Source: Rhodopseudomonas sp. (GTDB taxonomy: Bacteria; Pseudomonadota; Alphaproteobacteria; Rhizobiales; Xanthobacteraceae). Taken from it: DNA of 64,000 nucleotides. This document shows, one piece after another, positions 1 through 64,000 of the stretch. Each line of letters starts with the position of its first letter. The stretch's first letter is position 1. The notes below the pieces were generated by a model. It was not told the DNA's origin and searched no databases. It was given only the letters and a program-made list of their open reading frames with translations. Location of the stretch: positions 1 through 64,000 of the forward strand of contig WGNB01000041.1 in NCBI GenBank assembly GCA_016124795.1, read 5' to 3'. A program made the translations under genes and the position numbers.

Positions 1-1272
1 CTGGCCGCCACTTACGCCGTCATCATGTCGGAGCGCGTCAATCGCGCCGTCGTCGCGCTCGCCGGCGCCGGCATCATGATCATCGTCGGCGTGCTCGACC
101 AGCAGGAGGCCATCAAGGGCGTCGACTGGAACACGCTCGGGCTGCTGACCGGCATGATGATCCTGGTCTCGGTGGCGCGCCGCTCCGGCATGTTCGAATA
201 TGTCGCGATCTGGTCGGCCCGCGCCGCGCGCGCCCACCCGGCCGGCATCATGCTGCTGTTGCAGGTCGCCACCGCGGTACTGTCGGCGCTGCTCGACAAC
301 GTCACCACCGTCCTGCTGATCGTGCCGGTCACGCTCGCCATCACCAATACGCTGCGGGTGCCGGCTTATCCATTCCTGTTCGCCGAGATCATGGCCTCGA
401 ACATCGGCGGCACCGCGACGCTGATCGGCGATCCGCCGAACATCATCATCGGCTCGCAGGTCGGACTCGACTTCAACGATTTCATCTATCACCTGACGCC
501 GGTCATTCTCATCGTCCTGGCGGCGCAGACGATCATGATTCACGCAATCTGGGGCCGCAAGCTCAAGGCGGTGCCGGAAGCCCAGGCCGAAATCATGGCG
601 ATGAACCCGGTCGGCGCGATCAAGGACTGGCGTCTGCTCAAACAATCGCTGGCCGTGCTGACGATGGTCATCGTCGGTTTCATCTTCGCACATCAATCCC
701 ATCTCGAACCGGCGACCGTGGCGCTGACCGGCGCGGCACTGCTGATGCTGCTCGACAACTGGTCGCATCAGGCCGAGAAGGCGTCGCATAACATCCACAC
801 CACCTTCGGCGACGTGGAATGGATCACGATCTTCTTCTTCCTCGGCCTGTTCATCGTCGTGCACGGCGTCGAGATCGGCGGGCTGCTGCACCTTCTCGCC
901 GAGAAGCTGGTGGCGGCGACCGGCGGCAATCTGGCGGCCACCGGCTACTCGGTGCTGTGGGCCTCGGCCATCCTGTCGGCGGTGGTCGACAACATCCCCT
1001 TCGTCGCCACCATGATCCCACTGATCAAGAGCGTCGCGCCGGCCTTCGGCGGCGAGGCGCATATTCAGCCGCTGTGGTGGTGTCTGTCGCTCGGCGCCTG
1101 TCTCGGCGGCAACGGCACCCTGGTCGGCGCGTCCGCCAACCTGACGGTTGCCGGCATTTCGGAGCGCAACGGCGTGCCGTTCCGCTTCCTCACTTACACG
1201 CTCTACGCCGCGCCGCTGACGATCGTGTCGATCGCCATCGCCAACCTCTACATCTGGTGGCGCTACTTCTGA
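1..1272 (+). CDS. ArsB/NhaD-superfamily permease, 5' end outside window
   Basis: Polytopic inner-membrane permease of the ArsB/NhaD (IT, SLC13/P-protein-like) superfamily; the substrate is not known from sequence and could be a cation or an organic/inorganic anion. An in-frame ATG lies at 25, but the reading frame is open to base 1, and the preceding residues LAATYAVIMSE match LAVTYAVIMSE of the paralogue at 4158, so about 20-25 N-terminal residues lie upstream of the window. Family hallmarks visible are DNVTTVLLIVPVT, GGTATLIGDPPNIIIGS and, in the second half, VVDNIPFVATMIPL, i.e. the two inverted-repeat halves of the fold. It is followed by a strong terminator at 1320. The protein is highly similar to the permease at 4158-5495, so the pair arose by duplication. 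Confident in family, unsure of substrate. Confidence 0.85.
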   Translation: MAATYAVIMSERVNRAVVALAGAGIMIIVGVLDQQEAIKGVDWNTLGLLTGMMILVSVARRSGMFEYVAIWSARAARAHPAGIMLLLQVATAVLSALLDNVTTVLLIVPVTLAITNTLRVPAYPFLFAEIMASNIGGTATLIGDPPNIIIGSQVGLDFNDFIYHLTPVILIVLAAQTIMIHAIWGRKLKAVPEAQAEIMAMNPVGAIKDWRLLKQSLAVLTMVIVGFIFAHQSHLEPATVALTGAALLMLLDNWSHQAEKASHNIHTTFGDVEWITIFFFLGLFIVVHGVEIGGLLHLLAEKLVAATGGNLAATGYSVLWASAILSAVVDNIPFVATMIPLIKSVAPAFGGEAHIQPLWWCLSLGACLGGNGTLVGASANLTVAGISERNGVPFRFLTYTLYAAPLTIVSIAIANLYIWWRYF

Positions 1273-1319
1273 CCGGGGTTAAACCCGGTCCGGAACAAAA
1301 CCCCGGTTCCCCGTAAGCC

Positions 1320-1353
1320 GCCCGCCCGGTCCCGCGACCGGGCGGGCTTTTTT
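1320..1353 (+). terminator. Rho-independent terminator after the first permease
   Basis: Perfect 12-bp stem (1320-1331 with 1336-1347), 4-nt loop, followed by six T residues at 1348-1353. Confidence 0.9.
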
Positions 1354-1389
1354 ATGTGGCCCACCCTTGCGGTTTCATCGCGCGACGAT

Positions 1390-1423
1390 ATATGAAGTCT
1401 ACCTTAGTAGTTTGCCTTCATAT
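1390..1423. promoter_or_regulatory. Candidate MarR operator
   Basis: Inverted repeat ATATGAAG (1390-1397) / CTTCATAT (1416-1423), with a second nested inverted repeat CTAC (1399-1402) / GTAG (1407-1410). It lies 15 bp before the ATG of the MarR-family gene at 1438. MarR proteins usually repress their own promoters through palindromes at this position, so this is a likely autoregulatory site. The assignment to this protein is inference. Confidence 0.5.
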
Positions 1424-1437
1424 CCCGGACCCGCACC

Positions 1438-1887
1438 ATGGCCCCGCCACCCCCGGTCACGCCTTCCGCCGACGTCGCGGCGCTTGCCGCCGAACTGCAT
1501 ACGGTTGCCGGCCGGTTGAAGCGCCGCCTGAGGGAACAGGCCAGCGCCGGCGACCTGACGCCGTCGCAAGTCGCCGTGCTGATGCATCTCGACCGCGCCG
1601 GCCCAACCACCGTTACCAACCTCGCCCGCGCCGAAGGCGTGCGGCCGCAATCGATGGGCGCCACCGTCGCCGCGCTTGAAGCCGCCGGACTGGTCAAAGG
1701 CGCGGCCGACCCCGACGACGGCCGGCAGACAATTCTGTCGCTGACGCCGGCCTGTCAGAAACTGTTCAAGGACGGCCGCGCCGCCCGGCAGGATTGGCTG
1801 GCCCGCGCCATCGTCACCAAACTAACCGCGCCCGAACGCAAGGACCTCGCCAAGGCCATCGCCTTGCTCAAGCGGCTGGTCGAGTGA
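1438..1887 (+). CDS. MarR-family transcriptional regulator
   Basis: A 149-residue winged-helix DNA-binding protein of the MarR family, the normal length for these dimeric repressors. The core HTH is seen around residues 38-65 (LTPSQVAVLMHLDRAG, then TNLARAEGVRPQSMGATVAALE), followed by the wing with DPDDGRQTILSLT, the typical D-x-R wing motif. The family usually binds small phenolic or aromatic ligands that release it from DNA. It heads a same-strand run with an isochorismatase-fold hydrolase, a small membrane protein and an MFS exporter, which suggests it controls an export or detoxification cassette. An inverted repeat just upstream is a plausible autoregulatory operator. Confidence 0.88.
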   Translation: MAPPPPVTPSADVAALAAELHTVAGRLKRRLREQASAGDLTPSQVAVLMHLDRAGPTTVTNLARAEGVRPQSMGATVAALEAAGLVKGAADPDDGRQTILSLTPACQKLFKDGRAARQDWLARAIVTKLTAPERKDLAKAIALLKRLVE

Positions 1888-1933
1888 CGACGCATCGCCG
1901 TTTCCCATCTTCATCGCACATGAAAGACTGACC

Positions 1934-2497
1934 ATGGCATTGACCACGCTCGATCCGAAAACCGCCCTCATCGTCATCGACTTGCAGAACGGCATCGTTG
2001 CGCTGCCGGTCGCACATCCGGTCGAACCGGTCATCGAGAAGGCCACCACGCTGACGGCCGCCTTCCGCCGCCACAAGCTGCCGGTCGTGCTGGTCAACGT
2101 TGCTGGCGGCGCACCCGGCCGAACCGAGCAATCACCGCGCATCAGCAGTTTTCCGCCCGATTGGGCCACGCTCATTCCGCAATTGAACCAGCAACCGACC
2201 GACCATCTCGTTACAAAGAAGAGCTGGGGCGCATTCACCGCGACCGGACTTGCCGACATCCTGAAGACGCAAGGCGTGACCCAGATCGTACTGGCCGGTG
2301 TCGCCACCAGCATCGGCGTCGAATCGACCGCGCGTCAGGCGTTTGAACTCGGCTTCAACGTCACGCTCGCGGTCGACGCCATGACCGACCTGAATGCCGA
2401 CGCTCATGCCAACAGCATTGGCCGCATCTTTCCGCGTCTCGGCGAGACCGGAACGGCGCAACAGATCGTCGATCTCCTGAATGCGCGGAGTGCCTGA
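1934..2497 (+). CDS. Isochorismatase-family hydrolase lacking the usual catalytic Cys
   Basis: A 187-residue protein with the isochorismatase/cysteine-hydrolase Rossmann-like fold. The catalytic Asp is in ALIVIDLQNG (about residue 16) and the catalytic Lys in VTKKSWGAF (about residue 94). The segment that normally carries the nucleophilic cysteine reads VATSIGVESTARQA, so Gly stands where Cys is expected. Members with this change, for example PhzD-type isochorismatases, hydrolyse vinyl ethers rather than amides; others in this subgroup are uncharacterised. It starts 46 bp after the MarR gene and ends 2 bp before the next gene, so it is probably co-transcribed with both. The exact substrate is unknown. 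Confidence 0.82.
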   Translation: MALTTLDPKTALIVIDLQNGIVALPVAHPVEPVIEKATTLTAAFRRHKLPVVLVNVAGGAPGRTEQSPRISSFPPDWATLIPQLNQQPTDHLVTKKSWGAFTATGLADILKTQGVTQIVLAGVATSIGVESTARQAFELGFNVTLAVDAMTDLNADAHANSIGRIFPRLGETGTAQQIVDLLNARSA

Positions 2498-2499
2498 CT

Positions 2500-2844
2500 A
2501 TGTCATGGGGTCACCTGCTACCCTGCTTTTTCGGCGGCGTCTTTCTGAGCAATGCGGTGCCGCATCTGGTCAGCGGCCTGATGGGCCGGCCGTTTCAAAG
2601 CCCGTTCGCCAAGCCGCGCGGCCAGGGGCTGTCGTCGTCGACGGTCAATGTACTGTGGGGCTTCGTCAACCTCGCGATCGGTTACGTGCTGACCTGCCGC
2701 GTCGGCACGCTCGATCTGAAGGCAACGCCGGATGTTGCCGTATTCGGTCTGGGCATTCTGCTGATAGGGCTGATGGCGGCGCGGCTGTTCGGCCGGTTCA
2801 ACGGCGGCAATGCGCCGGTGGCCAATACGCAGGCGCGCGCTTGA
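2500..2844 (+). CDS. Small hypothetical membrane protein
   Basis: A 114-residue protein with hydrophobic segments near residues 5-27 (HLLPCFFGGVFLSNAVPHLV), 50-66 (VNVLWGFVNLAIGYVL) and 79-96 (VAVFGLGILLIGLMAARLF), consistent with three membrane passes. I do not recognise a characterised family. It sits 2 bp after the isochorismatase-fold gene and its stop codon overlaps the TTG start of the MFS gene, so it belongs to the same transcription unit and may be translationally coupled to the transporter. Confidence 0.75.
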   Translation: MSWGHLLPCFFGGVFLSNAVPHLVSGLMGRPFQSPFAKPRGQGLSSSTVNVLWGFVNLAIGYVLTCRVGTLDLKATPDVAVFGLGILLIGLMAARLFGRFNGGNAPVANTQARA

Positions 2845-4055
2845 GCGCGCCCGCGTCCGGCACCTTCGATGCGCTGCGCGGCTATAACTATCGGCTGTGG
2901 GCGGGCGGCGCTTTCGTCTCCAATATCGGTACCTGGATGCAACGCACCGCGCAGGACTGGCTGGTGCTGACCGAACTGACGCACCATAACGCCACCGCGG
3001 TCGGCATCGTCATCGGCCTGCAATTCGGCCCGCAGGTCCTGCTGCTGCCGTTCACCGGCTATGCCGCCGACCGTTTCGACCGCCGCAGACTTCTGCTCAT
3101 GACCCAATCCGCGCTGGCGCTGCTCGCCGCCGGCCTCGGCGTCCTGGTGCTCAGCGGCGCGGTGACCCTGTGGCATGTCTATGTCTTCGCCTTCCTGCTC
3201 GGCTGCGCCACCGCTTTCGACATGCCGGCGCGTCAGACTTTCGTATCCGAGCTGGTCGCCGACCGGCAACTGGCCAACGCGGTGGCGCTGAACTCGACCT
3301 CTTTCAACGCGGCGCGCATGATTGGCCCGGCAGTCGCCGGCGTCCTGATCGCATCGGTCGGCTCGGGTTGGGTATTTCCGATCAACGCCGCCTCGTTCCT
3401 GGCGACCATCGCGGCGCTGTTGTTCCTGCGCGGCGACGAATTGCACGTCCGGGCGCGCGCCGCCGGCGCCACCGGCGGCTTGACCGAAGGCTTCCGCTAC
3501 GTCGGACGGCGGCCCGACCTCCAGGCTTTGCTGCTGATGCTGCTGGTGATCGGCACCTTCGGCCTGAACTTTCCGATCTATATCGCCACCATGTCGGTGA
3601 CAGTGTTTCACGGCGGCGCCGATCAATATGGCCTGCTGTCGACGATGATGGCCACCGGGTCGGTCGCCGGCGCTTTGCTGGCGGCGCGGCGCGCCCGCGC
3701 CAGCGTCGAGATGCTGCTCACGGCGGCCGCGCTGTTCGGGCTCGGCTGCGTGCTGGCCGCGCTGGCGCCGAATGTCATTCTGTTCGGCGCCGCCCTGATC
3801 GTCATCGGCATCGCGGCACAGACCTTCACCACCTCGACCAACGCGCTGGTGCAACTGTCGACCGACGACGCGATGCGCGGCCGGGTCATGGCGATCCTGC
3901 TCGCCATTGCGCTCGGCGGTATGCCGGTCGGCGCGCCTATTGTCGGGCGCGTCGCCGATCATTTCGGCGCGCGCTGGGCGCTCGCGGTTGCCGCCTGCGC
4001 CGGCTTCGCCGCCGCCGCGATCGCCACCGCCCATCTGATGCGGCGACCACGCTGA
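2841..4055 (+). CDS. MFS transporter, EntS-like (MFS_3) exporter
   Basis: A 404-residue major facilitator with 12 predicted helices, resembling the enterobactin-exporter EntS/MFS_3 group: N-terminal FDALRGYNYRLWAGGAFVSNIGTW, then WMQRTAQDWLVL, and the loop after helix 2 with AADRFDRRRLLL. The open frame extends back to 2481, but that extension runs antiparallel in frame through the 114-residue gene upstream and looks non-coding. The chosen start is TTG at 2841, whose TG is shared with the TGA stop of the upstream gene and which places the first helix at the expected position. Likely exports a small molecule under MarR control; the substrate is unknown. Confidence 0.85.
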   Translation: MSAPASGTFDALRGYNYRLWAGGAFVSNIGTWMQRTAQDWLVLTELTHHNATAVGIVIGLQFGPQVLLLPFTGYAADRFDRRRLLLMTQSALALLAAGLGVLVLSGAVTLWHVYVFAFLLGCATAFDMPARQTFVSELVADRQLANAVALNSTSFNAARMIGPAVAGVLIASVGSGWVFPINAASFLATIAALLFLRGDELHVRARAAGATGGLTEGFRYVGRRPDLQALLLMLLVIGTFGLNFPIYIATMSVTVFHGGADQYGLLSTMMATGSVAGALLAARRARASVEMLLTAAALFGLGCVLAALAPNVILFGAALIVIGIAAQTFTTSTNALVQLSTDDAMRGRVMAILLAIALGGMPVGAPIVGRVADHFGARWALAVAACAGFAAAAIATAHLMRRPR

Positions 4056-4067
4056 CCGCTTGACTCG

Positions 4068-4099
4068 CCCCGGCCGTTGCAGGAGCTTGCCGGCCGGGG
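4068..4099 (+). other. Intergenic hairpin
   Basis: Perfect 9-bp stem (4068-4076 with 4091-4099) and 14-nt loop in the 102-bp gap between the MFS gene and the second permease. No T-run follows, so it is not a standard terminator; it may attenuate or stabilise the message. Confidence 0.45.
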
Positions 4100-4157
4100 G
4101 TACAGGGCGCTCCAGGCGTAAATCGCCGGAGCCCCTTGAATTTGGGGGAACTCGCCT

Positions 4158-5495
4158 ATGACCGCAGACGCGGTATCGCACGTCATTCTCGGTCTCAATC
4201 CGATGTGGGTATCGACCTGCATTCTGGCCGTGACTTACGCCGTCATCATGTCGGAAAAGATCAACCGCGCCATCGTCGCGCTGGTCGGCGCCGGCATCAT
4301 GATCGTGGTCGGCGTACTCGACCAGGATCAAGCGATACACGGCATCGACTGGAACACCATCGGCCTTCTGACCGGCATGATGATCCTGGTGTCGATCTCG
4401 CGACGCTCCGGCATGTTCCAATATCTCGCCATATGGTCGGCGCAAGCCGCGCGCGCCCATCCGGCCGGCATCCTGATCGTGCTGCAGATCACCACCGCCG
4501 TACTGTCGGCCTTCCTCGACAACGTCACCACGGTGCTGCTGATCGTGCCGGTCACTTTCGCGATCTGCACCACGCTAAAAGTCCCGGCCTATCCTTATCT
4601 ATTCGCGGAAATCTTCGCCTCCAACATCGGCGGCACCGCGACGCTGATCGGCGATCCGCCGAACATCCTGATCGGCTCGCAGGTCGGGCTCACCTTCAAC
4701 GACTTCGTGATCAACCTGGCTCCGATCATCATCGTGGTGATGCTGGTGCAGGCGCTGATCATCCATGTGCTGTGGGGCAAGGACCTGCGCTCGACGCCGG
4801 AATCGCAGGCCGCGGTGATGGCGATGAAGGCCAGCGAATCGATCGAGGACTGGCTGCTGCTCAAGCAGGCGCTCGTCGTGCTGACGCTGGTGATGGTCGG
4901 CTTCGTGCTGGCGCGGCACCTGCATCTGGAGCCCGCCACCATCGCGATGCTCGGCGCCGCCATCCTGATGATGCTCGACAACTGGGCGCATCATAACGAG
5001 AAGGCCGCGCACAACATCCACCAGACCTTCGGCGACGTCGAATGGATCACGATCTTCTTCTTCATCGGCCTGTTCGTGGTGGTGCATGGCGTCGACGTCG
5101 GCGGATTGCTGAACCTGCTGGCGACCAAGCTGGTCGCGGCGACCGGCGGCAACATGGCCCATGCCGGCATAGCGATCTTGTGGGCGTCGGCTTTCCTCTC
5201 GGCGATCGTCGACAATATCCCCTTCGTCGCCACCATGATCCCGCTGATCAAGAGCATGGCGCCGGCCTTCGGCGGACCGGAGCACATTCAACCGCTGTGG
5301 TGGTGCCTGTCGCTCGGCGCCTGTCTCGGCGGCAACGGCACCCTGATCGGCGCGTCCGCCAACCTGACGGTGGCCGGCATTTCGGAGCGCAACGGCGTGC
5401 CGTTCCGCTTCGTCACCTACACGCTCTATGCCGCGCCGATGATGATCGTCTCGGTGGCGATCTGTAACGTCTATATCTGGTGGCGGTACTTCTGA
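4158..5495 (+). CDS. ArsB/NhaD-superfamily permease, second copy
   Basis: Full-length 445-residue paralogue of the permease at 1-1272, with the same hallmark segments (DNVTTVLLIVPVTFAI, GGTATLIGDPPNILIGS, IVDNIPFVATMIPL, CLGGNGTLIGASAN). About 10-12 transmembrane helices are expected, arranged as two inverted halves. Start is ATG at 4158 with a GGGGGAA Shine-Dalgarno-like run at 4144-4150. Because this copy is complete, it shows how much of the first is missing. Divergence between the copies is mostly conservative, so both are probably functional. The transported ion is not determinable from sequence. A terminator follows at 5531. Confidence 0.87.
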   Translation: MTADAVSHVILGLNPMWVSTCILAVTYAVIMSEKINRAIVALVGAGIMIVVGVLDQDQAIHGIDWNTIGLLTGMMILVSISRRSGMFQYLAIWSAQAARAHPAGILIVLQITTAVLSAFLDNVTTVLLIVPVTFAICTTLKVPAYPYLFAEIFASNIGGTATLIGDPPNILIGSQVGLTFNDFVINLAPIIIVVMLVQALIIHVLWGKDLRSTPESQAAVMAMKASESIEDWLLLKQALVVLTLVMVGFVLARHLHLEPATIAMLGAAILMMLDNWAHHNEKAAHNIHQTFGDVEWITIFFFIGLFVVVHGVDVGGLLNLLATKLVAATGGNMAHAGIAILWASAFLSAIVDNIPFVATMIPLIKSMAPAFGGPEHIQPLWWCLSLGACLGGNGTLIGASANLTVAGISERNGVPFRFVTYTLYAAPMMIVSVAICNVYIWWRYF

Positions 5496-5530
5496 TCCGC
5501 CGCCCGACCGGATGGGCTGAAACACCCTGA

Positions 5531-5565
5531 ATGGCGCGTCGCCCGATCCGGCGGCGCGCCATTTT
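5531..5565 (+). terminator. Rho-independent terminator after second permease
   Basis: A 13-bp stem with one G-T pair (5531-5543 with 5550-5562), 6-nt loop and a short T-run (5562-5565). Confidence 0.75.
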
Positions 5566-5721
5566 GCCGACCGGACCCCAGGCCGCTAACCGGGCGTTTA
5601 CCATAAAGGGCTTACCTCCATTTGGCTCCGTCGCGCGCGGCCGCAACTTATGACGCGCCCCGACGTTGAGCCTTGGAGCGCCGTGGATGATCCGTGGCGC
5701 TGGCAGTCGGGTAGGCGTTCT

Positions 5722-6525
5722 ATGGCGTTTCAGGGCCCCGGATCAGTTGCCCGGTTCACCGCCGGACTTATCGTCCTCGCCGTCATCACCGTGGCCGCCG
5801 CGCCACCGGCGTCGGCCGGCTTTTTCGACACCGTCATCAACGGATTCCGCCGCGCCGTCGGCGCGCCCGATCTGCCGACACGGGGACCGCAGGCAACCGA
5901 TCCTCTCTCCAATCTCGTCAACCGCATCACCGGCGACGTACCGCAGCAGGAACTCGACCATCTGCGGCCGGACGCGCGCGGACCGGAACGGGCCTTCTGC
6001 GTGCGGACTTGCGACGGCCATTATTTCCCGGTGCAGGCCCATGCCGGGCTGAGCGCGGCCGAGAGCTGCCGCTCATTCTGCCCGGCCGCCGAAACCCGGC
6101 TTTACGGCGGCAGCAATATCGACACGGCCGTCTCGGCCGATGGCCGGCGCTATGCCGACCTGCCCGCCGCCTTCGCCTATCGCAAGGCAGTCGTCGCCGG
6201 CTGCACTTGCAACGGTCGCACCGCTTTCGGCCTGGCGCGTATCGACATCGCCCGCGATCCGACGTTGCGGCCCGGCGATATTGTCGCCACGCCGCAAGGG
6301 ATCGCGGTCTACACCATCAATAGCAACAATACCGGCGCGTTCTCACCGGTCGCCAGCTATCCCGGCCTGCCGAAGGACACCCGCGACCGGCTGGCGCAAA
6401 CCCGCATCGGCCCCATGACAACGGTCGCGGTGAGCGACGACATCACCGCATCGATCCCGGCGGCGGCGAAAAATGCTCGCGCCGAAGCGCCGCGCGCGCG
6501 GCTGAACCAGCAGTCAGTGCGCTAA
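5722..6525 (+). CDS. DUF2865 domain-containing secreted protein
   Basis: A DUF2865 protein, a cysteine-containing family typical of Hyphomicrobiales with no known function. The frame is open from 5650, but ATG at 5722 gives a clean Sec signal peptide (ARFTAGLIVLAVITVAAAPPASA-G), so it is preferred; the protein is then 267 residues. The DUF2865 core is recognised by FCVRTCDGHYFPV, ESCRSFCPAAETRLYGG, the tyrosine/proline region ADLPAAFAYR and GCTCNG. The six cysteines suggest disulfides in the periplasm. Its 3' end overlaps the 3' end of the opposite-strand oxidoreductase gene by 12 bp. Confidence 0.85.
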   Translation: MAFQGPGSVARFTAGLIVLAVITVAAAPPASAGFFDTVINGFRRAVGAPDLPTRGPQATDPLSNLVNRITGDVPQQELDHLRPDARGPERAFCVRTCDGHYFPVQAHAGLSAAESCRSFCPAAETRLYGGSNIDTAVSADGRRYADLPAAFAYRKAVVAGCTCNGRTAFGLARIDIARDPTLRPGDIVATPQGIAVYTINSNNTGAFSPVASYPGLPKDTRDRLAQTRIGPMTTVAVSDDITASIPAAAKNARAEAPRARLNQQSVR

Positions 6526-7608
6526 TCGCGCGGCGACGTCCTCGGCCAGCGACAGCGAACTGGTCAGACCGGGCGATTCAATGCCGAACATCTGCACCAG
6601 TCCCGGCACGCCATGATCCGCCGGACCGTCGATCATGAAATCGGCCTGCGGCTCGCCGGGCCCGGTCAGCTTCGGCCGGATGCCGGAGTAATCCGGCGCC
6701 AGCGCACCATCGGGCATTGCCGGCCAATACGTGCGAATACGCGCATAGAAGGCATCGGCGCGCCTGGGATCGACTTCATAATGCTCGCGCTCGATCCATT
6801 CGACATCCGGCCCGAAACGCATGCGGCCGGCCAGATCGAGCGTGACGTGCACGCCAAGCCCACCCGGCATCGGCACCGGATAGATCAGCCGCTTGAACAC
6901 CGGCTTGCCGGTGAAGGTGAAGTAATTGCCCTTGGCCAGCACCAGACGCGGCACGCGCGGCTGCGGATAATCCGGCATAGCGTGCGCCACCGTCTGCGCG
7001 CCCAGGCCGGCGCAATTGGCGATGGCATCGAAGGTCATGTCGCCGGCCTCGCTGCCGCCGAACGACACCTGCCATTGACCGTCTTTACGGACCGCGCCCG
7101 TCACCGGCGTGTTGAAGGCAATCATGCCGCCGGCGTCTTCGAGGTCACCACGCAGCGCCAGCATATAAGCATGGGCATCGACGATGCCGGTCTCGGGCGA
7201 CAACAGCGCGCCGACACAGGCGAGATCCGGCTCCATGGCGCGCGCCGCGTCGGCGGTGATCGGCGTCAGGCCTTCGACATCGTTGATCTTGCCCTGCGCC
7301 GCGATCGCCTCGATCTTGGCCAGTTCGGCGGCATCGGTGGCGACGATCAGCTTACCGCATTTGCGGTGCGGCACGCCATGCGACGCACAGAACGCATAGA
7401 GCAGCCTGCGGCCGGCGACGCAGTGGCGGCCGCGCAGGCTGCCGGTCGGATAATACATGCCGCCGTGGATGACTTCGGAGTTGCGCGCCGAGATGCCGGT
7501 ACCGATGGCGTTTTCAGCCTCGGCCACCACCACCTCATGACCGTTGCGGGCCAGCGCGCGCGCCACCGCCAGGCCGACCACGCCGGCGCCGATGACTAGA
7601 ACCTGCAT
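6514..7608 (-). CDS. FAD-dependent oxidoreductase, L-2-hydroxyglutarate oxidase-like
   Basis: A 364-residue D-amino-acid-oxidase-superfamily flavoenzyme. The N-terminus has the dinucleotide-binding motif VLVIGAGVVGLAVARALA followed by the acidic residue ending beta-2 (VVVAEAE), and then the substrate-side signature SARNSEVIHGGMYYP characteristic of LhgO/L2HGDH relatives, which oxidise L-2-hydroxyglutarate to 2-oxoglutarate. The C-terminal FAD-contact region reads MFGIESPGLTSSLSLAEDVA. It is a single gene, convergent with the DUF2865 gene. The substrate is inferred from similarity; other 2-hydroxy or amino acids remain possible. Confidence 0.83.
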   Translation of the reverse strand: MQVLVIGAGVVGLAVARALARNGHEVVVAEAENAIGTGISARNSEVIHGGMYYPTGSLRGRHCVAGRRLLYAFCASHGVPHRKCGKLIVATDAAELAKIEAIAAQGKINDVEGLTPITADAARAMEPDLACVGALLSPETGIVDAHAYMLALRGDLEDAGGMIAFNTPVTGAVRKDGQWQVSFGGSEAGDMTFDAIANCAGLGAQTVAHAMPDYPQPRVPRLVLAKGNYFTFTGKPVFKRLIYPVPMPGGLGVHVTLDLAGRMRFGPDVEWIEREHYEVDPRRADAFYARIRTYWPAMPDGALAPDYSGIRPKLTGPGEPQADFMIDGPADHGVPGLVQMFGIESPGLTSSLSLAEDVAARLAH

Positions 7609-7857
7609 GGCCAGAACCGCGCTATGACCCGGATGTGCATGCGACCTTCCGTACCGATCCGGCCGCCGAGCGTGACCATCGCCACGACCGCCGCCAGTAA
7701 AACCGTTAAGGCCAAGGCATTAGAGATAAACCATCATTTGCACAAGAATGGGCGCTACAAGACCCTCGCCCCGCCGCCGGGCGGCAAGCCTCTTGACCTC
7801 GACGCCAGGTTGAGAAGATTCAGTCTCCGCAACGCGAAAGAACGGCAGGCCGGAACC

Positions 7858-9429
7858 ATGCGAATAGCAGTGCTGACCGCGACAGCCGGCATCCTCGGCC
7901 TGACGATGGCGGGGCCGGCGCAGGCCGCGCCGCGCTGCCAGAATACCGGCGATTTCAACGCCTGGGTGACCCAGTTCAAACAGGACGCGATCGCGCAAGG
8001 CATCGCGCCGCGCGTCATCGAAGCCGCCGCGCCGGAACTGACCTTCGACCCTTCGGTGATCAAGCGCGACTCCGCTCAGGCCGTGTTTCAACGCACCTTT
8101 CTCGACTTCGCCAAGCTGCTGATCGGCGACAAGCGCATGGCGAAAGGCCTCGCCAAGATCAGCGAGAACGCGGCGCTGTTTGCCCGGATCGAAAAAACCT
8201 ATGGCGTGCCGCGCGAAGTTCTTGCCGCGGTCTGGGGCCTGGAAAGCGACTTCGGCGCGCTGTTCGGCAAGTTCAAGATCCTGCCGTCGCTGGCGACGCT
8301 GGCCTATGACTGCCGGCGCGGCGACCATTTCCGCGCCGAGTTGCTTGATGCGCTGCGCATCATTCAACGTGGTGACCGGCGCGTCGATCAGATGACCGGC
8401 AACTGGGCCGGTGAATTCGGCGGCATGCAGTTCACGCCGTCGAACTACATCAAATACGGCGTCGACTTCGACGGCGACGGCCACATCGACCTGACCGACA
8501 GCGTGCCCGATACGCTGGCCTCGGCCGCCAATTATCTCAGTTCGATCGGCTGGCGACGGGGCGAGCCGTGGCTTCAGGAAGTAACCGTGCCGCGCGACAT
8601 GCCGTGGCAGGAAGCCGGCATCGACATTCAGCATCCACGCTCGCAATGGCAGCGATGGGGCGTTCGCGCCGCGCATGGTACCTTGCCGCAAGACGACAAG
8701 CCGGCGTCGCTGATCCTGCCGATGGGCCGGCTTGGCCCGGCCTTCCTCGCCTACGACAACTTCAAGGTCTTCCTCGACTGGAATTCGTCCTACGTCTACT
8801 CGACCACGGTGGCTTATTTCGCCACGCGGCTGGGCGGCGCGCCGCCAGTCAGCGACAAGGGCGCCAAGCGCGTCAAGCAATTGACCACCGAACAGATGAT
8901 GGACCTGCAAGGACAACTCGCCAAACGCGGCTACGATGTCGGCAAGATCGATGGAAGGCTCGGCGCTGGCACCCGCAAGGCGATCAAGGCGATGCAGGTG
9001 ACATTCAACCTGCCGGCCGACTCATGGCCGACCGTTGAATTGCTGACGCGCCTGCATGGCCAGAACGACACCGCGCCGCAGCCCGTCGCCGCCAGCGCAA
9101 CGGAGAATCCGGCCACTCCTGCCGCCAAAGCCACCGCGCAAGACTCGTCCCAAAAGACGACCCCCGAAACCGTCAAACCGATGGCCGTCGCCAAAGCGGT
9201 TGCCGACACCGCGCCGGCCGTCACGACAATCGTCACGCCGATGCCGCGGCCGGCGCCGCATCGCCGCTCGGCGCCACGAGCGAAAAGCAGCAACGTCCCG
9301 CCATTGGCGCGCACGGCCATCCAACCGCTCGCGCCGCCCGGAAATGTCACCGTTCGCGTCCTGACCGTGCGCGGCTGTCAGGTACTGACCATGCCGATCA
9401 ACCGATTGAGAGAGTATCGCCGATGCTGA
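7858..9429 (+). CDS. Lytic murein transglycosylase, MltB-type, with PG-binding domain and Pro/Ala tail
   Basis: A 523-residue periplasmic enzyme that cleaves the MurNAc-GlcNAc bond of peptidoglycan. The frame is open from 7624, but ATG at 7858 gives a signal peptide (MRIAVLTATAGILGLTMAGPAQA). The SLT_2 catalytic domain follows, with catalytic Glu129 in VWGLESDFGALFG and the MltB motif AGEFGGMQFTPSNY. A PG_binding_1 domain lies near residues 345-400 (GYDVGKIDGRLGAGTRKAI). The last about 120 residues are a Pro/Ala/Thr-rich tail that the paralogue at 9423 lacks. The stop codon overlaps the start of that paralogue by 7 bp, so the two are translated as a pair. Confidence 0.9.
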   Translation: MRIAVLTATAGILGLTMAGPAQAAPRCQNTGDFNAWVTQFKQDAIAQGIAPRVIEAAAPELTFDPSVIKRDSAQAVFQRTFLDFAKLLIGDKRMAKGLAKISENAALFARIEKTYGVPREVLAAVWGLESDFGALFGKFKILPSLATLAYDCRRGDHFRAELLDALRIIQRGDRRVDQMTGNWAGEFGGMQFTPSNYIKYGVDFDGDGHIDLTDSVPDTLASAANYLSSIGWRRGEPWLQEVTVPRDMPWQEAGIDIQHPRSQWQRWGVRAAHGTLPQDDKPASLILPMGRLGPAFLAYDNFKVFLDWNSSYVYSTTVAYFATRLGGAPPVSDKGAKRVKQLTTEQMMDLQGQLAKRGYDVGKIDGRLGAGTRKAIKAMQVTFNLPADSWPTVELLTRLHGQNDTAPQPVAASATENPATPAAKATAQDSSQKTTPETVKPMAVAKAVADTAPAVTTIVTPMPRPAPHRRSAPRAKSSNVPPLARTAIQPLAPPGNVTVRVLTVRGCQVLTMPINRLREYRRC

Positions 9430-10628
9430 AAACCGCTTTGAAATGGACTGCGCTCGCATTGGTCGCGCTGTCGGCCACGCCGGCGCTCGCCGCGACCTGC
9501 CGCAACACCGGCAGTTATGACCGTTGGCTCGAAGCCTTCAAGAAAGAAGCTCTGGCGCAAGGCATCTCGGCGCGCGTCATCGCCGAAGCCTCGCCGTCGA
9601 TGACCTTCGATCCGGCGATCATCAAGCGCGACCACGGCCAGGCGGTGTTCTCGCAAACCTTCCTGCAATTCTCCGACCGCATGACCGGCGGCGGCCGCAT
9701 TCCGATCGGTCAAAAGAAAATCAAACAGCACGCCGAACTGTTCGCGCGGATCGAGCAGAAATACGGCGTGCCGGCCCAGGTCATCACGGCCTTCTGGGGA
9801 CTGGAGAGCGACTTCGGCGCCAACTTCGGCAACTACAAGATCCTCAGCGCCATCGCGACGCTGGCTTACGATTGCCGCCGTCCGGATTTCTTCCGCACCC
9901 AGTTGTTCGACGCGCTGCGCATCATTCAGCGCGGCGATCAGCGGCCGGCGGACATGATCGGCGACTGGGCCGGCGAATTTGGCGGCCTGCAATTCACGGC
10001 CTCCGACTATCTCAAGAACGCCGTCGACTTCGACGGCGACGGCCGCCGCGATCTGATCCACAGCGTGCCGGACACACTGGCGTCGGGCGCGGCGTTTCTG
10101 GTCAGCCTCGGCTGGCAACGCGGCCAGCCCTGGATTCAGGAAGTCACGGTACCGCGCGACATGCCGTGGCAGGAAGCCGACAACGCGATCCAGCACCCGG
10201 TGTCGCAATGGCAGAAATGGGGTGTGAAAGGCGCGCACGGCCCGCTGGCTTCGGCCGACCTGCCGGCCTCCTTGATCCTGCCAATGGGCCGGCGTGGACC
10301 GGCCTTCCTCGCTTATCCGAATTTCAAGGCCTTCCTCGGCTGGAACTCGGCTTATGTTTATTCGACCACCGTCGCCTATTACGCGACGCGGCTCGCCGGC
10401 GCGCCCGCCGTCAGTCATGCCGGCAAGGATATTCCGGTGCTATCAGCCGACCAGATCAAGGAGTTGCAACGGTTGTTGATCAAGGCTGGCTACAAAGGCG
10501 TCGGCGATGTCGACGGCAAGGTCGGTGCCGGCACGCGCGGCGCGGTGCGGCAGGCGCAGCTTAAATTTAATATGCCGGCCGACGCTTATCCGACCGCCGA
10601 ATTGCTGGCGCGCCTGCAACAACGCTGA
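9423..10628 (+). CDS. Lytic murein transglycosylase, MltB-type, second tandem copy
   Basis: A 401-residue paralogue of the upstream MltB-type enzyme, with the same order: signal peptide (LKTALKWTALALVALSATPALA), SLT_2 catalytic domain with Glu128 in FWGLESDFGANFG and AGEFGGLQFTASDY, then a C-terminal PG_binding_1 domain (GYKGVGDVDGKVGAGTRGAV). It ends right after the PG-binding domain, the usual length for the family. The ATG lies inside the 3' end of the upstream gene, which implies translational coupling. The high similarity in the catalytic region indicates a tandem duplication with later change in the C-terminal parts. Confidence 0.9.
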   Translation: MLKTALKWTALALVALSATPALAATCRNTGSYDRWLEAFKKEALAQGISARVIAEASPSMTFDPAIIKRDHGQAVFSQTFLQFSDRMTGGGRIPIGQKKIKQHAELFARIEQKYGVPAQVITAFWGLESDFGANFGNYKILSAIATLAYDCRRPDFFRTQLFDALRIIQRGDQRPADMIGDWAGEFGGLQFTASDYLKNAVDFDGDGRRDLIHSVPDTLASGAAFLVSLGWQRGQPWIQEVTVPRDMPWQEADNAIQHPVSQWQKWGVKGAHGPLASADLPASLILPMGRRGPAFLAYPNFKAFLGWNSAYVYSTTVAYYATRLAGAPAVSHAGKDIPVLSADQIKELQRLLIKAGYKGVGDVDGKVGAGTRGAVRQAQLKFNMPADAYPTAELLARLQQR

Positions 10629-10650
10629 CCTGCAGTCCTGTTCAATAACA

Positions 10651-10683
10651 AACGCCGCCGCGCATGTCGCCCGGCGGCGTTTT
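10651..10683 (+). terminator. Terminator after the mltB-like pair
   Basis: A 10-bp GC-rich perfect stem (10651-10660 with 10672-10681), 11-nt loop and T residues at 10680-10683. The T-run is short, so termination may be partial. The remaining gap to 10894 shows nothing else recognisable. Confidence 0.65.
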
Positions 10684-10893
10684 ACTTTATATCGCGACGA
10701 CATCGCACCGTTGCGCATTGCGCCGATCATTGACGCGGTTTGCAATTCATTTTTGTTTCATCGAACCGTCACAAATCAAAATCGCCTGACGACTTTGTGC
10801 CGCCCGCCACACTCTTGATGCACATCAATGAGCTTCGCCTCGACGTCGTCATTCTAAAAGCGACAACGTGAGGAGTGTGCAACGAAGACACCC

Positions 10894-11118
10894 GTGAAAC
10901 AAATCTCGTCACGATCCGAGATCCCCGCAGACACACCATTTGTCCTGGTGATCTTCGGCGACGAAGCCGGCAAGACACAGGACGGACTCGGATTGATCAT
11001 TACGGTGCCGCACGGCCCATCGATGGCCATGAGCGAACTGTCATTCACGGCGGCACTTCATTCGGCCAAGGAGATCGCCAAGCACAAGAAGATCCCGACC
11101 GTCTACGCCTATAAATAA
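10894..11118 (+). CDS. Small hypothetical protein (74 aa)
   Basis: A 74-residue cytoplasmic protein starting with GTG at 10894; no in-frame upstream start is available. It has a strand-rich first half (PFVLVIFGDEAG, LGLIITVPHG) and a helical second half rich in Ala, Lys and Ser (SFTAALHSAKEIAKHKKIPTVYAYK). I do not recognise the family. A possible AGGAG lies at 10871-10875, which is too far to be ideal. It stands alone on the plus strand ahead of a second very small gene. Confidence 0.55.
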   Translation: MKQISSRSEIPADTPFVLVIFGDEAGKTQDGLGLIITVPHGPSMAMSELSFTAALHSAKEIAKHKKIPTVYAYK

Positions 11119-11208
11119 CCGCCCCAGACAAGCCGCTGCCCTGGCCTTGAGGGGCAAAGCGGAAACGCCACAACGATCGATCAACCCAGCCACACGATGG
11201 AGACGACG

Positions 11209-11370
11209 ATGCCTCCCATGGATCAGGCGAGCGAACACTTCATTAAAGCCGACAAGATTCGCGAACTGCGTTTCAAACTCGCGGAAACTCAGGACGAGGC
11301 CGAACGCCATGTTATCCTGCGCAAGATCGAAGAGCTGGAGGATCAGGCCAAGGCACGGCAACAGCAATAG
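11209..11370 (+). CDS. Very small hypothetical protein (53 aa), helical
   Basis: A 53-codon reading frame. It begins MPPMDQASEHFIKADKI and continues as a highly charged amphipathic helix rich in Glu, Arg, Lys and Gln, ending in ARQQQ. A GGAG Shine-Dalgarno at 11199-11202 lies 6 nt before ATG 11209, which decides the start over the in-frame ATGs at 11197 and 11218. Residue composition (heptad-like Leu/Ile spacing) suggests a coiled coil. No family recognised. The 384-bp gap after it up to the LTXXQ gene shows no further credible gene. Confidence 0.55.
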   Translation: MPPMDQASEHFIKADKIRELRFKLAETQDEAERHVILRKIEELEDQAKARQQQ

Positions 11371-11754
11371 CCGTTGTTCGCGCCATCGGCGGTCGCCGCC
11401 GCGACCGCCTGGTTGCCGCGCCACTGACCGGCACGAATAAACAGGCAAGCAGACGAGCCCAACAAATCGACAAGCCGCGCAGCTTGAAGGACACGCCGCG
11501 CAGCCGGTATTGCAACCGCAACGGTCGCCGTTTGACGACAACGCGAGCCGACAGGAACCCGGCGGCACGCGATGACGTCCGGCGATCCTGTTTGTGGCAT
11601 AGCGTCGCGGGTCCAACGCTTGAAAATGACTAACCGTTCATCTTTCATCACAAACAGATGATCGCGGCCCGCGCCGGCGTCGGATAGCGACGCCTCGCGC
11701 GTTTAATCAATTAACAGACGGAACTAATTTCCGAGGACGGAGTCGATTTGGATC

Positions 11755-13545
11755 ATGAAAAAACTTTTCGGAATGCTGAGCGTTGCGACGATCCTGTTGG
11801 CGGCAGTGCCGCTGACCAGCTACGCCGAGACACCGCAGGAAGCCGCCGCGAAAGCCGCGGCAGCCGCCAAGAAAAAAGCCGCGCCCGCCGCGAAGCCCGC
11901 GCCGCCGGCACGGCCGGCCCCCGTGGCCCGACCGGCGGCGCCACCGCGACCCGCCCCGGTAGCGCGCCCGGCTCCGGCCGCGCGACCGGCCCCGCATCCG
12001 CAAGCCGCAAGGCCAGTGCCGCACCGGCAACCGCCTGCCGCCGCCCGTGTCGCGCCGCAACATCGGCCAGCGCCGACGGTGCGGCACGCCACCCAGCCGC
12101 AGCCGCGCGTCAACCGCGCCGAACGCAGAGCGCCGACGCCGCGCACCGTCACGCCCAAAACAAGCACAGCCGCCAAACCGACAGCCAGTCCGCAGCGCGC
12201 GGCGACGCCTTCCGCCGTCAGTCCGGCGCAGGCGCGGCGACAGGAACGATTGCAGCGTGCGCGTGAAGATCGCGCGCTTCGACGCCTGCCGCCCCGGCAA
12301 CGCGCCGCGCGTCGCCGCGAAATCGAACGCGACCGGCAGCAACGCGCCGTGCAGCGCGCGAACAGCGCGCCGTCCGCGGCAGCGCGTAGCAGCCAGACGA
12401 GCCCGATTGCGGCAGCCACGACGGCTGCTCGCACCGGCAATCGCGCAACCGCCGCACGCCTCAATCGCGGTCCGCGCCGTAACGGTCAGGCCCGCGTCTC
12501 GGCGCAGGCCGCGCGACAGGGACGCTTCGCCGCGCCCTTCGCGGCAACGGGGACCGCGAGCACCACGGCCCGCGCCGCGCATGTCGCGCCGCGCCGCGCC
12601 TGGCGTTCCGGTCATCGCGCCAACTTCGTCGCCTGGTTCGGGCCGGTGTTCTACCCTTATGCCTATTCCGATATCTTCGATTATGCCTTCTGGCCCGATG
12701 GCTATGACGACGACTACTGGTACGCCGCCTATGACGACATGTTCGACGGCGTGTTCTTCGGTGAAGTCGGCCAGCCTGAAGAATATGTCGGCTCGATCCC
12801 GCGCGACGCCACCGACGCTCCGACCTATAAGGCTGTCTCCAGCCTGTGCCGGCAACCGGGCGACGGCATCACCGCCTGGCCGATCTCCGAGATCGAAAAC
12901 AAGGTCGGCCTGAACCGCGACCAGATCGCATTGCTCGACGGCGTCAAACGCGCCGGCAGCAAAGCCGCCAGCGTGTTCAGGGCGACCTGTCCGTTGGAGA
13001 ATGCTTTCCCGCTGACGCCGACCGGACGGCTGGCGGGAATGACAGCGCGGCTCAATGCCACGCTGGAAGCGGTGCAGACCGTCCGGCCCGAGTTGGAGAA
13101 GTTCTACGACTCGCTCAGCGATGAACAGAAAGAGCGCTTCAACCGGATCGGCCCCAGCAAAGCCATCACCAATCCGGAAGCGCGCGCGGCGTTGCCGGAC
13201 GACGCCCGGAAATGCGGTGAGGCCAAGCCCGGCCTGACCAACTTGCCAATCGAACAGATCGACGACGCGCTGCATCCGAACAAGCGCCAGGAAGGCGAAC
13301 TCGACAACCTGGCCAATGCGACGGTGAAAGCGGTCGGCATCCTGCAAGCCGCCTGCCCGAGCGAAACGCCGTTGACGCCACCGGGCCGGATGCAGGCGAT
13401 CGAAACACGATTGAAGGCGATGATCGAAGCCGCCGACACCGTCAAGCCGGCGCTCGACAGCTTCTACGGCTCGCTCAATGCCGAACAGAAGGCGCGCTTC
13501 AACCGCCTCGGTCGCGAGCTGGCGCAATCCGCTGACGCGCAATAA
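11755..13545 (+). CDS. LTXXQ-motif (Spy/CpxP-like) protein with two motif domains
   Basis: A 596-residue exported protein. An N-terminal signal peptide (MKKLFGMLSVATILLAAVPLTSYA) is followed by a long low-complexity region, about residues 25-290, rich in Ala, Pro and Arg, and then an aromatic patch (FYPYAYSDIFDYAFW and neighbouring Asp/Tyr-rich residues). The C-terminal half contains two copies of an LTXXQ-type helical domain, seen in LEKFYDSLSDEQKERFNRIG and LDSFYGSLNAEQKARFNRLG, each preceded by Cys-containing segments (SSLCRQPGDGI; ARKCGEAKPGL). LTXXQ proteins include the periplasmic chaperones Spy and CpxP. Two copies in one chain plus a long basic Pro/Ala linker is unusual compared with the short chaperones. 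A role in the envelope is inferred only. Confidence 0.75.
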   Translation: MKKLFGMLSVATILLAAVPLTSYAETPQEAAAKAAAAAKKKAAPAAKPAPPARPAPVARPAAPPRPAPVARPAPAARPAPHPQAARPVPHRQPPAAARVAPQHRPAPTVRHATQPQPRVNRAERRAPTPRTVTPKTSTAAKPTASPQRAATPSAVSPAQARRQERLQRAREDRALRRLPPRQRAARRREIERDRQQRAVQRANSAPSAAARSSQTSPIAAATTAARTGNRATAARLNRGPRRNGQARVSAQAARQGRFAAPFAATGTASTTARAAHVAPRRAWRSGHRANFVAWFGPVFYPYAYSDIFDYAFWPDGYDDDYWYAAYDDMFDGVFFGEVGQPEEYVGSIPRDATDAPTYKAVSSLCRQPGDGITAWPISEIENKVGLNRDQIALLDGVKRAGSKAASVFRATCPLENAFPLTPTGRLAGMTARLNATLEAVQTVRPELEKFYDSLSDEQKERFNRIGPSKAITNPEARAALPDDARKCGEAKPGLTNLPIEQIDDALHPNKRQEGELDNLANATVKAVGILQAACPSETPLTPPGRMQAIETRLKAMIEAADTVKPALDSFYGSLNAEQKARFNRLGRELAQSADAQ

Positions 13546-13572
13546 GAGGCGATTAGGTCCGACATCAATGAC

Positions 13573-13600
13573 AGGCGGCCCCCGTGGGGCCGCCTTTTTT
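13573..13600 (+). terminator. Rho-independent terminator after LTXXQ gene
   Basis: A 10-bp perfect stem (13573-13582 with 13586-13595), 3-nt loop and six T residues (13595-13600). Between it and the chemoreceptor start at 13873 lies an AT-rich patch around 13675-13710 that probably holds the chemoreceptor promoter; nothing else is seen there. Confidence 0.9.
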
Positions 13601-13872
13601 GTATGCGGGTTTAAATGCGGGATCGTGCCGGCCCCCGCTTGCGGCACCCGATACCGCCCGCCGCAGGGTTCTCGTTAAAATAACAATAATTTTTATCAAT
13701 ATTTATTGCCGGCTGCGTGAACGTTTAATTTCACCCGCAGGTGGCAAAATACGGGTTGGCTTCGGGAATTAACCGGGCAACCCGGCCTGCGCCGGCCGAA
13801 TTCCGACACAGCCTGGAAATTCACACAGCGTCTGCGCGACTCCGCGCAAATGCCGATAGAGAAAGAGTATCG

Positions 13873-15648
13873 ATGTCCCTGGTGACGACCCCAACCGCCA
13901 AATTCGGTTTGCTCAACCTGCGCGGCAAGCTGTTGCTGATTTTCGGCGTCAGCACCGCGCTGATGCTTGGCGCGGTCGCCTACGGCTTCTGGTCATCGAA
14001 CAACAGCCTCAACAGTTTCGAGACCGATGTCGCGAACAGCCAACGCAACGCGGTCGCCGTCGTCACCATGGAAGCGACCTTCAAGAAACAGGTGCAGGAG
14101 TGGAAGGACACGCTGCTGCGCGGCAAGAAGCCGGAAGCCCTGGAGAAATATTGGGGCAACTTCGAAAAGCGCGAAGCGGAAGTTCGCGCACAGGCCGATA
14201 AACTCAGTCGCAATATCAGCGAGCCCGAAAGCAAGCAACTGGTCGTCAAGTTTCTCGACGCCCACAAAACCATGGGCGAAGCCTATCGGCGCGGGCTCGA
14301 GGCCTTTAAAAATCACAACTTCGACAGCGCGGCCGGCGATGCCGCCGTCGCCGGCATCGACCGTGCGCCGACCGAATTGCTCGGCCAGGCCAAGGACCGG
14401 CTGCTCGCCAGCGCAACGGCTTTGTCGGCAGCCGCCGCAAGCGAAGCCGATGCCTCGATGCGCTTCAGCATGGCCTTGTTCGCCGTCGCTGTCCTGATCG
14501 GCGCCGGTCTGTTCATCATTGCCATCCAGAAAGGCATTACCACGCCGTTGAGCCGGCTCAACGACGCGATGGCCGAAATGGCCACCGGCAACATGACGAT
14601 CGACGTCCAGGGGCATGACCGCCACGACGAGATCGGCACGATCACCCGCGCCTTGCTACAAACCGCAGAGCGGATCGGCGCCACCATCGGCGAGATCAGG
14701 GCCTCCGGCCGCGAGGTCACCAATGCCTCGGTCGAAATCTCGACCAGCACCACCAGCCTGTCGCAGCGCACCGAGGAGCAGGCCGCGAGCCTCGAAGAGA
14801 CCTCGGCGGCGATGGAAGAACTGTCGTCGATCGTCCGCAAGAACGCCGAGAACGCGCAGCACGCCAGCCAGTCGGCCGGCGCGACCCGCGACGTTGCCAA
14901 CCGTGGCGGTCAGGTCGTTGCCGAGGCGGTCACCGCGATGTCCAGGATCGAGGAATCGTCGCGGCGGATTTCCGACATCATCGGCGTCATCGACGAGATC
15001 GCCCGGCAAACCAACCTGCTGGCGCTCAACGCCGCGGTCGAGGCGGCACGCGCCGGCGAGGCCGGCCGCGGCTTTGCCGTCGTCGCGTCCGAAGTGCGCA
15101 GTCTGGCGCAGCGCTCGTCGCAGGCCGCCAAAGACATCAAGGACCTGATCACCAACTCGAACGGCCAGGTCAAGGACGGCGTCGAGCTGGTCAACCGCGC
15201 CGGCAGTTCACTCGACGAGATCGTTGAATCGATCAAGAACGTCGCCGCCGTCGTCTCCGATATCGCCAATGCCAGCGGCGAACAGGCCAGCGGCATCGAG
15301 CAGATCAATCGCGCGCTGAGCCAGATGGACAATGTGACCCAGCAGAACTCGGCGTTGGTCGAGGAAAACGCCGCGACCGCCAAGGCGCTGGAAAATCAGG
15401 CCAAGGCGATGGACGAACAGGTCGCCTATTTCCGCGTCGAGCAGGATGGCCGGCGCGCCATGTCGGCCAGACCGGAGAGGACCGCGCCGGTCCAGACATC
15501 GACGATGTCAGCGCGAGCGACACCCGCAGCGCCGCGATCGACGCCGCGCGCCGAGCCACAATTGAAACAAAGCCACGGCGGCGGACCGGCCCGGCGTATG
15601 CAGACCGCGCTCGCCACCGCGGTCGACACCGACTGGAAGGAATTCTAG
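13873..15648 (+). CDS. Methyl-accepting chemotaxis protein
   Basis: A 591-residue chemoreceptor. The frame is open from 13741, but ATG 13873 gives the expected short cytoplasmic start followed by TM1 (about 19-41, [21 protein letters not shown]). A periplasmic helical sensor domain of about 150 residues follows, then TM2 (about 197-218, [17 protein letters not shown]), a HAMP domain and the long coiled-coil signalling domain with the conserved hairpin tip ([20 protein letters not shown] ... [18 protein letters not shown]). The C-terminus is Pro/Ala-rich and has no obvious CheR-binding pentapeptide. No che genes are nearby, so it is an orphan receptor with an unknown ligand. Confidence 0.92.
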
Positions 15649-15698
15649 CGGGGCGCTCGCTCGCGCACGTCATCAGGCAAAGAAACATCAGCCAACAA

Positions 15699-15726
15699 AA
15701 AAGGCGGCCCCTGTGGGCCGCCTTTT
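15699..15726. terminator. Bidirectional terminator between chemoreceptor gene and pckA
   Basis: A 12-bp stem (15699-15710 with 15715-15726) ending in four A on one side and four T on the other, with a CTGT loop. It can terminate both the plus-strand chemoreceptor message and the minus-strand pckA message. Confidence 0.88.
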
Positions 15727-15749
15727 CCGTTTCCGATGAAGCGAAGATC

Positions 15750-17372
15750 TTACTCCGCCGCCAGCTTCACCTGCGGCGCGGCCGCGCGGATTTCCGGCGT
15801 GACGTGATCTTCGTACTTGGTGAAGTTCTTCTGGAACATCGCGACCAGTTCGCGCGCGGTCTTGTCGAACGCGGCCTTGTCCTTCCAGGTCTTCGACGGA
15901 TAGAGCAGATGCGGCTCGACGCCCGGCACCGAGGTCGGCACCGCGAAACCGAAGTAGGGATCGGTGCGGAAGTCGGCGGTCTTCAGCGAACCGTTGAGCG
16001 CCGCGGTGACCAGCGTGCGCGTCGCCTTGATCGGCATGCGGCGGCCTTCGCCATAAATGCCGCCGGTCCAGCCGGAGTTGACCAGCCAGACGTCGACATT
16101 GTGCTTCTGGATGTAGTCCTGCAGCAGATTGGCATAGACCGACGGATGACGCGGCAGGAACGGCGAACCGAAGCAGGTCGAGAATTCAGGCTGCACGCCG
16201 ACCAGACCCTTCTCGGTGCCGGCGACCTTGGCGGTGTAACCGGACAGGAAGTGATACATCGCCTGCGTCGGGGTGAGCTTGGCGACCGGCGGCATCACGC
16301 CGTAAGCGTCGGCGGTCAGGAAGATAATGTTCTTCGGATGACTGGCGCAGCCGCTGCGCGAGGCGTTCGGAATGAAGTCGAGCGGATAGGCCGAACGGGT
16401 GTTCTCGGTCTTGGAATCGTCGTCGTAGTTCGGCACGCGGGTATAGGGATCGAAGGTAACGTTCTCGAGCACCGCGCCGAAGCGGTTGGTGGCGTCCCAG
16501 ATCATCGGCTCGGCTTCCTGGCTGAGCTTGATGGTCTTGGCGTAGCAGCCGCCTTCGAAATTGAAGATGCCGTTCGGACCCCAGCCGGTTTCATCGTCGC
16601 CGATGAGAACGCGGTTCGGGTCGGCCGACAGCGTGGTCTTGCCGGTGCCGGACAGACCGAAGAACAGGGCGCTCTCGCTGCCGTCCTTCGAGACGTTGGC
16701 CGAACAGTGCATCGGCACGACGTTCTGCGCCGGCAGATAGAAATTGAGCGTGGTGAACACCGACTTCTTCATTTCGCCAGCGTAAGAGCTGCCGCAGATC
16801 AGAACGATCTTGTTGGTGAAGTCGATCGCGACCTGGGTGTCGGAGCCTTCACGGCCGCCGTGGCGCTTCGGATCGGGCTTGAACGACGGCAGGTCGATGA
16901 TGGTGAGTTCGGGAACGAAGCTCGCCAGTTCGGCCAGTTCCGGGCGGATCAGAAGCTGACGGATGAACAGCGAGTGCCAGGCATATTCGGTGAAAACGCG
17001 AACCTTGATGCGGTACTGCGGATCGGCGCCACCGTAGAGATCCTGCGCGAACAGGGTCTTGCCCTTCACATGCGCGCGGAAGTCGCCGAGCATTGTGGCG
17101 AACTGGTCCTTGGTCTGCTTGCGGTTGCCGTCCCACCACAACACGTCATGCGTCAGATCGTCGTCGACGGTGTGCTTGTCCTTCGGCGAGCGGCCGGTGT
17201 GATGTCCGGTGAAAGCCGACAGCGCGCCGCCTTCGACCACGGTGGCTTCGCCGGCCTTGATCGAATGTTCGTACAGCGTCGGCGCCGTCAGGTTCCAGTG
17301 AACCGCCGCCAGATCGCTCAAGCCGAATTTGTCAGCACCGAAGGCACTGTTCCGCACACCTGTCTCTTGCAC
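15750..17372 (-). CDS. pckA: Phosphoenolpyruvate carboxykinase (ATP)
   Basis: A 540-residue ATP-dependent PEP carboxykinase, which converts oxaloacetate to PEP at the start of gluconeogenesis. Signature sequences include the kinase-1a P-loop [18 protein letters not shown], the metal-binding IGDDETGWG, and the N-terminal substrate region [15 protein letters not shown]. The frame extends to 17468, but family N-termini and a good GGGAG Shine-Dalgarno place the start at GTG 17372 (protein beginning [17 protein letters not shown]). It is divergent from chvI with a HugZ-like gene between them. In rhizobia pckA sits next to chvI-chvG and responds to C4-dicarboxylate growth. Confidence 0.96.
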
Positions 17373-17470
17373 GCTCGTTCTCCCAAACAGATGGACCGTT
17401 TCCCACGGCGCCCATCGCCAAGCCATTCGGCCCCGATCGATTTGAATTTCGCTTAACCCCCGGCCCAACC

Positions 17471-17494
17471 GGGCTAAGCTTTAAAACCTAGCCC
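17471..17494. promoter_or_regulatory. Inverted repeats in the pckA upstream region
   Basis: GGGCTA (17471-17476) and TAGCCC (17489-17494) form an inverted repeat around an AT-rich centre with TTTAAAA, about 100-120 bp before the pckA GTG. Further repeats of CTTAG occur at 17498-17510. This 318-bp gap otherwise holds no gene. A promoter or operator is likely, but no specific regulator is assigned. Confidence 0.3.
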
Positions 17495-17690
17495 GCGCTT
17501 AGACCTTAGTATAGGCGCCCGGGCCAAGGCGCGCGACCATAGTCATCAACTTTGTGAATGCCAAGATCAAATGCCATGCATAACCGGAGCAAAGCATTGC
17601 TTTGCCTCGGTAAGTTAACGTCGCGCCGGCGTAACGGGTCCCGCGTCACTGTTATTTTGACGTCCGGAAACCCGGCTGATGTTTTATCAA

Positions 17691-18503
17691 TCAGACAGCG
17701 CGCGCCTGCGCGGCCAACTGTTTCAGCACCGCGCGCAACTCGCCCGGCCCGGTGACGCGCTGCGGAAATGGCAGCCGCAGCGCGGTCTGGCCCGCTTGCA
17801 GGTCGAGACCGTCCGGATCGAGACCGGTGCAGGTCCAGTCGGCGTCGGCGGCGCCGAGCAGCCGGGTCGCATATAGCCGGCACGCTTCGGCGTGATCGCC
17901 ATTCATATGCGCGACCGCGCCCTCTTCCGCCGCCAGCAGATCGGCGGCGTCGGACACATCGGTCAGCACATCGGCGGCGGTCAGGTCGGCGGCGCGGGCA
18001 AAACCGCCGTTGAGATGCGCGGACACCACCGCCATGCGCCAGAAGGCGAAATCGGCAAAGCCGGCATACAACTCGGCCTTCGGGTGGCGCGCCAGAAACC
18101 GCCGGCGGACGCGGCCGTCCTCGGCACTGTCGCGGGCAACCGGCTTGAATGTCCCGAGCACCGTCAGCCGGGGATGGGCCAGCGCGTCGCCCTTGCCCGG
18201 ACCTTTGCCGGTCTCCGCCAGCAGCACCGAGGCGCGGCCATCCTGCTCCAGATTGGCGGTGTGGGTGGCGAGCTTCGACACCAAAATCAGCGGCGACCCG
18301 TCGGCATCGGTGGCGACATTGGTCAGCGAAGCGAAAGGATAGCCGCCGTGGCGGTCGAGGGTCGCCAAAGTCGCCGTCCGGGTTGCCCGCAGCAGCGTCC
18401 TGGCCAGATCGGCGGGACGGAAATCCGCCGGTTGCGGCGCGTTTTCAGGAATCCGGCCCGGCATTGCCCCGGGCAAAGGACCTTCGGCTGGCTTTTCGGT
18501 CAT
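17691..18503 (-). CDS. HugZ-family heme-iron utilisation / pyridoxamine-phosphate-oxidase-fold protein with DUF2470
   Basis: A 270-residue protein with an N-terminal PNPOx-like split barrel (residues about 30-165: LARTLLRATRTATLATLDRH, LILVSKLATHTANLEQDGRAS) and a C-terminal DUF2470 domain (about 190-265: AVAHMNGDHAEACRLYATRLLG). This architecture is that of the HugZ/HutZ heme-degradation group and their plant relatives. The histidine in HMNGDH is conserved in the DUF2470 part. It lies between pckA and chvI on the minus strand and seems monocistronic. Heme binding is inferred from the family only. The 329-bp region between it and chvI holds both promoters; no other gene is seen. Confidence 0.83.
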   Translation of the reverse strand: MTEKPAEGPLPGAMPGRIPENAPQPADFRPADLARTLLRATRTATLATLDRHGGYPFASLTNVATDADGSPLILVSKLATHTANLEQDGRASVLLAETGKGPGKGDALAHPRLTVLGTFKPVARDSAEDGRVRRRFLARHPKAELYAGFADFAFWRMAVVSAHLNGGFARAADLTAADVLTDVSDAADLLAAEEGAVAHMNGDHAEACRLYATRLLGAADADWTCTGLDPDGLDLQAGQTALRLPFPQRVTGPGELRAVLKQLAAQARAV

Positions 18504-18832
18504 GGTCGTGTGCTGATCCTGTTTCGGCGATCGATCGGGCCAATCCGGGCCTAACCGACGCCATTAGCCTTGAATTCGCGGCCGAATCACATAGTTGTTG
18601 CAAAGAGGCCACATTTCAGACCCCGTTTTCAGGCTTCAAAGCAAGTGGGGCGGATTTGAAGTTCCTCTCCAGGGAATACAAGCGCTGGACGGAACTTCGC
18701 ATCCAGTGCCGCACAAGACATTGATAATAGCTGGTGCCCCCTTGTTTTCGACCTTCGCCTCGGCGCGCATGCCACACTGAGCCGAAGTCGGAAACGGGAC
18801 ACCGGCGGGACGTCAGGCCAGAAGGGGCTTTC

Positions 18833-19537
18833 ATGCCAACCATCGCGCTCGTGGACGATGACCGCAATATCCTCACCTCCGTGTCGATGGCACTGGAGTC
18901 CGAGGGCTATCGTATTATGACCTACACCGACGGCGCCTCGGCGCTCGACGGTTTCAAGACCTCGCCGCCGGATCTCGCCATCCTCGACATCAAGATGCCC
19001 CGGATGGACGGCATGGAGACGCTGCGCCGTCTGCGCCAGAAGTCGGACATGCCGGTGATATTCCTCACCTCCAAGGACGAGGAAATCGACGAGATGTTCG
19101 GGCTCAAGATGGGCGCCGACGACTTCATCCGCAAACCATTCTCCCAGCGTCTGCTGGTCGAGCGCGTCAAGGCGGTGTTGCGCCGCGCCGCGCCGAAGGA
19201 CCCGACGCTGGTGCCGAAGGAAGCCGATGGCGCCGCCAAGGTGCTCGAGCGCGGCCAGCTGCGCATGGACCCGGAACGCCACACCTGCACCTGGAAGGGC
19301 GAGCAGGTGACGCTGACCGTCACCGAATTTCTGATCCTGCAGGCGCTCGCCACCCGGCCCGGCGTGGTCAAGAGCCGCAATGCGCTGATGGACGCGGCCT
19401 ATGACGATCAGGTCTATGTCGACGACCGCACCATCGACAGCCACATCAAACGGCTGCGCAAGAAGTTCAAGGTGGTCGACGACGACTTCGAGATGATCGA
19501 GACGCTATACGGCGTCGGTTATCGGTTCAAGGAATAG
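18833..19537 (+). CDS. chvI: Two-component response regulator ChvI
   Basis: A 234-residue OmpR-type response regulator. The receiver domain (1-115) has acidic residues in IALVDDDRN, phosphoacceptor Asp52 in [13 protein letters not shown], and Lys in [10 protein letters not shown]. The winged-helix Trans_reg_C domain follows ([19 protein letters not shown] ... [13 protein letters not shown]). Start is ATG 18833 ([10 protein letters not shown]); the frame open from 18734 is not needed and adds a non-conserved Arg-rich piece. ChvI with ChvG controls envelope, exopolysaccharide and acid-stress genes in Hyphomicrobiales. The cognate kinase gene follows after a 129-bp gap that contains a hairpin repeat. 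Confidence 0.95.
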
Positions 19538-19545
19538 CGCCAATT

Positions 19546-19625
19546 CCGTTCCTTCCCGCGCAAGCGGGAAGCCAGGGCCGAGAATGATGACGAACTGGGT
19601 TCCCGCTGTCGCCGGGACGAACGGG
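19546..19625. repeat. Dispersed palindromic repeat between chvI and chvG
   Basis: A hairpin CTTCCCGC / GCGGGAAG (19552-19559 with 19564-19571) is followed 30 bp later by a second GGTTCCCGC...GGGACGAACGGG unit. It is the same type as the elements at 32830, 37047 and 43052, which are common REP-like intergenic repeats in this bacterial order. Confidence 0.65.
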
Positions 19626-19666
19626 TCATAGACCGTCGCATTTTCATTCCTGCTGGATCAAACGAC

Positions 19667-21496
19667 GTGCTCGACAAGACGGCCGAAAATCAGGCGCGCG
19701 ACACCAAGTCGAAAGCGGCGGCCGGCGCCGCTGCCGGCACGCCGCCGCGCGTGACGCGGCGCTATTTCGGCGTGTTCCGGCGAATGGCGCGGTCGGCCTG
19801 GTCGTTCTTCGTCACGCTCAGCTTTTCCAGCCTGACCCGACGCATTGTCTTCCTCAACCTCACCGGCCTCGCCGCGCTGGTGATCGGCATTCTGTATCTG
19901 TCGCAGTTCCGCGCCGGCCTGATCGATGCCCGCGTGCAGAGCCTGCTGGTGCAGAGCGAGATCATCGCCGGCGCGATCGCCGCTTCCGCGACCGTCGAGA
20001 GCGACGCCGTCACCATCGATCCCGACCGCCTGCTGGAGTTGCAAGCCGGCGAAAGCTACGGCCCGCCCGACGACTCCTTGTCCGGCATCGAATTCCCGAT
20101 CAACCCGGAGCGGGTCGCGCCGGTGCTGCGCCGCCTCGTGTCGCCGACCAAGACCCGCGCCCGCATCTACGACCGCGACGGCGTTCTGATTCTCGACAGC
20201 CGCAACCTCTACGGCCGCGGTGACGTCTTGCGCTTCGATCTGCCGTCGCCGACCGCGGAAAAGCCCGGCCTGATGGAGCGCGCCTTTATCGCCATCAGAC
20301 TCTGGCTCGGTCGCGGCGACCTGCCGCTCTATCGCGAACTCGGCCCCGAGAACGGCAAGGGTTATCCGGAAGTGGTCAGCGCGCTCAATGGCATCCACGC
20401 CAGCATGGTGCGGGCCAACGACCGCGGCGAAGTCATCGTTTCAGTGGCGGTGCCGGTGCAGCGTTTCCGCGCGGTGCGTGGCGTGCTGATGCTGTCGACG
20501 CAGGGCGCCGACATCGACGACATGGTCGAGGCCGAGCGCCTCGCCATCTTCAAGGTCTTCCTGATCGCGGCGGCGGTGATGGTGGTGCTGTCGATGCTGC
20601 TCGCCGGCACCATCGGCGGTCCGGTGCGCCGGCTGGCCGAAGGCGCCGAGCGCGTGCGCCGGCGGATCCGCACCCGCGTCGAGATTCCGGATTTTACCCG
20701 GCGCGGCGACGAAATCGGCCATCTGTCCGGCGCACTACGCGACATGACCAACGCGCTTTATACCCGCATCGAGGCGATCGAGAGCTTCGCCGCCGACGTC
20801 TCGCACGAACTGAAGAACCCGCTGACCTCGCTGCGCTCGGCGGTCGAGACGCTGCCGATGGCCAAGACCGACGCCAACCGCAAGCGCCTGCTCGACGTCA
20901 TCGAGCACGACGTCAAGCGGCTCGACCGGCTGATCACCGACATCTCCGACGCCAGCCGGCTCGACGCCGAATTGCAGCGCCAGGAAGCCGCACCGGTCGA
21001 TCTCGCGCAATTGCTCGGCGCGCTGGTCGCCGCCGCCAATGAAATTCACAAGGACGGCGTCAGCGTCACGCTCACCTTCGAAGGCGGCAACCCGGCGCAA
21101 TTCAAGGTGCCCGGCCACGATTCGCGCCTCGGTCAGGTGGTCTCGAACCTGATCGACAACGCGCGCTCGTTCTCGCAGGAAGGCGGCAGCGTGCGTATCA
21201 CCTGCCGCAAGCTGAAGGATCAGATCGAAATCGTCGTCGATGACGACGGTCCGGGCATCGCGCCGGACGCGCTCGACAAGATCTTCCAGCGCTTCTACAC
21301 CGACCGGCCGCATCAGGGCTTCGGCCAGAATTCCGGCCTCGGCCTGTCGATCTCGCAACAGATCGTCGAAGCGCATGGCGGCCGAATCTGGGTCGAGAAC
21401 CGGACCGCGCCGGCCGACCGCACCGACGACGAGACCGGCGACGGCGAACCGCGAGTGATCGGCGCCCGCTTCATCGTGCGGCTGCCGGCGGTGTGA
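19667..21496 (+). CDS. chvG: Sensor histidine kinase ChvG
   Basis: A 609-residue membrane histidine kinase. After a basic N-terminus come TM1 (about 63-83, IVFLNLTGLAALVIGILYL), a periplasmic stimulus-sensing domain of about 200 residues with the conserved RARIYDRDGVLILDSRNLYG, TM2 (about 296-318, FLIAAAVMVVLSMLLAGTI), HAMP, HisKA with phosphorylatable His380 in ADVSHELKNPLTSLR, and HATPase_c (NLIDNAR, DDGPGIAP, GLGLSIS). The start is GTG 19667, the only one giving the usual length. In this group ChvG is held inactive by periplasmic ExoR in many species. Partner of ChvI. Confidence 0.95.
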   Translation: MLDKTAENQARDTKSKAAAGAAAGTPPRVTRRYFGVFRRMARSAWSFFVTLSFSSLTRRIVFLNLTGLAALVIGILYLSQFRAGLIDARVQSLLVQSEIIAGAIAASATVESDAVTIDPDRLLELQAGESYGPPDDSLSGIEFPINPERVAPVLRRLVSPTKTRARIYDRDGVLILDSRNLYGRGDVLRFDLPSPTAEKPGLMERAFIAIRLWLGRGDLPLYRELGPENGKGYPEVVSALNGIHASMVRANDRGEVIVSVAVPVQRFRAVRGVLMLSTQGADIDDMVEAERLAIFKVFLIAAAVMVVLSMLLAGTIGGPVRRLAEGAERVRRRIRTRVEIPDFTRRGDEIGHLSGALRDMTNALYTRIEAIESFAADVSHELKNPLTSLRSAVETLPMAKTDANRKRLLDVIEHDVKRLDRLITDISDASRLDAELQRQEAAPVDLAQLLGALVAAANEIHKDGVSVTLTFEGGNPAQFKVPGHDSRLGQVVSNLIDNARSFSQEGGSVRITCRKLKDQIEIVVDDDGPGIAPDALDKIFQRFYTDRPHQGFGQNSGLGLSISQQIVEAHGGRIWVENRTAPADRTDDETGDGEPRVIGARFIVRLPAV

Positions 21497-21511
21497 ACAC
21501 GGCCTGCTCAC

Positions 21512-21542
21512 AAAAAAGAGGCCGCCTCAACAAGGCGGCCTC
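21512..21542 (-). terminator. Terminator for the minus-strand 87-aa gene
   Basis: A 10-bp stem (21518-21527 with 21533-21542), 5-nt loop; the A6 run at 21512-21517 reads as a T6 tract on the minus strand. It may also terminate chvG weakly. Confidence 0.8.
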
Positions 21543-21565
21543 TCGAAACCAGACAACGAAATCGA

Positions 21566-21829
21566 TCAGTGCGCACGCGGGTGAGCGACAGCCTTCATCG
21601 AGCCATCCCAGTTCTTCACGCCGGTGAGCTTGAGATAGATGTCGTAAACGCAGATCACGGCCACGGCGCCGATGAAGCCACCGGTGATCCATGCGCCGGT
21701 CGCAGCCCCCGACGTCGTCACCGTGACCGAAGGAGGCGGCGGCGCGAACGCATAGACCTTCGATGCATTAAACGGACCAGCCAGCACCCCCACGATCGCC
21801 AACGCGATCGCGAATTTATAAATCCTCAC
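21566..21829 (-). CDS. Small exported/membrane hypothetical protein (87 aa)
   Basis: An 87-residue protein with a signal peptide (YKFAIALAIVGVLAGPFNASKVYA), a short Pro-rich stretch (FAPPPPSV), and one transmembrane helix (ITGGFIGAVAVICVYDIYL) followed by a basic, His-containing tail. Start is GTG at 21829, supported by AGGAGGG 6 nt upstream. No family recognised. It lies between chvG and hprK on the opposite strand, so it interrupts the otherwise co-directional signalling block. Confidence 0.7.
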   Translation of the reverse strand: MRIYKFAIALAIVGVLAGPFNASKVYAFAPPPPSVTVTTSGAATGAWITGGFIGAVAVICVYDIYLKLTGVKNWDGSMKAVAHPRAH

Positions 21830-22058
21830 AAAGCCCTCCTGGACAGATTGATTAGCCGTGCGACACTAGGAGTGTTCGTTTGTATTCGCCAGCGGCGCCA
21901 AGGGCTTTTAGCGACAAGCCGCATATTTATTTATACGGCATAGCCATACAACGGAGACGGCACCGCCAACCAATTCACGCGGCGTAATCGCCATTCGCAA
22001 CATACGATTCAAAAGGCGCGGTTTCAGATACGCGACAGGCATCGGTCCGTCCCATTAT

Positions 22059-22101
22059 GCGATATCGTTATAATCACCACCGTTGGCAACAACGTTATCG
22101 C
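22059..22101. promoter_or_regulatory. Candidate promoter/operator upstream of hprK
   Basis: Imperfect inverted repeat GCGATATCGTT (22059-22069) / AACGTTATCGC (22091-22101), 10 of 11 positions matching, with a TATAAT hexamer at 22069-22074. It lies in the 490-bp region between the 87-aa gene and hprK. The function is inferred from position only. Confidence 0.3.
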
Positions 22102-22251
22102 CAATAGTACTTGATCGCCTCATCCGACATTCCGAGCCGCCCGCGACGCTATCCCCGCCGAAGAACGGACGCCCGGATCGCGATGCAAGTGCTCTCGGGC
22201 GCGCTGGGTCCACAGCACCGGGCAATGAATGTACAGTCTCAAGATCAGCTT

Positions 22252-22290
22252 TCTTGCGATCAACAGTCTTGCGATCAACAGTCTTGGGAT
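22252..22290 (+). repeat. Short 15-bp tandem repeat before hprK
   Basis: Two exact copies of a 15-bp unit (22252-22266 and 22267-22281) and a partial diverged third (22282-22290), ending 30 bp before the hprK start. Upstream, 22234-22250 looks like a more decayed copy. If the hprK frame were extended upstream, this repeat would encode repeated Arg-Ser-Thr-Val-Leu, but the extension starts with TTG and is not conserved-looking. Confidence 0.7.
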
Positions 22291-22319
22291 CGATCAGCTC
22301 CGGTTCTAAAGTCTCGCCA

Positions 22320-22787
22320 ATGACGCACGCTCACCCCACCGTCCACGCTTCCGCCGTTCTGGTCGGCGCCAAGGCCGTCCTGATTCGCGGCCCATCCGGC
22401 GCCGGCAAATCGCGGCTGTGCTTCGATCTGATCCAGGCGGCGGCGCAAGGCAGCATCCCGTTCGCGCGTCTTGTCGCCGACGATCGCGCCTTGCTCGAAG
22501 CCTGCCACGGCCGGCTGCTGGTGCGGCCGGCACCGTCGCTGGCCGGACTGATCGAGGTCCGCGGCCTCGGGATTCGCGTGTCGAAATTCGAGCCGGTCGG
22601 CGTGGTCGATCTGGTGGTCGATCTGGCGGCGGCCGATGCCGCCCGGCTGCCCACGCAACAATCTGGAATCGTTGAACTTTGCGGAATCCGACTGGCTCGG
22701 CTGCCGGTCGCGGCCGACGCCGACGCGCTGCCGGCGATCCTCGCCCGGTTAAGCACAACGGATGGAACAGCCCGGCCGGACGATTGA
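22320..22787 (+). CDS. hprK: HPr kinase/phosphorylase, short alphaproteobacterial form
   Basis: A 155-residue protein corresponding to only the C-terminal kinase domain of HprK, as in other alphaproteobacteria, without the N-terminal domain of Gram-positive enzymes. The Walker A is IRGPSGAGKSRLCFDL; LVADDRALLEA follows, and IEVRGLGIRVSKFEP corresponds to the HprK signature. It phosphorylates HPr on the regulatory serine. The start is ATG 22320; the frame is open from TTG 22083, but that extension includes the 15-bp tandem repeat and has no homologous look. Followed by EIIA and HPr genes as in rhizobia. Confidence 0.93.
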   Translation: MTHAHPTVHASAVLVGAKAVLIRGPSGAGKSRLCFDLIQAAAQGSIPFARLVADDRALLEACHGRLLVRPAPSLAGLIEVRGLGIRVSKFEPVGVVDLVVDLAAADAARLPTQQSGIVELCGIRLARLPVAADADALPAILARLSTTDGTARPDD

Positions 22788-22943
22788 CCCCGGGGGGGCA
22801 ACTGCGCTACGCCGCGCCCTCGTTGATGCCCGGGCCGAAAAATTAACGATACCGGGCTTAGGATTGAGCCCGCCGAAAACGGACAATAGAGCGCCCCTTT
22901 GGCCCCTTCTTTCCGCAGTGCAACAGAACGCCTATATAGCGAG

Positions 22944-22966
22944 GAAGCCCCTTGCAACGGGGCTTC
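22944..22966 (+). promoter_or_regulatory. Hairpin and imperfect direct repeat in the hprK-EIIA leader
   Basis: Perfect 8-bp hairpin GAAGCCCC / GGGGCTTC (22944-22951 with 22959-22966). It is flanked by two similar sequences, around 22898-22932 and 22978-23012, each containing TGGCCCC and later GTGCAACAG. This 240-bp gap has no gene. The arrangement suggests a structured leader or a regulator-binding region for the EIIA-HPr message. Confidence 0.4.
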
Positions 22967-23027
22967 TAATGGGCCTCAATGGCCCCCCATTCGTGCGGTG
23001 CAACAGTGCGCCCGCGAGGAGTTCGGG

Positions 23028-23429
23028 ATGATCGGCCTCGTTTTAGTGACCCACGGACGGCTCGCCGTCGAATTCCGCTCCGCTCTGGAGCACGTGGTAG
23101 GACCCCAGCGCCAGATCGAGGCAATTACCATTGGCCCCGACGACGACGTTGAACAATGTCGCAAGAATATCCTCGACGCGGTCAAGCGCGTGGATAGCGG
23201 CGAAGGCGTCGCGATTCTCACCGATATGTTCGGCGGCACGCCGTCCAACCTCGCCATTTCGGTGATGAGCCAGCCCAAAGTCGAGGTTCTCGCCGGCATC
23301 AATCTGCCGATGCTGATCAAACTCGCCAAAGTCCGCGAAACCTGTCCGCTGGAAGACGCCGTCGCCGCTGCCCAGGAAGCCGGCCGCAAATATTGTACGA
23401 TCGCCAGCCGGGTCCTGAACGGCAAATGA
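23028..23429 (+). CDS. manX: PTS EIIA component, mannose family
   Basis: A 133-residue EIIA(Man)-type phosphotransferase domain. The phosphorylated residue is His9 in LVLVTHGRLA, and the motif LTDMFGGTPSNLA is typical of the family. Start is ATG 23028 with GAGGAG at 23015-23020; the longer open frame from 22899 runs through the leader hairpin and is rejected. In rhizobia this stand-alone EIIA is part of a regulatory, not sugar-transporting, PTS with HPr, HprK and EI. Its stop overlaps the ptsH start (ATGA). No mannose permease genes are present nearby. Confidence 0.93.
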   Translation: MIGLVLVTHGRLAVEFRSALEHVVGPQRQIEAITIGPDDDVEQCRKNILDAVKRVDSGEGVAILTDMFGGTPSNLAISVMSQPKVEVLAGINLPMLIKLAKVRETCPLEDAVAAAQEAGRKYCTIASRVLNGK

Positions 23430-23746
23430 CGGGACCGAGCCGAGCCGACGGCAATGCCCCCGACCCGCACGGTGTGCCGGTCGCCCGCGAAGTCGAGATC
23501 GTCAACAAAAAGGGTCTGCACGCCCGCGCTTCGGCGAAATTCGTGCAACACGCCGAACAATATGACGCCGCCATCATCGTCTCGCACCGCGGCGAAACCG
23601 TCGGCGGCACCTCGATCATGGGCCTGATGATGCTGGCTGCCGGCATCGGTTCGACCATTGCGATCAAGGCGACCGGCAAGGACGCCGCCAGAGCGGTCGA
23701 CGATCTCTGCGCCCTGGTGTCCGATCGCTTCGGCGAAGAAGAATAA
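23426..23746 (+). CDS. ptsH: HPr phosphocarrier protein
   Basis: A 106-residue HPr. The active His is His32 in KKGLHARASAKFV and the HprK target is Ser63 in GGTSIMGLMMLAA. Compared with Bacillus or E. coli HPr (about 88 residues) it has an N-terminal extension of about 18 residues. Start is the ATG overlapping the EIIA stop (ATGA at 23426-23429). In S. meliloti the next gene is ahcY; here 4.7 kb of other genes intervene, with soxC starting 202 bp downstream. Confidence 0.95.
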   Translation: MTGPSRADGNAPDPHGVPVAREVEIVNKKGLHARASAKFVQHAEQYDAAIIVSHRGETVGGTSIMGLMMLAAGIGSTIAIKATGKDAARAVDDLCALVSDRFGEEE

Positions 23747-23948
23747 GCCACGCGACTTATTGCACTGCACGCGCAACGTTGAATTCAGCATCGCAAGCTG
23801 ACCACCGCGCCGTTGCGCATCCGTATTACATGATCATTACCGGCTGCGACCGATAAGCGCATATCGGCCAATCATATCGGTCTGTACCGGCACAAAATCG
23901 ACTCCGTTAGCGTTAGCCCTCGGGGGTGCGAACGCGAAGGAGGACGCC

Positions 23949-25367
23949 TTGAAGAAGGCCGAACCTAATCTCGTCACCGACGAGAAAACGCAGCGCATGA
24001 TCGATGGCATGATCGCCACCGAACAACGGCATATGGCCGAGCGCGCTGCCCAAACCAAAGCTGCCGAAGCCGATTGCGACTGCAAGGAGGGGATGTTCCC
24101 CTCGATCACCAACCGCCGCGGCTTTTTGTTTGCCGCCGGTTCCACCGCCATCGCTGCCGCAGCGGCCAGCGGCGGCGCTATCGCCCAGGACAAATCGGCA
24201 TCGCAGGCGCCAGCCGGCGCCCGGCATTTCGACGTCCCGGCCGATCCCACCAAGGTTCAGGGCGAGGCGATTGGCGTGAACGGCGGCTACGGATTGCGCT
24301 CGCAGTTCGAAAGCGAAACGCGGGTGCTCTATCCCAACCCGACCGACTACACCTCGTGGAGCCTGACGCCGCTCGACAAGATGCTCGGTAACCTCACCGC
24401 TTCCGGCCTGCATTTCGTGCGCGATCATAACGGCACGCCGACCATCGATCCGGCCAAGCACATGCTCTACGTCCACGGCATGGTCGACAAGCCGCTCAAG
24501 TTGACGATGGCCGACATCAAGCGCTTTCCCTCGGTGACACGCCGGCATTTCATCGAATGCTCGGGCAATACGCTGACGGAGTGGACCAAGCCGACGATGA
24601 AGACCGTGCAGGGCACGCATGGACTGCTCAGCACGTCGGAATGGACCGGCGTTTTGTTCTCGACGATCGCCCGCGAAGTCGGCCTGAAAGAAGGCAGCGC
24701 CTGGGTTCTCGCCGAAGGCGCCGACAGCGCGGTCATGACCCGCAGCATTCCGATGGAGAAGATGCTGTCGGACGCGATGCTGGCCTACGGCCAGAACGGC
24801 GAAGCGATCCGGCCGGAGCAAGGCTATCCGCTGCGCCTGCTGCTGCCGGGATACGAAGGCAACACCCAGATCAAATGGCTGCGTCGGCTCGAAGTCAGCG
24901 ACAAGCCGTTCATGACCCGCGAGGAGACATCGAAGTACACCGACCTGTTGCCCAATGGCAAAGCCCGGCAGTTCACGCTCACCATGGACGCCAAGTCGGT
25001 CATCACCTTCCCGTCCGGCGACATGAAACTGCCCGGCCCCGGCTTCTACAACGTCACGGGCTTTGCCTGGTCGGGCCATGGCCGCATCCAGTCGGTCGAC
25101 GTTTCAACCGATGGCGGCAAGACCTGGTATCCGGCCCGCATCGACTCCACGCCCGAGCCGATGTGCACCGTCCGCTTCAGCTATCCCTGGATGTGGGACG
25201 GCAAGAACGCGGTGCTGCAAAGCCGGTGCACCGACGAGACCGGCTATATCCAGCCGACCTTGCATCAACTCGTCGCCCTGCGCGGGGCCAATTCGACCTA
25301 TCACCTCAACGCGATTCAAAGCTGGGGCATCGCCAACGACGGGAGCGTCACCAATGTCCAGGTCTAA
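23949..25367 (+). CDS. soxC: SoxC-type sulfane/sulfite dehydrogenase molybdopterin subunit
   Basis: A 472-residue sulfite-oxidase-family molybdoenzyme. A Tat signal (NRRGFLFAAG, residues about 56-80) sits behind an unusually long N-terminal piece rich in Glu, Lys and His. The molybdenum-ligating Cys204 lies in FIECSGNTLTEW, with the SoxC-type downstream segment GTHGLLSTSEWTGV. The C-terminal dimerisation domain includes YNVTGFAWSGHGRIQSVDVS. Start is TTG 23949, chosen because AGGAGG at 23938-23943 is well placed. Forms a periplasmic complex with the SoxD cytochrome whose gene overlaps its 3' end. No other sox genes are in the window, so it may act as a sulfite dehydrogenase. Confidence 0.9.
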   Translation: MKKAEPNLVTDEKTQRMIDGMIATEQRHMAERAAQTKAAEADCDCKEGMFPSITNRRGFLFAAGSTAIAAAAASGGAIAQDKSASQAPAGARHFDVPADPTKVQGEAIGVNGGYGLRSQFESETRVLYPNPTDYTSWSLTPLDKMLGNLTASGLHFVRDHNGTPTIDPAKHMLYVHGMVDKPLKLTMADIKRFPSVTRRHFIECSGNTLTEWTKPTMKTVQGTHGLLSTSEWTGVLFSTIAREVGLKEGSAWVLAEGADSAVMTRSIPMEKMLSDAMLAYGQNGEAIRPEQGYPLRLLLPGYEGNTQIKWLRRLEVSDKPFMTREETSKYTDLLPNGKARQFTLTMDAKSVITFPSGDMKLPGPGFYNVTGFAWSGHGRIQSVDVSTDGGKTWYPARIDSTPEPMCTVRFSYPWMWDGKNAVLQSRCTDETGYIQPTLHQLVALRGANSTYHLNAIQSWGIANDGSVTNVQV

Positions 25368-25983
25368 AACAGAACTAACGAACCTGCCCTCCTCGATCCT
25401 TGGCCGCTATGTCGCCGGCATTGCCGCTGCCGCGATCGCGATGCCGCTGGCGATCGCCACGCTGACGCTCCCCTCGGCTGCATCGGCCGAGGTGCCAACG
25501 CATTACGGCTTCGGATCGCCCGCCACGCCGGCGGAGTTGGCGAAGTTCTTCGCCATTCCGCCGTCGGGCAAAGGCTTGCCGCCGGGCAAGGGCACGGCGG
25601 CAAAGGGCGCCGAGGTCTATGCCAATAACTGCTCGGCCTGCCACGGCGATCATCTCCAGGGCATTTCGACCAAGGGCCTCGGCGGTCCGCAATTGATTGG
25701 TGGGCGCGGAACATTGGCGAGCGCGCATCCGGTCAAAACGGTCGAGAGCTACTGGCCCTATGCCACAACGCTGTTCGACTATGTCAAACGGGCGATGCCG
25801 TTCAACGCGCCCGGCTCGCTGACCGACGACGAGGTTTATGACGTCGTCGCTTACGTGCTTTCACAGTCGAAGATCATCAAGCCGACCGACGTGATGAATG
25901 CCCAGAGCCTGCCGAAGGTAGCGATGCCGAACAAGGACGGCTTCGAACCCGATCCACGGCCAGAACTGGGACTTTATCGCTAG
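25354..25983 (+). CDS. soxD: SoxD-type c-type cytochrome, single heme
   Basis: A 209-residue exported cytochrome c. It has a signal peptide (VAGIAAAAIAMPLAIATLTLPSAASA) and one heme site C93-SA-C96-H97 in the context NNCSACHGDHLQG, with a probable axial Met in KRAMPFNAPGSL. Start is ATG 25354, overlapping the soxC end by 14 bp; a longer open frame from 25063 is only a shadow of soxC. Classical SoxD (Paracoccus) has two hemes and about 380 residues, so this is the short monoheme type, closer in size to SorB. It passes electrons from the SoxC molybdenum centre to the respiratory chain. Confidence 0.88.
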   Translation: MSRSKTELTNLPSSILGRYVAGIAAAAIAMPLAIATLTLPSAASAEVPTHYGFGSPATPAELAKFFAIPPSGKGLPPGKGTAAKGAEVYANNCSACHGDHLQGISTKGLGGPQLIGGRGTLASAHPVKTVESYWPYATTLFDYVKRAMPFNAPGSLTDDEVYDVVAYVLSQSKIIKPTDVMNAQSLPKVAMPNKDGFEPDPRPELGLYR

Positions 25984-26018
25984 GCGCATCAATCGACGCA
26001 TTATCGTCAAAGGCTGAC

Positions 26019-26059
26019 CGGCCCCGCGCAAGACTCAAATGTCATGCGCGGGGCCGTTT
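26019..26059 (+). terminator. Probable terminator after soxCD
   Basis: Perfect 12-bp stem (26019-26030 with 26045-26056), 14-nt loop and TTT then GCTTTG. It separates soxCD from the following three-gene operon. Confidence 0.65.
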
Positions 26060-26194
26060 GCTTTGTCACCAAAGCCAGCCCGACGTTGGCACGCGACGAC
26101 AAAGGATATGCAGCGGATATTCGTTGTTTGCTTGCGCCGCCCCAGCATGTACCCTTCCGGTTGTCGAAGACTGCGCCGGGGGGCCTGCAGCGGA

Positions 26195-27016
26195 ATGTCG
26201 AACCGGCAAGTCGGTGAAATCGCGCATCACATGGAAGCCTTGCTGCCGGCCGATGGCACGCCGGTGCTCAACCGCGTGATGCGGATGATGCTGTGCCGCG
26301 ACCTCAAGCGCGACATCGATCAAGACAGCTTCTTTGCCGCCCGCGATCTGCTACTCAAGGAAGGCCGCATCGGCCGCCTGCGCGGCCAGGGTGGGCAACT
26401 GTTTCTGCTGCCGCCCGTCACCAAGGCCGCCACGCCGGTCGAGATCGAGGACCGGGCGCGCCTTGTCCGGCAATGGCCGGAGGCGATGCTGATGCTGCCG
26501 CTGCGGCGCTATCTCGAATCGCAATTCCAGAAAGGTTTGGACCTGCCGCCCGACGCCGCCTGCGTCGTCGTGGACACCTCGACCATGGGCTCCGGCCTCG
26601 GCCGCTGGGCGCGACCCGATTTCATCCTGGTCAGCGCCATGCGTTTCAAAGTCATGCCGGGGTCGCAAATCGAGGTGCATAGTTTCGAACTGAAAACCGA
26701 GGACGGCGCCAATGACACGGCGGTCTACGAGGCTTTGGCGCAGACGCGATTTACCCATTTCGGTCATCTCGTCTGGCACCTGCCGAGAGGCTCGAAGGCG
26801 GAAAACCGGCTGGCCGATATCGAAATGCAATGCGAGGAACACGGCGTGGGCCTGATCCGGATGACCGATCCCGACGATACCGAAGCCTGCGAGATCATGG
26901 TCGACCCCAAACGCAAGCAGACCTCGGCGGTGACCGTCGACGGCTTTCTGGAATCGCGACTGTCCGAAAGCCAGCGCAAGACGCTGCTGCACGCGATGAA
27001 CGGAGCGGCGCGATGA
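26195..27016 (+). CDS. Predicted winged-helix plus PD-(D/E)XK nuclease-like protein
   Basis: A 273-residue protein I do not recognise as a named family. Residues 1-75 look like a winged helix: helices in [13 protein letters not shown] and [15 protein letters not shown], a recognition-like helix [16 protein letters not shown] and a wing [13 protein letters not shown]. Residues 100-225 show the order expected of a PD-(D/E)XK nuclease core: Glu108 in a helix, Pro141-Asp142 in [11 protein letters not shown], Glu165-Leu-Lys167 in [12 protein letters not shown], a helix [13 protein letters not shown] and a strand HLVWHLP. Start is ATG 26195 (the open frame from 26039 overlaps the soxCD terminator). 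It overlaps the ParA-like gene by ATGA. Function inferred from motifs only. Confidence 0.6.
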
Positions 27017-27912
27017 AAGGCAAAGTCATCGCCGTCGCCAACATGAAAGGCGGCGTCGGCAAGACCGCCACCGTCATCGGGCTCGCCGAAGCGCTGGCGG
27101 CCGAAGGTTCGGAAGTGCTGGTGATCGATCTCGATCCGCAGGCCAATGCCTCGATCTGCCTGGCCGGCAGCAAGATGCTCAAGGAGCTGATCGAGAACGG
27201 CCACACCGTCGACGGCTATCTGACCGACCGGCTGTTCCGCAAGAAGGACGATATCGAGTTCGCCGATTGCATCCGCACCCACGTCAGCAATGTCTATCAC
27301 CTCAACGCCCAACTGCCGATTTCGCTTTTGGCGTCAAGTTCGGAACTGCGCATCGTCGAGCGCGACATGCTGTATCGCCTGAGCAAGAGCCACACCGACA
27401 TCGACTGGTTCGTCGACCGTCTGCACGACCTGTTGCGCGACCAGTTGAAACGGACCCGCAAGAGCTACGACTACATCCTGTTCGATTGCGCGCCCGGCAT
27501 TTCGCTGCTGACGGAAATGAGCATCCGGCTGGCCAATCTGGTGATCGTGCCGACGATTCCGGATTTTCTGTCGACCTACGGCCTGCAAACCTTTTGCAGC
27601 AATCTGCGCACCGGCGAGATGGCCAAGCGCACCACGCTGGAAAAGCCGAAGAAGCCTTATGTGCTGGTGACGCGGCTGCGTCCGATCAACGAGCACAGAC
27701 ACACCGTCGAACGGCTCGAAAACGAACACCTCAAGGACAAGCCGAACTTCCGCTTGTTCGAAACGCAAATTCCCGAGCGCGCGGCGATCGCCGAGGCGCT
27801 TGGCAAAGTCGATAGCTGGCCGTCGTTTTCGCAGAAATGGAAAGACACGGCGGGAATTCTGGAAAGCCTGTCCAACGAAACCAGGGAGGCGCTGCATGGC
27901 GCTCGATCTTGA
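27013..27912 (+). CDS. ParA/Soj-family ATPase
   Basis: A 299-residue ATPase of the ParA/MinD (SIMIBI) class. The deviant Walker A is [12 protein letters not shown] (residues 10-21), Walker A' is [11 protein letters not shown] (residues 37-47), and Walker B is [11 protein letters not shown] (residues 152-162). These proteins dimerise on ATP binding and usually bind DNA or membrane non-specifically. There is no ParB or parS near it and no rep gene, so a chromosome- or plasmid-partition role is not supported by context. It overlaps the nuclease-like gene by 4 bp and the next gene by 17 bp, so it works in that three-gene unit. Confidence 0.85.
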
Positions 27913-28360
27913 TGCTTTCGCGGTGCTGCGCGCCATCGGCGCGCATGCCGCGCTGTTCGGCGACGCCAAAGCGGACGCCGCCAAGGCTGCCCGCGCGCTG
28001 GTCGTCAAACAGATCAAGGCCAAGGGCACCGATCTCGCCGCGCTGCGGGCGCTGCGCAAAGCGCTCGGCGAGGAAAGCTTCGCGCTGGTGGTCGACGGCC
28101 TGAAGGACGCCGAACTGAAGACGCTGGTCGCTCGCGTCGACAAGGAAAACCCGGAGGCCAAGACCGCCAGCCCGGCCTGGCGCCGCCGTCACCTGATGGC
28201 CCTGGTCACCGGCGCCGCCGAACCGGCTGCGAAAGCGCCCAAGGCCGCCAAGGCGAAAAAGCCGGCCAGGGCCAAAAACGGGGCCAAAGCCGGCAAAACA
28301 GCCGAAAATGGGCCGGAATTCCTCTACGACGAGTCGGCCGGGGTGCTGCGCAAGCGCTAA
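27896..28360 (+). CDS. Small protein with helical domain and Lys/Ala-rich tail, third gene of ParA-like operon
   Basis: A 154-residue protein with no recognised family. Residues 1-100 are predicted mostly helical ([70 protein letters not shown]). Residues about 103-135 are a Lys/Ala-rich, histone-H1-like tail ([19 protein letters not shown] and on), ending in a separate short motif [14 protein letters not shown]. The tail suggests nucleic-acid contact. Start is ATG 27896, 17 bp inside the ParA-like gene. Its position suggests it is the DNA- or target-binding partner of the ATPase, which is inference. Confidence 0.65.
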
Positions 28361-28375
28361 CGGCGCGATAACTAC

Positions 28376-28391
28376 ATAAAGAAATCTTTAT
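28376..28391. promoter_or_regulatory. Palindromic operator upstream of ahcY
   Basis: ATAAAGA (28376-28382), two bases, TCTTTAT (28385-28391): a near-perfect AT-rich palindrome in GC-rich surroundings, 90 bp before the ahcY ATG. Its size and AT-rich symmetry suit an ArsR-family site, and ahcY in proteobacteria is often controlled by the ArsR-type S-adenosylhomocysteine sensor SahR. Assignment to SahR is a hypothesis; the sahR gene is not in the window. Confidence 0.5.
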
Positions 28392-28480
28392 ATATGCGTT
28401 GCGGGGCGGCGGCGGGCCTGTTATAGGCTCGGCGACAATCCACCCTGCCAAATTTTCACGCTTGTTCGCATAGGACCGCC

Positions 28481-29893
28481 ATGACCGCCGCCAAGGACTA
28501 CATCGTCAAGGACATCTCGCTCGCCGACTTCGGCCGCAAGGAACTCTCGCTGGCCGAGACCGAAATGCCGGGCCTGATGGCGACGCGGGAAGAATACGGC
28601 CCCAAGCAGCCGCTGAAGGGCGCGCGCATCGCCGGCTCGCTGCACATGACCATCCAGACCGGCGTGCTGATCGAGACGCTGGTCGCGCTCGGCGCCGACG
28701 TGCGCTGGGTGTCGTGCAACATCTATTCGACGCAGGACCATGCCGCCGCCGCCATCGCGGCCGCCGGCGTGCCAGTCTTCGCGATCAAGGGCGAGAGCCT
28801 GAAGGACTACTGGGACTACACCGCCAAGATGTTCGACTGGCATGGCGGCGGCTTCCCGAACATGATCCTCGATGACGGCGGCGACGCCACCATGTACGTC
28901 CACCTCGGCCTGCGCGCCGAGAACGGCGACGCCGCCTTCCTCGACAAGCCGGGCTCGGAAGAAGAAGAAGTGTTCTTCGCGCTCCTGAAGAAGCAGCTCA
29001 AAGAAAAGCCGAAGGGCTACTTCGCCGAGATGGCCAAGAGCATCAAGGGCGTGTCGGAAGAGACCACCACCGGCGTGCATCGTCTCTATGAAATGCAGAA
29101 GGCCGGCACGCTGTTGTGGCCCGCCATCAACGTCAACGACTCGGTGACCAAGTCGAAGTTCGACAACCTCTATGGCTGCCGTGAATCGCTGGTCGACGGC
29201 ATCCGCCGCGGCACCGACGTGATGATGTCGGGCAAAGTCGCGATGGTCGCCGGCTTCGGCGACGTCGGCAAGGGTTCGGCGGCGTCGCTGCGCCAGGCCG
29301 GCTGCCGCGTGATGGTCTCCGAAATCGATCCGATCTGCGCGCTGCAGGCGGCGATGGAAGGCTATCAGGTCGTGACCATGGAAGACGCCGCGCCGGTCGC
29401 CGACATCTTCGTCACCGCCACCGGCAACAAGGACATCATCAAGCTCGAGCACATGCGGGCGATGAAGGACCGGGCCATCGTCTGCAACATCGGCCACTTC
29501 GACAACGAGATCCAGATCGCCTCGCTGAAGAACCTGAAGTGGACCAACATCAAGCCGCAGGTCGACGAGATCGCTTTCCCGGACGGCCACCGCATCATCA
29601 TGCTGTCGGAAGGCCGCCTGGTGAACCTCGGCAACGCCATGGGCCATCCGTCCTTCGTGATGTCGGCGTCCTTCACCAACCAGACGCTGGCGCAGATCGA
29701 ACTCTTCGCCAACAACAAGGACGGCAAGTACAAGAAGGAAGTCTACGTGCTGCCGAAGGCGCTCGACGAAAAGGTCGCCCGCCTGCATCTCGCCAAGATC
29801 GGCGTCAAGCTCACCGAGCTGAGCAAGGAACAGGCCGACTATATCGGCGTCAAGCAGCAGGGTCCGTTCAAGGCCGAGCACTACCGTTACTAG
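28481..29893 (+). CDS. ahcY: Adenosylhomocysteinase
   Basis: A 470-residue S-adenosyl-L-homocysteine hydrolase, which splits SAH to adenosine and homocysteine in the methyl cycle. Recognised by [16 protein letters not shown] near the N-terminus, [16 protein letters not shown], the NAD-binding [30 protein letters not shown] and the C-terminal PFKAEHYRY. The length includes the about 40-residue insert typical of proteobacterial enzymes (around [20 protein letters not shown]). Start ATG 28481. A palindromic operator candidate lies 90 bp upstream and a strong terminator just downstream. Confidence 0.97.
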
Positions 29894-29947
29894 GCGTCAC
29901 GCCACTTAAAACTTCGCCGCGGGTTTTGCCACCTGCTGCAAACGACG

Positions 29948-29976
29948 ATAGCCGGGCCGAAAGGTCCGGCTATTTT
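29948..29976 (+). terminator. Rho-independent terminator after ahcY
   Basis: An 11-bp stem with one G-T pair (29948-29958 with 29963-29973), a GAAA tetraloop and four T residues (29973-29976). Confidence 0.88.
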
Positions 29977-29978
29977 CG

Positions 29979-31220
29979 TTATGGCTTCACGGTCGGTGAG
30001 ATGCCTTCCGGCTGCAACAACGCCACCCAGCGCTGCGGCTCGACCGTCAACCGGATCAGCCAGCCGAGCACGATGAAGGTCAAGAATGGTTTGAGCACAC
30101 GGTCGACCTCGAGCGCGCCGTGAAAGCCGATCACCAGCACCGCCGCGATCAGCAGCCACGCCCTCTGGTCGCGGCCATCGCGCGTCAGCAAGGTCAGCGC
30201 CAGCGCCGCCAAGGCCGGCGTCAGCACCAGGAACGACAGGAACTCGTTGCGCGGGCCGAACAGCGTGATGTAGCAGCCGCTGAAAAGCGTCACCGCCATC
30301 GCGAAGACGACCGCGTTGCCGAGCCGCGCGACGCGCCAGACCAGCGCCAGCGTAAACAGCGCGGCGGCGAGCCGCACCGCGGTCTGCGCCGTATGCGGCA
30401 GGTCGATGCCGAACGTATCGAGCATGGTGGCGAAGTCGGCCTGATAGGGCCACTGCCCCGGCTCGACCGAGGCGAGTTGCTGGAGCTTGGTGAACCAGGT
30501 CTGGTATTGCCCGGCGACATAATGAAAGTCGGCGAAGGCAAAGGGCGCGACCAGCGCCGCGATCAGCGCCACGGTGAGCCCAATCCGCATCTTCGGCTGG
30601 GTCGCGCCGCACAGCAGCAACATCACCAACGACAGCGGCTTGGTGATGACGCTGAGAAACATCCACAGCGAGGCCATCGACCAGCGCTGCCGCGCAATCG
30701 CGGCGGCGGCCAGCATCATGAAGGCGGTCATGCCGACCTGCGCCTGAACATATTTGAAATTGAACCAGGCCGCCGGGATGTTGATCAGCAGCAGCACGCC
30801 GGCGATCTGCAAGGTCTCGCGCGCCGGCTTCTCCGGCAGGAACACGCGCAGGAAGACGACGCAGGCGATGCTCAGCACGGCAGCCGAGATCGTCATGGCG
30901 ATCGCCGCCGCCACGGTCGGCGTCAGCGCCGGCAAGGGCCCGAGCACCAGCAGCGACACCGGCCAATACAGATATTCGCCGAGGTTCGACATGTCGTAGA
31001 TCGGCCGGTGCGCCCAGAAGCTGTGCGCGGCGTCGAGATAGGCCTGAAAGGTCGAGCCGAAGCGGCGCGGATCGGTGCGCAGCAGCGAGGCCACGCAGAA
31101 AATCAGCCAGCCGATCCAGCCCAGCCAGGGAAAGCGCGCGAATGCGTCGACGACAAAGTCCTGCGCGCGCAGGAGCGCGCCCATGCCCAAGCCGCGCGTG
31201 CGATCGGTCTCGACACCCAC
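29979..31220 (-). CDS. Membrane glycosyltransferase, GT87/DUF2029 type
   Basis: A 413-residue integral membrane protein of the DUF2029/GT87 group, polyprenyl-phosphate-sugar-dependent glycosyltransferases of the GT-C fold. After TM1 (WLGWIGWLIFCVASLL) comes the characteristic loop FQAYLDAAHSFWAHRPIYDMS, then about nine further helices. Start is GTG 31220, decided by the GGGAGGAG at 31229-31236; the frame open to 31313 would overlap the upstream gene. It lies 32 bp after the GT39-type gene and is co-transcribed with it. The acceptor is unknown; cell-envelope glycan is likely. Confidence 0.8.
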   Translation of the reverse strand: MGVETDRTRGLGMGALLRAQDFVVDAFARFPWLGWIGWLIFCVASLLRTDPRRFGSTFQAYLDAAHSFWAHRPIYDMSNLGEYLYWPVSLLVLGPLPALTPTVAAAIAMTISAAVLSIACVVFLRVFLPEKPARETLQIAGVLLLINIPAAWFNFKYVQAQVGMTAFMMLAAAAIARQRWSMASLWMFLSVITKPLSLVMLLLCGATQPKMRIGLTVALIAALVAPFAFADFHYVAGQYQTWFTKLQQLASVEPGQWPYQADFATMLDTFGIDLPHTAQTAVRLAAALFTLALVWRVARLGNAVVFAMAVTLFSGCYITLFGPRNEFLSFLVLTPALAALALTLLTRDGRDQRAWLLIAAVLVIGFHGALEVDRVLKPFLTFIVLGWLIRLTVEPQRWVALLQPEGISPTVKP

Positions 31221-31252
31221 TGTCAAACTCCTCCCAGAGTCACGCCATACAA

Positions 31253-32788
31253 TCAGAGCCGCGGCGGGATCACAATCATTGTGTAGCGGCGCGCCGGCAT
31301 CGTCTTGCCCCACACGGACTGCCGGATTTCGGTTTGCGTGATGCGGGCGGCGTCGCCGGCCGCGCTCACCGCCTTGGCGCGACAGGCCGCGTCAACGGTC
31401 ATGCACAGCCAGACCATGCCGTGACGCTTCAGCGTGGCGGGGTCGATCGCCGGCATCTCGGCCATCACCGCGCGCGGCCGGTCCGCCGCGTAGGCGACGA
31501 CACCGAGCACGATGTCGCCGTCGCCGCCGACAAAGGCGAGCGGCCCCGGCGCCGACGACCGCCAGATGCGTTCGACTTCCTGGGCCAGCAGCCGCGCCTG
31601 CGCGTTGACCGGCGGCGGCCCGTCCGGCCGCGTCTTGATCGCGATCACCGGCGAGACCGCCAGCATGACAAGCGGCAGGATGGCGGCGAGCAGCACGATG
31701 CGCACGGTGTCGACCGGCCGGATCGTCATCGCCGGCGGCGACAGCAGCAGCACCGGCAGCAGCGTCCAGGCCGACATCGACCACAGCGAGGTGATTTCCG
31801 CGCCCGAGGCGACCGCGCCGAGCGCCGGCAGGATGAACGGCGCCCAGAAGGCCGCCGCCGCCAGCCGGCGTTCGGTGTCGGCCGGCCACAGCATGTCGGC
31901 GAGCGTCGCCCGGTCGGGCTTGCCCGAGGCCAGCGCCAGCATGACCGGCAGCGCGACATAGCCGAGCGAGCCGCCGAAATAACCGAGCGCGGCGATCACC
32001 GTGCCGCCGAACGGTTTTTCGCCGTGAATGGCGAGCGCATAAGTGAACGGCGCGAAGTCGTTCTGCCACAGCCAGTAAAGATGCGGCGCGATCGCGATCA
32101 GCCCGACCGCGACGGCGGCCCAGGGTGCCGGCGAGCGGAAATAGGCGGCGCGGCGGCGGTCGATCAGCGCCGCCACGATCAGGCCGGCGAGCAGGAAGAT
32201 CGACCAGTATTTGCCCAGCATGCACAGGGCCGCGCCCAGCCCGGCCAGCGCGCCGGACGCCGCCGTGCGCCGATCCACCGAGCGCAGGAACCAGAAGGTG
32301 GTCATCGCCCAGAGCGGCATCAGCACGGTGTTGACGTTGAATTTCAGCGCATGGAAATTGAAAAACGGCACCAGCATCAGCAGCGCCAGCCCGGCGACCC
32401 GCTTTTCCGGCGTCAGGTAATCGGCCGACAGCCGCCAGACGAACCACAGCGCCAGCGCCGGCATCGCCATGGCCAGCAGGTAATAAGTGAATTCGCCGAC
32501 CGGGAAGACCTCGAACCAGGCCCAGACCAGCGCGGCGGCCAGCGGCGGATGCTTGAGGTAGCCCCAGGACAGGTCGCGCGACCAGGCGATCACCTCGACC
32601 ATGTCGAAATGCAGGCCCTGGCTCGATTTGGCGATGGCGCCATAGCCCGCCCATAGCAGGGCATAGACCGCCAGCGTCAGGATGACGGTGCTGTCGGCCC
32701 GCGCCGGGTCGAGCAGGGTCGCGCGCAGGCGGCCGGCGGCGGCGAGGGGAAATGTGACAATGGCGGAGAGAACGGCAGGCAGGCGCAT
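31253..32788 (-). CDS. Membrane glycosyltransferase, ArnT/PMT (GT39/GT83) type
   Basis: A GT-C-fold integral membrane glycosyltransferase of about 511 residues, PMT_2/ArnT superfamily. The first periplasmic loop carries FDMVEVIAWSRDLSWGYLKHPPL, the family's acidic-aromatic donor-binding motif. About ten further helices and a periplasmic C-terminal region follow. The frame is open to 32875, but that end lies inside a hairpin repeat; ATG 32788 (MRLPAVLSAIVT) is preferred, though ATG 32842 is possible. Proteins of this type attach sugars from lipid carriers to lipid A or other envelope lipids. Paired with the GT87-type gene downstream. Confidence 0.8.
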   Translation of the reverse strand: MRLPAVLSAIVTFPLAAAGRLRATLLDPARADSTVILTLAVYALLWAGYGAIAKSSQGLHFDMVEVIAWSRDLSWGYLKHPPLAAALVWAWFEVFPVGEFTYYLLAMAMPALALWFVWRLSADYLTPEKRVAGLALLMLVPFFNFHALKFNVNTVLMPLWAMTTFWFLRSVDRRTAASGALAGLGAALCMLGKYWSIFLLAGLIVAALIDRRRAAYFRSPAPWAAVAVGLIAIAPHLYWLWQNDFAPFTYALAIHGEKPFGGTVIAALGYFGGSLGYVALPVMLALASGKPDRATLADMLWPADTERRLAAAAFWAPFILPALGAVASGAEITSLWSMSAWTLLPVLLLSPPAMTIRPVDTVRIVLLAAILPLVMLAVSPVIAIKTRPDGPPPVNAQARLLAQEVERIWRSSAPGPLAFVGGDGDIVLGVVAYAADRPRAVMAEMPAIDPATLKRHGMVWLCMTVDAACRAKAVSAAGDAARITQTEIRQSVWGKTMPARRYTMIVIPPRL

Positions 32789-32829
32789 GGCCAGCCCTAT
32801 CGCACGGCGGAACTGGAGGGAAAAGGCGT

Positions 32830-32921
32830 AATTACCGTTCATTCCGGCGGAAGCCGGATTCCGGTTTTTGGCCAAGGGGCTTCGGTCCCCGCTTCCGCGG
32901 GGACGACGGCGGAATGACGGC
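32830..32921. repeat. Dispersed palindromic repeat upstream of lepA
   Basis: Contains hairpins TCCGGC / GCCGGA (32843-32858 region) and GTCCCCGC / GCGGGGAC (32885-32892 with 32897-32904), separated by the palindrome TTGGCCAA at 32868-32875. The same TTGGCCAA sits between two hairpins in the element at 37047-37113, so the two belong to one repeat family. It lies between divergent genes. Confidence 0.75.
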
Positions 32922-32975
32922 AGGATTGGCGCCAGATCGCTTGTGGACGCGCTTTGCCAATGTTATCTCGCCGCC

Positions 32976-34787
32976 ATGACGGCTTTCCCCATCGAAAACA
33001 TCCGCAATTTCTCCATCGTCGCCCATATCGACCATGGCAAATCGACGCTCGCCGACCGGCTGATCCAGCTCACCGGCGGCCTCGACGCGCGCGAGATGGC
33101 CGGCAAGGAACAAATTCTCGATAACATGGATATCGAGAAGGAGCGCGGCATTACCATCAAGGCGCAGACCGTGCGCCTGAATTACCACGCCAAGGACGGC
33201 AAGGATTACGTCCTCAATCTGATGGACACCCCCGGCCACGTCGACTTCGCCTATGAGGTCAACCGGTCGCTCGCCGCCTGCGAGGGCTCGCTGCTGGTGG
33301 TCGATGCCAGCCAGGGCGTCGAAGCCCAGACGCTCGCCAACGTCTATCACGCGCTCGACGCCAACCACGAGATCGTGCCGGTCCTCAACAAGGTCGACCT
33401 GCCCGCCGCCGAGCCGGAAAAGATCAAGAAACAGATCGAGGACGTCATCGGCCTCGACGCCTCCGACGCGGTGATGATCTCGGCCAAGACCGGCCTCGGC
33501 GTGCCCGACGTGCTGGAAGCCATCGTCACCAAGCTGCCGGCGCCGAAAGGCGACCGCACCAAGCCGCTGAAAGCGCTGCTGGTCGACAGCTGGTACGACG
33601 CCTATCTCGGCGTCGTCGTTCTGGTGCGTGTCGTCGACGGCACGCTGAAGAAGGGCCAGCGCATCCGGATGATCGGCATCGAGTCGCATTACGAGGTCGA
33701 TCGCGTCGGCGTGTTCCTGCCGAAGCTGACCACCGTCGACGAACTCGGCCCCGGCGAGATCGGCATGTTGACCGCTTCGATCAAGGAAGTCGCCGACACG
33801 CGCGTCGGCGACACCATCACCGACGAGCGCAACCCGATCGACGATCCGCTGCCCGGCTTCCAGCCGGCGATCCCGGTCGTGTTCTGCGGCCTGTTCCCGG
33901 TCGACGCCGCCGACTTCGAGGACCTGCGCGCCGCGATGGGCAAGCTGCGGCTCAACGACGCCTCGTTCACGTTCGAAATGGAAACCTCGGCCGCGCTCGG
34001 CTTCGGCTTCCGCTGCGGCTTCCTCGGCCTGTTGCATCTGGAAATCATCCAGGAGCGGCTGGAACGCGAATTCAATCTCGACCTGATCGCGACCGCGCCC
34101 TCGGTCATCTACAAGATGAACCTGCGCAACGGCACCCAGATCGAACTGCACAACCCGGTCGACATGCCGGACGTAATGCAGATCCTGTCGATCGAGGAAC
34201 CATGGATCGAAGCCACCATCCTGACGCCGGACGAGTATCTCGGCTCGGTGCTCAAGCTCTGCCAGGACCGGCGCGGCACGCAGAAGGAGCTGACCTATGT
34301 CGGCGCCCGCGCCATGGTCAAATACGACCTGCCGCTCAACGAAGTGGTGTTCGATTTCTACGACCGGCTGAAGTCAGTCTCGAAAGGCTACGCCTCGTTC
34401 GACTATCACCTGACCGACTACAAGGAATCCGACCTCGTCAAGATGTCGATCCTGGTCAATGACGAGCCGGTCGACGCGCTGTCGATGCTGGTCCACCGCA
34501 CGCGCGCCGAAACGCGCGGTCGCGGCATGGTCGAGAAGCTGAAAGAACTGATCCCGCCGCACATGTTCCAGGTGCCGATCCAGGCGGCCCTCGGCGGCAA
34601 GATCATCGCCCGCGAAACCGTACGCGCGCTGCGCAAGGACGTGACCGCCAAGTGCTACGGCGGCGACGCCACCCGCAAGCGCAAGCTGCTCGACAAGCAG
34701 AAAAAGGGCAAGAAGAAGATGCGGCAGTTCGGCAAGGTCGACATCCCGCAGGAAGCGTTCATCGCGGCGCTGAAAGTCGACGTCTGA
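32976..34787 (+). CDS. lepA: Elongation factor 4 (back-translocating GTPase LepA)
   Basis: A 603-residue translational GTPase, normal length. G motifs: [14 protein letters not shown] (G1), RGITIKAQ (G2), DTPGHVDF (G3), NKVDLP (G4) and SAKTG (G5). The EF-G-like domains and the LepA-specific C-terminal domain follow, ending with [20 protein letters not shown] and PQEAFIAAL. Start ATG 32976 ([21 protein letters not shown]); the frame open from 32868 is read from the repeat and is rejected. Its 3' end has a decayed partial copy at 36062. The stop codon is part of a 6-bp hairpin at 34785-34799. Confidence 0.97.
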
Positions 34788-34816
34788 CGCGAAGCGTCAT
34801 ATTTCGGAACATAAGT

Positions 34817-34837
34817 GTCCGACGCTAGACGTCGGAC
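34817..34837 (+). other. Hairpin downstream of lepA
   Basis: Perfect 8-bp stem (34817-34824 with 34830-34837), 5-nt loop, preceded by the 6-bp hairpin at 34785-34799 with ATATTT after it. Together they may end the lepA transcript, though neither has a good T-run. Confidence 0.4.
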
Positions 34838-34928
34838 CATCGAGGGTGGATACGCGAGGAGCGGCTCGGCGCCGAACGACCGATATCGGTCGGGACGCTT
34901 TGAACCCCATAGACCTCAGAGGAACGAG

Positions 34929-35216
34929 ATGGATCTCGCCTTGCGTACTTTCTACCATGTGCCCTTCATCGGCTGGCTCACCAAAGACGCCGTCCGCGGC
35001 AAGCCGGACGCCAAGTACTATTTCATCCTGAACCTCGCCGCCCTCTATGGCGTGCTGGTTTATACGCTTGGCTATCCGTTCCTCATTGTCACGTTGCTGA
35101 TCGCGGCGGCGCTGGTCTTCTCCGCCATCCTCGCGTTGACGGCGACGGACCTGATCGACAACAGCCAGCGGGCGCGACGCCAGGCTGCCGGCCCGCGCGG
35201 CGATCACCGGAAATAA
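34929..35216 (+). CDS. Small hypothetical membrane protein (95 aa)
   Basis: A 95-residue protein with an amphipathic start (MDLALRTFYHVPFIGWLTKDAV), a hydrophobic hairpin of two helices (YYFILNLAALYGVLVYTLGYPFL and LLIAAALVFSAILALTA, separated by a tight turn) and a basic C-terminus rich in Arg. Start ATG 34929 is preceded by AGAGGA; the longer frame from 34815 is rejected because it begins in the lepA downstream hairpin. No family recognised. Confidence 0.7.
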   Translation: MDLALRTFYHVPFIGWLTKDAVRGKPDAKYYFILNLAALYGVLVYTLGYPFLIVTLLIAAALVFSAILALTATDLIDNSQRARRQAAGPRGDHRK

Positions 35217-35252
35217 CCCGGCGCGCGCGTCTGCCGCGTGACGGCAACGCCG

Positions 35253-35537
35253 TCAGTTGCCGCGATTCAAGCCACGGCCGCCGCCGGTGCTGTCGAGCGC
35301 GGCCTTGCAAGCCGCCGACAGGCTGGCGCGGTTCGCCTCAAGGCAGGCGCGAATGTCGCGATTGCCGTGCTCCTTGCCGGCGCATTTTTGCTCGATCTCA
35401 GTCTGGCACGCCGCCACGACCGGCCCCGTGCCCGGCCCCTGGCCGCGCGGCGTGGCCGGCTGCGCTAATGCTGCGGTCGCCAAGCCCAACGTCGCGGTGA
35501 GCGCCAATGCGCCGGTTGTCATGGTCGCGCGTCGCAT
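35253..35537 (-). CDS. Secreted cysteine-rich repeat protein
   Basis: A 94-residue exported protein. It has a signal peptide (TTGALALTATLGLATAALA) and a cysteine-rich repeat resembling the Cys_rich_FGFR1/GLG1 repeat: ACQTEIEQKCAGKEHGNRDI, then ACLEANRASLSAACKAAL, where the four Cys follow the spacing C-x8-C, C-x10-C around an acidic helix pair. Such small periplasmic proteins are common in Hyphomicrobiales and have no proven function. It is monocistronic on the minus strand. Confidence 0.72.
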   Translation of the reverse strand: MRRATMTTGALALTATLGLATAALAQPATPRGQGPGTGPVVAACQTEIEQKCAGKEHGNRDIRACLEANRASLSAACKAALDSTGGGRGLNRGN

Positions 35538-35835
35538 GTGAACCTCCTGATGCCGATAAAGCGACCCCTGTCGACAAACGCTTACGCCCGGCGCGGAGAA
35601 ATTTATTGATCCCGGTCAACAACGGCCTGCGGCATATACGCAGCGACCGCGGACCCAAACGCCGCCGCCGCATGCAGCGCTGCAAGTGATTGGCAACCGC
35701 GCGCCGCTCCGGTCACGCACCGTCGCACGCACATAACGCGGGCCAAGACCTCGGCGCTTCCCTGCCTTGACCTGTCGCGCCCGAACCGCGAAACTTCATG
35801 CGTTGTTGTCGATGACAATCCGCAGGGAGGATCAT

Positions 35836-36015
35836 TTGGCTTACAAATTCGAGATTTATAAAGACAAGGCCGGCGAATACCGCTTCCGCTTCAAGGCGCC
35901 GAACGGCGAGACGATGTTCGGCTCGGAAGGCTACAAGGCCAAGGCCTCGGCGGTCAGCGCGATCGACTCGATCAAGAAGAACGCCCCCGGCGCCACCACC
36001 GACGACCAGAGCTAA
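35836..36015 (+). CDS. YegP-family DUF1508 protein, single repeat
   Basis: A 59-residue DUF1508 protein. The repeat is recognised by [23 protein letters not shown] followed by [24 protein letters not shown]. coli YegP carries two such repeats; this one has one, which is the common short form. Start is TTG 35836, with a strong GGGAGG at 35825-35830, in preference to the ATGs further upstream that give an unrelated leader. Role unknown. The lepA 3' remnant begins about 45 bp downstream. Confidence 0.82.
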
Positions 36016-36061
36016 GACTCACGGCTTTCGGACGCGGCGCGACGATAGTGCCGCGTCCGCA

Positions 36062-36222
36062 GTGCGCGCACTGCGCAAGGACGTGACCGCGAAGCGCCAC
36101 GGCGGTGACGCCACCCGCAAGCTCCTGGACAAGCAGAAAAAGGGCAAGAAGAAGATGCGGCAGTTCGGCAAGGCCGGCTTCCCACGAGGCAAGCGGTTAT
36201 CGCAACGGCGAAGGTGAACGTG
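36062..36222 (+). pseudogene. Decayed partial copy of the lepA 3' end
   Basis: About 160 bp closely matching 34621-34780 of lepA. The readable part begins [11 protein letters not shown] and continues [18 protein letters not shown] and MRQFGK, with a 6-bp deletion relative to lepA (loss of Arg-Lys after TRK) and then a frame change, so the last residues read [12 protein letters not shown] before a stop. It has no start codon context and no upstream lepA sequence, so it is a non-functional fragment, 1.3 kb from its source and in the same orientation. Confidence 0.88.
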
Positions 36223-36332
36223 CAGTCGCTGGTATTTGGATGATGCGATCCCGAGTTAGCCATATCGATCCGATAGCCGTTGCGCGAACCCGCCACGACC
36301 TATAAAGAGGGTGCAGGGGCGAGCATCGGATT

Positions 36333-36953
36333 ATGACCATGCTCCTTCTCAATCATCATATCTTCCTGTTGCTCAATGCATCGGCGTCGCCGTCGCCGCT
36401 TCTCGTCGACCTGGCCGACTTCGTCGCACAACAATTGATTTACGCGATTCCTGTCCTGCTGCTGGCATTATGGATCTGGGGTAGGCCGGAACGGCGGGCC
36501 GGACTGATTTCGACCACGGTTGCCGCGGGCTGCGCTCTGGGCGCCAACCAAATGGTTGGCCTGCTATGGTATGAGCCGCGCCCGTTTATGATCGGCTTGG
36601 GCCACACTTTGGTGGCCCATGTGCCGGAGAACTCCTTTCCGAGCGATCATACTACGTTCTTTCTGACGGTCGGCTTCGCGCTGATCGCAACGCGCGGCGC
36701 GCCGGGATTCGGCAAACTCGTCAGCCTCATCGGCGTGCTGGTCGCCTGGGCGCGGATTTACCTCGGCCTCCACTATCCGGTCGACATGATCACCTCGGCG
36801 TTAATCGCCTGTCTGTTCGGCACCGGGTCGATACTGTTAAACGCGCCTGTTTGCCGCTGGATCGCGCCAACGATCAATCGCATCTACGAGGCGACGCTGG
36901 ATGTCTTGCGTCTACCGATACGGATTTTTCCACGCACAGCCCGTAGCCCGTAG
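36333..36953 (+). CDS. PAP2-family phosphatase, probable undecaprenyl-diphosphatase (BcrC-like)
   Basis: A 206-residue integral membrane phosphatase with the three PAP2 motifs: LLWYEPRPF (motif 1, following the Asn/Gln-rich GANQMVG), ENSFPSDHTTFF (motif 2) and WARIYLGLHYPVDM (motif 3 with the catalytic His). Five to six hydrophobic segments. The size and the NSFPSDHT context fit the BcrC-like enzymes that recycle undecaprenyl pyrophosphate for peptidoglycan synthesis. Start ATG 36333. No partner genes adjacent; followed by repeats. Confidence 0.85.
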   Translation: MTMLLLNHHIFLLLNASASPSPLLVDLADFVAQQLIYAIPVLLLALWIWGRPERRAGLISTTVAAGCALGANQMVGLLWYEPRPFMIGLGHTLVAHVPENSFPSDHTTFFLTVGFALIATRGAPGFGKLVSLIGVLVAWARIYLGLHYPVDMITSALIACLFGTGSILLNAPVCRWIAPTINRIYEATLDVLRLPIRIFPRTARSP

Positions 36954-37028
36954 GGCGGATTAGCGGAGCGTAATCCGCCATTCAATCACCACATGCGGCA
37001 GGTTACGCCTGCGGCTAACCCGCCCTAC
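36950..37028. repeat. Long palindromic repeat element
   Basis: Outer arms GTAGGGCGG (36950-36958) and CCGCCCTAC (37020-37028), with an inner 9-bp hairpin GGCGGATTA / TAATCCGCC (36954-36962 with 36971-36979). The GTAGGGCGGATTAGCGnAGCGTAATCCGCC type is a very common intergenic repeat in this group of bacteria. A decayed relative may be present at 37785-37830. Confidence 0.8.
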
Positions 37029-37046
37029 GTTATTACAATCTTCCGC

Positions 37047-37113
37047 TCGTCCCGGCGAAAGCGGGGACATGAGCACTTTGGCCAAAGAACTGGATTCCCG
37101 CTTTCGCGGGAAT
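37047..37113. repeat. Dispersed palindromic repeat, TTGGCCAA-centred
   Basis: A first hairpin in 37047-37068 (GTCCCGGC with GCGGGGAC), TTGGCCAA at 37078-37085, then ATTCCCGC / GCGGGAAT (37094-37101 with 37106-37113). Same family as 32830-32921. Confidence 0.75.
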
Positions 37114-37161
37114 GAACGGGGAATAAAGCAGAATCCTCACATTGCCATTCGCTCATGCGGA

Positions 37162-37722
37162 CTACGGCCTCGGACGGCCCAGCGCGTTATCGCCATCCCC
37201 CGCCTTCGCCGCCGCCTCGATCTCGCGCCAGAATTTCTCATTACCCTTTTTGGTGACGCAGACCTTGATGTGATGCGGTGGCGGGCCATGCTGGCAGGTG
37301 TGCCCGATCGTCCCCGCGATCATCGCATCGCACCAGACGTAGCCGTGCAGATAGTACCGGTTGGCCCGGCGCATGGTGCCGCCGCTGATGTTGGACCAAT
37401 GCCAGCCGTCGACATCCGCCAGCCGATAGGCCGCGTGTTTGCGGCTGCTGAACTGCCGGCGCACCCAGACGATCGGCCCCGGCTCGGCCGCGAGCGCGTC
37501 GCGTCGGCGATCCTCGGCGGTCTTGAACTGCTGCCGCTTCTCCCGGAAAAGCGGATGGTTCTCAACGTAAGGCACGCAGACGTTGTCGCCTTCGCCGGTG
37601 GCGGCGCGCATCAGCGCGAACGGATCGGCGCCGGTCGCGATGGCGGCTTCGATGGCGTCGCCCGCCGCCCGCCGCAACCGCGCTTTTCTTTCCGTTTTCG
37701 TTTCCGCCGACTGGCTATTCAT
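37162..37722 (-). CDS. Hypothetical protein (186 aa), family not recognised
   Basis: A 186-residue soluble protein. It begins with a charged helix (SAETKTERKARLRRAAGDA), has an aromatic and histidine-rich centre (GWHWSNISGG, NRYYLHGYVWCDAMIAG) and a Cys/His-containing patch (GHTCQHGPPPHHIKVCVTKK) that could bind a metal: Cys-x-His close to two further His and another Cys. The C-terminal part is helical (KFWREIEAAAKAG). It stands alone, flanked by repeats on the 3' side. Codon use fits the genome. No function proposed. Confidence 0.6.
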   Translation of the reverse strand: MNSQSAETKTERKARLRRAAGDAIEAAIATGADPFALMRAATGEGDNVCVPYVENHPLFREKRQQFKTAEDRRRDALAAEPGPIVWVRRQFSSRKHAAYRLADVDGWHWSNISGGTMRRANRYYLHGYVWCDAMIAGTIGHTCQHGPPPHHIKVCVTKKGNEKFWREIEAAAKAGDGDNALGRPRP

Positions 37723-37901
37723 AAGCGATGCGGATCACGCGCATTGATGTCGTCCTGCAACGCGATCATAACACGCACCGCAGCCCGCGACGCGGATTAG
37801 CGAAGCGAGCATGGCCCGGATGGAGCAAAGCGGAAGCCGGGGCATGTCAGCCCCTTGCCCCGCCTTTCGCTCCGCGCCATGCCGGCTACGAACGCAAACG
37901 G

Positions 37902-38882
37902 CTAAATCCCGAACAGCTTCTCCGCATTGCCATGCGCGATGGCTTCACGCTCGGCGGCGCTGACCGGAATCTTTTCGAGGAAGGCGCGGGCTTCCTCCAT
38001 CGAGCCGTAGGGATAATCTATCGAGAACATGATGCGGCCGGCGCCGACTTCCGACAGCAGCACCTGGAAGGTCGAATCGAAGTTGAAGCCGCCGAAGGTA
38101 TAGTGCAGGTTCTCGCGCAGATATTCGGCCGGCGGGCGCTTCATCGCCAATCCCGGCGAACGGGTGGCGACCGCGTTGATGCGCGGCATCATGAAGGGCA
38201 GGCCCTCGCCCATGTGACCGATGACGAATTGCAGCTTCGGGAAACGGTCGAACACGCCGCGCACCATCAGGCGCATGATGTGCACCGCGGTTTCGATGTG
38301 CCAGCCCCAGCCGGCGCCGGCGAGGAAGAAGGTTTCGCCCGGCCCGAAGCCGCCATAGGAACCCTGCACCACCGCCTGCGGCGGCACCGCCGGATGCAGA
38401 TAGATCGGCGCGCCGAGCTTCTCGGCGCATTCGAGAATCGGCCAGTAGAAGCTGTCGTCGAGATAGCGGCCGCGATTATGGCCGTTGACCACCGCGCCGC
38501 GGAACCCGTCCTTGCCGAACCGCTTTTCCAGTTCCTGCGCCGCCTTGTCCGGCGTGCCGACCGGCAGCGCGGCGAGACCGGCAAAGCGCGTCGGATGCTT
38601 GCGCATCGCCTCGGCCAGCACGTCATTGGCCTCGGTCGCGGCCGGGATCGCTTCGGCGTCTTCGGCCTGTTCGAGGCCCGGCGAATTGATCATCAGCAGT
38701 TGAACGTCGATGTTGGCGGCGTCCATTTCCGCGATCCGCTTGTCGCCGAGATCGGCGAGCCGGGCGAACAGTTGATCGCCGGCCGGCCCGCGCGCCTTGC
38801 GGAAGCTGTCGCTGAACGCGCGTCCCACGCCGTTGAGAAAGCCGGGTGTGGTGAAATGTTCTTCAACGGCGATCGTGCGCAT
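37902..38882 (-). CDS. Amidohydrolase 2 family protein, ACMSD/resorcylate-decarboxylase-like
   Basis: A 326-residue TIM-barrel metalloenzyme of the ACMSD/gamma-resorcylate decarboxylase group (amidohydrolase_2). Metal and catalytic positions seen: IAVEEHF at the N-terminus (E-x-H), APIYLHPAVPP, VIGHMGEGLPFMMPR with the conserved His, and MFSIDYPYGSMEEA with the Asp. These enzymes decarboxylate or hydrolyse aromatic and related acids. Start is ATG 38882 (MRTIAVEEHF), with GGGAG upstream; an in-frame ATG at 38906 is less likely. Monocistronic. The substrate is unknown. Confidence 0.83.
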   Translation of the reverse strand: MRTIAVEEHFTTPGFLNGVGRAFSDSFRKARGPAGDQLFARLADLGDKRIAEMDAANIDVQLLMINSPGLEQAEDAEAIPAATEANDVLAEAMRKHPTRFAGLAALPVGTPDKAAQELEKRFGKDGFRGAVVNGHNRGRYLDDSFYWPILECAEKLGAPIYLHPAVPPQAVVQGSYGGFGPGETFFLAGAGWGWHIETAVHIMRLMVRGVFDRFPKLQFVIGHMGEGLPFMMPRINAVATRSPGLAMKRPPAEYLRENLHYTFGGFNFDSTFQVLLSEVGAGRIMFSIDYPYGSMEEARAFLEKIPVSAAEREAIAHGNAEKLFGI

Positions 38883-39138
38883 CGGGCCTCGCTCCCTGTC
38901 TGTCATCGTTTCAAGTGTTATCGTGCGCCGCTCTATACACCAGAAACGCCGGCGGTGCGCATAGCGAAATCCGCAAGCGTGCCACGCGATGCAACCTTGT
39001 CGGCCGCGACCGTCGGCCGCGCCGGCATGAACTTCGACCGTGCGACAAGTTTCGCCATCCCGAAGACCGCAACCTTATTGACAACATTCCTATAGGATCG
39101 TATTCTTTCCCTCGCCGAGACCCGCCCGCCTGGCGCTC

Positions 39139-39345
39139 ATGACGCCGGGCGGAAAGGCCAAAGCCCGGCGCGGGGAGACATCCCGCCCCGGCGGATGGTG
39201 GAGCGTCGGGAGGCGCAGCCGGTCGCGCCAGACCGGCGCGTGCTCTCGCCAAGCACGCTCGGCGGGCCCCGCGCCAGGGACCCCGCCAAAAGGGGTTTCG
39301 CCAACCCCTGGCGCCTCCCGAGGCTCCATTCTCCGTTCGGAGAAC
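39139..39345. other. Hairpin-dense non-coding element
   Basis: A 17-bp arm at 39200-39216 pairs with 39311-39327 (16 of 17 bases), enclosing the perfect hairpins 39218-39224/39231-39237, 39238-39244/39252-39258, and 39271-39279/39306-39314 with an inner 39281-39284/39292-39295. A further hairpin lies at 39329-39334/39339-39344, and others at 39144-39169. Both strands show open frames (for example 39139-39492 and 39090-39413), but these have Arg/Pro/Gly-rich, low-quality compositions with no ribosome-binding site. It occupies the 600-bp gap between the amidohydrolase and the L,D-transpeptidase. A structured RNA or a palindromic mobile repeat are both possible. Confidence 0.5.
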
Positions 39346-39482
39346 GGATCGAGACGACCGGCGCCCCCGCGCCCTTCAAACAACAGGGGCGGTGCCGCGC
39401 GTCCCGACCTCATCGCGCGGCACGAGCCATCGATCCTGCGGGATGCAGGCTTGCGAGTCCTTTCGAAATCCCGGACGAAACG

Positions 39483-40010
39483 TCAGCGATGACCGGGCGC
39501 GCCGAAGATTGCCTCGAAGAAATTCGGCGGTCCGCTGTCGACCTTTCGGCCCTTGCGCACATCGGCGCGGCTCGGCCGTTCGCCGGTGACGACGATCTCG
39601 GTGTCTTTGACATGCGCCTGCACCAGTTCGAACAGCACGGCGGCGTTGTCGGGGTGCAGCCGGATGCAGCCATGCGAGGCCGGGCTGCCGAGATGCGAGA
39701 TCTCGTACGAACCGTGGATCGCGTAGCCGCCCTTGAAGAACACCGAATAAGGCATCGGCGACATGTGATATTTGCGCGAGTACCATTGGCGCGCCAGCCG
39801 CTGCGGCCGGTAGGTGCCGTTCGGCGTGCGATAGCCCCAGGCCGCGGTGGAAACCGGCCAGCGATAGCGCGTGAAGCCGTCGACCGACACCGACAATTGC
39901 TGCGCCGTCTTGTCGACGGTGACGACCACGCCGGCATCGGCGGCCGATACGCGGAACAACACGCCGCACGCGACGGCAAGCGACATCATGACAACCGAAA
40001 GACGCGGCAC
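39483..40010 (-). CDS. L,D-transpeptidase (YkuD domain), short copy
   Basis: A 175-residue exported L,D-transpeptidase, which forms 3-3 cross-links or attaches proteins to peptidoglycan. Signal peptide (PRLSVVMMSLAVACGVLFRVSA), then the YkuD domain with GYRTPNGTY and the catalytic HLGSPASHGCIRL (His and Cys). Start is GTG 40010, chosen because AAGGAG lies 5 nt upstream; the frame extends to 40058. It is 82 bp downstream of the second L,D-transpeptidase on the same strand and closely similar in the catalytic domain. Confidence 0.88.
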   Translation of the reverse strand: MPRLSVVMMSLAVACGVLFRVSAADAGVVVTVDKTAQQLSVSVDGFTRYRWPVSTAAWGYRTPNGTYRPQRLARQWYSRKYHMSPMPYSVFFKGGYAIHGSYEISHLGSPASHGCIRLHPDNAAVLFELVQAHVKDTEIVVTGERPSRADVRKGRKVDSGPPNFFEAIFGAPGHR

Positions 40011-40091
40011 GGCCACTCCTTTTCTACAAAAGCTTACTGTAGCCGTGCCACGGCTCATTTCATCCAGATCAAAAGTCCAACGCTTTATCGA

Positions 40092-40925
40092 TCAGCGCGT
40101 GATGCCGTACTGCCGGTCGAGGCTGCGCAACCATGCAGCCCTGCCGCGCATCACCGCCGCATCGTCGCCGACCGACACGAAGCGCTCACCCTTGCGCGCC
40201 GCCGGTTCGCGGTGCGCCACCGGCGCGGCCAAGGCGGCGGCATCGCGCGCGGCTTCGTAGCGCGCGACCGACGCGCGCGTCGGCAGGATCGGGCTGTCGA
40301 AGTCGTCGGCCGCGGCCAGCGCGCGATAGGCGGCGTCGGCGTCGGACACGGTTTGCCCCGGCAACTCGAATTGCGGTTTGAACTCGCCCGGCAGCGGCAC
40401 GATGATGTCCTTCTCAAGCTGCGGCCGCCGTTCCGGCATGGGCACGGCCTTCCACATCGTCGGCGAGAACGCCGGCAGCCGGTCGTTGCTCACGACAATG
40501 TAGGAATCGTTGCGGCCGCGCTTGCGCACCAGATTGAACAGGATGGCCGCATTGGCCGGCAACATGCGCACGCAGCCATGCGAGGCGGCGCGGCCGAGAT
40601 GGCTGCGCTCATTGGTGCCATGCAGCGCATAACCGCCGTGAAAGAAGATCGAGTACGGCATCGGCGACCAGTGATACTGGCGCGAATACCATTTCCGTTC
40701 GAAGCGGATCGGATGATAGGTCCCGCTCGGCGTCTCAAGGCCACGTCGTCCGGTCGACACCGGCCAGCGGTAACGCTCCTTGCCGTCAACCCAGACGGCG
40801 AGCTTCTGCTCCGATTTGCTGACGCTGACCACGATGTCGGCGCGGGCGGTCGAAACCGGAACCAACGCCAGACTGGATGCCAGCAAAAAACCCGGACCGA
40901 GAATCGCAGCGACAACACGAACCAT
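40092..40925 (-). CDS. L,D-transpeptidase (YkuD domain), long copy
   Basis: A 277-residue paralogue of the short L,D-transpeptidase: signal peptide (VAAILGPGFLLASSLALVPVSTARA), a YkuD domain with GLETPSGTYHP and the catalytic HLGRAASHGCVRM, then a C-terminal extension of about 120 residues rich in Ala, Pro and charged residues which the other copy lacks. It is the upstream gene of the pair, divergent from mepA. The duplication followed by loss or gain of the tail parallels that seen in the mltB pair. Confidence 0.88.
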   Translation of the reverse strand: MVRVVAAILGPGFLLASSLALVPVSTARADIVVSVSKSEQKLAVWVDGKERYRWPVSTGRRGLETPSGTYHPIRFERKWYSRQYHWSPMPYSIFFHGGYALHGTNERSHLGRAASHGCVRMLPANAAILFNLVRKRGRNDSYIVVSNDRLPAFSPTMWKAVPMPERRPQLEKDIIVPLPGEFKPQFELPGQTVSDADAAYRALAAADDFDSPILPTRASVARYEAARDAAALAAPVAHREPAARKGERFVSVGDDAAVMRGRAAWLRSLDRQYGITR

Positions 40926-41126
40926 GATCCAACCCCCCTCAAGCGATACGCCGGTACTTCCTCACCGCCAGTTTCACCCGTCGGGGCCTATCCTGTAAAG
41001 ACCCTGTTAACCGTAAAAGTCCTTGGCCGACCGAGGCTTTTTCGCGCAGGACGACCTGCGGCAGCGGGCCATGACACACGCATTTAACCTGACAGCCGGC
41101 CGCAAAGTCGCTAAATCGGAGCGATC

Positions 41127-42113
41127 ATGACCTTTCGCGTTTCCACCCGCTTCGGTCTCGGTTTTGTTCGCAACGTCGCGGTCGGCGTCGTCCTGACGCT
41201 CGGCCCGAACGCCGGCGCGATGGCGCAATCGACGCCAATGCCGACGGCGAAGCCTTCGAACGCCGCCGAGAAAGCCGAGCCGGTGCCGGCCAAGACGCTG
41301 TTCGCCGCCGAAAAGCTGCCGAGCTTGGGCAAAGCGATGGCGATCGGCTATTACCCACGCGGTTGCCTGCAAGGCGGCGTGGCATTGCCGGAGACTGGGC
41401 CGACCTGGCAGGTGATGCGGATATCCCGCAACCGGATGTGGGGCCATCCGAGCCTGGTCCAGTTTCTCGAGAAATTCGCACCGCTCGCCGCCAGAGCCAC
41501 CGGCTGGCATGGCGTGCTGATCGGCGACATGGCGCAGCCGCGCGGCGGCCCCCTGCCCTTCGGCCATCTGAGTCACCAGATCGGCCTCGACGTCGACATC
41601 TGGTTCATGCCGATGCCGGGCCATGTGCTCAGCGATGCCGACCGCGAAAAGATCTCGGCGATCGATCTCGTCTCCAAAGACCGGTTGCACGTCAATCCGC
41701 AGACCTGGCAGCCGCAGGCCGATGTCGCCTTCATCCGCACCGCCGCCGAACAGCCCGAAGTCGAGCGGGTATTGGTCAACGCCGCGATCAAGAAGGAAAT
41801 CTGCCGGATGCAAGGCGACAAGCATCCGGCCTGGATGGACAAACTGCGCCCCTGGTATGGGCACAACGACCACATCCATGTGCGGCTGAGATGCCCGCCC
41901 GACTCGCCGAGCTGCCGCAAGCAGCCGCCGGTGCCGAACGACGCCGGTTGCGGCAAGGCGCTCGATTACTGGTTCTCCGATCGGGTGCTGCATCCGAAGA
42001 TCAAGCCGCGCGACCCGAACGCCAAGCCGCCGCGTCAGATCACGCTCGCCGATCTGCCGCCGGCCTGCAAAACCGTTCTGGACGAACCGCCGCGCCTGCC
42101 GGGCGACAACTAG
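41127..42113 (+). CDS. mepA: Penicillin-insensitive murein endopeptidase MepA
   Basis: A 328-residue exported LAS-family zinc endopeptidase that cuts D-Ala-meso-DAP cross-links. Signal peptide (FVRNVAVGVVLTLGPNAGAMA), then the MepA core YYPRGCLQGGVALP, metal-binding FGHLSHQIGLDVDIWF and WYGHNDHIHVRLRCP, where the His and Asp ligands are present. The Cys-containing tail SPSCRKQPPVPNDAGCG is typical. GGAG precedes ATG 41127. Divergent from the L,D-transpeptidase pair, so this region is a small peptidoglycan-remodelling cluster. Confidence 0.93.
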   Translation: MTFRVSTRFGLGFVRNVAVGVVLTLGPNAGAMAQSTPMPTAKPSNAAEKAEPVPAKTLFAAEKLPSLGKAMAIGYYPRGCLQGGVALPETGPTWQVMRISRNRMWGHPSLVQFLEKFAPLAARATGWHGVLIGDMAQPRGGPLPFGHLSHQIGLDVDIWFMPMPGHVLSDADREKISAIDLVSKDRLHVNPQTWQPQADVAFIRTAAEQPEVERVLVNAAIKKEICRMQGDKHPAWMDKLRPWYGHNDHIHVRLRCPPDSPSCRKQPPVPNDAGCGKALDYWFSDRVLHPKIKPRDPNAKPPRQITLADLPPACKTVLDEPPRLPGDN

Positions 42114-42181
42114 CCTTCAACGATAAAATATGCGATCCGGCGGTCAGGAAAATCCGCTGCGCATCAACCTGAAGGTTCTTC

Positions 42182-43033
42182 ATGAAACTCTGTCGCTTCA
42201 ACGATAATCGCCTCGGCCTGGTCGAAGGTGATCGCGTCAAGGATGTCACCGCCGCGCTCGATGTCCTGCCTGCCGCCCACTACCCGCTGCCCACCCACGA
42301 TCTGTTGATTGCCCATCTGCCGGAAGTGCGCGCCGCCGTCGAGAAGCTGAGCGCCGGCGCCAGCTCGCTGGCGCTCGCCGATTGTAAGCTGCTGTCGCCG
42401 GTCGCCAATCCGGGCAAGATCGTCGCCGCTCCGGTGAACTACAAAAAGCACCTGATTGAAGCGCAGACCGATCCCGAACTGCATCACCAGAACCAGATCG
42501 CCGAGATCCAGCGCGTCGGTTTGTTCCTCAAGGCGACCAGCTCGCTGATCGGCGCCAGCCAGGGCATCGTCGTCCGCCACCCCGACCGCCGTACCGATCA
42601 CGAGATCGAACTCGTCGCTATCATCGGCACCAAGGCGAACAAGGTCTCCCGCGAAGACGCGATGAAGCATATCGCCGGCTATTGCATCGGCCTCGACATC
42701 ACGGTGCGCGGCCCGGAAGAGCGCTCCTTGCGCAAGTCGATCGACACTTATTCGGTGATGGGCCCGTATATGGTCACCGCCGACGAGGTGAAGAACCCGG
42801 ACAACCTCGCCTTCGAATTGACCGTCAACGGCGAGACCCGGCAGAAGGCCAACACCAACGACCTGATCATCGGGATCGCCGACCTGATCGTGTTCGCTTC
42901 GGCCTATTACACCTTGATGCCCGGCGACCTGCTGATGACCGGCACCCCCGAAGGCGTCGGCCCGATCAAGCCCGGCGACGTCATCGATGCCCGCATCGAT
43001 CAGCTCGGCGCGATCAAGGTCCAGGTGAGCTGA
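42182..43033 (+). CDS. Fumarylacetoacetate-hydrolase-family protein
   Basis: A 283-residue member of the FAH superfamily. The N-terminal part is small; the catalytic domain begins near residue 75 with SPVANPGKIVAAPVNYKKH, and carries the metal-binding DHEIELVAIIG (E-x-E) and the C-terminal GDLLMTGTPEGVGPIKPGDV. Enzymes here include fumarylpyruvate and acylpyruvate hydrolases and 5-oxopent-3-ene-1,2,5-tricarboxylate decarboxylases in aromatic breakdown; the substrate cannot be assigned. Single gene, followed by a hairpin repeat. Confidence 0.87.
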   Translation: MKLCRFNDNRLGLVEGDRVKDVTAALDVLPAAHYPLPTHDLLIAHLPEVRAAVEKLSAGASSLALADCKLLSPVANPGKIVAAPVNYKKHLIEAQTDPELHHQNQIAEIQRVGLFLKATSSLIGASQGIVVRHPDRRTDHEIELVAIIGTKANKVSREDAMKHIAGYCIGLDITVRGPEERSLRKSIDTYSVMGPYMVTADEVKNPDNLAFELTVNGETRQKANTNDLIIGIADLIVFASAYYTLMPGDLLMTGTPEGVGPIKPGDVIDARIDQLGAIKVQVS

Positions 43034-43051
43034 TCCCATCGACATTCCGCT

Positions 43052-43083
43052 CCGTTCATTCCCGCTCAAGCAGGAATGAACGG
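43052..43083. repeat. Palindromic repeat between FAH and Lrp genes
   Basis: Perfect 11-bp arms CCGTTCATTCC / GGAATGAACGG (43052-43062 with 43073-43083), 10-nt loop. It lies at the convergent 3' ends of two genes and may act as a bidirectional transcription stop. Confidence 0.7.
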
Positions 43084-43097
43084 CGCGGCCTGCCGGA

Positions 43098-43568
43098 TCA
43101 TTCAACCGGCAACACGTTGGTATATTTCACCTGCTCCAGCGCGAAACTTGACTCGATCGACGCGATGCCTTCCAATCGCGTCAGCTTGGTTTTCAGGAAA
43201 CGCTCGTAAGCGGCCAGATCGGGCACCACCACCCTCAGCCAGTAATCGCGCGGCCCGGTCATCAGATAACATTCCAGCACTTCCGGCCAGCGCGCGATGG
43301 TCTTGGCGAAGCGATCGAGCAGGTCCTCTTTCTGCTTTTCCAGCTTGACCGATACGAAAACGCTGACCGGCAGCCCGACCGCGACCTGATCGAGCACCGC
43401 GACATAACGGGTGATCACCCCGGCCTTCTCCAGGAGCCGCACCCGCCGCAGACAGGGCGACGGCGATAGCCCGACCTTGGCGGCGAGATCGGCCAAACTC
43501 ATTCGTCCATCGGACTGCAAATTGCGCAGTATTTTCAGGTCCATGGCGTCGAGGATCGGCGTTGGCAT
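43098..43568 (-). CDS. Lrp/AsnC-family transcriptional regulator
   Basis: A 156-residue Lrp-type regulator: N-terminal HTH_AsnC domain (ILDAMDLKILRNLQSDGRM, LADLAAKVGLSPSPCLRRVRLLEKAGVI) and C-terminal RAM/effector-binding domain with the family motif VLECYLMTGPRDYWLRVVVPD. It is divergent from the AceE-like gene, with 105 bp between starts, the typical position for a local activator. Pseudomonas putida has the same pairing of an Lrp-type regulator (MdeR) with a 2-oxobutyrate dehydrogenase E1 (MdeB) next to methionine gamma-lyase. An analogous role is inferred; no lyase gene is nearby. Confidence 0.88.
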   Translation of the reverse strand: MPTPILDAMDLKILRNLQSDGRMSLADLAAKVGLSPSPCLRRVRLLEKAGVITRYVAVLDQVAVGLPVSVFVSVKLEKQKEDLLDRFAKTIARWPEVLECYLMTGPRDYWLRVVVPDLAAYERFLKTKLTRLEGIASIESSFALEQVKYTNVLPVE

Positions 43569-43673
43569 AAATCACCTGTTTTATCTTTTATTTTGGCAGA
43601 AGCGGCTAATTAGCCCGCAAATTCTAAGCCGATTTGGCAAGTATCGCCAACGCAGAAAGCCCATATTCAAGGC

Positions 43674-46082
43674 ATGCAAAAGCCCGCGAAAATCACAGCC
43701 GACGAACTCGCTTCACTGTCCGCGCTTGAACGCAAAGTGTTGTGGCTGGCCAGCTGGACCATCCACAACGCCAATCACCTGCGCGAGAACACCGACGGCC
43801 TGAAGGTCGGCGGTCATCAGGCGTCATCGGCTTCGCTCGCTACCATCATGACGGCTTTATATTTCGACGTGCTGCGGCCGCAGGACCGCGTCGCGGTCAA
43901 GCCACACGCGTCGCCGATTTTTCACGCCATTCAATATCTGCTTGGGAAGCAGCAGCAGCAGAAGCTGCAGAACTTCCGCGGCTACAAGGGCGCGCAGAGT
44001 TATCCGTCGCGGACCAAGGATACCGACGACGTCGACTTCTCGACCGGCTCGGTCGGTCTGGGCGTGGCACAGACCTTGTTCTCATCCTTGGTGCAGGACT
44101 ACGTGCACGCCCACGGCTGGGCCAAGGACCGGCCCGAAGGTCGCATGGTCGCGCTGGTCGGCGACGCCGAACTCGACGAAGGCAATATTTTCGAAGCCTT
44201 GCTCGATGGCTGGAAGCAGAACCTGCGTAATTGCTGGTGGATCATCGACTACAACCGACAGAGCCTCGATGCCGTCGTGCGCGAGGGCCTGTGGGAGCGT
44301 TACGAGCAGCTGTTCAAGAATTTCGGCTGGGATGTCGTCATCGTCAAATACGGTTCGCTGCAACAAGCCGCATTTCAGGAACTCGGCGGCGACAAGCTCA
44401 AGGCCTGGATCGATACCTGCCCGAACCAGCTTTATTCGGCGCTGGTGTTCGCCGGCGGCGCCGCCTGGCGCAAGCGGCTGAATGACGAGATCGGCGATCA
44501 GGGCGACGTGTCGAAGCTGATCGCATCCCGCAATGACGATGAACTGGCCGCGCTGATGAACAATCTCGGCGGCCACGACCTGCCGGCCGTCTTGGAAGCT
44601 TTTCACGGCGTCACCACCGACAAGCCGACCTGCTTCATCTGTTACACGGTGAAGGGGTTCGGCCTGCCGATGGCCGGGCACAAGGACAACCATGCCGGCA
44701 TGATGACGCCGGCGCAAATGGAGACGTTCCAGAAGGCGATGGGCGTGCGGCCCGGCCACGAATGGGACAAGTTCGAGGCCATCGCCGAACCCGAGAAGGT
44801 GCAGGCTTTCCTCGACGCAGTGCCTTTCGCCGCCGACAAGAACCGCAGGCTGAATGCGCCAACCATCGATGTCCCGGCCGATATCCCGATCAAGATCCAG
44901 CCGGTGATGGCGACGCAAACCGGCTTCGGCGCGATTCTCAACGAGATCGGCCGCGGTGACAGCGATTTTGCCAAACGCATCGTCACGACGTCGCCCGACG
45001 TCACGGTCTCGACCAATCTCGGCCCCTGGGTCAACCGGCGCGGCCTGTTCGCACGCCAGGCGATGACCGACACCTTCAAGAGCGAGCACATTCCCTCGAC
45101 CTTCAACTGGGAATTCTCGCCGCAAGGCCAGCACATCGAACTCGGCATCGCCGAGATGAACCTGTTCATTCTGTTGTCGGCGCTCGGCCTGTCGCATTCG
45201 ATCAATGGCGAACGCCTATTGCCGATCGGCACGCTCTACGATCCTTTCATCGCGCGCGGCCTCGATGCGCTCAATTATGCCTGTTATCAGGATGCCCGCT
45301 TCATGGTCGCGGCAACACCGTCCGGCATCACATTGGCCGGTGAAGGCGGCGCGCACCAATCAATCGCCGAGCCGCTGATCGGCATGGCGCAGGATGGGCT
45401 TGCCACGTTCGAACCGGCTTTCGTCGACGAATTATCGGCGATCATGAACTGGTCGTTCAACTACATGCAAAAGAGCGGCGACGGCACCGCTTCGCAGACC
45501 AACTGGTTGCGTGACGACACTGGCGGCTCGGTCTATCTGCGGCTGTCGACACGACCCATCGAACAAATCGCCCGCGACATGACGCCGGAGCTGCGCAATG
45601 ACATTGTCGACGGCGGATACTGGCTGCGCAAGCCGGGCCCGAACGCGCGCGTCACCGTCGCCTATACCGGCGCCATCGCGCCGGAAGCGATTGCCGCCGT
45701 CGGCCTGATGGCGGAAGATCGTCGCGACATCGGCCTGCTCGCCGTTACATCGGCCGACCGGCTCAATGCCGGCTGGACCGCCGCGCAACGCGCCCGCGAG
45801 CGCGGCCTGGTTCATGCCCGCTCGCATGTCGAACGGCTGCTGGCCGAAGCACCGGCGGATTGCGGCATCGTTACCGTCGTCGACGGTCATCCGGCAACGC
45901 TGGCCTGGCTGGGTGCGGTCGAAGGTCATCGCACGCGTGCGCTCGGCGTCGAGCATTTCGGCCAGACCGGCTCTCTGGCCGATCTGTATCGTCATTATGG
46001 CATCGACTCGAACGCCATCATTGCCGCGGCACAAGCCATCGGGCCTGGCCGGCCAGTGCGCTATCTGAAGGCCCTGCCTTAA
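43674..46082 (+). CDS. AceE-like thiamine-diphosphate 2-oxoacid dehydrogenase E1 (transketolase superfamily)
   Basis: An 802-residue homodimeric-type E1, related to AceE and MdeB. The N-terminal pyrimidine/diphosphate domain has FDVLRPQDRVAVKPHASP and the ThDP motif VALVGDAELDEGNIFEALLDGW ending in IIDYNRQS. The middle domain has EMNLFILLSALGLSH and GEGGAHQSIAEPLIGM. About 85 residues shorter than E. coli AceE (887), with most of the loss in the N-terminal and loop regions. Alphaproteobacteria normally use the heterotetrameric PdhA/PdhB, so this is an additional enzyme. It has no E2 partner gene nearby and is divergent from an Lrp regulator. Confidence 0.83.
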   Translation: MQKPAKITADELASLSALERKVLWLASWTIHNANHLRENTDGLKVGGHQASSASLATIMTALYFDVLRPQDRVAVKPHASPIFHAIQYLLGKQQQQKLQNFRGYKGAQSYPSRTKDTDDVDFSTGSVGLGVAQTLFSSLVQDYVHAHGWAKDRPEGRMVALVGDAELDEGNIFEALLDGWKQNLRNCWWIIDYNRQSLDAVVREGLWERYEQLFKNFGWDVVIVKYGSLQQAAFQELGGDKLKAWIDTCPNQLYSALVFAGGAAWRKRLNDEIGDQGDVSKLIASRNDDELAALMNNLGGHDLPAVLEAFHGVTTDKPTCFICYTVKGFGLPMAGHKDNHAGMMTPAQMETFQKAMGVRPGHEWDKFEAIAEPEKVQAFLDAVPFAADKNRRLNAPTIDVPADIPIKIQPVMATQTGFGAILNEIGRGDSDFAKRIVTTSPDVTVSTNLGPWVNRRGLFARQAMTDTFKSEHIPSTFNWEFSPQGQHIELGIAEMNLFILLSALGLSHSINGERLLPIGTLYDPFIARGLDALNYACYQDARFMVAATPSGITLAGEGGAHQSIAEPLIGMAQDGLATFEPAFVDELSAIMNWSFNYMQKSGDGTASQTNWLRDDTGGSVYLRLSTRPIEQIARDMTPELRNDIVDGGYWLRKPGPNARVTVAYTGAIAPEAIAAVGLMAEDRRDIGLLAVTSADRLNAGWTAAQRARERGLVHARSHVERLLAEAPADCGIVTVVDGHPATLAWLGAVEGHRTRALGVEHFGQTGSLADLYRHYGIDSNAIIAAAQAIGPGRPVRYLKALP

Positions 46083-46645
46083 ACCGGGCCCTTGAAACCG
46101 AAGGTCAGCAAGGTTCCACCGACAATCACCGCCCACAACACAATCATGCAGGCCGAAACTGCAATCGTATAAGTGAGAACCTTGGCGGCCGGCGGCTTCA
46201 TCAAGGCGGCGATGCCGGTGAAGAGCAGACAAAAGCTGTACAGTCCCAGCAGCGACAGAAACGCCAGCGGCGGCTGCACGGCGAAAACGCCGGCGACCCA
46301 GAAAGCCGTCGGCGCGAAGATCGCCACTTTCATCGCATTGGTAAAATTCTTCCGCCCGCCAAACGTGGCCGCCATGCCATTGAGGATAAACGCCATCACC
46401 GGAATGCTGGCAAGCGACAGCAGATAAACGATAAGCGACCGGATCAGTCCCAACGCCGGATCGACACGCAGACCGACATAACCGGTGAACACCATGCCGA
46501 TAAAGCTGGCGGCCGGCGGGATCAGCGCGAGTGGCGCGGCATAACCCCAGAACAGCGAACCGAGGTCTTCCGTTTCGGCTTCGATTTTCGGCCACTCTTC
46601 CTTCGGCGTTTGCAGAAGGGCTTTGACGCGTTCGACCAGATTCAT
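46079..46645 (-). CDS. Yip1-family membrane protein
   Basis: A 188-residue Yip1/DUF1282-like protein with a short cytoplasmic helical start (LVERVKALLQTPKEEWPKI, the family's N-terminal signature) and five hydrophobic segments (ALIPPAASFIGMVFTG, RSLIVYLLSLASIPVMAFIL, VAIFAPTAFWVAGVF, FLSLLGLYSFCLLFTGI, YTIAVSACMIVLWAVIVGG). Its 3' end overlaps the stop of the AceE-like gene by 4 bp. Followed after 25 bp on its strand's upstream side by a GMC gene end... it is a separate small gene. Function unknown. Confidence 0.8.
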   Translation of the reverse strand: MNLVERVKALLQTPKEEWPKIEAETEDLGSLFWGYAAPLALIPPAASFIGMVFTGYVGLRVDPALGLIRSLIVYLLSLASIPVMAFILNGMAATFGGRKNFTNAMKVAIFAPTAFWVAGVFAVQPPLAFLSLLGLYSFCLLFTGIAALMKPPAAKVLTYTIAVSACMIVLWAVIVGGTLLTFGFKGPV

Positions 46646-46670
46646 ATCGCTCTATCTTTCCCGGCCGCTC

Positions 46671-48305
46671 CTAGCGGCGCTTGCTGTCTTCAGTCGTCAT
46701 CGCCGCGCCCTTTTCGGCGATCATCATGGTCGGCGAATTGGTGTTGCCTGACGTAATCGACGGCATCACCGAAGCATCTATCACACGCAAGCCCTGAATG
46801 CCTATCACCCGCAATCGCGCATCGACCACCGCACCAGCATCATCCTCGCGCCCCATGCGGGCGGTCCCAACCGGATGAAAGATCGTGGTGCCGATGTCGC
46901 CGGCGGCCTTTTCAAGCGCCGCCTCGTCATCATCGCGCACGGAGCCGCCCGGCAGGAATTCATCCGGCGCGTATTTCCGCAACGCCGGCTGCGATACGAT
47001 CCGGCGCGTGACACGGATGGAATCGGCCGCGACACGCCGATCTTCCGGCGTTGCCAGATAATTCGGCGCAATCGCCGGCGCCTGCCGCGGATCGGCCGAT
47101 TTAAGGGTCAGGCTACCCCGCGACGTCGGCCTGATATTGGCGACGCTGGCGGTGAAGGCGGGAAAGGAATGCAACGGCTCGCCGAACTTGCCGAGCGACA
47201 AAGGCTGGACATGATACTGGATATTGGCGCGGTCCTGACTTGGATCGGACCGGGTGAAGGCGCCCAGTTGCGACGGCGCCATCGTCATCGGTCCGCGCCG
47301 GCGGAACGCATAATCCAATCCCATTTCCAGCTTGCCGAGCAGCGAGGCATTCATCGCGTTCAGCGTTCTGACGCCAGACACCTTGAAGATCGTGCGCAAT
47401 TGCAGATGGTCGTGCAGGTTCTGTCCGACACCCGGCTTGTCGAGCAATGTCGTAATGCCATGCTCGGACAAATGCGCCGCCGGACCGACGCCGGACAACA
47501 TCAGAAGCTGTGGCGAACCGATCGCGCCGGCGGCCAGAATCACCTCGCCGCGGCATCGCGCCGAGCGCCTGACGCCATTCTGCTGCCAACGCACACCGGT
47601 CGCGCGCCGGTCGGTGAACGTAACGGCTTCGGTCAGGCAGCCCGTTTCGAGCTGAAGATTCTTGCGATGCAGCACCGGCTTGAGAAAACCGCGCGCCGCC
47701 GACCAGCGCCGGCCGAGCTTCTGGTTCACATGAAAATAGGCGATGCCCTCGTTGTCGCCGGTATTGAAATCGGCCACTGCCGGAATGCCGTATTGAATCG
47801 CGGCCTCGCGGAACGCATCCAGAATTTCCCACGACAAGCGCGGCTGTTCGACCCGCCATTCGCCGCCCGCGCCATGGTCGCTGTCGCGGCCCATGAAATG
47901 GTCGACATGCTTGCGAAAGAACGGACGCACATCGTCCCACGACCAACCGGGCAAACCGAGCTGCCGCCACTGATCGTAATCGGTGGCCTGCCCCAGCATA
48001 TAGATCATGCCGTTGATGGCGGAGCAGCCGCCGATCACTTTGCCGCGCGGATAATTCAGGCTGCGGCCGTTGAGGCCCGGCTCGGCCTCGGTCTTGAACA
48101 TCCAGTCGGCACGCGGGTTACCGATGGCGAATAAATAACCGACCGGGATGTGAAACCAGATCCAGTTGTCGCGGCCGCCGGCTTCCAGCAGCAGAACCCG
48201 CTTGTCCGGATCGGCCGACAACCGGTTGGCCAGTACGCAGCCGGCCGAACCCGCGCCGACGATGATATAATCGAATTCGCCTTCGACCGGCGCCTCGTCA
48301 CGCAT
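46671..48305 (-). CDS. GMC-family oxidoreductase (choline-dehydrogenase-like)
   Basis: A 544-residue FAD-dependent glucose-methanol-choline oxidoreductase. N-terminal FDYIIVGAGSAGCVLANRLS with LLLEAGG, then the GMC signatures NYPRGKVIGGCSAING and GAIGSPQLLMLSGVGPA, and C-terminal FHPVGTARMG with the catalytic His and SGNTNSPTMMIAEKGA with Asn. An AGGGAGG lies upstream of ATG 48305. These enzymes oxidise primary alcohols including choline; context gives no clue to the substrate. Downstream gene is the Yip1 protein, upstream an ICMT-like methyltransferase, all on the minus strand. Confidence 0.9.
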   Translation of the reverse strand: MRDEAPVEGEFDYIIVGAGSAGCVLANRLSADPDKRVLLLEAGGRDNWIWFHIPVGYLFAIGNPRADWMFKTEAEPGLNGRSLNYPRGKVIGGCSAINGMIYMLGQATDYDQWRQLGLPGWSWDDVRPFFRKHVDHFMGRDSDHGAGGEWRVEQPRLSWEILDAFREAAIQYGIPAVADFNTGDNEGIAYFHVNQKLGRRWSAARGFLKPVLHRKNLQLETGCLTEAVTFTDRRATGVRWQQNGVRRSARCRGEVILAAGAIGSPQLLMLSGVGPAAHLSEHGITTLLDKPGVGQNLHDHLQLRTIFKVSGVRTLNAMNASLLGKLEMGLDYAFRRRGPMTMAPSQLGAFTRSDPSQDRANIQYHVQPLSLGKFGEPLHSFPAFTASVANIRPTSRGSLTLKSADPRQAPAIAPNYLATPEDRRVAADSIRVTRRIVSQPALRKYAPDEFLPGGSVRDDDEAALEKAAGDIGTTIFHPVGTARMGREDDAGAVVDARLRVIGIQGLRVIDASVMPSITSGNTNSPTMMIAEKGAAMTTEDSKRR

Positions 48306-48402
48306 CGCCCGATCCTCCCTGGATGGCCTTCATACCATCAAAGGCGGTCGTTGGAAGACCCGATTACACCAAGGCCCGAATGCGGCCCGCCGTGTCGAGA
48401 AT

Positions 48403-49176
48403 TCAGAAAATACCGGGAAGCAACCGGTAACGGACACGGGCCGCATAATCGCGATAGGCCGGGTCCCACAACAGGATGCGTTCCTCGCGCAACAGGCGGG
48501 CGATCTGGATGGCAAGTCCGCAGGCGTAGACCGTGGCGTTACGCCAGGACGGCATGCCCATCAGGAAGCCGACATGGGTGATGACATAGCCGGCATACAT
48601 CGGATGGCGCACGAAGCGATAAGGCCCGAGCACCTTGACGCCACGGTTGGCCGCGACGATGCCGAAGCTGCGGCCCAGCATCACCTTCGCTGAAATCTGG
48701 ACGCACAGTCCGCACAGCATCAGCCCCGCGCACAAGAGCACCGGTGCGATCGCGTCCTTGGTCACGGGCACGACCAGCAGCGGCGCGATCATTCCCGCAA
48801 AGGCCAACAGCCAGTCGGTCGGCCGTGTCGAGATCGTGCCCGAACGCCGGTGCGCGACGATCAGGCCGATCGCCAGCATCTCCGACAACACCAGCAGAAC
48901 GGTGACGAGATTGGGCGCCGCTTCGAGGCTCAAAAGCATGTTGTAGACGAAATGGCCGAACACCAGGCCGACAACGACGAGTTCGACGATCTCGAGCAAC
49001 AGGCCAGGCGTGACGGAATGCCATGCCGGCGATGCCCGCCATCCGGCCAGCATGATCCGCCAGGTCGACAATTCGAATGTTCCGCTGTCGGACGGCAATT
49101 CTCCGGCAGCAAGCACCATCGGATGCGGCCCGTCCAATGACGGCGCCGTATCCAACGAAACGTCGTTAATCGACAT
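48403..49176 (-). CDS. Isoprenylcysteine-carboxyl-methyltransferase/PEMT-like membrane protein
   Basis: A 257-residue membrane protein with a soluble start of about 50 residues, five to six hydrophobic helices, and the C-terminal ICMT/PEMT methyltransferase signature GPYRFVRHPMYAGYVITH followed by EERILL...YRDYAARVRYRLLPG. SAM-dependent methylation of a lipid or thiol is the family role. The N-terminal extension before the first helix is longer than usual. The substrate is unknown. It shares the 311-bp upstream region with modA, transcribed away. Confidence 0.8.
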   Translation of the reverse strand: MSINDVSLDTAPSLDGPHPMVLAAGELPSDSGTFELSTWRIMLAGWRASPAWHSVTPGLLLEIVELVVVGLVFGHFVYNMLLSLEAAPNLVTVLLVLSEMLAIGLIVAHRRSGTISTRPTDWLLAFAGMIAPLLVVPVTKDAIAPVLLCAGLMLCGLCVQISAKVMLGRSFGIVAANRGVKVLGPYRFVRHPMYAGYVITHVGFLMGMPSWRNATVYACGLAIQIARLLREERILLWDPAYRDYAARVRYRLLPGIF

Positions 49177-49453
49177 GACGAGGGCCCCAACAACTCACGC
49201 CGCGGAGATGCGGCGGCGACGGCGGCCAATCTGGCGTCGCGACATTTAACCGCGACCTAAGACCGGCATAAAATCCGGATAAAATTCATATCTCCGGCCC
49301 GCGACCGAATTTCCGACCCGGCGGTCTTTACGGCGCGGCGGCTTCGTTGCTATGGTCCGACCACGACCTGCGGCCCACTGTGCGTGCGCCGCAAGATGCC
49401 GGAACGGCGGTTCCGACGATAGATCGTAACTCATCACGATTTGACGCCAGCCC

Positions 49454-49471
49454 GGCGCCTTATTTGGCGCC
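49454..49471 (+). promoter_or_regulatory. Hairpin just before the modA ribosome-binding site
   Basis: GGCGCC (49454-49459), loop TTATTT, GGCGCC (49466-49471). It ends 2 nt before the AGGGAGA Shine-Dalgarno at 49474-49480, so folding could limit translation of modA. A repeat ATCGT...ACGAT lies at 49423-49440. No convincing full ModE box or Moco riboswitch was found in the 311-bp upstream region. Confidence 0.35.
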
Positions 49472-49487
49472 TCAGGGAGAACCGCCT

Positions 49488-50297
49488 ATGTCCATGCATA
49501 CCTTGAAAAAATCCTTTGTCGCCGCTTTGGCCCTGGTCGCCGCCAGCGCGCTCGCGCAACCGGCCGCCGCGCAGGACAAGCCCGTTGCCAGCCTCACCGT
49601 CTTTGCGGCCGCCTCGATGCGCAATGCGCTCGACGACGCTAACGCCGCCTTCACCAAAGCCACAGGCGTCAAGGTCATCGCGAGCTATGCCGCGACGTCG
49701 GCACTCGCCAAGCAACTCGAACAGGGCGCACCGGCCGACATCTTCATATCCGCCGACCTGAAGTGGATGGATTACGCCATTGCCCACAAGCTGGTGAAGC
49801 CGGACAGCCGCGTCAATCTGCTCGGCAACCGGCTGGTCCTGATCGCCGCGAAAGATTCCAAGATCGACAAAATCGATATCAAGGAAGGCTTCGACATCGC
49901 CAAATTGGCCGGCGACGGCCGCATCGCGGTCGCCGACGTCAAGGCCGTCCCCGCCGGTCTTTATGCCAAGGCGGCGCTGGAAAAGCTCGGCAGTTGGAAA
50001 GCAGCCGAGCCGAAGCTGGCGATGGCCGAGAATGTCCGCGCCACACTGGCCTTCGTCGCGCGCGGCGAAACGCCGGTCGGCATCGTCTACGAGACCGACG
50101 CCAAGATCGAACCGAAAGTGAAAATCGCCGGCGTCTTCCCCGAAAACTCCCACCCGCCGGTGACCTATCCGGTGGCCGCGACCGCTGACAGCAAAAACGC
50201 CGACGCCGGCCGCTATCTCGGATTCTTGCGGTCGACAGCCGCCAAGACCATTTTCGAGAAATACGGCTTCAGCTATTTGATCAAGCCGGTGTCGTAA
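49488..50297 (+). CDS. modA: Molybdate ABC transporter, periplasmic binding protein
   Basis: A 269-residue molybdate/tungstate-binding protein with signal peptide (FVAALALVAASALAQPAAA) and the ModA core: SLTVFAAASMRNALDD, then YAATSALAKQLEQGAPADIFISAD with the oxyanion-binding Ser and Thr, and GETPVGIVYETDA. Start ATG 49488, with AGGGAGA upstream; the frame is open from 49347. First gene of modABC. The molybdate it imports would serve Mo enzymes such as SoxC encoded in this window. Confidence 0.94.
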   Translation: MSMHTLKKSFVAALALVAASALAQPAAAQDKPVASLTVFAAASMRNALDDANAAFTKATGVKVIASYAATSALAKQLEQGAPADIFISADLKWMDYAIAHKLVKPDSRVNLLGNRLVLIAAKDSKIDKIDIKEGFDIAKLAGDGRIAVADVKAVPAGLYAKAALEKLGSWKAAEPKLAMAENVRATLAFVARGETPVGIVYETDAKIEPKVKIAGVFPENSHPPVTYPVAATADSKNADAGRYLGFLRSTAAKTIFEKYGFSYLIKPVS

Positions 50298-50407
50298 CAC
50301 AATATGTTATTGACATTGTTGCTACCCGCAACGGGCCATCCGGACACGCACGTCAGGCTGGCGCCGGCGAATAACAATCACGAAATCAGGGGTCGTTGCC
50401 CTCCGAA

Positions 50408-50429
50408 GCCCGGCGCATACGCGCCGGGC
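50408..50429 (+). other. Hairpin in the modA-modB gap
   Basis: Perfect 9-bp stem (50408-50416 with 50421-50429) and ATAC loop in the 157-bp gap between modA and modB. No T-run, so more likely an RNA-stabilising or processing element; it may separate the high-copy modA message from modBC. Confidence 0.5.
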
Positions 50430-50454
50430 GACAACGGGGCGACGGAGACGGCTG

Positions 50455-51150
50455 GTGTTTAATCTCACGCCTGAAGACTGGGTCGCGGTCCGGCTGTCGC
50501 TGCGCATTGCCAGCGTCGCGACGCTGGTCGCATTGCCTTTCGGCACCGCGGTCGCGTATCTGCTGGCGCGAAAGAATTTCTGGGGCAAATCGCTGCTCGA
50601 TGCCATCGTGCATCTGCCGCTGGTATTGCCGCCGGTCGTCACCGGCTATCTGCTGCTGATCACTTTCGGCCGGCGTGCGCCGATCGGTGCCTTTCTCGCC
50701 GATCACCTTGGTATCGTGTTTTCGTTTCGCTGGACGGGAGCGGCGCTGGCCTGCGGCATCATGGCCTTTCCCTTGATGGTGCGGGCCATCCGGCTGTCTC
50801 TTGAAGCCATCGATCGCCGGCTCGAAGACGCAGCCAGCACGCTTGGCGCCAACCGGTTCTGGCTGTTCACCACCATCACTCTGCCGCTGGCGCTGCCGGG
50901 GATCATCGCCGGCATGATGCTGGCCTTTGCCCGGGCGCTTGGCGAATTCGGCGCCACCATTACTTTCGTATCGAACATTCCCGGCGAGACCCAGACCATT
51001 TCGGCGGCGATCTATACCCTCACGCAAGTGCCGGGCGGCGATGCAGCGGCTCTTGATCTGGTCATCGTCGCCGTCATCATTTCAGTCGCCGCGTTGATGG
51101 CATCTGAATTTTTCGCCCGGCGCGCCGGTGCGCGGCTCCACGGGGTGTAA
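50455..51150 (+). CDS. modB: Molybdate ABC transporter permease
   Basis: A 231-residue inner-membrane permease, usual length. Five or six helices with the ABC-permease EAA loop, seen in EDAASTLGANRFWLFTTITLPLALPGIIAG. Starts with GTG 50455 (MFNLTPEDWVAVRLSLRIA). Its stop is 3 bp before the modC ATG, so the two are co-translated; ModB forms the membrane channel with ModC. Confidence 0.94.
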   Translation: MFNLTPEDWVAVRLSLRIASVATLVALPFGTAVAYLLARKNFWGKSLLDAIVHLPLVLPPVVTGYLLLITFGRRAPIGAFLADHLGIVFSFRWTGAALACGIMAFPLMVRAIRLSLEAIDRRLEDAASTLGANRFWLFTTITLPLALPGIIAGMMLAFARALGEFGATITFVSNIPGETQTISAAIYTLTQVPGGDAAALDLVIVAVIISVAALMASEFFARRAGARLHGV

Positions 51151-51153
51151 CCG

Positions 51154-51816
51154 ATGCTCGTGGTCGAAGTTGAAAAGAAACTCGGCGGTTTCACGCTCAA
51201 TGCACCCTTTGTCAGCGAAGGCGGGTGCACCGTTTTGTTCGGACCGTCCGGCGCCGGCAAGACCAGCATCATCAACATGATCGCCGGCCTGATGAAGCCG
51301 GACCGTGGCCGCATCGTGCTCGACGATACGGTCCTGTTCGACAAGAACGCCGGCATCGACCTCGCGGTCTGGCGGCGACGCATCGGTTATGTCTTTCAGG
51401 AAGGCCGGCTGTTTCCGCATTTGTCGATCCGGCACAATCTCGATTACGGCCGCTGGATGGGCGGCCATCCCGCAGACCCGGCCGCCTTCGCACAGGCCGT
51501 GGCGCTGCTCGATATCGGCCATCTGCTCGACCGCCGGCCCGGCAAACTGTCGGGCGGCGAACGCCAGCGCGTCGCGGTAGGACGCGCCCTGCTGATGAAG
51601 CCACGCCTGCTGCTGCTCGACGAACCGCTGGCGTCACTCGATTCCGGCCGCAAGGACGACATCCTGCCTTATCTCGTGCGGCTTCGCGACGAGGCCAAAG
51701 TACCGATGATCTATGTCAGTCACGACCCCAACGAAGTAAGACGTATCGCGTCACGCGTGATGCGCGTCGAGGGCGGTCAAGTGACGGCAACGGGCGGCGC
51801 CGAATTGGTAAACTAA
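51154..51816 (+). CDS. modC: Molybdate ABC transporter ATPase lacking the TOBE domain
   Basis: A 220-residue ABC ATPase with complete nucleotide-binding domain: Walker A GPSGAGKTS, Q-loop FQEGRLF, signature LSGGERQRVAVGRAL, Walker B PRLLLLDEPLASLD and H-loop VSHDPNEV. ModC proteins such as that of E. coli (352 residues) carry a C-terminal TOBE/Mop molybdate-binding domain; here the protein stops right after the NBD (VEGGQVTATGGAELVN). A dispersed hairpin repeat begins 9 bp after the stop. The absence removes the usual site of feedback by cytoplasmic molybdate. Either an ancestral short form or a truncation. Confidence 0.88.
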   Translation: MLVVEVEKKLGGFTLNAPFVSEGGCTVLFGPSGAGKTSIINMIAGLMKPDRGRIVLDDTVLFDKNAGIDLAVWRRRIGYVFQEGRLFPHLSIRHNLDYGRWMGGHPADPAAFAQAVALLDIGHLLDRRPGKLSGGERQRVAVGRALLMKPRLLLLDEPLASLDSGRKDDILPYLVRLRDEAKVPMIYVSHDPNEVRRIASRVMRVEGGQVTATGGAELVN

Positions 51817-51824
51817 AATCGTCG

Positions 51825-51905
51825 TCGCCGGGCTTGCCCCGGCGATCCGCGTCTTCGATGCTGAAAGCTGGTCAAGACGTGGATGCCCGGCGCAAGGCCG
51901 GGCAT
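51825..51905. repeat. Two-hairpin dispersed repeat between modC and the next gene
   Basis: TCGCCGGG / CCCGGCGA (51825-51832 with 51838-51845) and ATGCCCGGC / GCCGGGCAT (51883-51891 with 51897-51905). The second hairpin is the same class as that at 57289-57311. The element starts 9 bp after the modC stop and runs up to the start region of the next gene. Confidence 0.75.
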
Positions 51906-51917
51906 GACGGAGAAAGC

Positions 51918-52727
51918 ATGTTCCCGCCGCAACGCATCGTCTGCCTGACCGAGGAAACGGTCGAAACATTATACCTTCTCGGCGAGGATGCCCGCATTGT
52001 CGGCGTGTCCGGTTACGCCGTGCGTCCGCCGCAGGTACGCCGGGAGAAGCCGCGGGTCTCGGCTTTCATCTCCGCCGACGTTCCGAAAATATTGGCGCTC
52101 GAACCGGATCTGGTGCTGACCTTTTCCGACCTGCAAGCCGACATCGTCGCTGACCTGATCCGCGCCAATATCGCCGTCCACGCCTTCAACCAGCGCGACA
52201 TCGCCGGCATCCTCGACATGATCCGCACGCTGGGCGCGCTGGTCGACGCCGCCGACAAGGCTGAGGCGCTGGCGCGAAGCCTGTCCGCGCGGATCGACAC
52301 CGCGCGGAACCGGACCGCAGGATTGCCGCGCCGCCCGCGCGTCTACTTCGAGGAATGGGACTCGCCGATGATCTCGGGCCTCGGCTGGGTCTCCGAACTG
52401 GTCGAGGCGGCCGGCGGCATCGATGTGTTCCCGGACCTCGCCGCCCGCAAGAACGCCAGGGACCGGATCGTGACACCGGAAGCGGTCATCGCAGCCCGCC
52501 CGGATATCGTCATCGGCTCGTGGTGCGGCAAGAAATTCAGTCCAACCCGTTTCGCCGCCCGGCCCGGATTTGACCGGATTCCGGCCGTCGTTACGGGCCA
52601 TCTACACGAGGTCAAATCGACTTTGATCCTGCAACCGGGCCCGGCGGCGCTGACCGAAGGCCTGGACGCCCTGGTTAAGATCCTCGCCGAATGGGTGGAA
52701 CAGACCCGGGCAGACGTGTTAGTCTAA
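51918..52727 (+). CDS. BtuF-like cobalamin-type periplasmic-binding-fold protein without signal peptide
   Basis: A 269-residue protein of the COG0614/BtuF-type metal-chelate-binding fold: RIVCLTEETVETLYLLGED, ALEPDLVLTFSDLQADIVADL and FEEWDSPMISGLGWVSELVEAAGG are typical of the cobalamin-binding subgroup, as is the later TPEAVIAARPDIVIGSWCGKKF. No signal peptide is present, although the frame before ATG 51918 only reads through the repeat. The next gene encodes a DUF6580 membrane protein, so a link to cobalamin uptake is plausible. No BtuCD genes are nearby. Confidence 0.8.
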   Translation: MFPPQRIVCLTEETVETLYLLGEDARIVGVSGYAVRPPQVRREKPRVSAFISADVPKILALEPDLVLTFSDLQADIVADLIRANIAVHAFNQRDIAGILDMIRTLGALVDAADKAEALARSLSARIDTARNRTAGLPRRPRVYFEEWDSPMISGLGWVSELVEAAGGIDVFPDLAARKNARDRIVTPEAVIAARPDIVIGSWCGKKFSPTRFAARPGFDRIPAVVTGHLHEVKSTLILQPGPAALTEGLDALVKILAEWVEQTRADVLV

Positions 52728-52759
52728 ATAAAAGCACCCTTCGCAAGGAACTCGCACCG

Positions 52760-53320
52760 ATGCCCGCTCAGCCGCACCACGCCGCCCCGTCGTCCAAACT
52801 CTGGCTCGATCTGGCGCTGGTGGTGTTCCTGATCGGCTTCGATGTGATCGTCCGGCTGGTGCCGCATACACCGGGCGTCTGGCCCTTCGCGGCCAGCGCA
52901 CTGTTTGCCGGACGGATGTTGCGGCTCCCGGCGCTATCCATCATCGTGCCGGTCGTCGCCGTGCTGCTGAGCGATCTGATGCTGCCCGGCGATGACTGGA
53001 AGATCACCCTGGCGATCTGCCTGGCCGTCACCCTGCCGGCTTTCCTCGGCATGGCGTCGCGGCGCTGGCGCGGCGCAATCCCGGTGATCGTTGCGATGCT
53101 GGCGAGTTCGCTGGTGTTCTTCGCCGTCACCAATTTCGCGGTCTGGGCCTTCGGCACCATGTATCCGCACACCGGCGCGGGCCTGATCGCCTGCTACATC
53201 GCCGGCCTGCCATTCCTCGACAAGACGGTGCTCGGCGACCTGTTCTGGTGCGCGGTGCTGTTCGGCGGCGCTTTCGCGCTGAACCGGGCCATGCTGAGCC
53301 GCCCGGCGCAAGCCCACTAG
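52760..53320 (+). CDS. DUF6580-family membrane protein
   Basis: A 186-residue integral membrane protein of about six helices, matching the DUF6580 pattern: GVWPFAASALFAGRMLRLP, LSIIVPVVAVLLSDLMLPG, SSLVFFAVTNFAVWAFGTMYP and ACYIAGLPFLDKTVLGDLFW. The fold resembles the substrate component of small-vitamin transporters, and such proteins have been found near cobalamin genes; here it follows the BtuF-like gene by 32 bp. Start ATG 52760 (frame open from 52691). Transport of cobalamin is a hypothesis. Confidence 0.78.
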   Translation: MPAQPHHAAPSSKLWLDLALVVFLIGFDVIVRLVPHTPGVWPFAASALFAGRMLRLPALSIIVPVVAVLLSDLMLPGDDWKITLAICLAVTLPAFLGMASRRWRGAIPVIVAMLASSLVFFAVTNFAVWAFGTMYPHTGAGLIACYIAGLPFLDKTVLGDLFWCAVLFGGAFALNRAMLSRPAQAH

Positions 53321-53327
53321 ACCGGCG

Positions 53328-55106
53328 TCAGCCGATCCACTTCTGGATACGCTTCCACAACGCCTTGACGCGGCCGGGTAAGGTCGTCGCCGCTTCCGGC
53401 TCGGCCAACCGCAAGCCGACGGTCGTCACCTTGCCGCCTTCGACCTTGTGCGCCAGGAGCGCGATCGGTCCGAGCCCGACAATGTCGCCAGCCTTGGTGG
53501 CGCGCCCCAGACTTTCAGTGAAGTAATCGGCCAGCGCCACCTCGGCGTGATCGGCGGCGACCTGAAGCCCGTAGATCTCGGCCAGCGCTCCGAGCGGCGC
53601 CGTGCCGGCCACGAAGAAATCGCCGAGCAGTTCCGGGTCGGGCTCGCGCGGCGGCGGCATGTTCACGAAAAAGCGGTCCAGCGCCTGCGCCTTTTCCGGC
53701 GGCGCCAGCAGATAAACGTAATCGCCCTCGCGCACCGGCTCGGCTTCGGCCGGCGTCAGGATTTCCTCCTTGCGGATCACCAAGGTCGGCCGGGCCCAAT
53801 TCGGGATCAATCCGCGCTTGAGGAAGGGACTATTGGCCGGCACTGGATAACCGACGATCTCGCGCGCCATCTGGCCGGGCAAATCGAGTTCGACCCGGCG
53901 CGGCAGCGGATCGCTGCGGGCAAATGACATGTCAAGCTTGCGCGCCGACAACGCCACGGTCCAGCCTTGGACCAAGAGCGACATCAGAACCACGACGAAG
54001 GCGACATCAAAATAAAGGTACGCGCTCGGCAACCCGACCAGCAGCGGAATCGAGGCCAGGAAAATGGCGACCGCGCCGCGCAGACCGACCCAGGAGATGA
54101 ACAACTTTTCGCGCCATTGATAATTGAACGGCCAAAGGCACAGGAATACCGCGGCCGGACGCGCCACCAGCATCAGCATCAGGGCCACGACAACCGCCCC
54201 GATCAAACTGCTTTCGAGACGCTGCGGCCAGACCAGCAGACCGAGCAGCACGAACATCACGATCTGCGCCAGCCAGGTGACGGCGTCGAGGAAGACCACG
54301 ACCGAATTGTGCGCGCGGGTCTGCCGGTTGCCGACCACCAGGCCGGCCAGATAGACCGCCAGAAAGCCCGACGAATGGACCGCGTTGGCGAAGGCAAAGA
54401 CGACCAGCGCGCTCACCGCCACGAAAGGCGCGTGCAGCCCCTGCGCCAGACCGACTTTGTTGAGCACCAGCGTAATCACCCGGCCGCCGCCATAGCCGAT
54501 GGCGCAGCCGAGCACCGTGTCGCGAAACAAGGTGACCGCGGCATGCGACCAACTCTGGCCGCCGACCGCGAGAATCTCGACCAACAGCAAGGCGAGAAAC
54601 ACGGCGAAGGGATCGTTGGTGCCGGATTCGACTTCGAGCGTCGCGCGGACCCGCGGCCGCAGGCGCAGGCCGCCGGCATTGATCAGCAGGAACACTGCCG
54701 CGGCATCGGTCGAAGCCACCACCGCGCCGATCAGCAGCGCCTGAATCCAGCCGAGGTCGAGGACATATTTGGCGACCGGCGCCAGCAGGAACGTGGTGAG
54801 GACAACGCCGACGGTCGCCAGCATCACCGCCGGCGCCAGCACGCTGCGGATGGTGACGAACCGCGTGCGCAGACCGCCGTCGAACAGGATCAGCGCCAGG
54901 GCGATCGAGCCGACGGTGTAGGCCGTACCGACGTCGTCGAATTTAAGGCCGCCGGGCCCGCCCTCGCCGGCCAGCATACCGACGATCAAGAACACCAGCA
55001 GCAAAGGCGCGCCGAAGCGCAAGGCGACCAGGCTCGACAAAATACCGGCAAGCACCAGCAGGCTGCCGAGCAGAATTGCAAGACTGACGTGATCGAGCGA
55101 GGCCAT
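53328..55106 (-). CDS. Potassium/proton antiporter, CvrA/NhaP2 type
   Basis: A 592-residue CPA1 antiporter with about 12 helices: GAPLLLVFLIVGMLAGEGGPGG and the ion-binding region AVVASTDAAAVFLLIN followed by ESGTNDPFAVFLALLL; the central GAVAIFLASIPLLVG is seen. The C-terminal cytoplasmic part has a TrkA_C-like domain (YVYLLAPPEKAQALDRFF region) and a CorC/HlyC-like transporter-associated domain at the end. This layout is that of NhaP2/CvrA K+/H+ exchangers, which protect against low osmolarity and excess K+. Monocistronic; its 3' end nearly touches the DUF6580 gene. Confidence 0.88.
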   Translation of the reverse strand: MASLDHVSLAILLGSLLVLAGILSSLVALRFGAPLLLVFLIVGMLAGEGGPGGLKFDDVGTAYTVGSIALALILFDGGLRTRFVTIRSVLAPAVMLATVGVVLTTFLLAPVAKYVLDLGWIQALLIGAVVASTDAAAVFLLINAGGLRLRPRVRATLEVESGTNDPFAVFLALLLVEILAVGGQSWSHAAVTLFRDTVLGCAIGYGGGRVITLVLNKVGLAQGLHAPFVAVSALVVFAFANAVHSSGFLAVYLAGLVVGNRQTRAHNSVVVFLDAVTWLAQIVMFVLLGLLVWPQRLESSLIGAVVVALMLMLVARPAAVFLCLWPFNYQWREKLFISWVGLRGAVAIFLASIPLLVGLPSAYLYFDVAFVVVLMSLLVQGWTVALSARKLDMSFARSDPLPRRVELDLPGQMAREIVGYPVPANSPFLKRGLIPNWARPTLVIRKEEILTPAEAEPVREGDYVYLLAPPEKAQALDRFFVNMPPPREPDPELLGDFFVAGTAPLGALAEIYGLQVAADHAEVALADYFTESLGRATKAGDIVGLGPIALLAHKVEGGKVTTVGLRLAEPEAATTLPGRVKALWKRIQKWIG

Positions 55107-55265
55107 GACCGTGTATCGAATCCTCCTATGGCTATAGGAAGGCCTCGACGCAGTCAGGGCAATGAAAAATCCGCCAAAGGCAATCCAGCGAGCCCCGATC
55201 CGGGCTGCGGTGGCAGGTCAGCACCGGATGCGCGCCGGAGCGCGCATCCGGGACGTCGGTCAGAA

Positions 55266-56201
55266 TCAGAACGCGACCTTGTCGCCGCCCTTGAGCGAGA
55301 GGATCTCGCGCGCGTCGTCAGGCGAGGCCACCTCAAGGCCAAGACCTTCGATGATCTTGCGGACCTGGGTCACCTGCTGGGCATTGCTTTCGGCCAGCTT
55401 GCCGGCACCGATCCACAGCGAGTCTTCGAGACCGACGCGGACATTGCCGCCCATCGCCAGAGCCTGGGCCGCGACCCGCATCTGCGCGCCACCGGCGCCG
55501 AGCACCGACCAGTGATAATCCTCGCCGAACAGCCGGTCGGCCGTCCGCTTCATCATGATGATGTCTTCCGGGTGCGTGCCGATGCCGCCGAGGATGCCGA
55601 ACACCGACTGGATGAACAGCGGCTTCTTGATCAGGCCGCGATCCAGGAAGTGCTTGAGCGTGTAGAGATGCCCGATGTCATAGCACTCGACTTCAAAGCG
55701 GGTGCCGTTTTCGGCGCAGGTCGTGAGAATGAACTCGATGTCGGCGAGCGTGTTCTTGAACATGCCCTTCTTCGAATTCTCGAGATAGGGCTCTTCCCAG
55801 TCGTATTTGAACTTGCCCTTGTAGCGCGGGATCATCGGGTAAAGGCCGAAGTTCATGGTCCCCATGTTGAGCGAAGCGACTTCCGGCTTGAGCACCTCGG
55901 CCGGGCGCACGCGCTCTTCAACCATCATGGTCGGCGAACCGCCGGAGGTGAGGTTGATCACCACATTGGAGCGTTGCTTGATGACCTTCACGAAAGGCAG
56001 GAACGCCTCCGGCGTTTGATCCGGCCGGCCGTCCTGCGGGTTACGGGCATGCAGATGGACGACCGCGGCGCCGGCCTCGGCCGCGCCAATGGCGGCATCG
56101 GCGATCTCCTGGGCGGTGATGGGCAGATGGGGCGACATTGAAGGAGTATGAATCGCGCCGGTAACGGCACAGGTAATGATGACTTTACGCGGCTTCGCCA
56201 T
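55266..56201 (-). CDS. BKACE-family beta-keto acid cleavage enzyme
   Basis: A 311-residue member of the BKACE family (DUF849), zinc-dependent enzymes that condense a beta-keto acid with acetyl-CoA, such as 3-keto-5-aminohexanoate cleavage enzyme of lysine breakdown. Zinc and catalytic residues visible: VVHLHARNPQDGRPD (two His), the RFEVECYDIGHLY segment with Glu, and VRVGLEDSLWIGAGKLA. Monocistronic; 160 bp separates it from the antiporter. The specific substrate cannot be told from sequence alone. Confidence 0.9.
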   Translation of the reverse strand: MAKPRKVIITCAVTGAIHTPSMSPHLPITAQEIADAAIGAAEAGAAVVHLHARNPQDGRPDQTPEAFLPFVKVIKQRSNVVINLTSGGSPTMMVEERVRPAEVLKPEVASLNMGTMNFGLYPMIPRYKGKFKYDWEEPYLENSKKGMFKNTLADIEFILTTCAENGTRFEVECYDIGHLYTLKHFLDRGLIKKPLFIQSVFGILGGIGTHPEDIIMMKRTADRLFGEDYHWSVLGAGGAQMRVAAQALAMGGNVRVGLEDSLWIGAGKLAESNAQQVTQVRKIIEGLGLEVASPDDAREILSLKGGDKVAF

Positions 56202-56352
56202 GAGCTATCCATCCCAGTGATAAGAGTGTTGCGGTTTCTTCGTTGGACGCAGGCGGCGATCCTAGAGTATCAGCGGGGTCCAAGTCACCTACACGCCACG
56301 CATTAAAGTGGCCCACAATGCGATCCGAACCGGATCCGAAGAGGAAGCCGCC

Positions 56353-57255
56353 TTGGACGATCCCCATCAGCCGAAGGTTGCGCGGTTTTCCAACGTTCTG
56401 GTCGGAACCCTGTGTGGGACGCTCGCGGCGTTGGCATGGGCCACCGGATTCGTCGCCGCCAAGCACGGCATCACCGCCGGATTTTCACCATCTGATCTCG
56501 CGCTACACCGCTTTTTATGGTCCGGTCTGTTGCTGATGCCGATGGTGCTGCGCGCCGGCATTCGCGACCTCGGCGGCATCGGCTGGGGCCGCGGCGCAAT
56601 CGTGACCATATTGTCGGGACCACCCCAGGCCCTGATCGCCTATACCGGTTTCATCCTGGTGCCGCTCGGCCATGGCACAACCATCCAGCCGGCAACCGCC
56701 GCTCTGGTCGGCATCGTGCTGGCCGCCGTCATCCTGCATGAACGGCTGTCGCTCTCCCGCGTCGCCGGCGGCGTCGCGATCACGGCCGGGCTTTTGGTGT
56801 TTGGCTACGAGTCGCTGACGACAATCGGCAGCCACGGCATCGGCGGCGACTTGCTGTTTTTCAGCGCGGGCGCGTTCTGGGCCTGCTTCGGCATTCTATT
56901 GCGGCAGTGGCATATATCAGGCACCCGCGTGGTCGCCGCGGTCGGCGCCTTGTCGGTGCTGGTCTATGCGCCGCTCTATTTCATCTTCATCGGTGTCGGC
57001 AACATGATGCGAATGGGATGGGCCGAGAACCTGTTGCAAGTCGCGGCGCAAGGCATCATTGCCGGCGTATTGCCGATCTTTCTGTTCGCGCGCGCCGTCA
57101 CCCTGTTGGGCGCCGGCCGTTCGGCAACCTTCCCGGCACTGGTCCCCGGCTTCGGCGTGCTGATCGGCTATCTCGCGCTCGGTATCGTGCCGAGCCTGGC
57201 GCAGGTCATCGGATTGGCCATCGTGCTGATCGGCTTCCGGCTGACGATGAAATAG
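56353..57255 (+). CDS. DMT-family transporter (EamA)
   Basis: A 300-residue drug/metabolite transporter with ten helices as two EamA repeats: LCGTLAALAWATGFVAAKHGI and later GDLLFFSAGAFWACFGILLR. Start is TTG 56353 (MDDPHQPKVARF), supported by GAGGAA at 56341-56346; GTG 56308 is an upstream alternative without a ribosome-binding site. Exports or imports an unknown small metabolite. Divergent from the BKACE gene with 100-150 bp between starts. Confidence 0.83.
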   Translation: MDDPHQPKVARFSNVLVGTLCGTLAALAWATGFVAAKHGITAGFSPSDLALHRFLWSGLLLMPMVLRAGIRDLGGIGWGRGAIVTILSGPPQALIAYTGFILVPLGHGTTIQPATAALVGIVLAAVILHERLSLSRVAGGVAITAGLLVFGYESLTTIGSHGIGGDLLFFSAGAFWACFGILLRQWHISGTRVVAAVGALSVLVYAPLYFIFIGVGNMMRMGWAENLLQVAAQGIIAGVLPIFLFARAVTLLGAGRSATFPALVPGFGVLIGYLALGIVPSLAQVIGLAIVLIGFRLTMK

Positions 57256-57288
57256 CCGGACGAAAGCCTGAGCGCACCCCGGAACGAA

Positions 57289-57311
57289 ATGGCCGGGACA
57301 AGCCCGGCCAT
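57289..57311. repeat. Single-hairpin dispersed repeat
   Basis: ATGGCCGGG / CCCGGCCAT (57289-57297 with 57303-57311), 5-nt loop ACAAG, between convergent genes. Same class as 51883-51905. Confidence 0.75.
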
Positions 57312-57339
57312 GACGTCGCCAACAGCCAGAGAATCCAGA

Positions 57340-58572
57340 TCACTCCGGCCCGGCATATTTACCCGCCGTATGCGGGAACATGTTCTTGACGATCTTCATC
57401 TTCGAAATGTCGACCGTCGCATCCATGTGCAGGAAAATCGCAGCGTCGCGCAGCAGCTTTTCGACGCCAAAGTCGAGCATCATGCCGTTGCCGCCGTGCA
57501 GTTCGATGGCGTGCTGGGCGACCTTCATGATTTCCTCGGACGCGAACAGCTTGACCATGTTGCACAAGGTCTCGGCTTCGGCGTCCTCGTCGTCGACCGC
57601 CTGCGCGGCACGATCGAGCAACGCCCGCACCGCCTCGATGCGCGTCGCCATGTCAGCAAGCCGCAAGGCCACCGCCTGATGCTTGATCAATATGCGGCCG
57701 CCCTGAACGTAGTTCTGGGCGTAATCCGCGGTCACTTCGAAGGCGCGCACGCCGACGCCGAGGTTCTTGGCGGCCTGAATGATCTTGCCCGGCCGGAAAT
57801 AAATACCGGCCGATCCCATCGCGTTGTCCTGCACCAGCAAATGGTCGTCCGGCACGAACATGTCCTCGAACACGACTTCGCCGTTGTTCATGTAACGGCA
57901 GCCGAGCGTCTCGTTGCAGCGCGCGACCGAAAAACCCTCGGTCTCGCGCGGCACCAGGAACGACGAGGTGCCCTGCAACATACCGACTTTGGTATTGGTA
58001 TTGGCGTAGACGACATAAAGCGAGGCGTCGTAGCCGTTCGAAATGAACTGCTTGCGGCCATTGATGATCCAGCCGCCGTCGGTCTTGACCGCCCTGGTCT
58101 GCATCGCCGCCTCCGGCACATTGTACGGCAGCCAGCGGTCGGACGCGCCGCGCGGTTCGGTCAGACAATGCGCCAGCAGGAAATCCGGCTCGGCCACCAG
58201 CCGTGGAAACCACTTTTCCTGCAAGTGCTTGGGCGCGAACTGGCGCAACAGAACCGACACTTTCCAGTTCTGCACCAGCTTGTCGGCCAGGCCGGAATCG
58301 CCACGGGCGATCTCGCCTGAAATCACCGCGAAGGTCTTGACCTCCGTGCCCTTTTCCAACTCAACGCCGCCATATTCTTCCGGCACACCCAGCGTGCGAA
58401 TGCCGATCTTGTCGGCGCCCTCCAGAATGGCCCGCGGCAGCCGGTCTTCCGGGGTCATCGACCATTCCTGCTGCCAATTCCGTTTGACGAAGGGCAAAAC
58501 CACGTCATCGACAAAGTCGCGGCAACTTTGCCGCATCATCCGCTGTTCTTCCGACAATCCCCGATCGTACAT
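57340..58572 (-). CDS. Acyl-CoA dehydrogenase
   Basis: A 410-residue FAD-dependent acyl-CoA dehydrogenase. N-terminal helical domain (DRGLSEEQRMMRQSCRDFVD), FAD/substrate segments LLAHCLTEPRGASDR and INGRKQFISNGYDASLYVVYA, and the C-terminal helical domain with ELHGGNGMMLDFGVEKLLRDA, the family's second signature. The catalytic base position is in the AxHGG... region and not assigned. Start is ATG 58572 (MYDRGLSEEQ) with AAGGGG 8 nt before it; the frame open to 58716 is rejected. The specific acyl-CoA is unknown. Confidence 0.9.
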   Translation of the reverse strand: MYDRGLSEEQRMMRQSCRDFVDDVVLPFVKRNWQQEWSMTPEDRLPRAILEGADKIGIRTLGVPEEYGGVELEKGTEVKTFAVISGEIARGDSGLADKLVQNWKVSVLLRQFAPKHLQEKWFPRLVAEPDFLLAHCLTEPRGASDRWLPYNVPEAAMQTRAVKTDGGWIINGRKQFISNGYDASLYVVYANTNTKVGMLQGTSSFLVPRETEGFSVARCNETLGCRYMNNGEVVFEDMFVPDDHLLVQDNAMGSAGIYFRPGKIIQAAKNLGVGVRAFEVTADYAQNYVQGGRILIKHQAVALRLADMATRIEAVRALLDRAAQAVDDEDAEAETLCNMVKLFASEEIMKVAQHAIELHGGNGMMLDFGVEKLLRDAAIFLHMDATVDISKMKIVKNMFPHTAGKYAGPE

Positions 58573-58714
58573 GTGTATAACCCCTTGGTGTTTCCCGTAG
58601 CGCGTTTCTTGCCGGATGCCGGATGCCGGCCCCGTTTGATATGGGTCTGGATTGAAGACGGTTTCCCGGGGATCGCACAAGGGGTCCCGGCAGCATCCGC
58701 TTGAGAGAAAGCGC

Positions 58715-60064
58715 ATGGAAGACTTTCATCAACTGGCCGTTACGCTCTTTGACTCTCTGAAAAGTTATGTCAGCGAGTTCAATTCGATCTGGTTTCTCGT
58801 CCAGGTCGCCGTCATGGCGCTGGCCGGAATCTTCGGCACGCTGGCGGCTACCGTCCTGCGCCGCCGCATCGATCTGGTCACACTGACCATGGGCTGGCCG
58901 ATCTTCCTGCGCCTGCTGACACGGCAAATTCTGGACAATGTCGGGACGCTGATTTTTGTCGCTGTCGTCGTGGTGATTCACAGCGCCATGCTGTCGCTCA
59001 CCTGGCCAAGCCGATCGTATTTTCTCGGCGTCGCTTCGAGCCTTGCCACCGCCTGGGTCGTCATCGCCGTGCTGGCCGGACTGATCCGCAATCGCTTCGT
59101 TCACCGCATGGTGGCCTTGTCGGCGTGGACCATCGCGGCGCTCAGCATCCTCGGTCTGCTGCAGCCGACGATGGAAGCGCTCGATTCGGTCGCGGTCGTA
59201 CTGGGCGGCCTGCGCATCACGCCGCTGCTTGTCATCAAGACCTCGGTGCTGCTGCTGGTCACCTTGTGGGCCGCCAACGCGGTCGGCGATTTCTTCGACC
59301 GCCGCATCCGGGGCTATTCCGATCTGACGCCGTCGATCCAGGTTCTGATCGGCAAGCTGATGCGGCTGCTGCTGATCTGCTTCGCGATCCTGATCGTGCT
59401 GTCGACCGTCGGCATCGACCTGTCGGCACTGGCCTTCTTCTCGGGCGCGGTCGGCGTCGGGCTCGGCTTCGGTCTGCAAAAGATCGTGTCGAACCTCGTC
59501 AGCGGCATCATCCTGCTGGCCGACAAATCGATCAAACCGGGCGACGTGATTTCGGTCGGCGATCAGTTCGGCTGGGTCACCAACATGGGCGCCCGCTATA
59601 CCTCGGTCGATACGCGGGACGGCCGTGAGATCCTGATTCCGAACGAGGACTTCGTCACCCAGCAGGTCGTCAACTGGTCCTACTCGAATTACAAGATGAT
59701 GCTGAAAGCGACCTTCGGCGTCAGCTATGACAGCAACCCGCACCATGTTCAGAAGGTTGCCGTCGCGGCGGCCAAATCGGTCCCGCGCGTGATTAACGAT
59801 CCCGCGCCGGTCTGCTATTTCGAGGAATTCGGCGACTCCTCGCTCAACTTCAGCCTGCGTTACTGGATCGCCGATCCGGCCAACGGCATTATCAACGTCC
59901 GCGCGCCAGTCATGCTGGCGCTATGGGACGCCTTCAACGCCGAAGGCATCGAGATTCCCTTCCCGGTCCGCGACGTGCGCATTACGCAGAAGGCGACGAA
60001 TGCCGCGACGACTGCGCCCCCACCATCGACGGCGGGAAAACCGTCCGGCGACCCGGAACGCTAA
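58715..60064 (+). CDS. Mechanosensitive channel, MscS family
   Basis: A 449-residue MscS-family protein. Four or five extra N-terminal helices precede the conserved pore helix and beta domain: SALAFFSGAVGVGLGFGLQKIVSNLVSGIILLADKSIKPGD (pore-lining Gly/Ala pattern), then GWVTNMGARYTSVDTRDG and IPNEDFVTQQVVNWSY. A cytoplasmic alpha/beta C-terminal domain follows, ending in a Pro/Thr-rich tail. Start ATG 58715, with GAGAGAAA upstream (frame open from 58652). Senses membrane tension and releases solutes on osmotic downshock. Monocistronic. Confidence 0.92.
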   Translation: MEDFHQLAVTLFDSLKSYVSEFNSIWFLVQVAVMALAGIFGTLAATVLRRRIDLVTLTMGWPIFLRLLTRQILDNVGTLIFVAVVVVIHSAMLSLTWPSRSYFLGVASSLATAWVVIAVLAGLIRNRFVHRMVALSAWTIAALSILGLLQPTMEALDSVAVVLGGLRITPLLVIKTSVLLLVTLWAANAVGDFFDRRIRGYSDLTPSIQVLIGKLMRLLLICFAILIVLSTVGIDLSALAFFSGAVGVGLGFGLQKIVSNLVSGIILLADKSIKPGDVISVGDQFGWVTNMGARYTSVDTRDGREILIPNEDFVTQQVVNWSYSNYKMMLKATFGVSYDSNPHHVQKVAVAAAKSVPRVINDPAPVCYFEEFGDSSLNFSLRYWIADPANGIINVRAPVMLALWDAFNAEGIEIPFPVRDVRITQKATNAATTAPPPSTAGKPSGDPER

Positions 60065-60071
60065 GACAGAC

Positions 60072-61253
60072 TTAAGCCGCCTTTCGCTTGCTCAGGAACT
60101 CGTCCATCCGCCCAAGCGCCTTCAGGATATTCTCGGTCGAGTTGGCGTAAGACAAACGCACATAGCCTTCGCCGAGAATGCCGAAATCCGGACCGCCGAT
60201 AATAGCGACGCCGGTTTCGTCGAGCAGCGCCGCGGCCAGTTCCTTGGCTTTCCAGCCGGTGTTCTTGATGTTGGGGAAAGCATAGAACGCCCCCTTCGGC
60301 GTCGCGCACGACACGTTCGGCAGTTTGTTCAGGCCATCGACCACGACTTTGCGGCGACGATCGAACTCGGCGATCATTTTCCACACTTCATCCTGCGGAC
60401 CGGTGAGCGCGGCAAGCCCGGCATATTGCGCCGAGGCGTTGACGCAGGAATGCAGATTGACCGCCAGCTTGCGGGCGTAGTCGTAGAGCTTGCCGGGCCA
60501 GACCGCGTAGCCGAGCCGCCAGCCGGTCATCGCATAGGTCTTCGACCAGCCATTCAGCAGGATGAGCCGATCGCGGATCTCGGGATAAGCCAGCAGACAG
60601 ACATGCTTCTCGCCGTCATAGACCATGTGATCGTAGATTTCGTCCGACATGATGGCGACATCCGGCCATTGCGCGAGACCGGCCACCAGCTTGTCGACTT
60701 CCGATTTCGGCGTGACGCCGCCGGTCGGGTTGGCCGGCGAGTTGACAATGATGAGCCGCGTCTTCGGCGTGATCAGCTTAAGGGTCTCGTCCGCGGAGAA
60801 GGCAAAACCGTTTTCCTCACGAATCGGCACCGGGATCGGCGTCGCCCCAGTGAACTCTATCATCGAGCGATAGATCGGAAAGCCCGGGTCGGGATACATG
60901 ATTTCCGCGCCGGGCTCGCCGAACATCAGGATCGACATGAACATGGTCGGCTTGCCACCGGGCATGATCATCACGTTGTCCGGCGAAACCTCGACCGCAT
61001 AGCGCTTATGCAAATCGGCCGCGACAGCCTCGCGCAATGCCGGAATGCCGTTGGCCGGCGTATAGCCGTGATGACCGTCGCGCAATGCCTTGATCGCCGC
61101 CTCGACGATGAAGTCCGGCGTGCGGAAATCGGGCTGGCCAATGCCCAGATTGATAATATCGCGGCCTTGGGCGGCCAGCGCATTGGCGCGGGCCAGCACT
61201 GCGAAGGCATTTTCCTCGCCAATGCGGTCAAAGGCCGCGATCGTCTTGAGCAT
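60072..61253 (-). CDS. Class I/II pyridoxal-phosphate aminotransferase
   Basis: A 393-residue fold-type I aminotransferase of the aspartate-aminotransferase subgroup. Motifs: INLGIGQPDFRTPDFI at the N-terminus, IVNSPANPTGGVTPKSEVDKL, SDEIYDHMVYDG (Asp-x3-Tyr pair contacting PLP) and the Schiff-base lysine in LNGWSKTYAMTGWRLGYAV. Start is ATG 61253 (MLKTIAAFDRIGEENAF); the frame open to 61373 is rejected. The substrate is likely an aspartate- or aromatic-type amino acid, but not certain. The upstream 580-bp gap is AT-richer and has no clear gene. Confidence 0.93.
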   Translation of the reverse strand: MLKTIAAFDRIGEENAFAVLARANALAAQGRDIINLGIGQPDFRTPDFIVEAAIKALRDGHHGYTPANGIPALREAVAADLHKRYAVEVSPDNVMIMPGGKPTMFMSILMFGEPGAEIMYPDPGFPIYRSMIEFTGATPIPVPIREENGFAFSADETLKLITPKTRLIIVNSPANPTGGVTPKSEVDKLVAGLAQWPDVAIMSDEIYDHMVYDGEKHVCLLAYPEIRDRLILLNGWSKTYAMTGWRLGYAVWPGKLYDYARKLAVNLHSCVNASAQYAGLAALTGPQDEVWKMIAEFDRRRKVVVDGLNKLPNVSCATPKGAFYAFPNIKNTGWKAKELAAALLDETGVAIIGGPDFGILGEGYVRLSYANSTENILKALGRMDEFLSKRKAA

Positions 61254-61840
61254 CGTCTGTCTCCGGGAAAGAATATCGATATTTCGTTTCACTTCACCGC
61301 ATCCGGTGACTGAAATCAAACGAAACCGGGAATTGGGGTGGCCCGGCGCCCAATCGTTCAAATTCAGCCCCATAACAGGTTTGACCGTGTCCTAACCGGT
61401 CGAAAACCCCGGCCAGCATCGCCAAAGTCCGTCCGCCAACCTCACAACGACCACGAAAACCGAGCCGACCTCATTTATGCCGGAGCCAATACAGTTATTA
61501 ACTCGCTATCGAAACATTCAGCGCCTACAGCGGCGCGATATTGCGCCAAAAATAGCAAGCAGACAGACCGCCCGGTTTCTTAATTCCTATTCTGGCTTGC
61601 GTCCCAAAAAACGCACATAAAAATAAAACCGCTGGCGCCATGAGAGCATTGCAGCAAATGATTGTTAGCCTCTAATCTATCTACGTGAAGACGACGGCAA
61701 AAGCAGCCAAGAGAGCCGCCACCGTAACGTCTCAGGCAACACGATGCTTCGACACGATTGGGGTACTAAGCCAAGCGACGGGGGAGAGTGAAAATTGACA
61801 ACCGCCACAAGCCGCGCCGGATCGCGCCTTGCACGCTTCT
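61254..61840. other. Gene-poor region, about 590 bp
   Basis: AT-richer than its surroundings, with short frames only: 61338-61583 (+) and a GTG-started 37-codon Lys/Ala-rich frame at 61685 that has no ribosome-binding site. Probable location of the promoter for the aminotransferase (minus) and for the hypothetical gene at 61841. I see no repeat, RNA gene or other element. Confidence 0.4.
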
Positions 61841-62320
61841 ATGAACGATCTTGTTGGCGTCCCTTTGAAGCGAATAAACAGCCGGTTCGGCGGGTCCGCC
61901 ATGCACCGTAATCTCAAGCACAGCGAACCCACCAAACGAAACGGTGAGCTGAAACGAATCGGCGGCGCGAAACGGGCCGCCATCAGCGAAGCTTATCGCC
62001 ACACCGAGACATCCCGCGATAAACCGAACCGGGAAATCAAGCCGGCCTGGGACGTCGTCAGAAACATGATCGACAACGATACCGACCCAAGCCGAATGCT
62101 GGAGCTTTACTACTGGACGCGCGAACCCGGTATTGTCGAATTAATCCGCGCCTATCTCGATATGCCCGAAACGACTCAACGCAGCCTGGGCAACTTCCTG
62201 CTGGCGAACAAAGCACAGTCTGTCGCGGCCGCTTTCGACAGCGGGGGGCGTTTGGTCTTGTCCCGGTCGGGACTTGCCACGCGCGACAAGTCATCCCGGT
62301 CACGCGAGGGCGCCGATTAG
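61841..62320 (+). CDS. Hypothetical protein (about 159 aa)
   Basis: A 159-residue soluble, basic protein (Arg/Lys-rich) with a helical central part (DVVRNMIDNDTDPSRMLELYYWTREPGIV and IRAYLDMPETTQRSLGNFLLANK) and an Arg/Ser-rich end. No family recognised. Start uncertain: ATG 61841 or ATG 61901; neither has a clear Shine-Dalgarno. Its stop overlaps the 3' end of the FMN oxidase gene by 4 bp. The coding status is moderately likely given the length in a GC-rich genome. Confidence 0.5.
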   Translation: MNDLVGVPLKRINSRFGGSAMHRNLKHSEPTKRNGELKRIGGAKRAAISEAYRHTETSRDKPNREIKPAWDVVRNMIDNDTDPSRMLELYYWTREPGIVELIRAYLDMPETTQRSLGNFLLANKAQSVAAAFDSGGRLVLSRSGLATRDKSSRSREGAD

Positions 62321-63372
62321 GACGCCAACAGATCCGGCGTTGCGTCGCTAAGTCTGGCGGTGCCGCTAAGCTGCATCGCGCGGACCAGCTCGACATGCAG
62401 ATGGTCGAGCACCGATGTGACGCCGTCGGCGCCATTGACCGCCAGACCCCAGATAACCGGGCGGCCCACCAACACCGCGCGGGCACCCAAGGCCAGAGCT
62501 TTGAGAATGTCGGTGCCGCGCCTGATGCCGCCATCGACATAGACTTCCGCCGTGTTGCCGACAGCCTGCACGACTTCGCTGAGGGCAGCCGCCGTCGTCA
62601 CCGTCGTATCGAGATGTCGACCGCCATGATTGGACACGATAACCGCGCGTGCCCCATGCTCGGCGCAGGCCAGCGCGTCGTCGCCGCGCAGCACGCCCTT
62701 GACCAATACCGGAATTGGCGAACGCTTCACCAGCCACTCCAGTTCGCGCCAGGTCGCCGGATAGAACACCTTGCCGACGAAATCGGGGTGATAGAACGTT
62801 CGCGCCATCGGCCGACCCGGCATATTGATATTGAGAATCTCTGGCGTCGGCTCATGCTGATCGCGCGCGGCACGCGGCGACCATCCACCGACCGGCGCAT
62901 CGACGGTCAACACCAGCGCCGAGAAGCCGGCTTCGACGATACGATCGATCAAGGCTTCGACTTCCGTACGTTCGGGCCAGTAATAAAGCTGAAACCATTG
63001 CGGCGCGTCGCGTCGCTCTTCGGCGACGTCTTCAATCAGAATATTCGAGTGCGACGCCATCACGTAAACGGCGCCGGCTGCGGCCACGCCACGCGCCGTC
63101 GCGCGTTCGCCAAGCGGATGGAACAATTTGTGGCGGCCGGTCGGCGCGACCATGATCGGCGTCGGCAATTGATGTCCCAATAAAGTGACGCGGGTGTCGA
63201 TCGCCGTGACGTCACGCAACATTCGTGGCCGCAATCGCAAGCCACGCCAGGCCGCGATATTTTCCGCCATGCTGATTTCATCGTCAGCACCGGCAGCGCC
63301 GAATGCGTATGAAGCCGGCGGCAACTGGGCGCGCGCCGCAAGTTCCAGGGCATCGAAATCGACACTGTCCAC
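62317..63372 (-). CDS. FMN-dependent alpha-hydroxy-acid oxidase
   Basis: A 351-residue TIM-barrel flavoenzyme of the lactate/glycolate-oxidase (LldD) family. Motifs: MVAPTGRHKLFHPLGERATARG in the first third, QWFQLYYWPERTEV, LTVDAPVGGWSPR (FMN), and the catalytic VSNHGGRHLD followed by VDGGIRRGTDILKALALGA. Start is GTG 63372 with GGGAGAG upstream; the frame open to 63810 is rejected. Oxidises a 2-hydroxy acid to a 2-oxo acid with O2 or a membrane quinone. Divergent from the isocitrate-lyase family gene. Confidence 0.9.
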   Translation of the reverse strand: MDSVDFDALELAARAQLPPASYAFGAAGADDEISMAENIAAWRGLRLRPRMLRDVTAIDTRVTLLGHQLPTPIMVAPTGRHKLFHPLGERATARGVAAAGAVYVMASHSNILIEDVAEERRDAPQWFQLYYWPERTEVEALIDRIVEAGFSALVLTVDAPVGGWSPRAARDQHEPTPEILNINMPGRPMARTFYHPDFVGKVFYPATWRELEWLVKRSPIPVLVKGVLRGDDALACAEHGARAVIVSNHGGRHLDTTVTTAAALSEVVQAVGNTAEVYVDGGIRRGTDILKALALGARAVLVGRPVIWGLAVNGADGVTSVLDHLHVELVRAMQLSGTARLSDATPDLLAS

Positions 63373-63606
63373 GTTTCTCTCCCGGCAAGAATCTTTCGTG
63401 TCGGCAAGCTTAGCGCAAAACGTTTCGACGTTGACCCATGGCCATCGGCGCCTTTTGCCCTCGCATGTGGCAAATGACAGCGCAGGAATTCGGCCTTGAC
63501 CATTTCGCCCATGTAGGAGGGTCATAGCCCACCTCCCGGAATGGCATTGTTCATTGACGCGCAATCGTGGCACGGTCGCACACGTTACGCCGCCCAGGAC
63601 TAAGTA

Positions 63607-64000
63607 ATGCCAACCACTGCCGAAAAGCGTCGCGCCTTCCGCCAGCTGCACGAGAGCGGTTGTTTCGTGATGCCAAATCCGTGGAATGTCGGCACCGCGC
63701 GCTATCTGCAAGGCCTGGGCTTCAAGGCACTGGCGACGACCAGTTCCGGCTATGCCCACTCGCTCGGTCTGCCCGACGGCGACGTGACACGCGACATGGT
63801 GCTGAGCCATTGCCGCGATCTGGCCGCGCTCTCGGATCTGCCGCTGAATGCCGACTTTGAAGCCGGCTATGCCGAGGACCCGGCCGGCGTGGCCGCCAAC
63901 GTCCGGCTCTGCGTCGAGACCGGCGTTGCCGGCTTGTCGATCGAGGATTTCACCGGCAACAGCCGCGCCCCGCTGTACGATTTTGACAGCGCGGTGGCCC
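63607..64000 (+). CDS. Isocitrate-lyase/PEP-mutase family protein, 3' end outside window
   Basis: First 131 residues of an ICL/PEPM-superfamily enzyme (methylisocitrate lyase, carboxyphosphonoenolpyruvate mutase and relatives). Recognised by GCFVMPNPWNVGTARYLQG, ALATTSSGYAHSLGLPDG, NADFEAGYAED (metal-binding Asp) and GLSIEDFTG. The short N-terminal and ATTSSG forms match the oxaloacetate-decarboxylase/PEP-mutase-like subgroup in Hyphomicrobiales. Start ATG 63607. Truncated by the window end, so the C-terminal domain is not seen. Confidence 0.87.
   Translation, partial: MPTTAEKRRAFRQLHESGCFVMPNPWNVGTARYLQGLGFKALATTSSGYAHSLGLPDGDVTRDMVLSHCRDLAALSDLPLNADFEAGYAEDPAGVAANVRLCVETGVAGLSIEDFTGNSRAPLYDFDSAVA

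Follow-up and report, generated by a model that had tools for sequence, protein, structure and literature searches.

A ParA-Type ATPase and Its Small Basic-Tailed Partner, Accompanied in Some Lineages by a Predicted PD-(D/E)XK Nuclease, Between ptsH and ahcY of Rhodopseudomonas sp.

Introduction

ParA ATPases are, to our knowledge, known for moving or spacing things and not for the control of nucleases. In the closest described systems (Soj-Spo0J, ParF-ParG, McdA-McdB), a deviant Walker A ATPase is encoded together with a small partner, and the named adaptors (Spo0J, ParG, McdB) contain a basic disordered region. A different combination is represented by MksBEFG/Wadjet, where the MksG nuclease, of the Toprim type, is associated with an SMC complex as the DNA-handling ATPase machine. 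MksG is the subject of PMC10123090.

Here we analyze a stretch of 64,000 nucleotides from Rhodopseudomonas sp. (positions 1 to 64,000 of contig WGNB01000041.1, assembly GCA_016124795.1; hereafter, the window), where three overlapping genes encode a predicted nuclease (P1), a ParA/MinD-type ATPase (P2) and a small basic-tailed protein (P3). The P2-P3 pair resembles Soj-Spo0J, ParF-ParG and McdA-McdB in that the gene of a deviant Walker A ATPase is accompanied by that of a small partner protein, and a basic disordered region is likewise predicted for P3; unlike in these systems, the libraries used contain no adaptor family matching P3, and some lineages have a DNase-like gene (P1) upstream. The similarity of the module to MksBEFG/Wadjet lies in the principle of joining a nuclease to an ATPase that handles DNA, in this case a PD-(D/E)XK protein and a ParA. 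The predicted nuclease domain of P1 matches PD-(D/E)XK restriction endonucleases (PaqCI, AspBHI, MspJI, FokI) in core topology and catalytic residue pattern, although our searches returned no sequence relationship, and, unlike these enzymes, P1 combines an N-terminal winged helix with a ParA partner and has no adjoining methyltransferase in the loci read. A domain homologous to this winged helix is carried at the start of Mod in type III-like Mod/Res restriction-modification systems (e.g., L131); in contrast to the latter, P1 has neither methyltransferase nor helicase domains, the Mod match being confined to the winged helix, and in the window, as in the named loci read, no Mod methyltransferase or Res helicase was recognized adjoining the module.

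While P1 and P2 are of known folds, neither their pairing, nor the families of P1 and P3, nor the pattern of core and optional components was found in the libraries or in the portion of open-access PMC literature that our queries reached; a ParA plus PD-(D/E)XK pair treated as a system was not found in that portion either, these families having no names to query by. In the excerpts of one article (PMC5379612), a Corynebacterium region is said to contain a PD-(D/E)xK nuclease with a ParA ATPase close by, and a Propionibacterium island to include ParA genes; they are not connected there as a system.

The interpretation that we prefer, with a confidence falling somewhat short of even, is that of a chromosomal, non-parABS ParA ATPase (P2) with a partner of its own (P3) and with a sequence-binding DNase (P1) as a facultative addition. 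Its basis is provided by sequence comparison: the gene order and overlaps, a conserved set of PD-(D/E)XK residues on a matching predicted fold, the recurrent P2-P3 pair, the changing presence of P1 and one cassette exchange. An earlier note on this DNA had envisaged a three-gene system, possibly for DNA surveillance, restriction or segregation, which had entered the chromosome together with soxCD. The domains, the fold, the conserved residues and the co-occurrence of the genes stood up in our analysis, whereas the joint entry with soxCD did not, the three-gene unit gave way to a P2-P3 core, and a reading in terms of mobile elements or defense islands gained little support.

Gene Layout of the Locus

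All three genes are on the plus strand. P1 (26195..27016, 273 aa) combines a winged helix with a PD-(D/E)XK nuclease fold; P2 (27013..27912, 299 aa) is the ATPase; and P3 (27896..28360, 154 aa) consists of a helical domain (residues 7-105) and a disordered Lys/Ala-rich tail. P1 and P2 overlap by 4 bp (ATGA), P2 and P3 by 17 bp. Upon re-reading of the sequence, the coordinates, start codons, lengths and overlaps given in the earlier note proved exact, and its domain assignments (wHTH plus PD-(D/E)XK, ParA ATPase, small basic-tailed protein) hold. Its central observation is, moreover, borne out beyond chance, as the gene order recurs in other genera, the three main P1 residues (D142, E165, K167) are invariant in divergent homologs and dN/dS stays below 0.45 for P1, P2 and P3 in all pairs tested. 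The window's own genome (5.14 Mb, with the window on contig 22) contains a single P1 match.

On the upstream side, an inverted-repeat search revealed a GC-rich inverted repeat between soxD and P1 (26019..26056), possibly a terminator parting the module from soxCD; it is absent from the terminator list of a consensus scan, and a scan of the locus for promoters and terminators gave no signal exceeding shuffled sequences. On the downstream side, the palindrome ATAAAGAAATCTTTATAT (28376..28393), upstream of ahcY, is the same or near-identical in the relatives compared and, judging from this conservation, is likely an operator of some regulator. Its retention in relatives implies that the module sits 5' of an intact ahcY control region.

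P1, a Predicted DNase With a Winged Helix

The N-terminal winged-helix domain of P1 (residues 1-72; 26195..26410, plus strand) has relatives at the N-terminus of Mod methyltransferases of type III-like systems in other genomes of the family and order. The nuclease-fold domain was assigned to residues 93-260 by a fold search with an AlphaFold2 single-chain model (mean pLDDT 89.5), in which the alpha-beta-beta-beta-alpha-beta topology of the PD-(D/E)XK core is present; the PD-(D/E)XK-like fold suspected from the letters alone was thus recovered by structure prediction and fold search. The predicted active-site stretch (26480..26695, plus strand) includes the codons of E96 (26480-26482), D142 (26618-26620), E165 (26687-26689) and K167 (26693-26695), with the codon of Q183 (26741-26743, plus strand) 3' of it; P141-D142, E165-x-K167 and Q183 are all at the P1 positions previously noted. 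Conservation of the first note's three key residues could be followed over a wide range: D142, E165 and K167 are invariant in 12/12 divergent P1 proteins, where E96 is nearly invariant, and the four together are invariant in all 15 closer homologs, with Q183 nearly so. The conserved residues on a matching predicted fold point to P1 as a predicted DNase. Its dN/dS values range from 0.09 to 0.42 (four pairs).

Neither P1 nor P3 of the window belongs to a Pfam, NCBIfam, PADLOC or PHROGs family at E <= 0.001, and comparison of their homologs with domain libraries produced scattered matches on one or two members only (best 2.5e-4). Mod/Res pairs of type III-like appearance, with a P1-type winged helix at the start of Mod, were seen at L131 (3998-10106), L132 (1133-7195) and L133 (3974-10023), Pfam having been applied to L131 only.

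The ATPase P2 and Its Small Partner P3

P2 matches the Pfam families AAA_31 (4.6e-34; 118 bits against a cut-off of 27) and CbiA (3.1e-20), as well as phrog_164 of PHROGs (3.8e-42). The nucleotide-binding motifs reported earlier, including MKGGVGKT and DCAPG, are confirmed in the sequence: the deviant Walker A MKGGVGKT (residues 11-18; 27043..27066, plus strand) is invariant in 6/6 aligned rows, and both the KGGxGK[ST] signature lysine and the ParA-family profile place P2 among the ParA/MinD deviant Walker A ATPases. Against the system models of PADLOC-DB 2.0.0, P1 has no match, the match of P2 to PDC-M28B (4.5e-9) is confined to the Walker A stretch (residues 6-41), and the best match of P3, to PtuB1, is weak (0.0032). 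On viral contigs, the best 80 of 135 generic ParA relatives of P2 are at 24-33% identity.

For P3, comparison with fold libraries returned no recognizable fold relative. Its Lys/Ala-rich tail, also confirmed in the sequence, is a basic low-complexity segment with a short recurring end motif (28211..28357, plus strand), as judged from sequence composition and homolog comparison; K+R exceeds D+E in 68/68 P3 rows (a few duplicates among them), and a C-terminal pattern, derived from the same sequences, is present in 46 of 63 tails.

The similarity of P2 to ParA-type ATPases, which are its closest relatives, would also fit a plasmid or chromosome partition system that survives as a remnant or in variant form, with P3 in place of ParB and P1 as an accessory. 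However, no ParB match was found for P3 (Pfam, NCBIfam and homolog scans), and no ParB-type partner adjoins P2; a ParB_N match of this genome lies on contig 61, where it is adjoined by a second ParA-like match, and the ParA in that pair is hence not P2. A clustered centromere-like array was not found either among the short, scattered repeats at 25980-28480, no replication gene was recognized adjoining the module, and P3 is absent from the plasmid collection described below. Taken with these points, a partition origin is very improbable.

Distribution and Gene Order

A search of 119 genomes of the family yielded P1 matches in nine, own genome included: six are full-length (the window and five others at 56-63% identity), one covers the nuclease region only (23%), and the remaining two are winged helices starting Mod-like frames. 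All five other genomes with full-length P1 also have P2 and P3. A scan of named genomes, which reaches close relatives only, produced 16 loci (15 labeled Hyphomicrobiales, one Rhodobacteraceae), and the three-gene arrangement was found there in the order P1, P2, P3 in 15/16, with a P1-P2 overlap in 12 and a P2-P3 overlap in 15. In the exception (L110), the P1 and P2 frames are partial and P3 is missing. The named-locus and family counts are not independent, since L097, L101, L102 and L104 are apparently G037, G001, G048 and G325, respectively.

At the level of the order, a P1 profile search yielded 10 of 397 genomes, own included. A ParA also follows the more distant P1 relatives of L115-L118, L122 and L123 (L115 reaches the end of its contig), and P1-ParA pairing holds down to 23-31% identity; in L117 and L118, P1 has no winged helix and is still paired with a ParA. 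With P1 homologs of at least 50% identity, P2 is present in every locus examined, and P3 in all except the partial L110. Small third genes without a Pfam match, which we take to be SAP-like, follow ParA in L126, L128 and L130.

Several further arrangements were observed. Solo P1-like proteins of low identity, with no recognized ParA neighbor, are encoded at L095 (6974-7900), L114/L124 (L124, 6923-7837), L134 (7788-8549) and L135 (7596-8414), and on a Novosphingobium megaplasmid (L285, 4776-8247) a solo P1-like protein faces an SMC/RecF-like ATPase and its partner (by eye). A set of P1, P2 and a small protein is located just 3' of phage tail-like genes (by eye) in L126 (2085-8789).

P2-P3 as a Candidate Core and P1 as an Optional Component

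A P2 profile (E <= 1e-40) detected 16 of the 119 family genomes: the window and five others with P1, nine with P2-P3 but no adjoining P1 (L183-L191), and G061, whose ParA is more distant and is accompanied by a small SAP-like gene. In the nine P1-less loci no P1 remnant was found beside P2 (the best match, in L188, is weak, with E 1.8e-4, and 4 kb off), nor did the P1 profile match elsewhere in these nine genomes, an empty answer of little weight by itself; a related P1 profile did match in other genomes. The distant ParA and SAP-like gene of G061 (L193, 3173-7583) are near an integrase and a resolvase (by eye).

The same trend was observed beyond the family. A P3 profile matched 8 of 397 genomes of the order, with P2 adjoining in 8/8 and P1 in 3/8, and P3 is present in 49 of 111 genomes of a Methylobacterium-like genus (the genus of G331). 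In the 49 loci of this genus (47 plus two from the order search; P2 adjoins P3 in 47/47 of the former), P2 is present in 49/49 and P1 in 3 of the 48 loci that could be judged, leaving P2-P3 without P1 in 45/48; L266 ends inside P2 and could not be judged for P1, and L277 has only 555 bp upstream. On a P2 tree of 77 rows (19 with P1 and 58 without, including L266), the P1 label requires 10 changes, eight of them forced by starred branches, this being a quick tree with some long branches. The same kinds of chromosomal site occur in both states: beside recJ (L101-L103 with P1, L187-L190 without), in an AzlC/glc/ftsH region identified by eye (L092, L100 and L105 with; L183 and L191 without) and beside groEL (L109 with; L202, L203 and others without).

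Comparison of 12 P1-less pairs gave dN/dS values of 0.04-0.23 (P2) and 0.04-0.34 (P3), and, therefore, P2-P3 seems to be maintained for a P1-independent reason. Overall, these comparisons suggest a lasting two-gene core, P2-P3, with P1 as a frequently lost companion, so that of the proposed three-gene unit the co-occurrence of the genes in other genomes remains, and a core with a frequently lost P1 describes it better. Two unrelated functions merely placed in one operon would also fit the persistence of P2-P3 without P1.

A trace of P1 loss is found in L241, where a 28-residue fossil of the P1 C-terminus (68% identity, E 5e-6) is directly 5' of P2; the other 43 of the 44 P1-less loci of the Methylobacterium-like genus (L266 and L277, with short flanks, among them) contain none. 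The opposite direction, with P1 gained into P2-P3 loci rather than lost from them, is not favored, given that distant sets keep the P1-P2 order and that L241 holds this fossil; with a single fossil found, P1 gain in some lineages is possible.

The asymmetry in this distribution, where P1 (at least 50% identity) is accompanied by P2 in all loci examined and by P3 in all but L110, while P2-P3 without P1 is common, could also be expected of a toxin-antitoxin-like system, in which P1 would be a toxic DNase restrained by P2-P3 and in which loss of P1 would be tolerated, but loss of P2-P3 in the presence of P1 would not. The overlapping genes are compatible with this as well. In toxin-antitoxin pairs, however, the antitoxin gene normally comes first and decays once the toxin is lost, whereas here P1 comes first and orphan P2-P3 is well conserved; distant P1-like proteins, in addition, occur solo. 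We consider such a system quite unlikely.

Another possibility raised by the P1-less loci is a cargo-positioning pair (McdAB- or ParC-ParP-like), which would distribute a macromolecule or cellular body at intervals over the nucleoid, with P1 as an incidental or regulatory neighbor. It would be in line with the absence of P1 from most P2-P3 carriers in one genus, with the recurring chromosomal sites of P1-less P2-P3, with the disordered charged P3 tail and its recurring end motif, and with the low dN/dS of P2 (0.04-0.23). It is less easily reconciled with the persistence of P1-ParA pairing to 23-31% identity, even without the winged helix (L117, L118), and no shared cargo gene was recognized by eye among the adjacent neighbors, which vary from site to site; a more distant cargo gene is possible. 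On balance we see it as an unlikely alternative to a P2-P3 core with a facultative DNase.

A Candidate Cassette Exchange

Two metagenome assemblies of one genus (L101 and L102) are 94% identical in the upstream flank and P1 and 93% identical in recJ. Between these, the first 54 residues of P2, including Walker A, are nearly identical, but beyond about residue 54 the identity of P2 falls to 56%, and that of P3 is 53%. In the simplest reading of this pattern, most of P2 was replaced together with P3 by recombination, as would be expected if P2-P3 were a specificity-matched pair. A strain-mixed contig is possible as the source of the difference in this single pair, where one assembly is only 79% complete. 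A search for further congeners returned those two genomes only, and an all-pairs comparison within the Methylobacterium-like genus gave no information on exchanges, since the flank common to its loci is the slow-evolving groEL.

Mobile Elements and Defense Genes

The earlier suggestion of a setting on mobile elements or in defense islands found little support. P3 matches none of 72,556 plasmid records and none of 50,697 phage records (the phage search used the P3 of the window only), and P1 has only two matches among the same plasmid records, from Paraburkholderia and Ensifer, each of them partial and distant, and none among the phage records; the P1 of L117, without a winged helix, has three plasmid matches and no phage match. 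A plasmid or phage origin was rejected, as P3 is in neither collection and the P1 matches are few and distant. The 90 neighbor proteins of 15 loci (window excluded) have mostly core functions; 22 PADLOC models match among them at 1e-5, each on one or two proteins, and those traced, besides L107, are presumably DprA-, FtsH- and RecD-like proteins. Directly upstream of the module, a PADLOC candidate-defense gene was found in one of the 15 loci (L107), where a DUF5131 gene directly 5' of P1 matches PDC-M41B (4.6e-105) and PDC-M30B (8.3e-96).

These data bear most directly on anti-phage or anti-plasmid defense, in which P2-P3 would sense foreign DNA and P1 would degrade it. Such a role would accord with the restriction-endonuclease-like predicted fold of P1, with its winged helix common to type III-like Mod proteins, with the patchy distribution (P1 in 9/119 family genomes) and frequent absence of the nuclease, with the P2-P3 cassette exchange and with the strong DUF5131 match in L107. 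It is opposed by the lack of a defense-gene neighborhood visible by eye in the loci read other than L107, by the thin scatter of PADLOC models over the 90 neighbors, by the plasmid and phage counts above and by purifying selection on a P2-P3 core without the nuclease. We regard a defense function, for which the support is thin and indirect, as rather unlikely.

Two genes lie directly 5' of P1-P2-P3 in L107 (1853-3429), with a transposase nearby (by eye); one, without a Pfam or PADLOC match, is presumably a three-Cys-motif partner, and the other is the DUF5131 gene.

Proposed Function

For the preferred combination of a non-parABS ParA ATPase, its partner and a facultative DNase, a working scheme can be outlined from the conserved features and from structure models of single chains. 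ATP-bound P2 dimers would coat DNA, the helical domain of P3 would hold cargo or DNA, and its basic tail with the C-terminal motif would stimulate or tether P2, the C-terminal part of P2 and P3 forming a specificity-matched pair. Where present, P1 may be recruited or licensed by P2-P3, dock on DNA via its winged helix and then introduce metal-dependent breaks. With P1, the module could be a device for DNA surveillance or a restriction-like one, gated by the ParA; without P1, only a positioning or DNA-handling role would be left. The target could be foreign DNA, damaged DNA or a cellular cargo. DNA surveillance is a plausible function.

A more general and decidedly speculative proposal, which we hold to be doubtful, is that of a class of chromosomal DNA-surveillance machines, where a ParA ATPase and an exchangeable adaptor (P2-P3) would steer and gate a winged-helix PD-(D/E)XK DNase, such that ParA patterning would control cutting instead of segregation, and the cutter would be gained or lost while the pair persists. 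The available genomes provide a natural experiment: loci of one kind are found in related strains both with the nuclease and without it, and in one pair the adaptor alleles are swapped. It can thereby be tested whether DNA cleavage may be gated by a ParA system, and what role orphan ParA pairs have on bacterial chromosomes.

Chromosomal Site and soxCD

An ahcY match is present in 40 of 43 genomes of the window's genus, and in 17 of the 30 ahcY loci examined (window included) ptsH is within about 0.4 kb upstream of ahcY, i.e., the site is empty. This agrees with the proposed insertion of the module into a conserved ptsH-ahcY order. The accompanying claim, that soxCD and the module had entered as one segment, was not sustained, as each of them occurs at ahcY without the other. 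Joint arrival was rejected on the following loci: (i) soxCD-like genes are upstream of ahcY in L144 (G544), with no P2/P3 in between; (ii) P2-P3 is directly 5' of ahcY in L154 (G542), apparently the same organism as L106 (equal identities); and (iii) L096, L097 and L106 have the order EIIA-HPr-P1-P2-P3-ahcY with no soxC or soxD match. By comparison of gene orders, soxCD is a separate insertion. On the P2 tree, the window clusters with L096 and L106 at 99/98, and together with L097 at 83/69. L097 (the same locus as L090) has an extra minus-strand gene before ahcY, by eye a transport binding protein.

The ptsH-ahcY gap is in itself a variable insertion place (window 23747-28480; L138, L142, L144, L097). 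Depending on the genome, soxCD, the P1-P2-P3 module, a transporter-like gene or a longer intergenic stretch is found in it.
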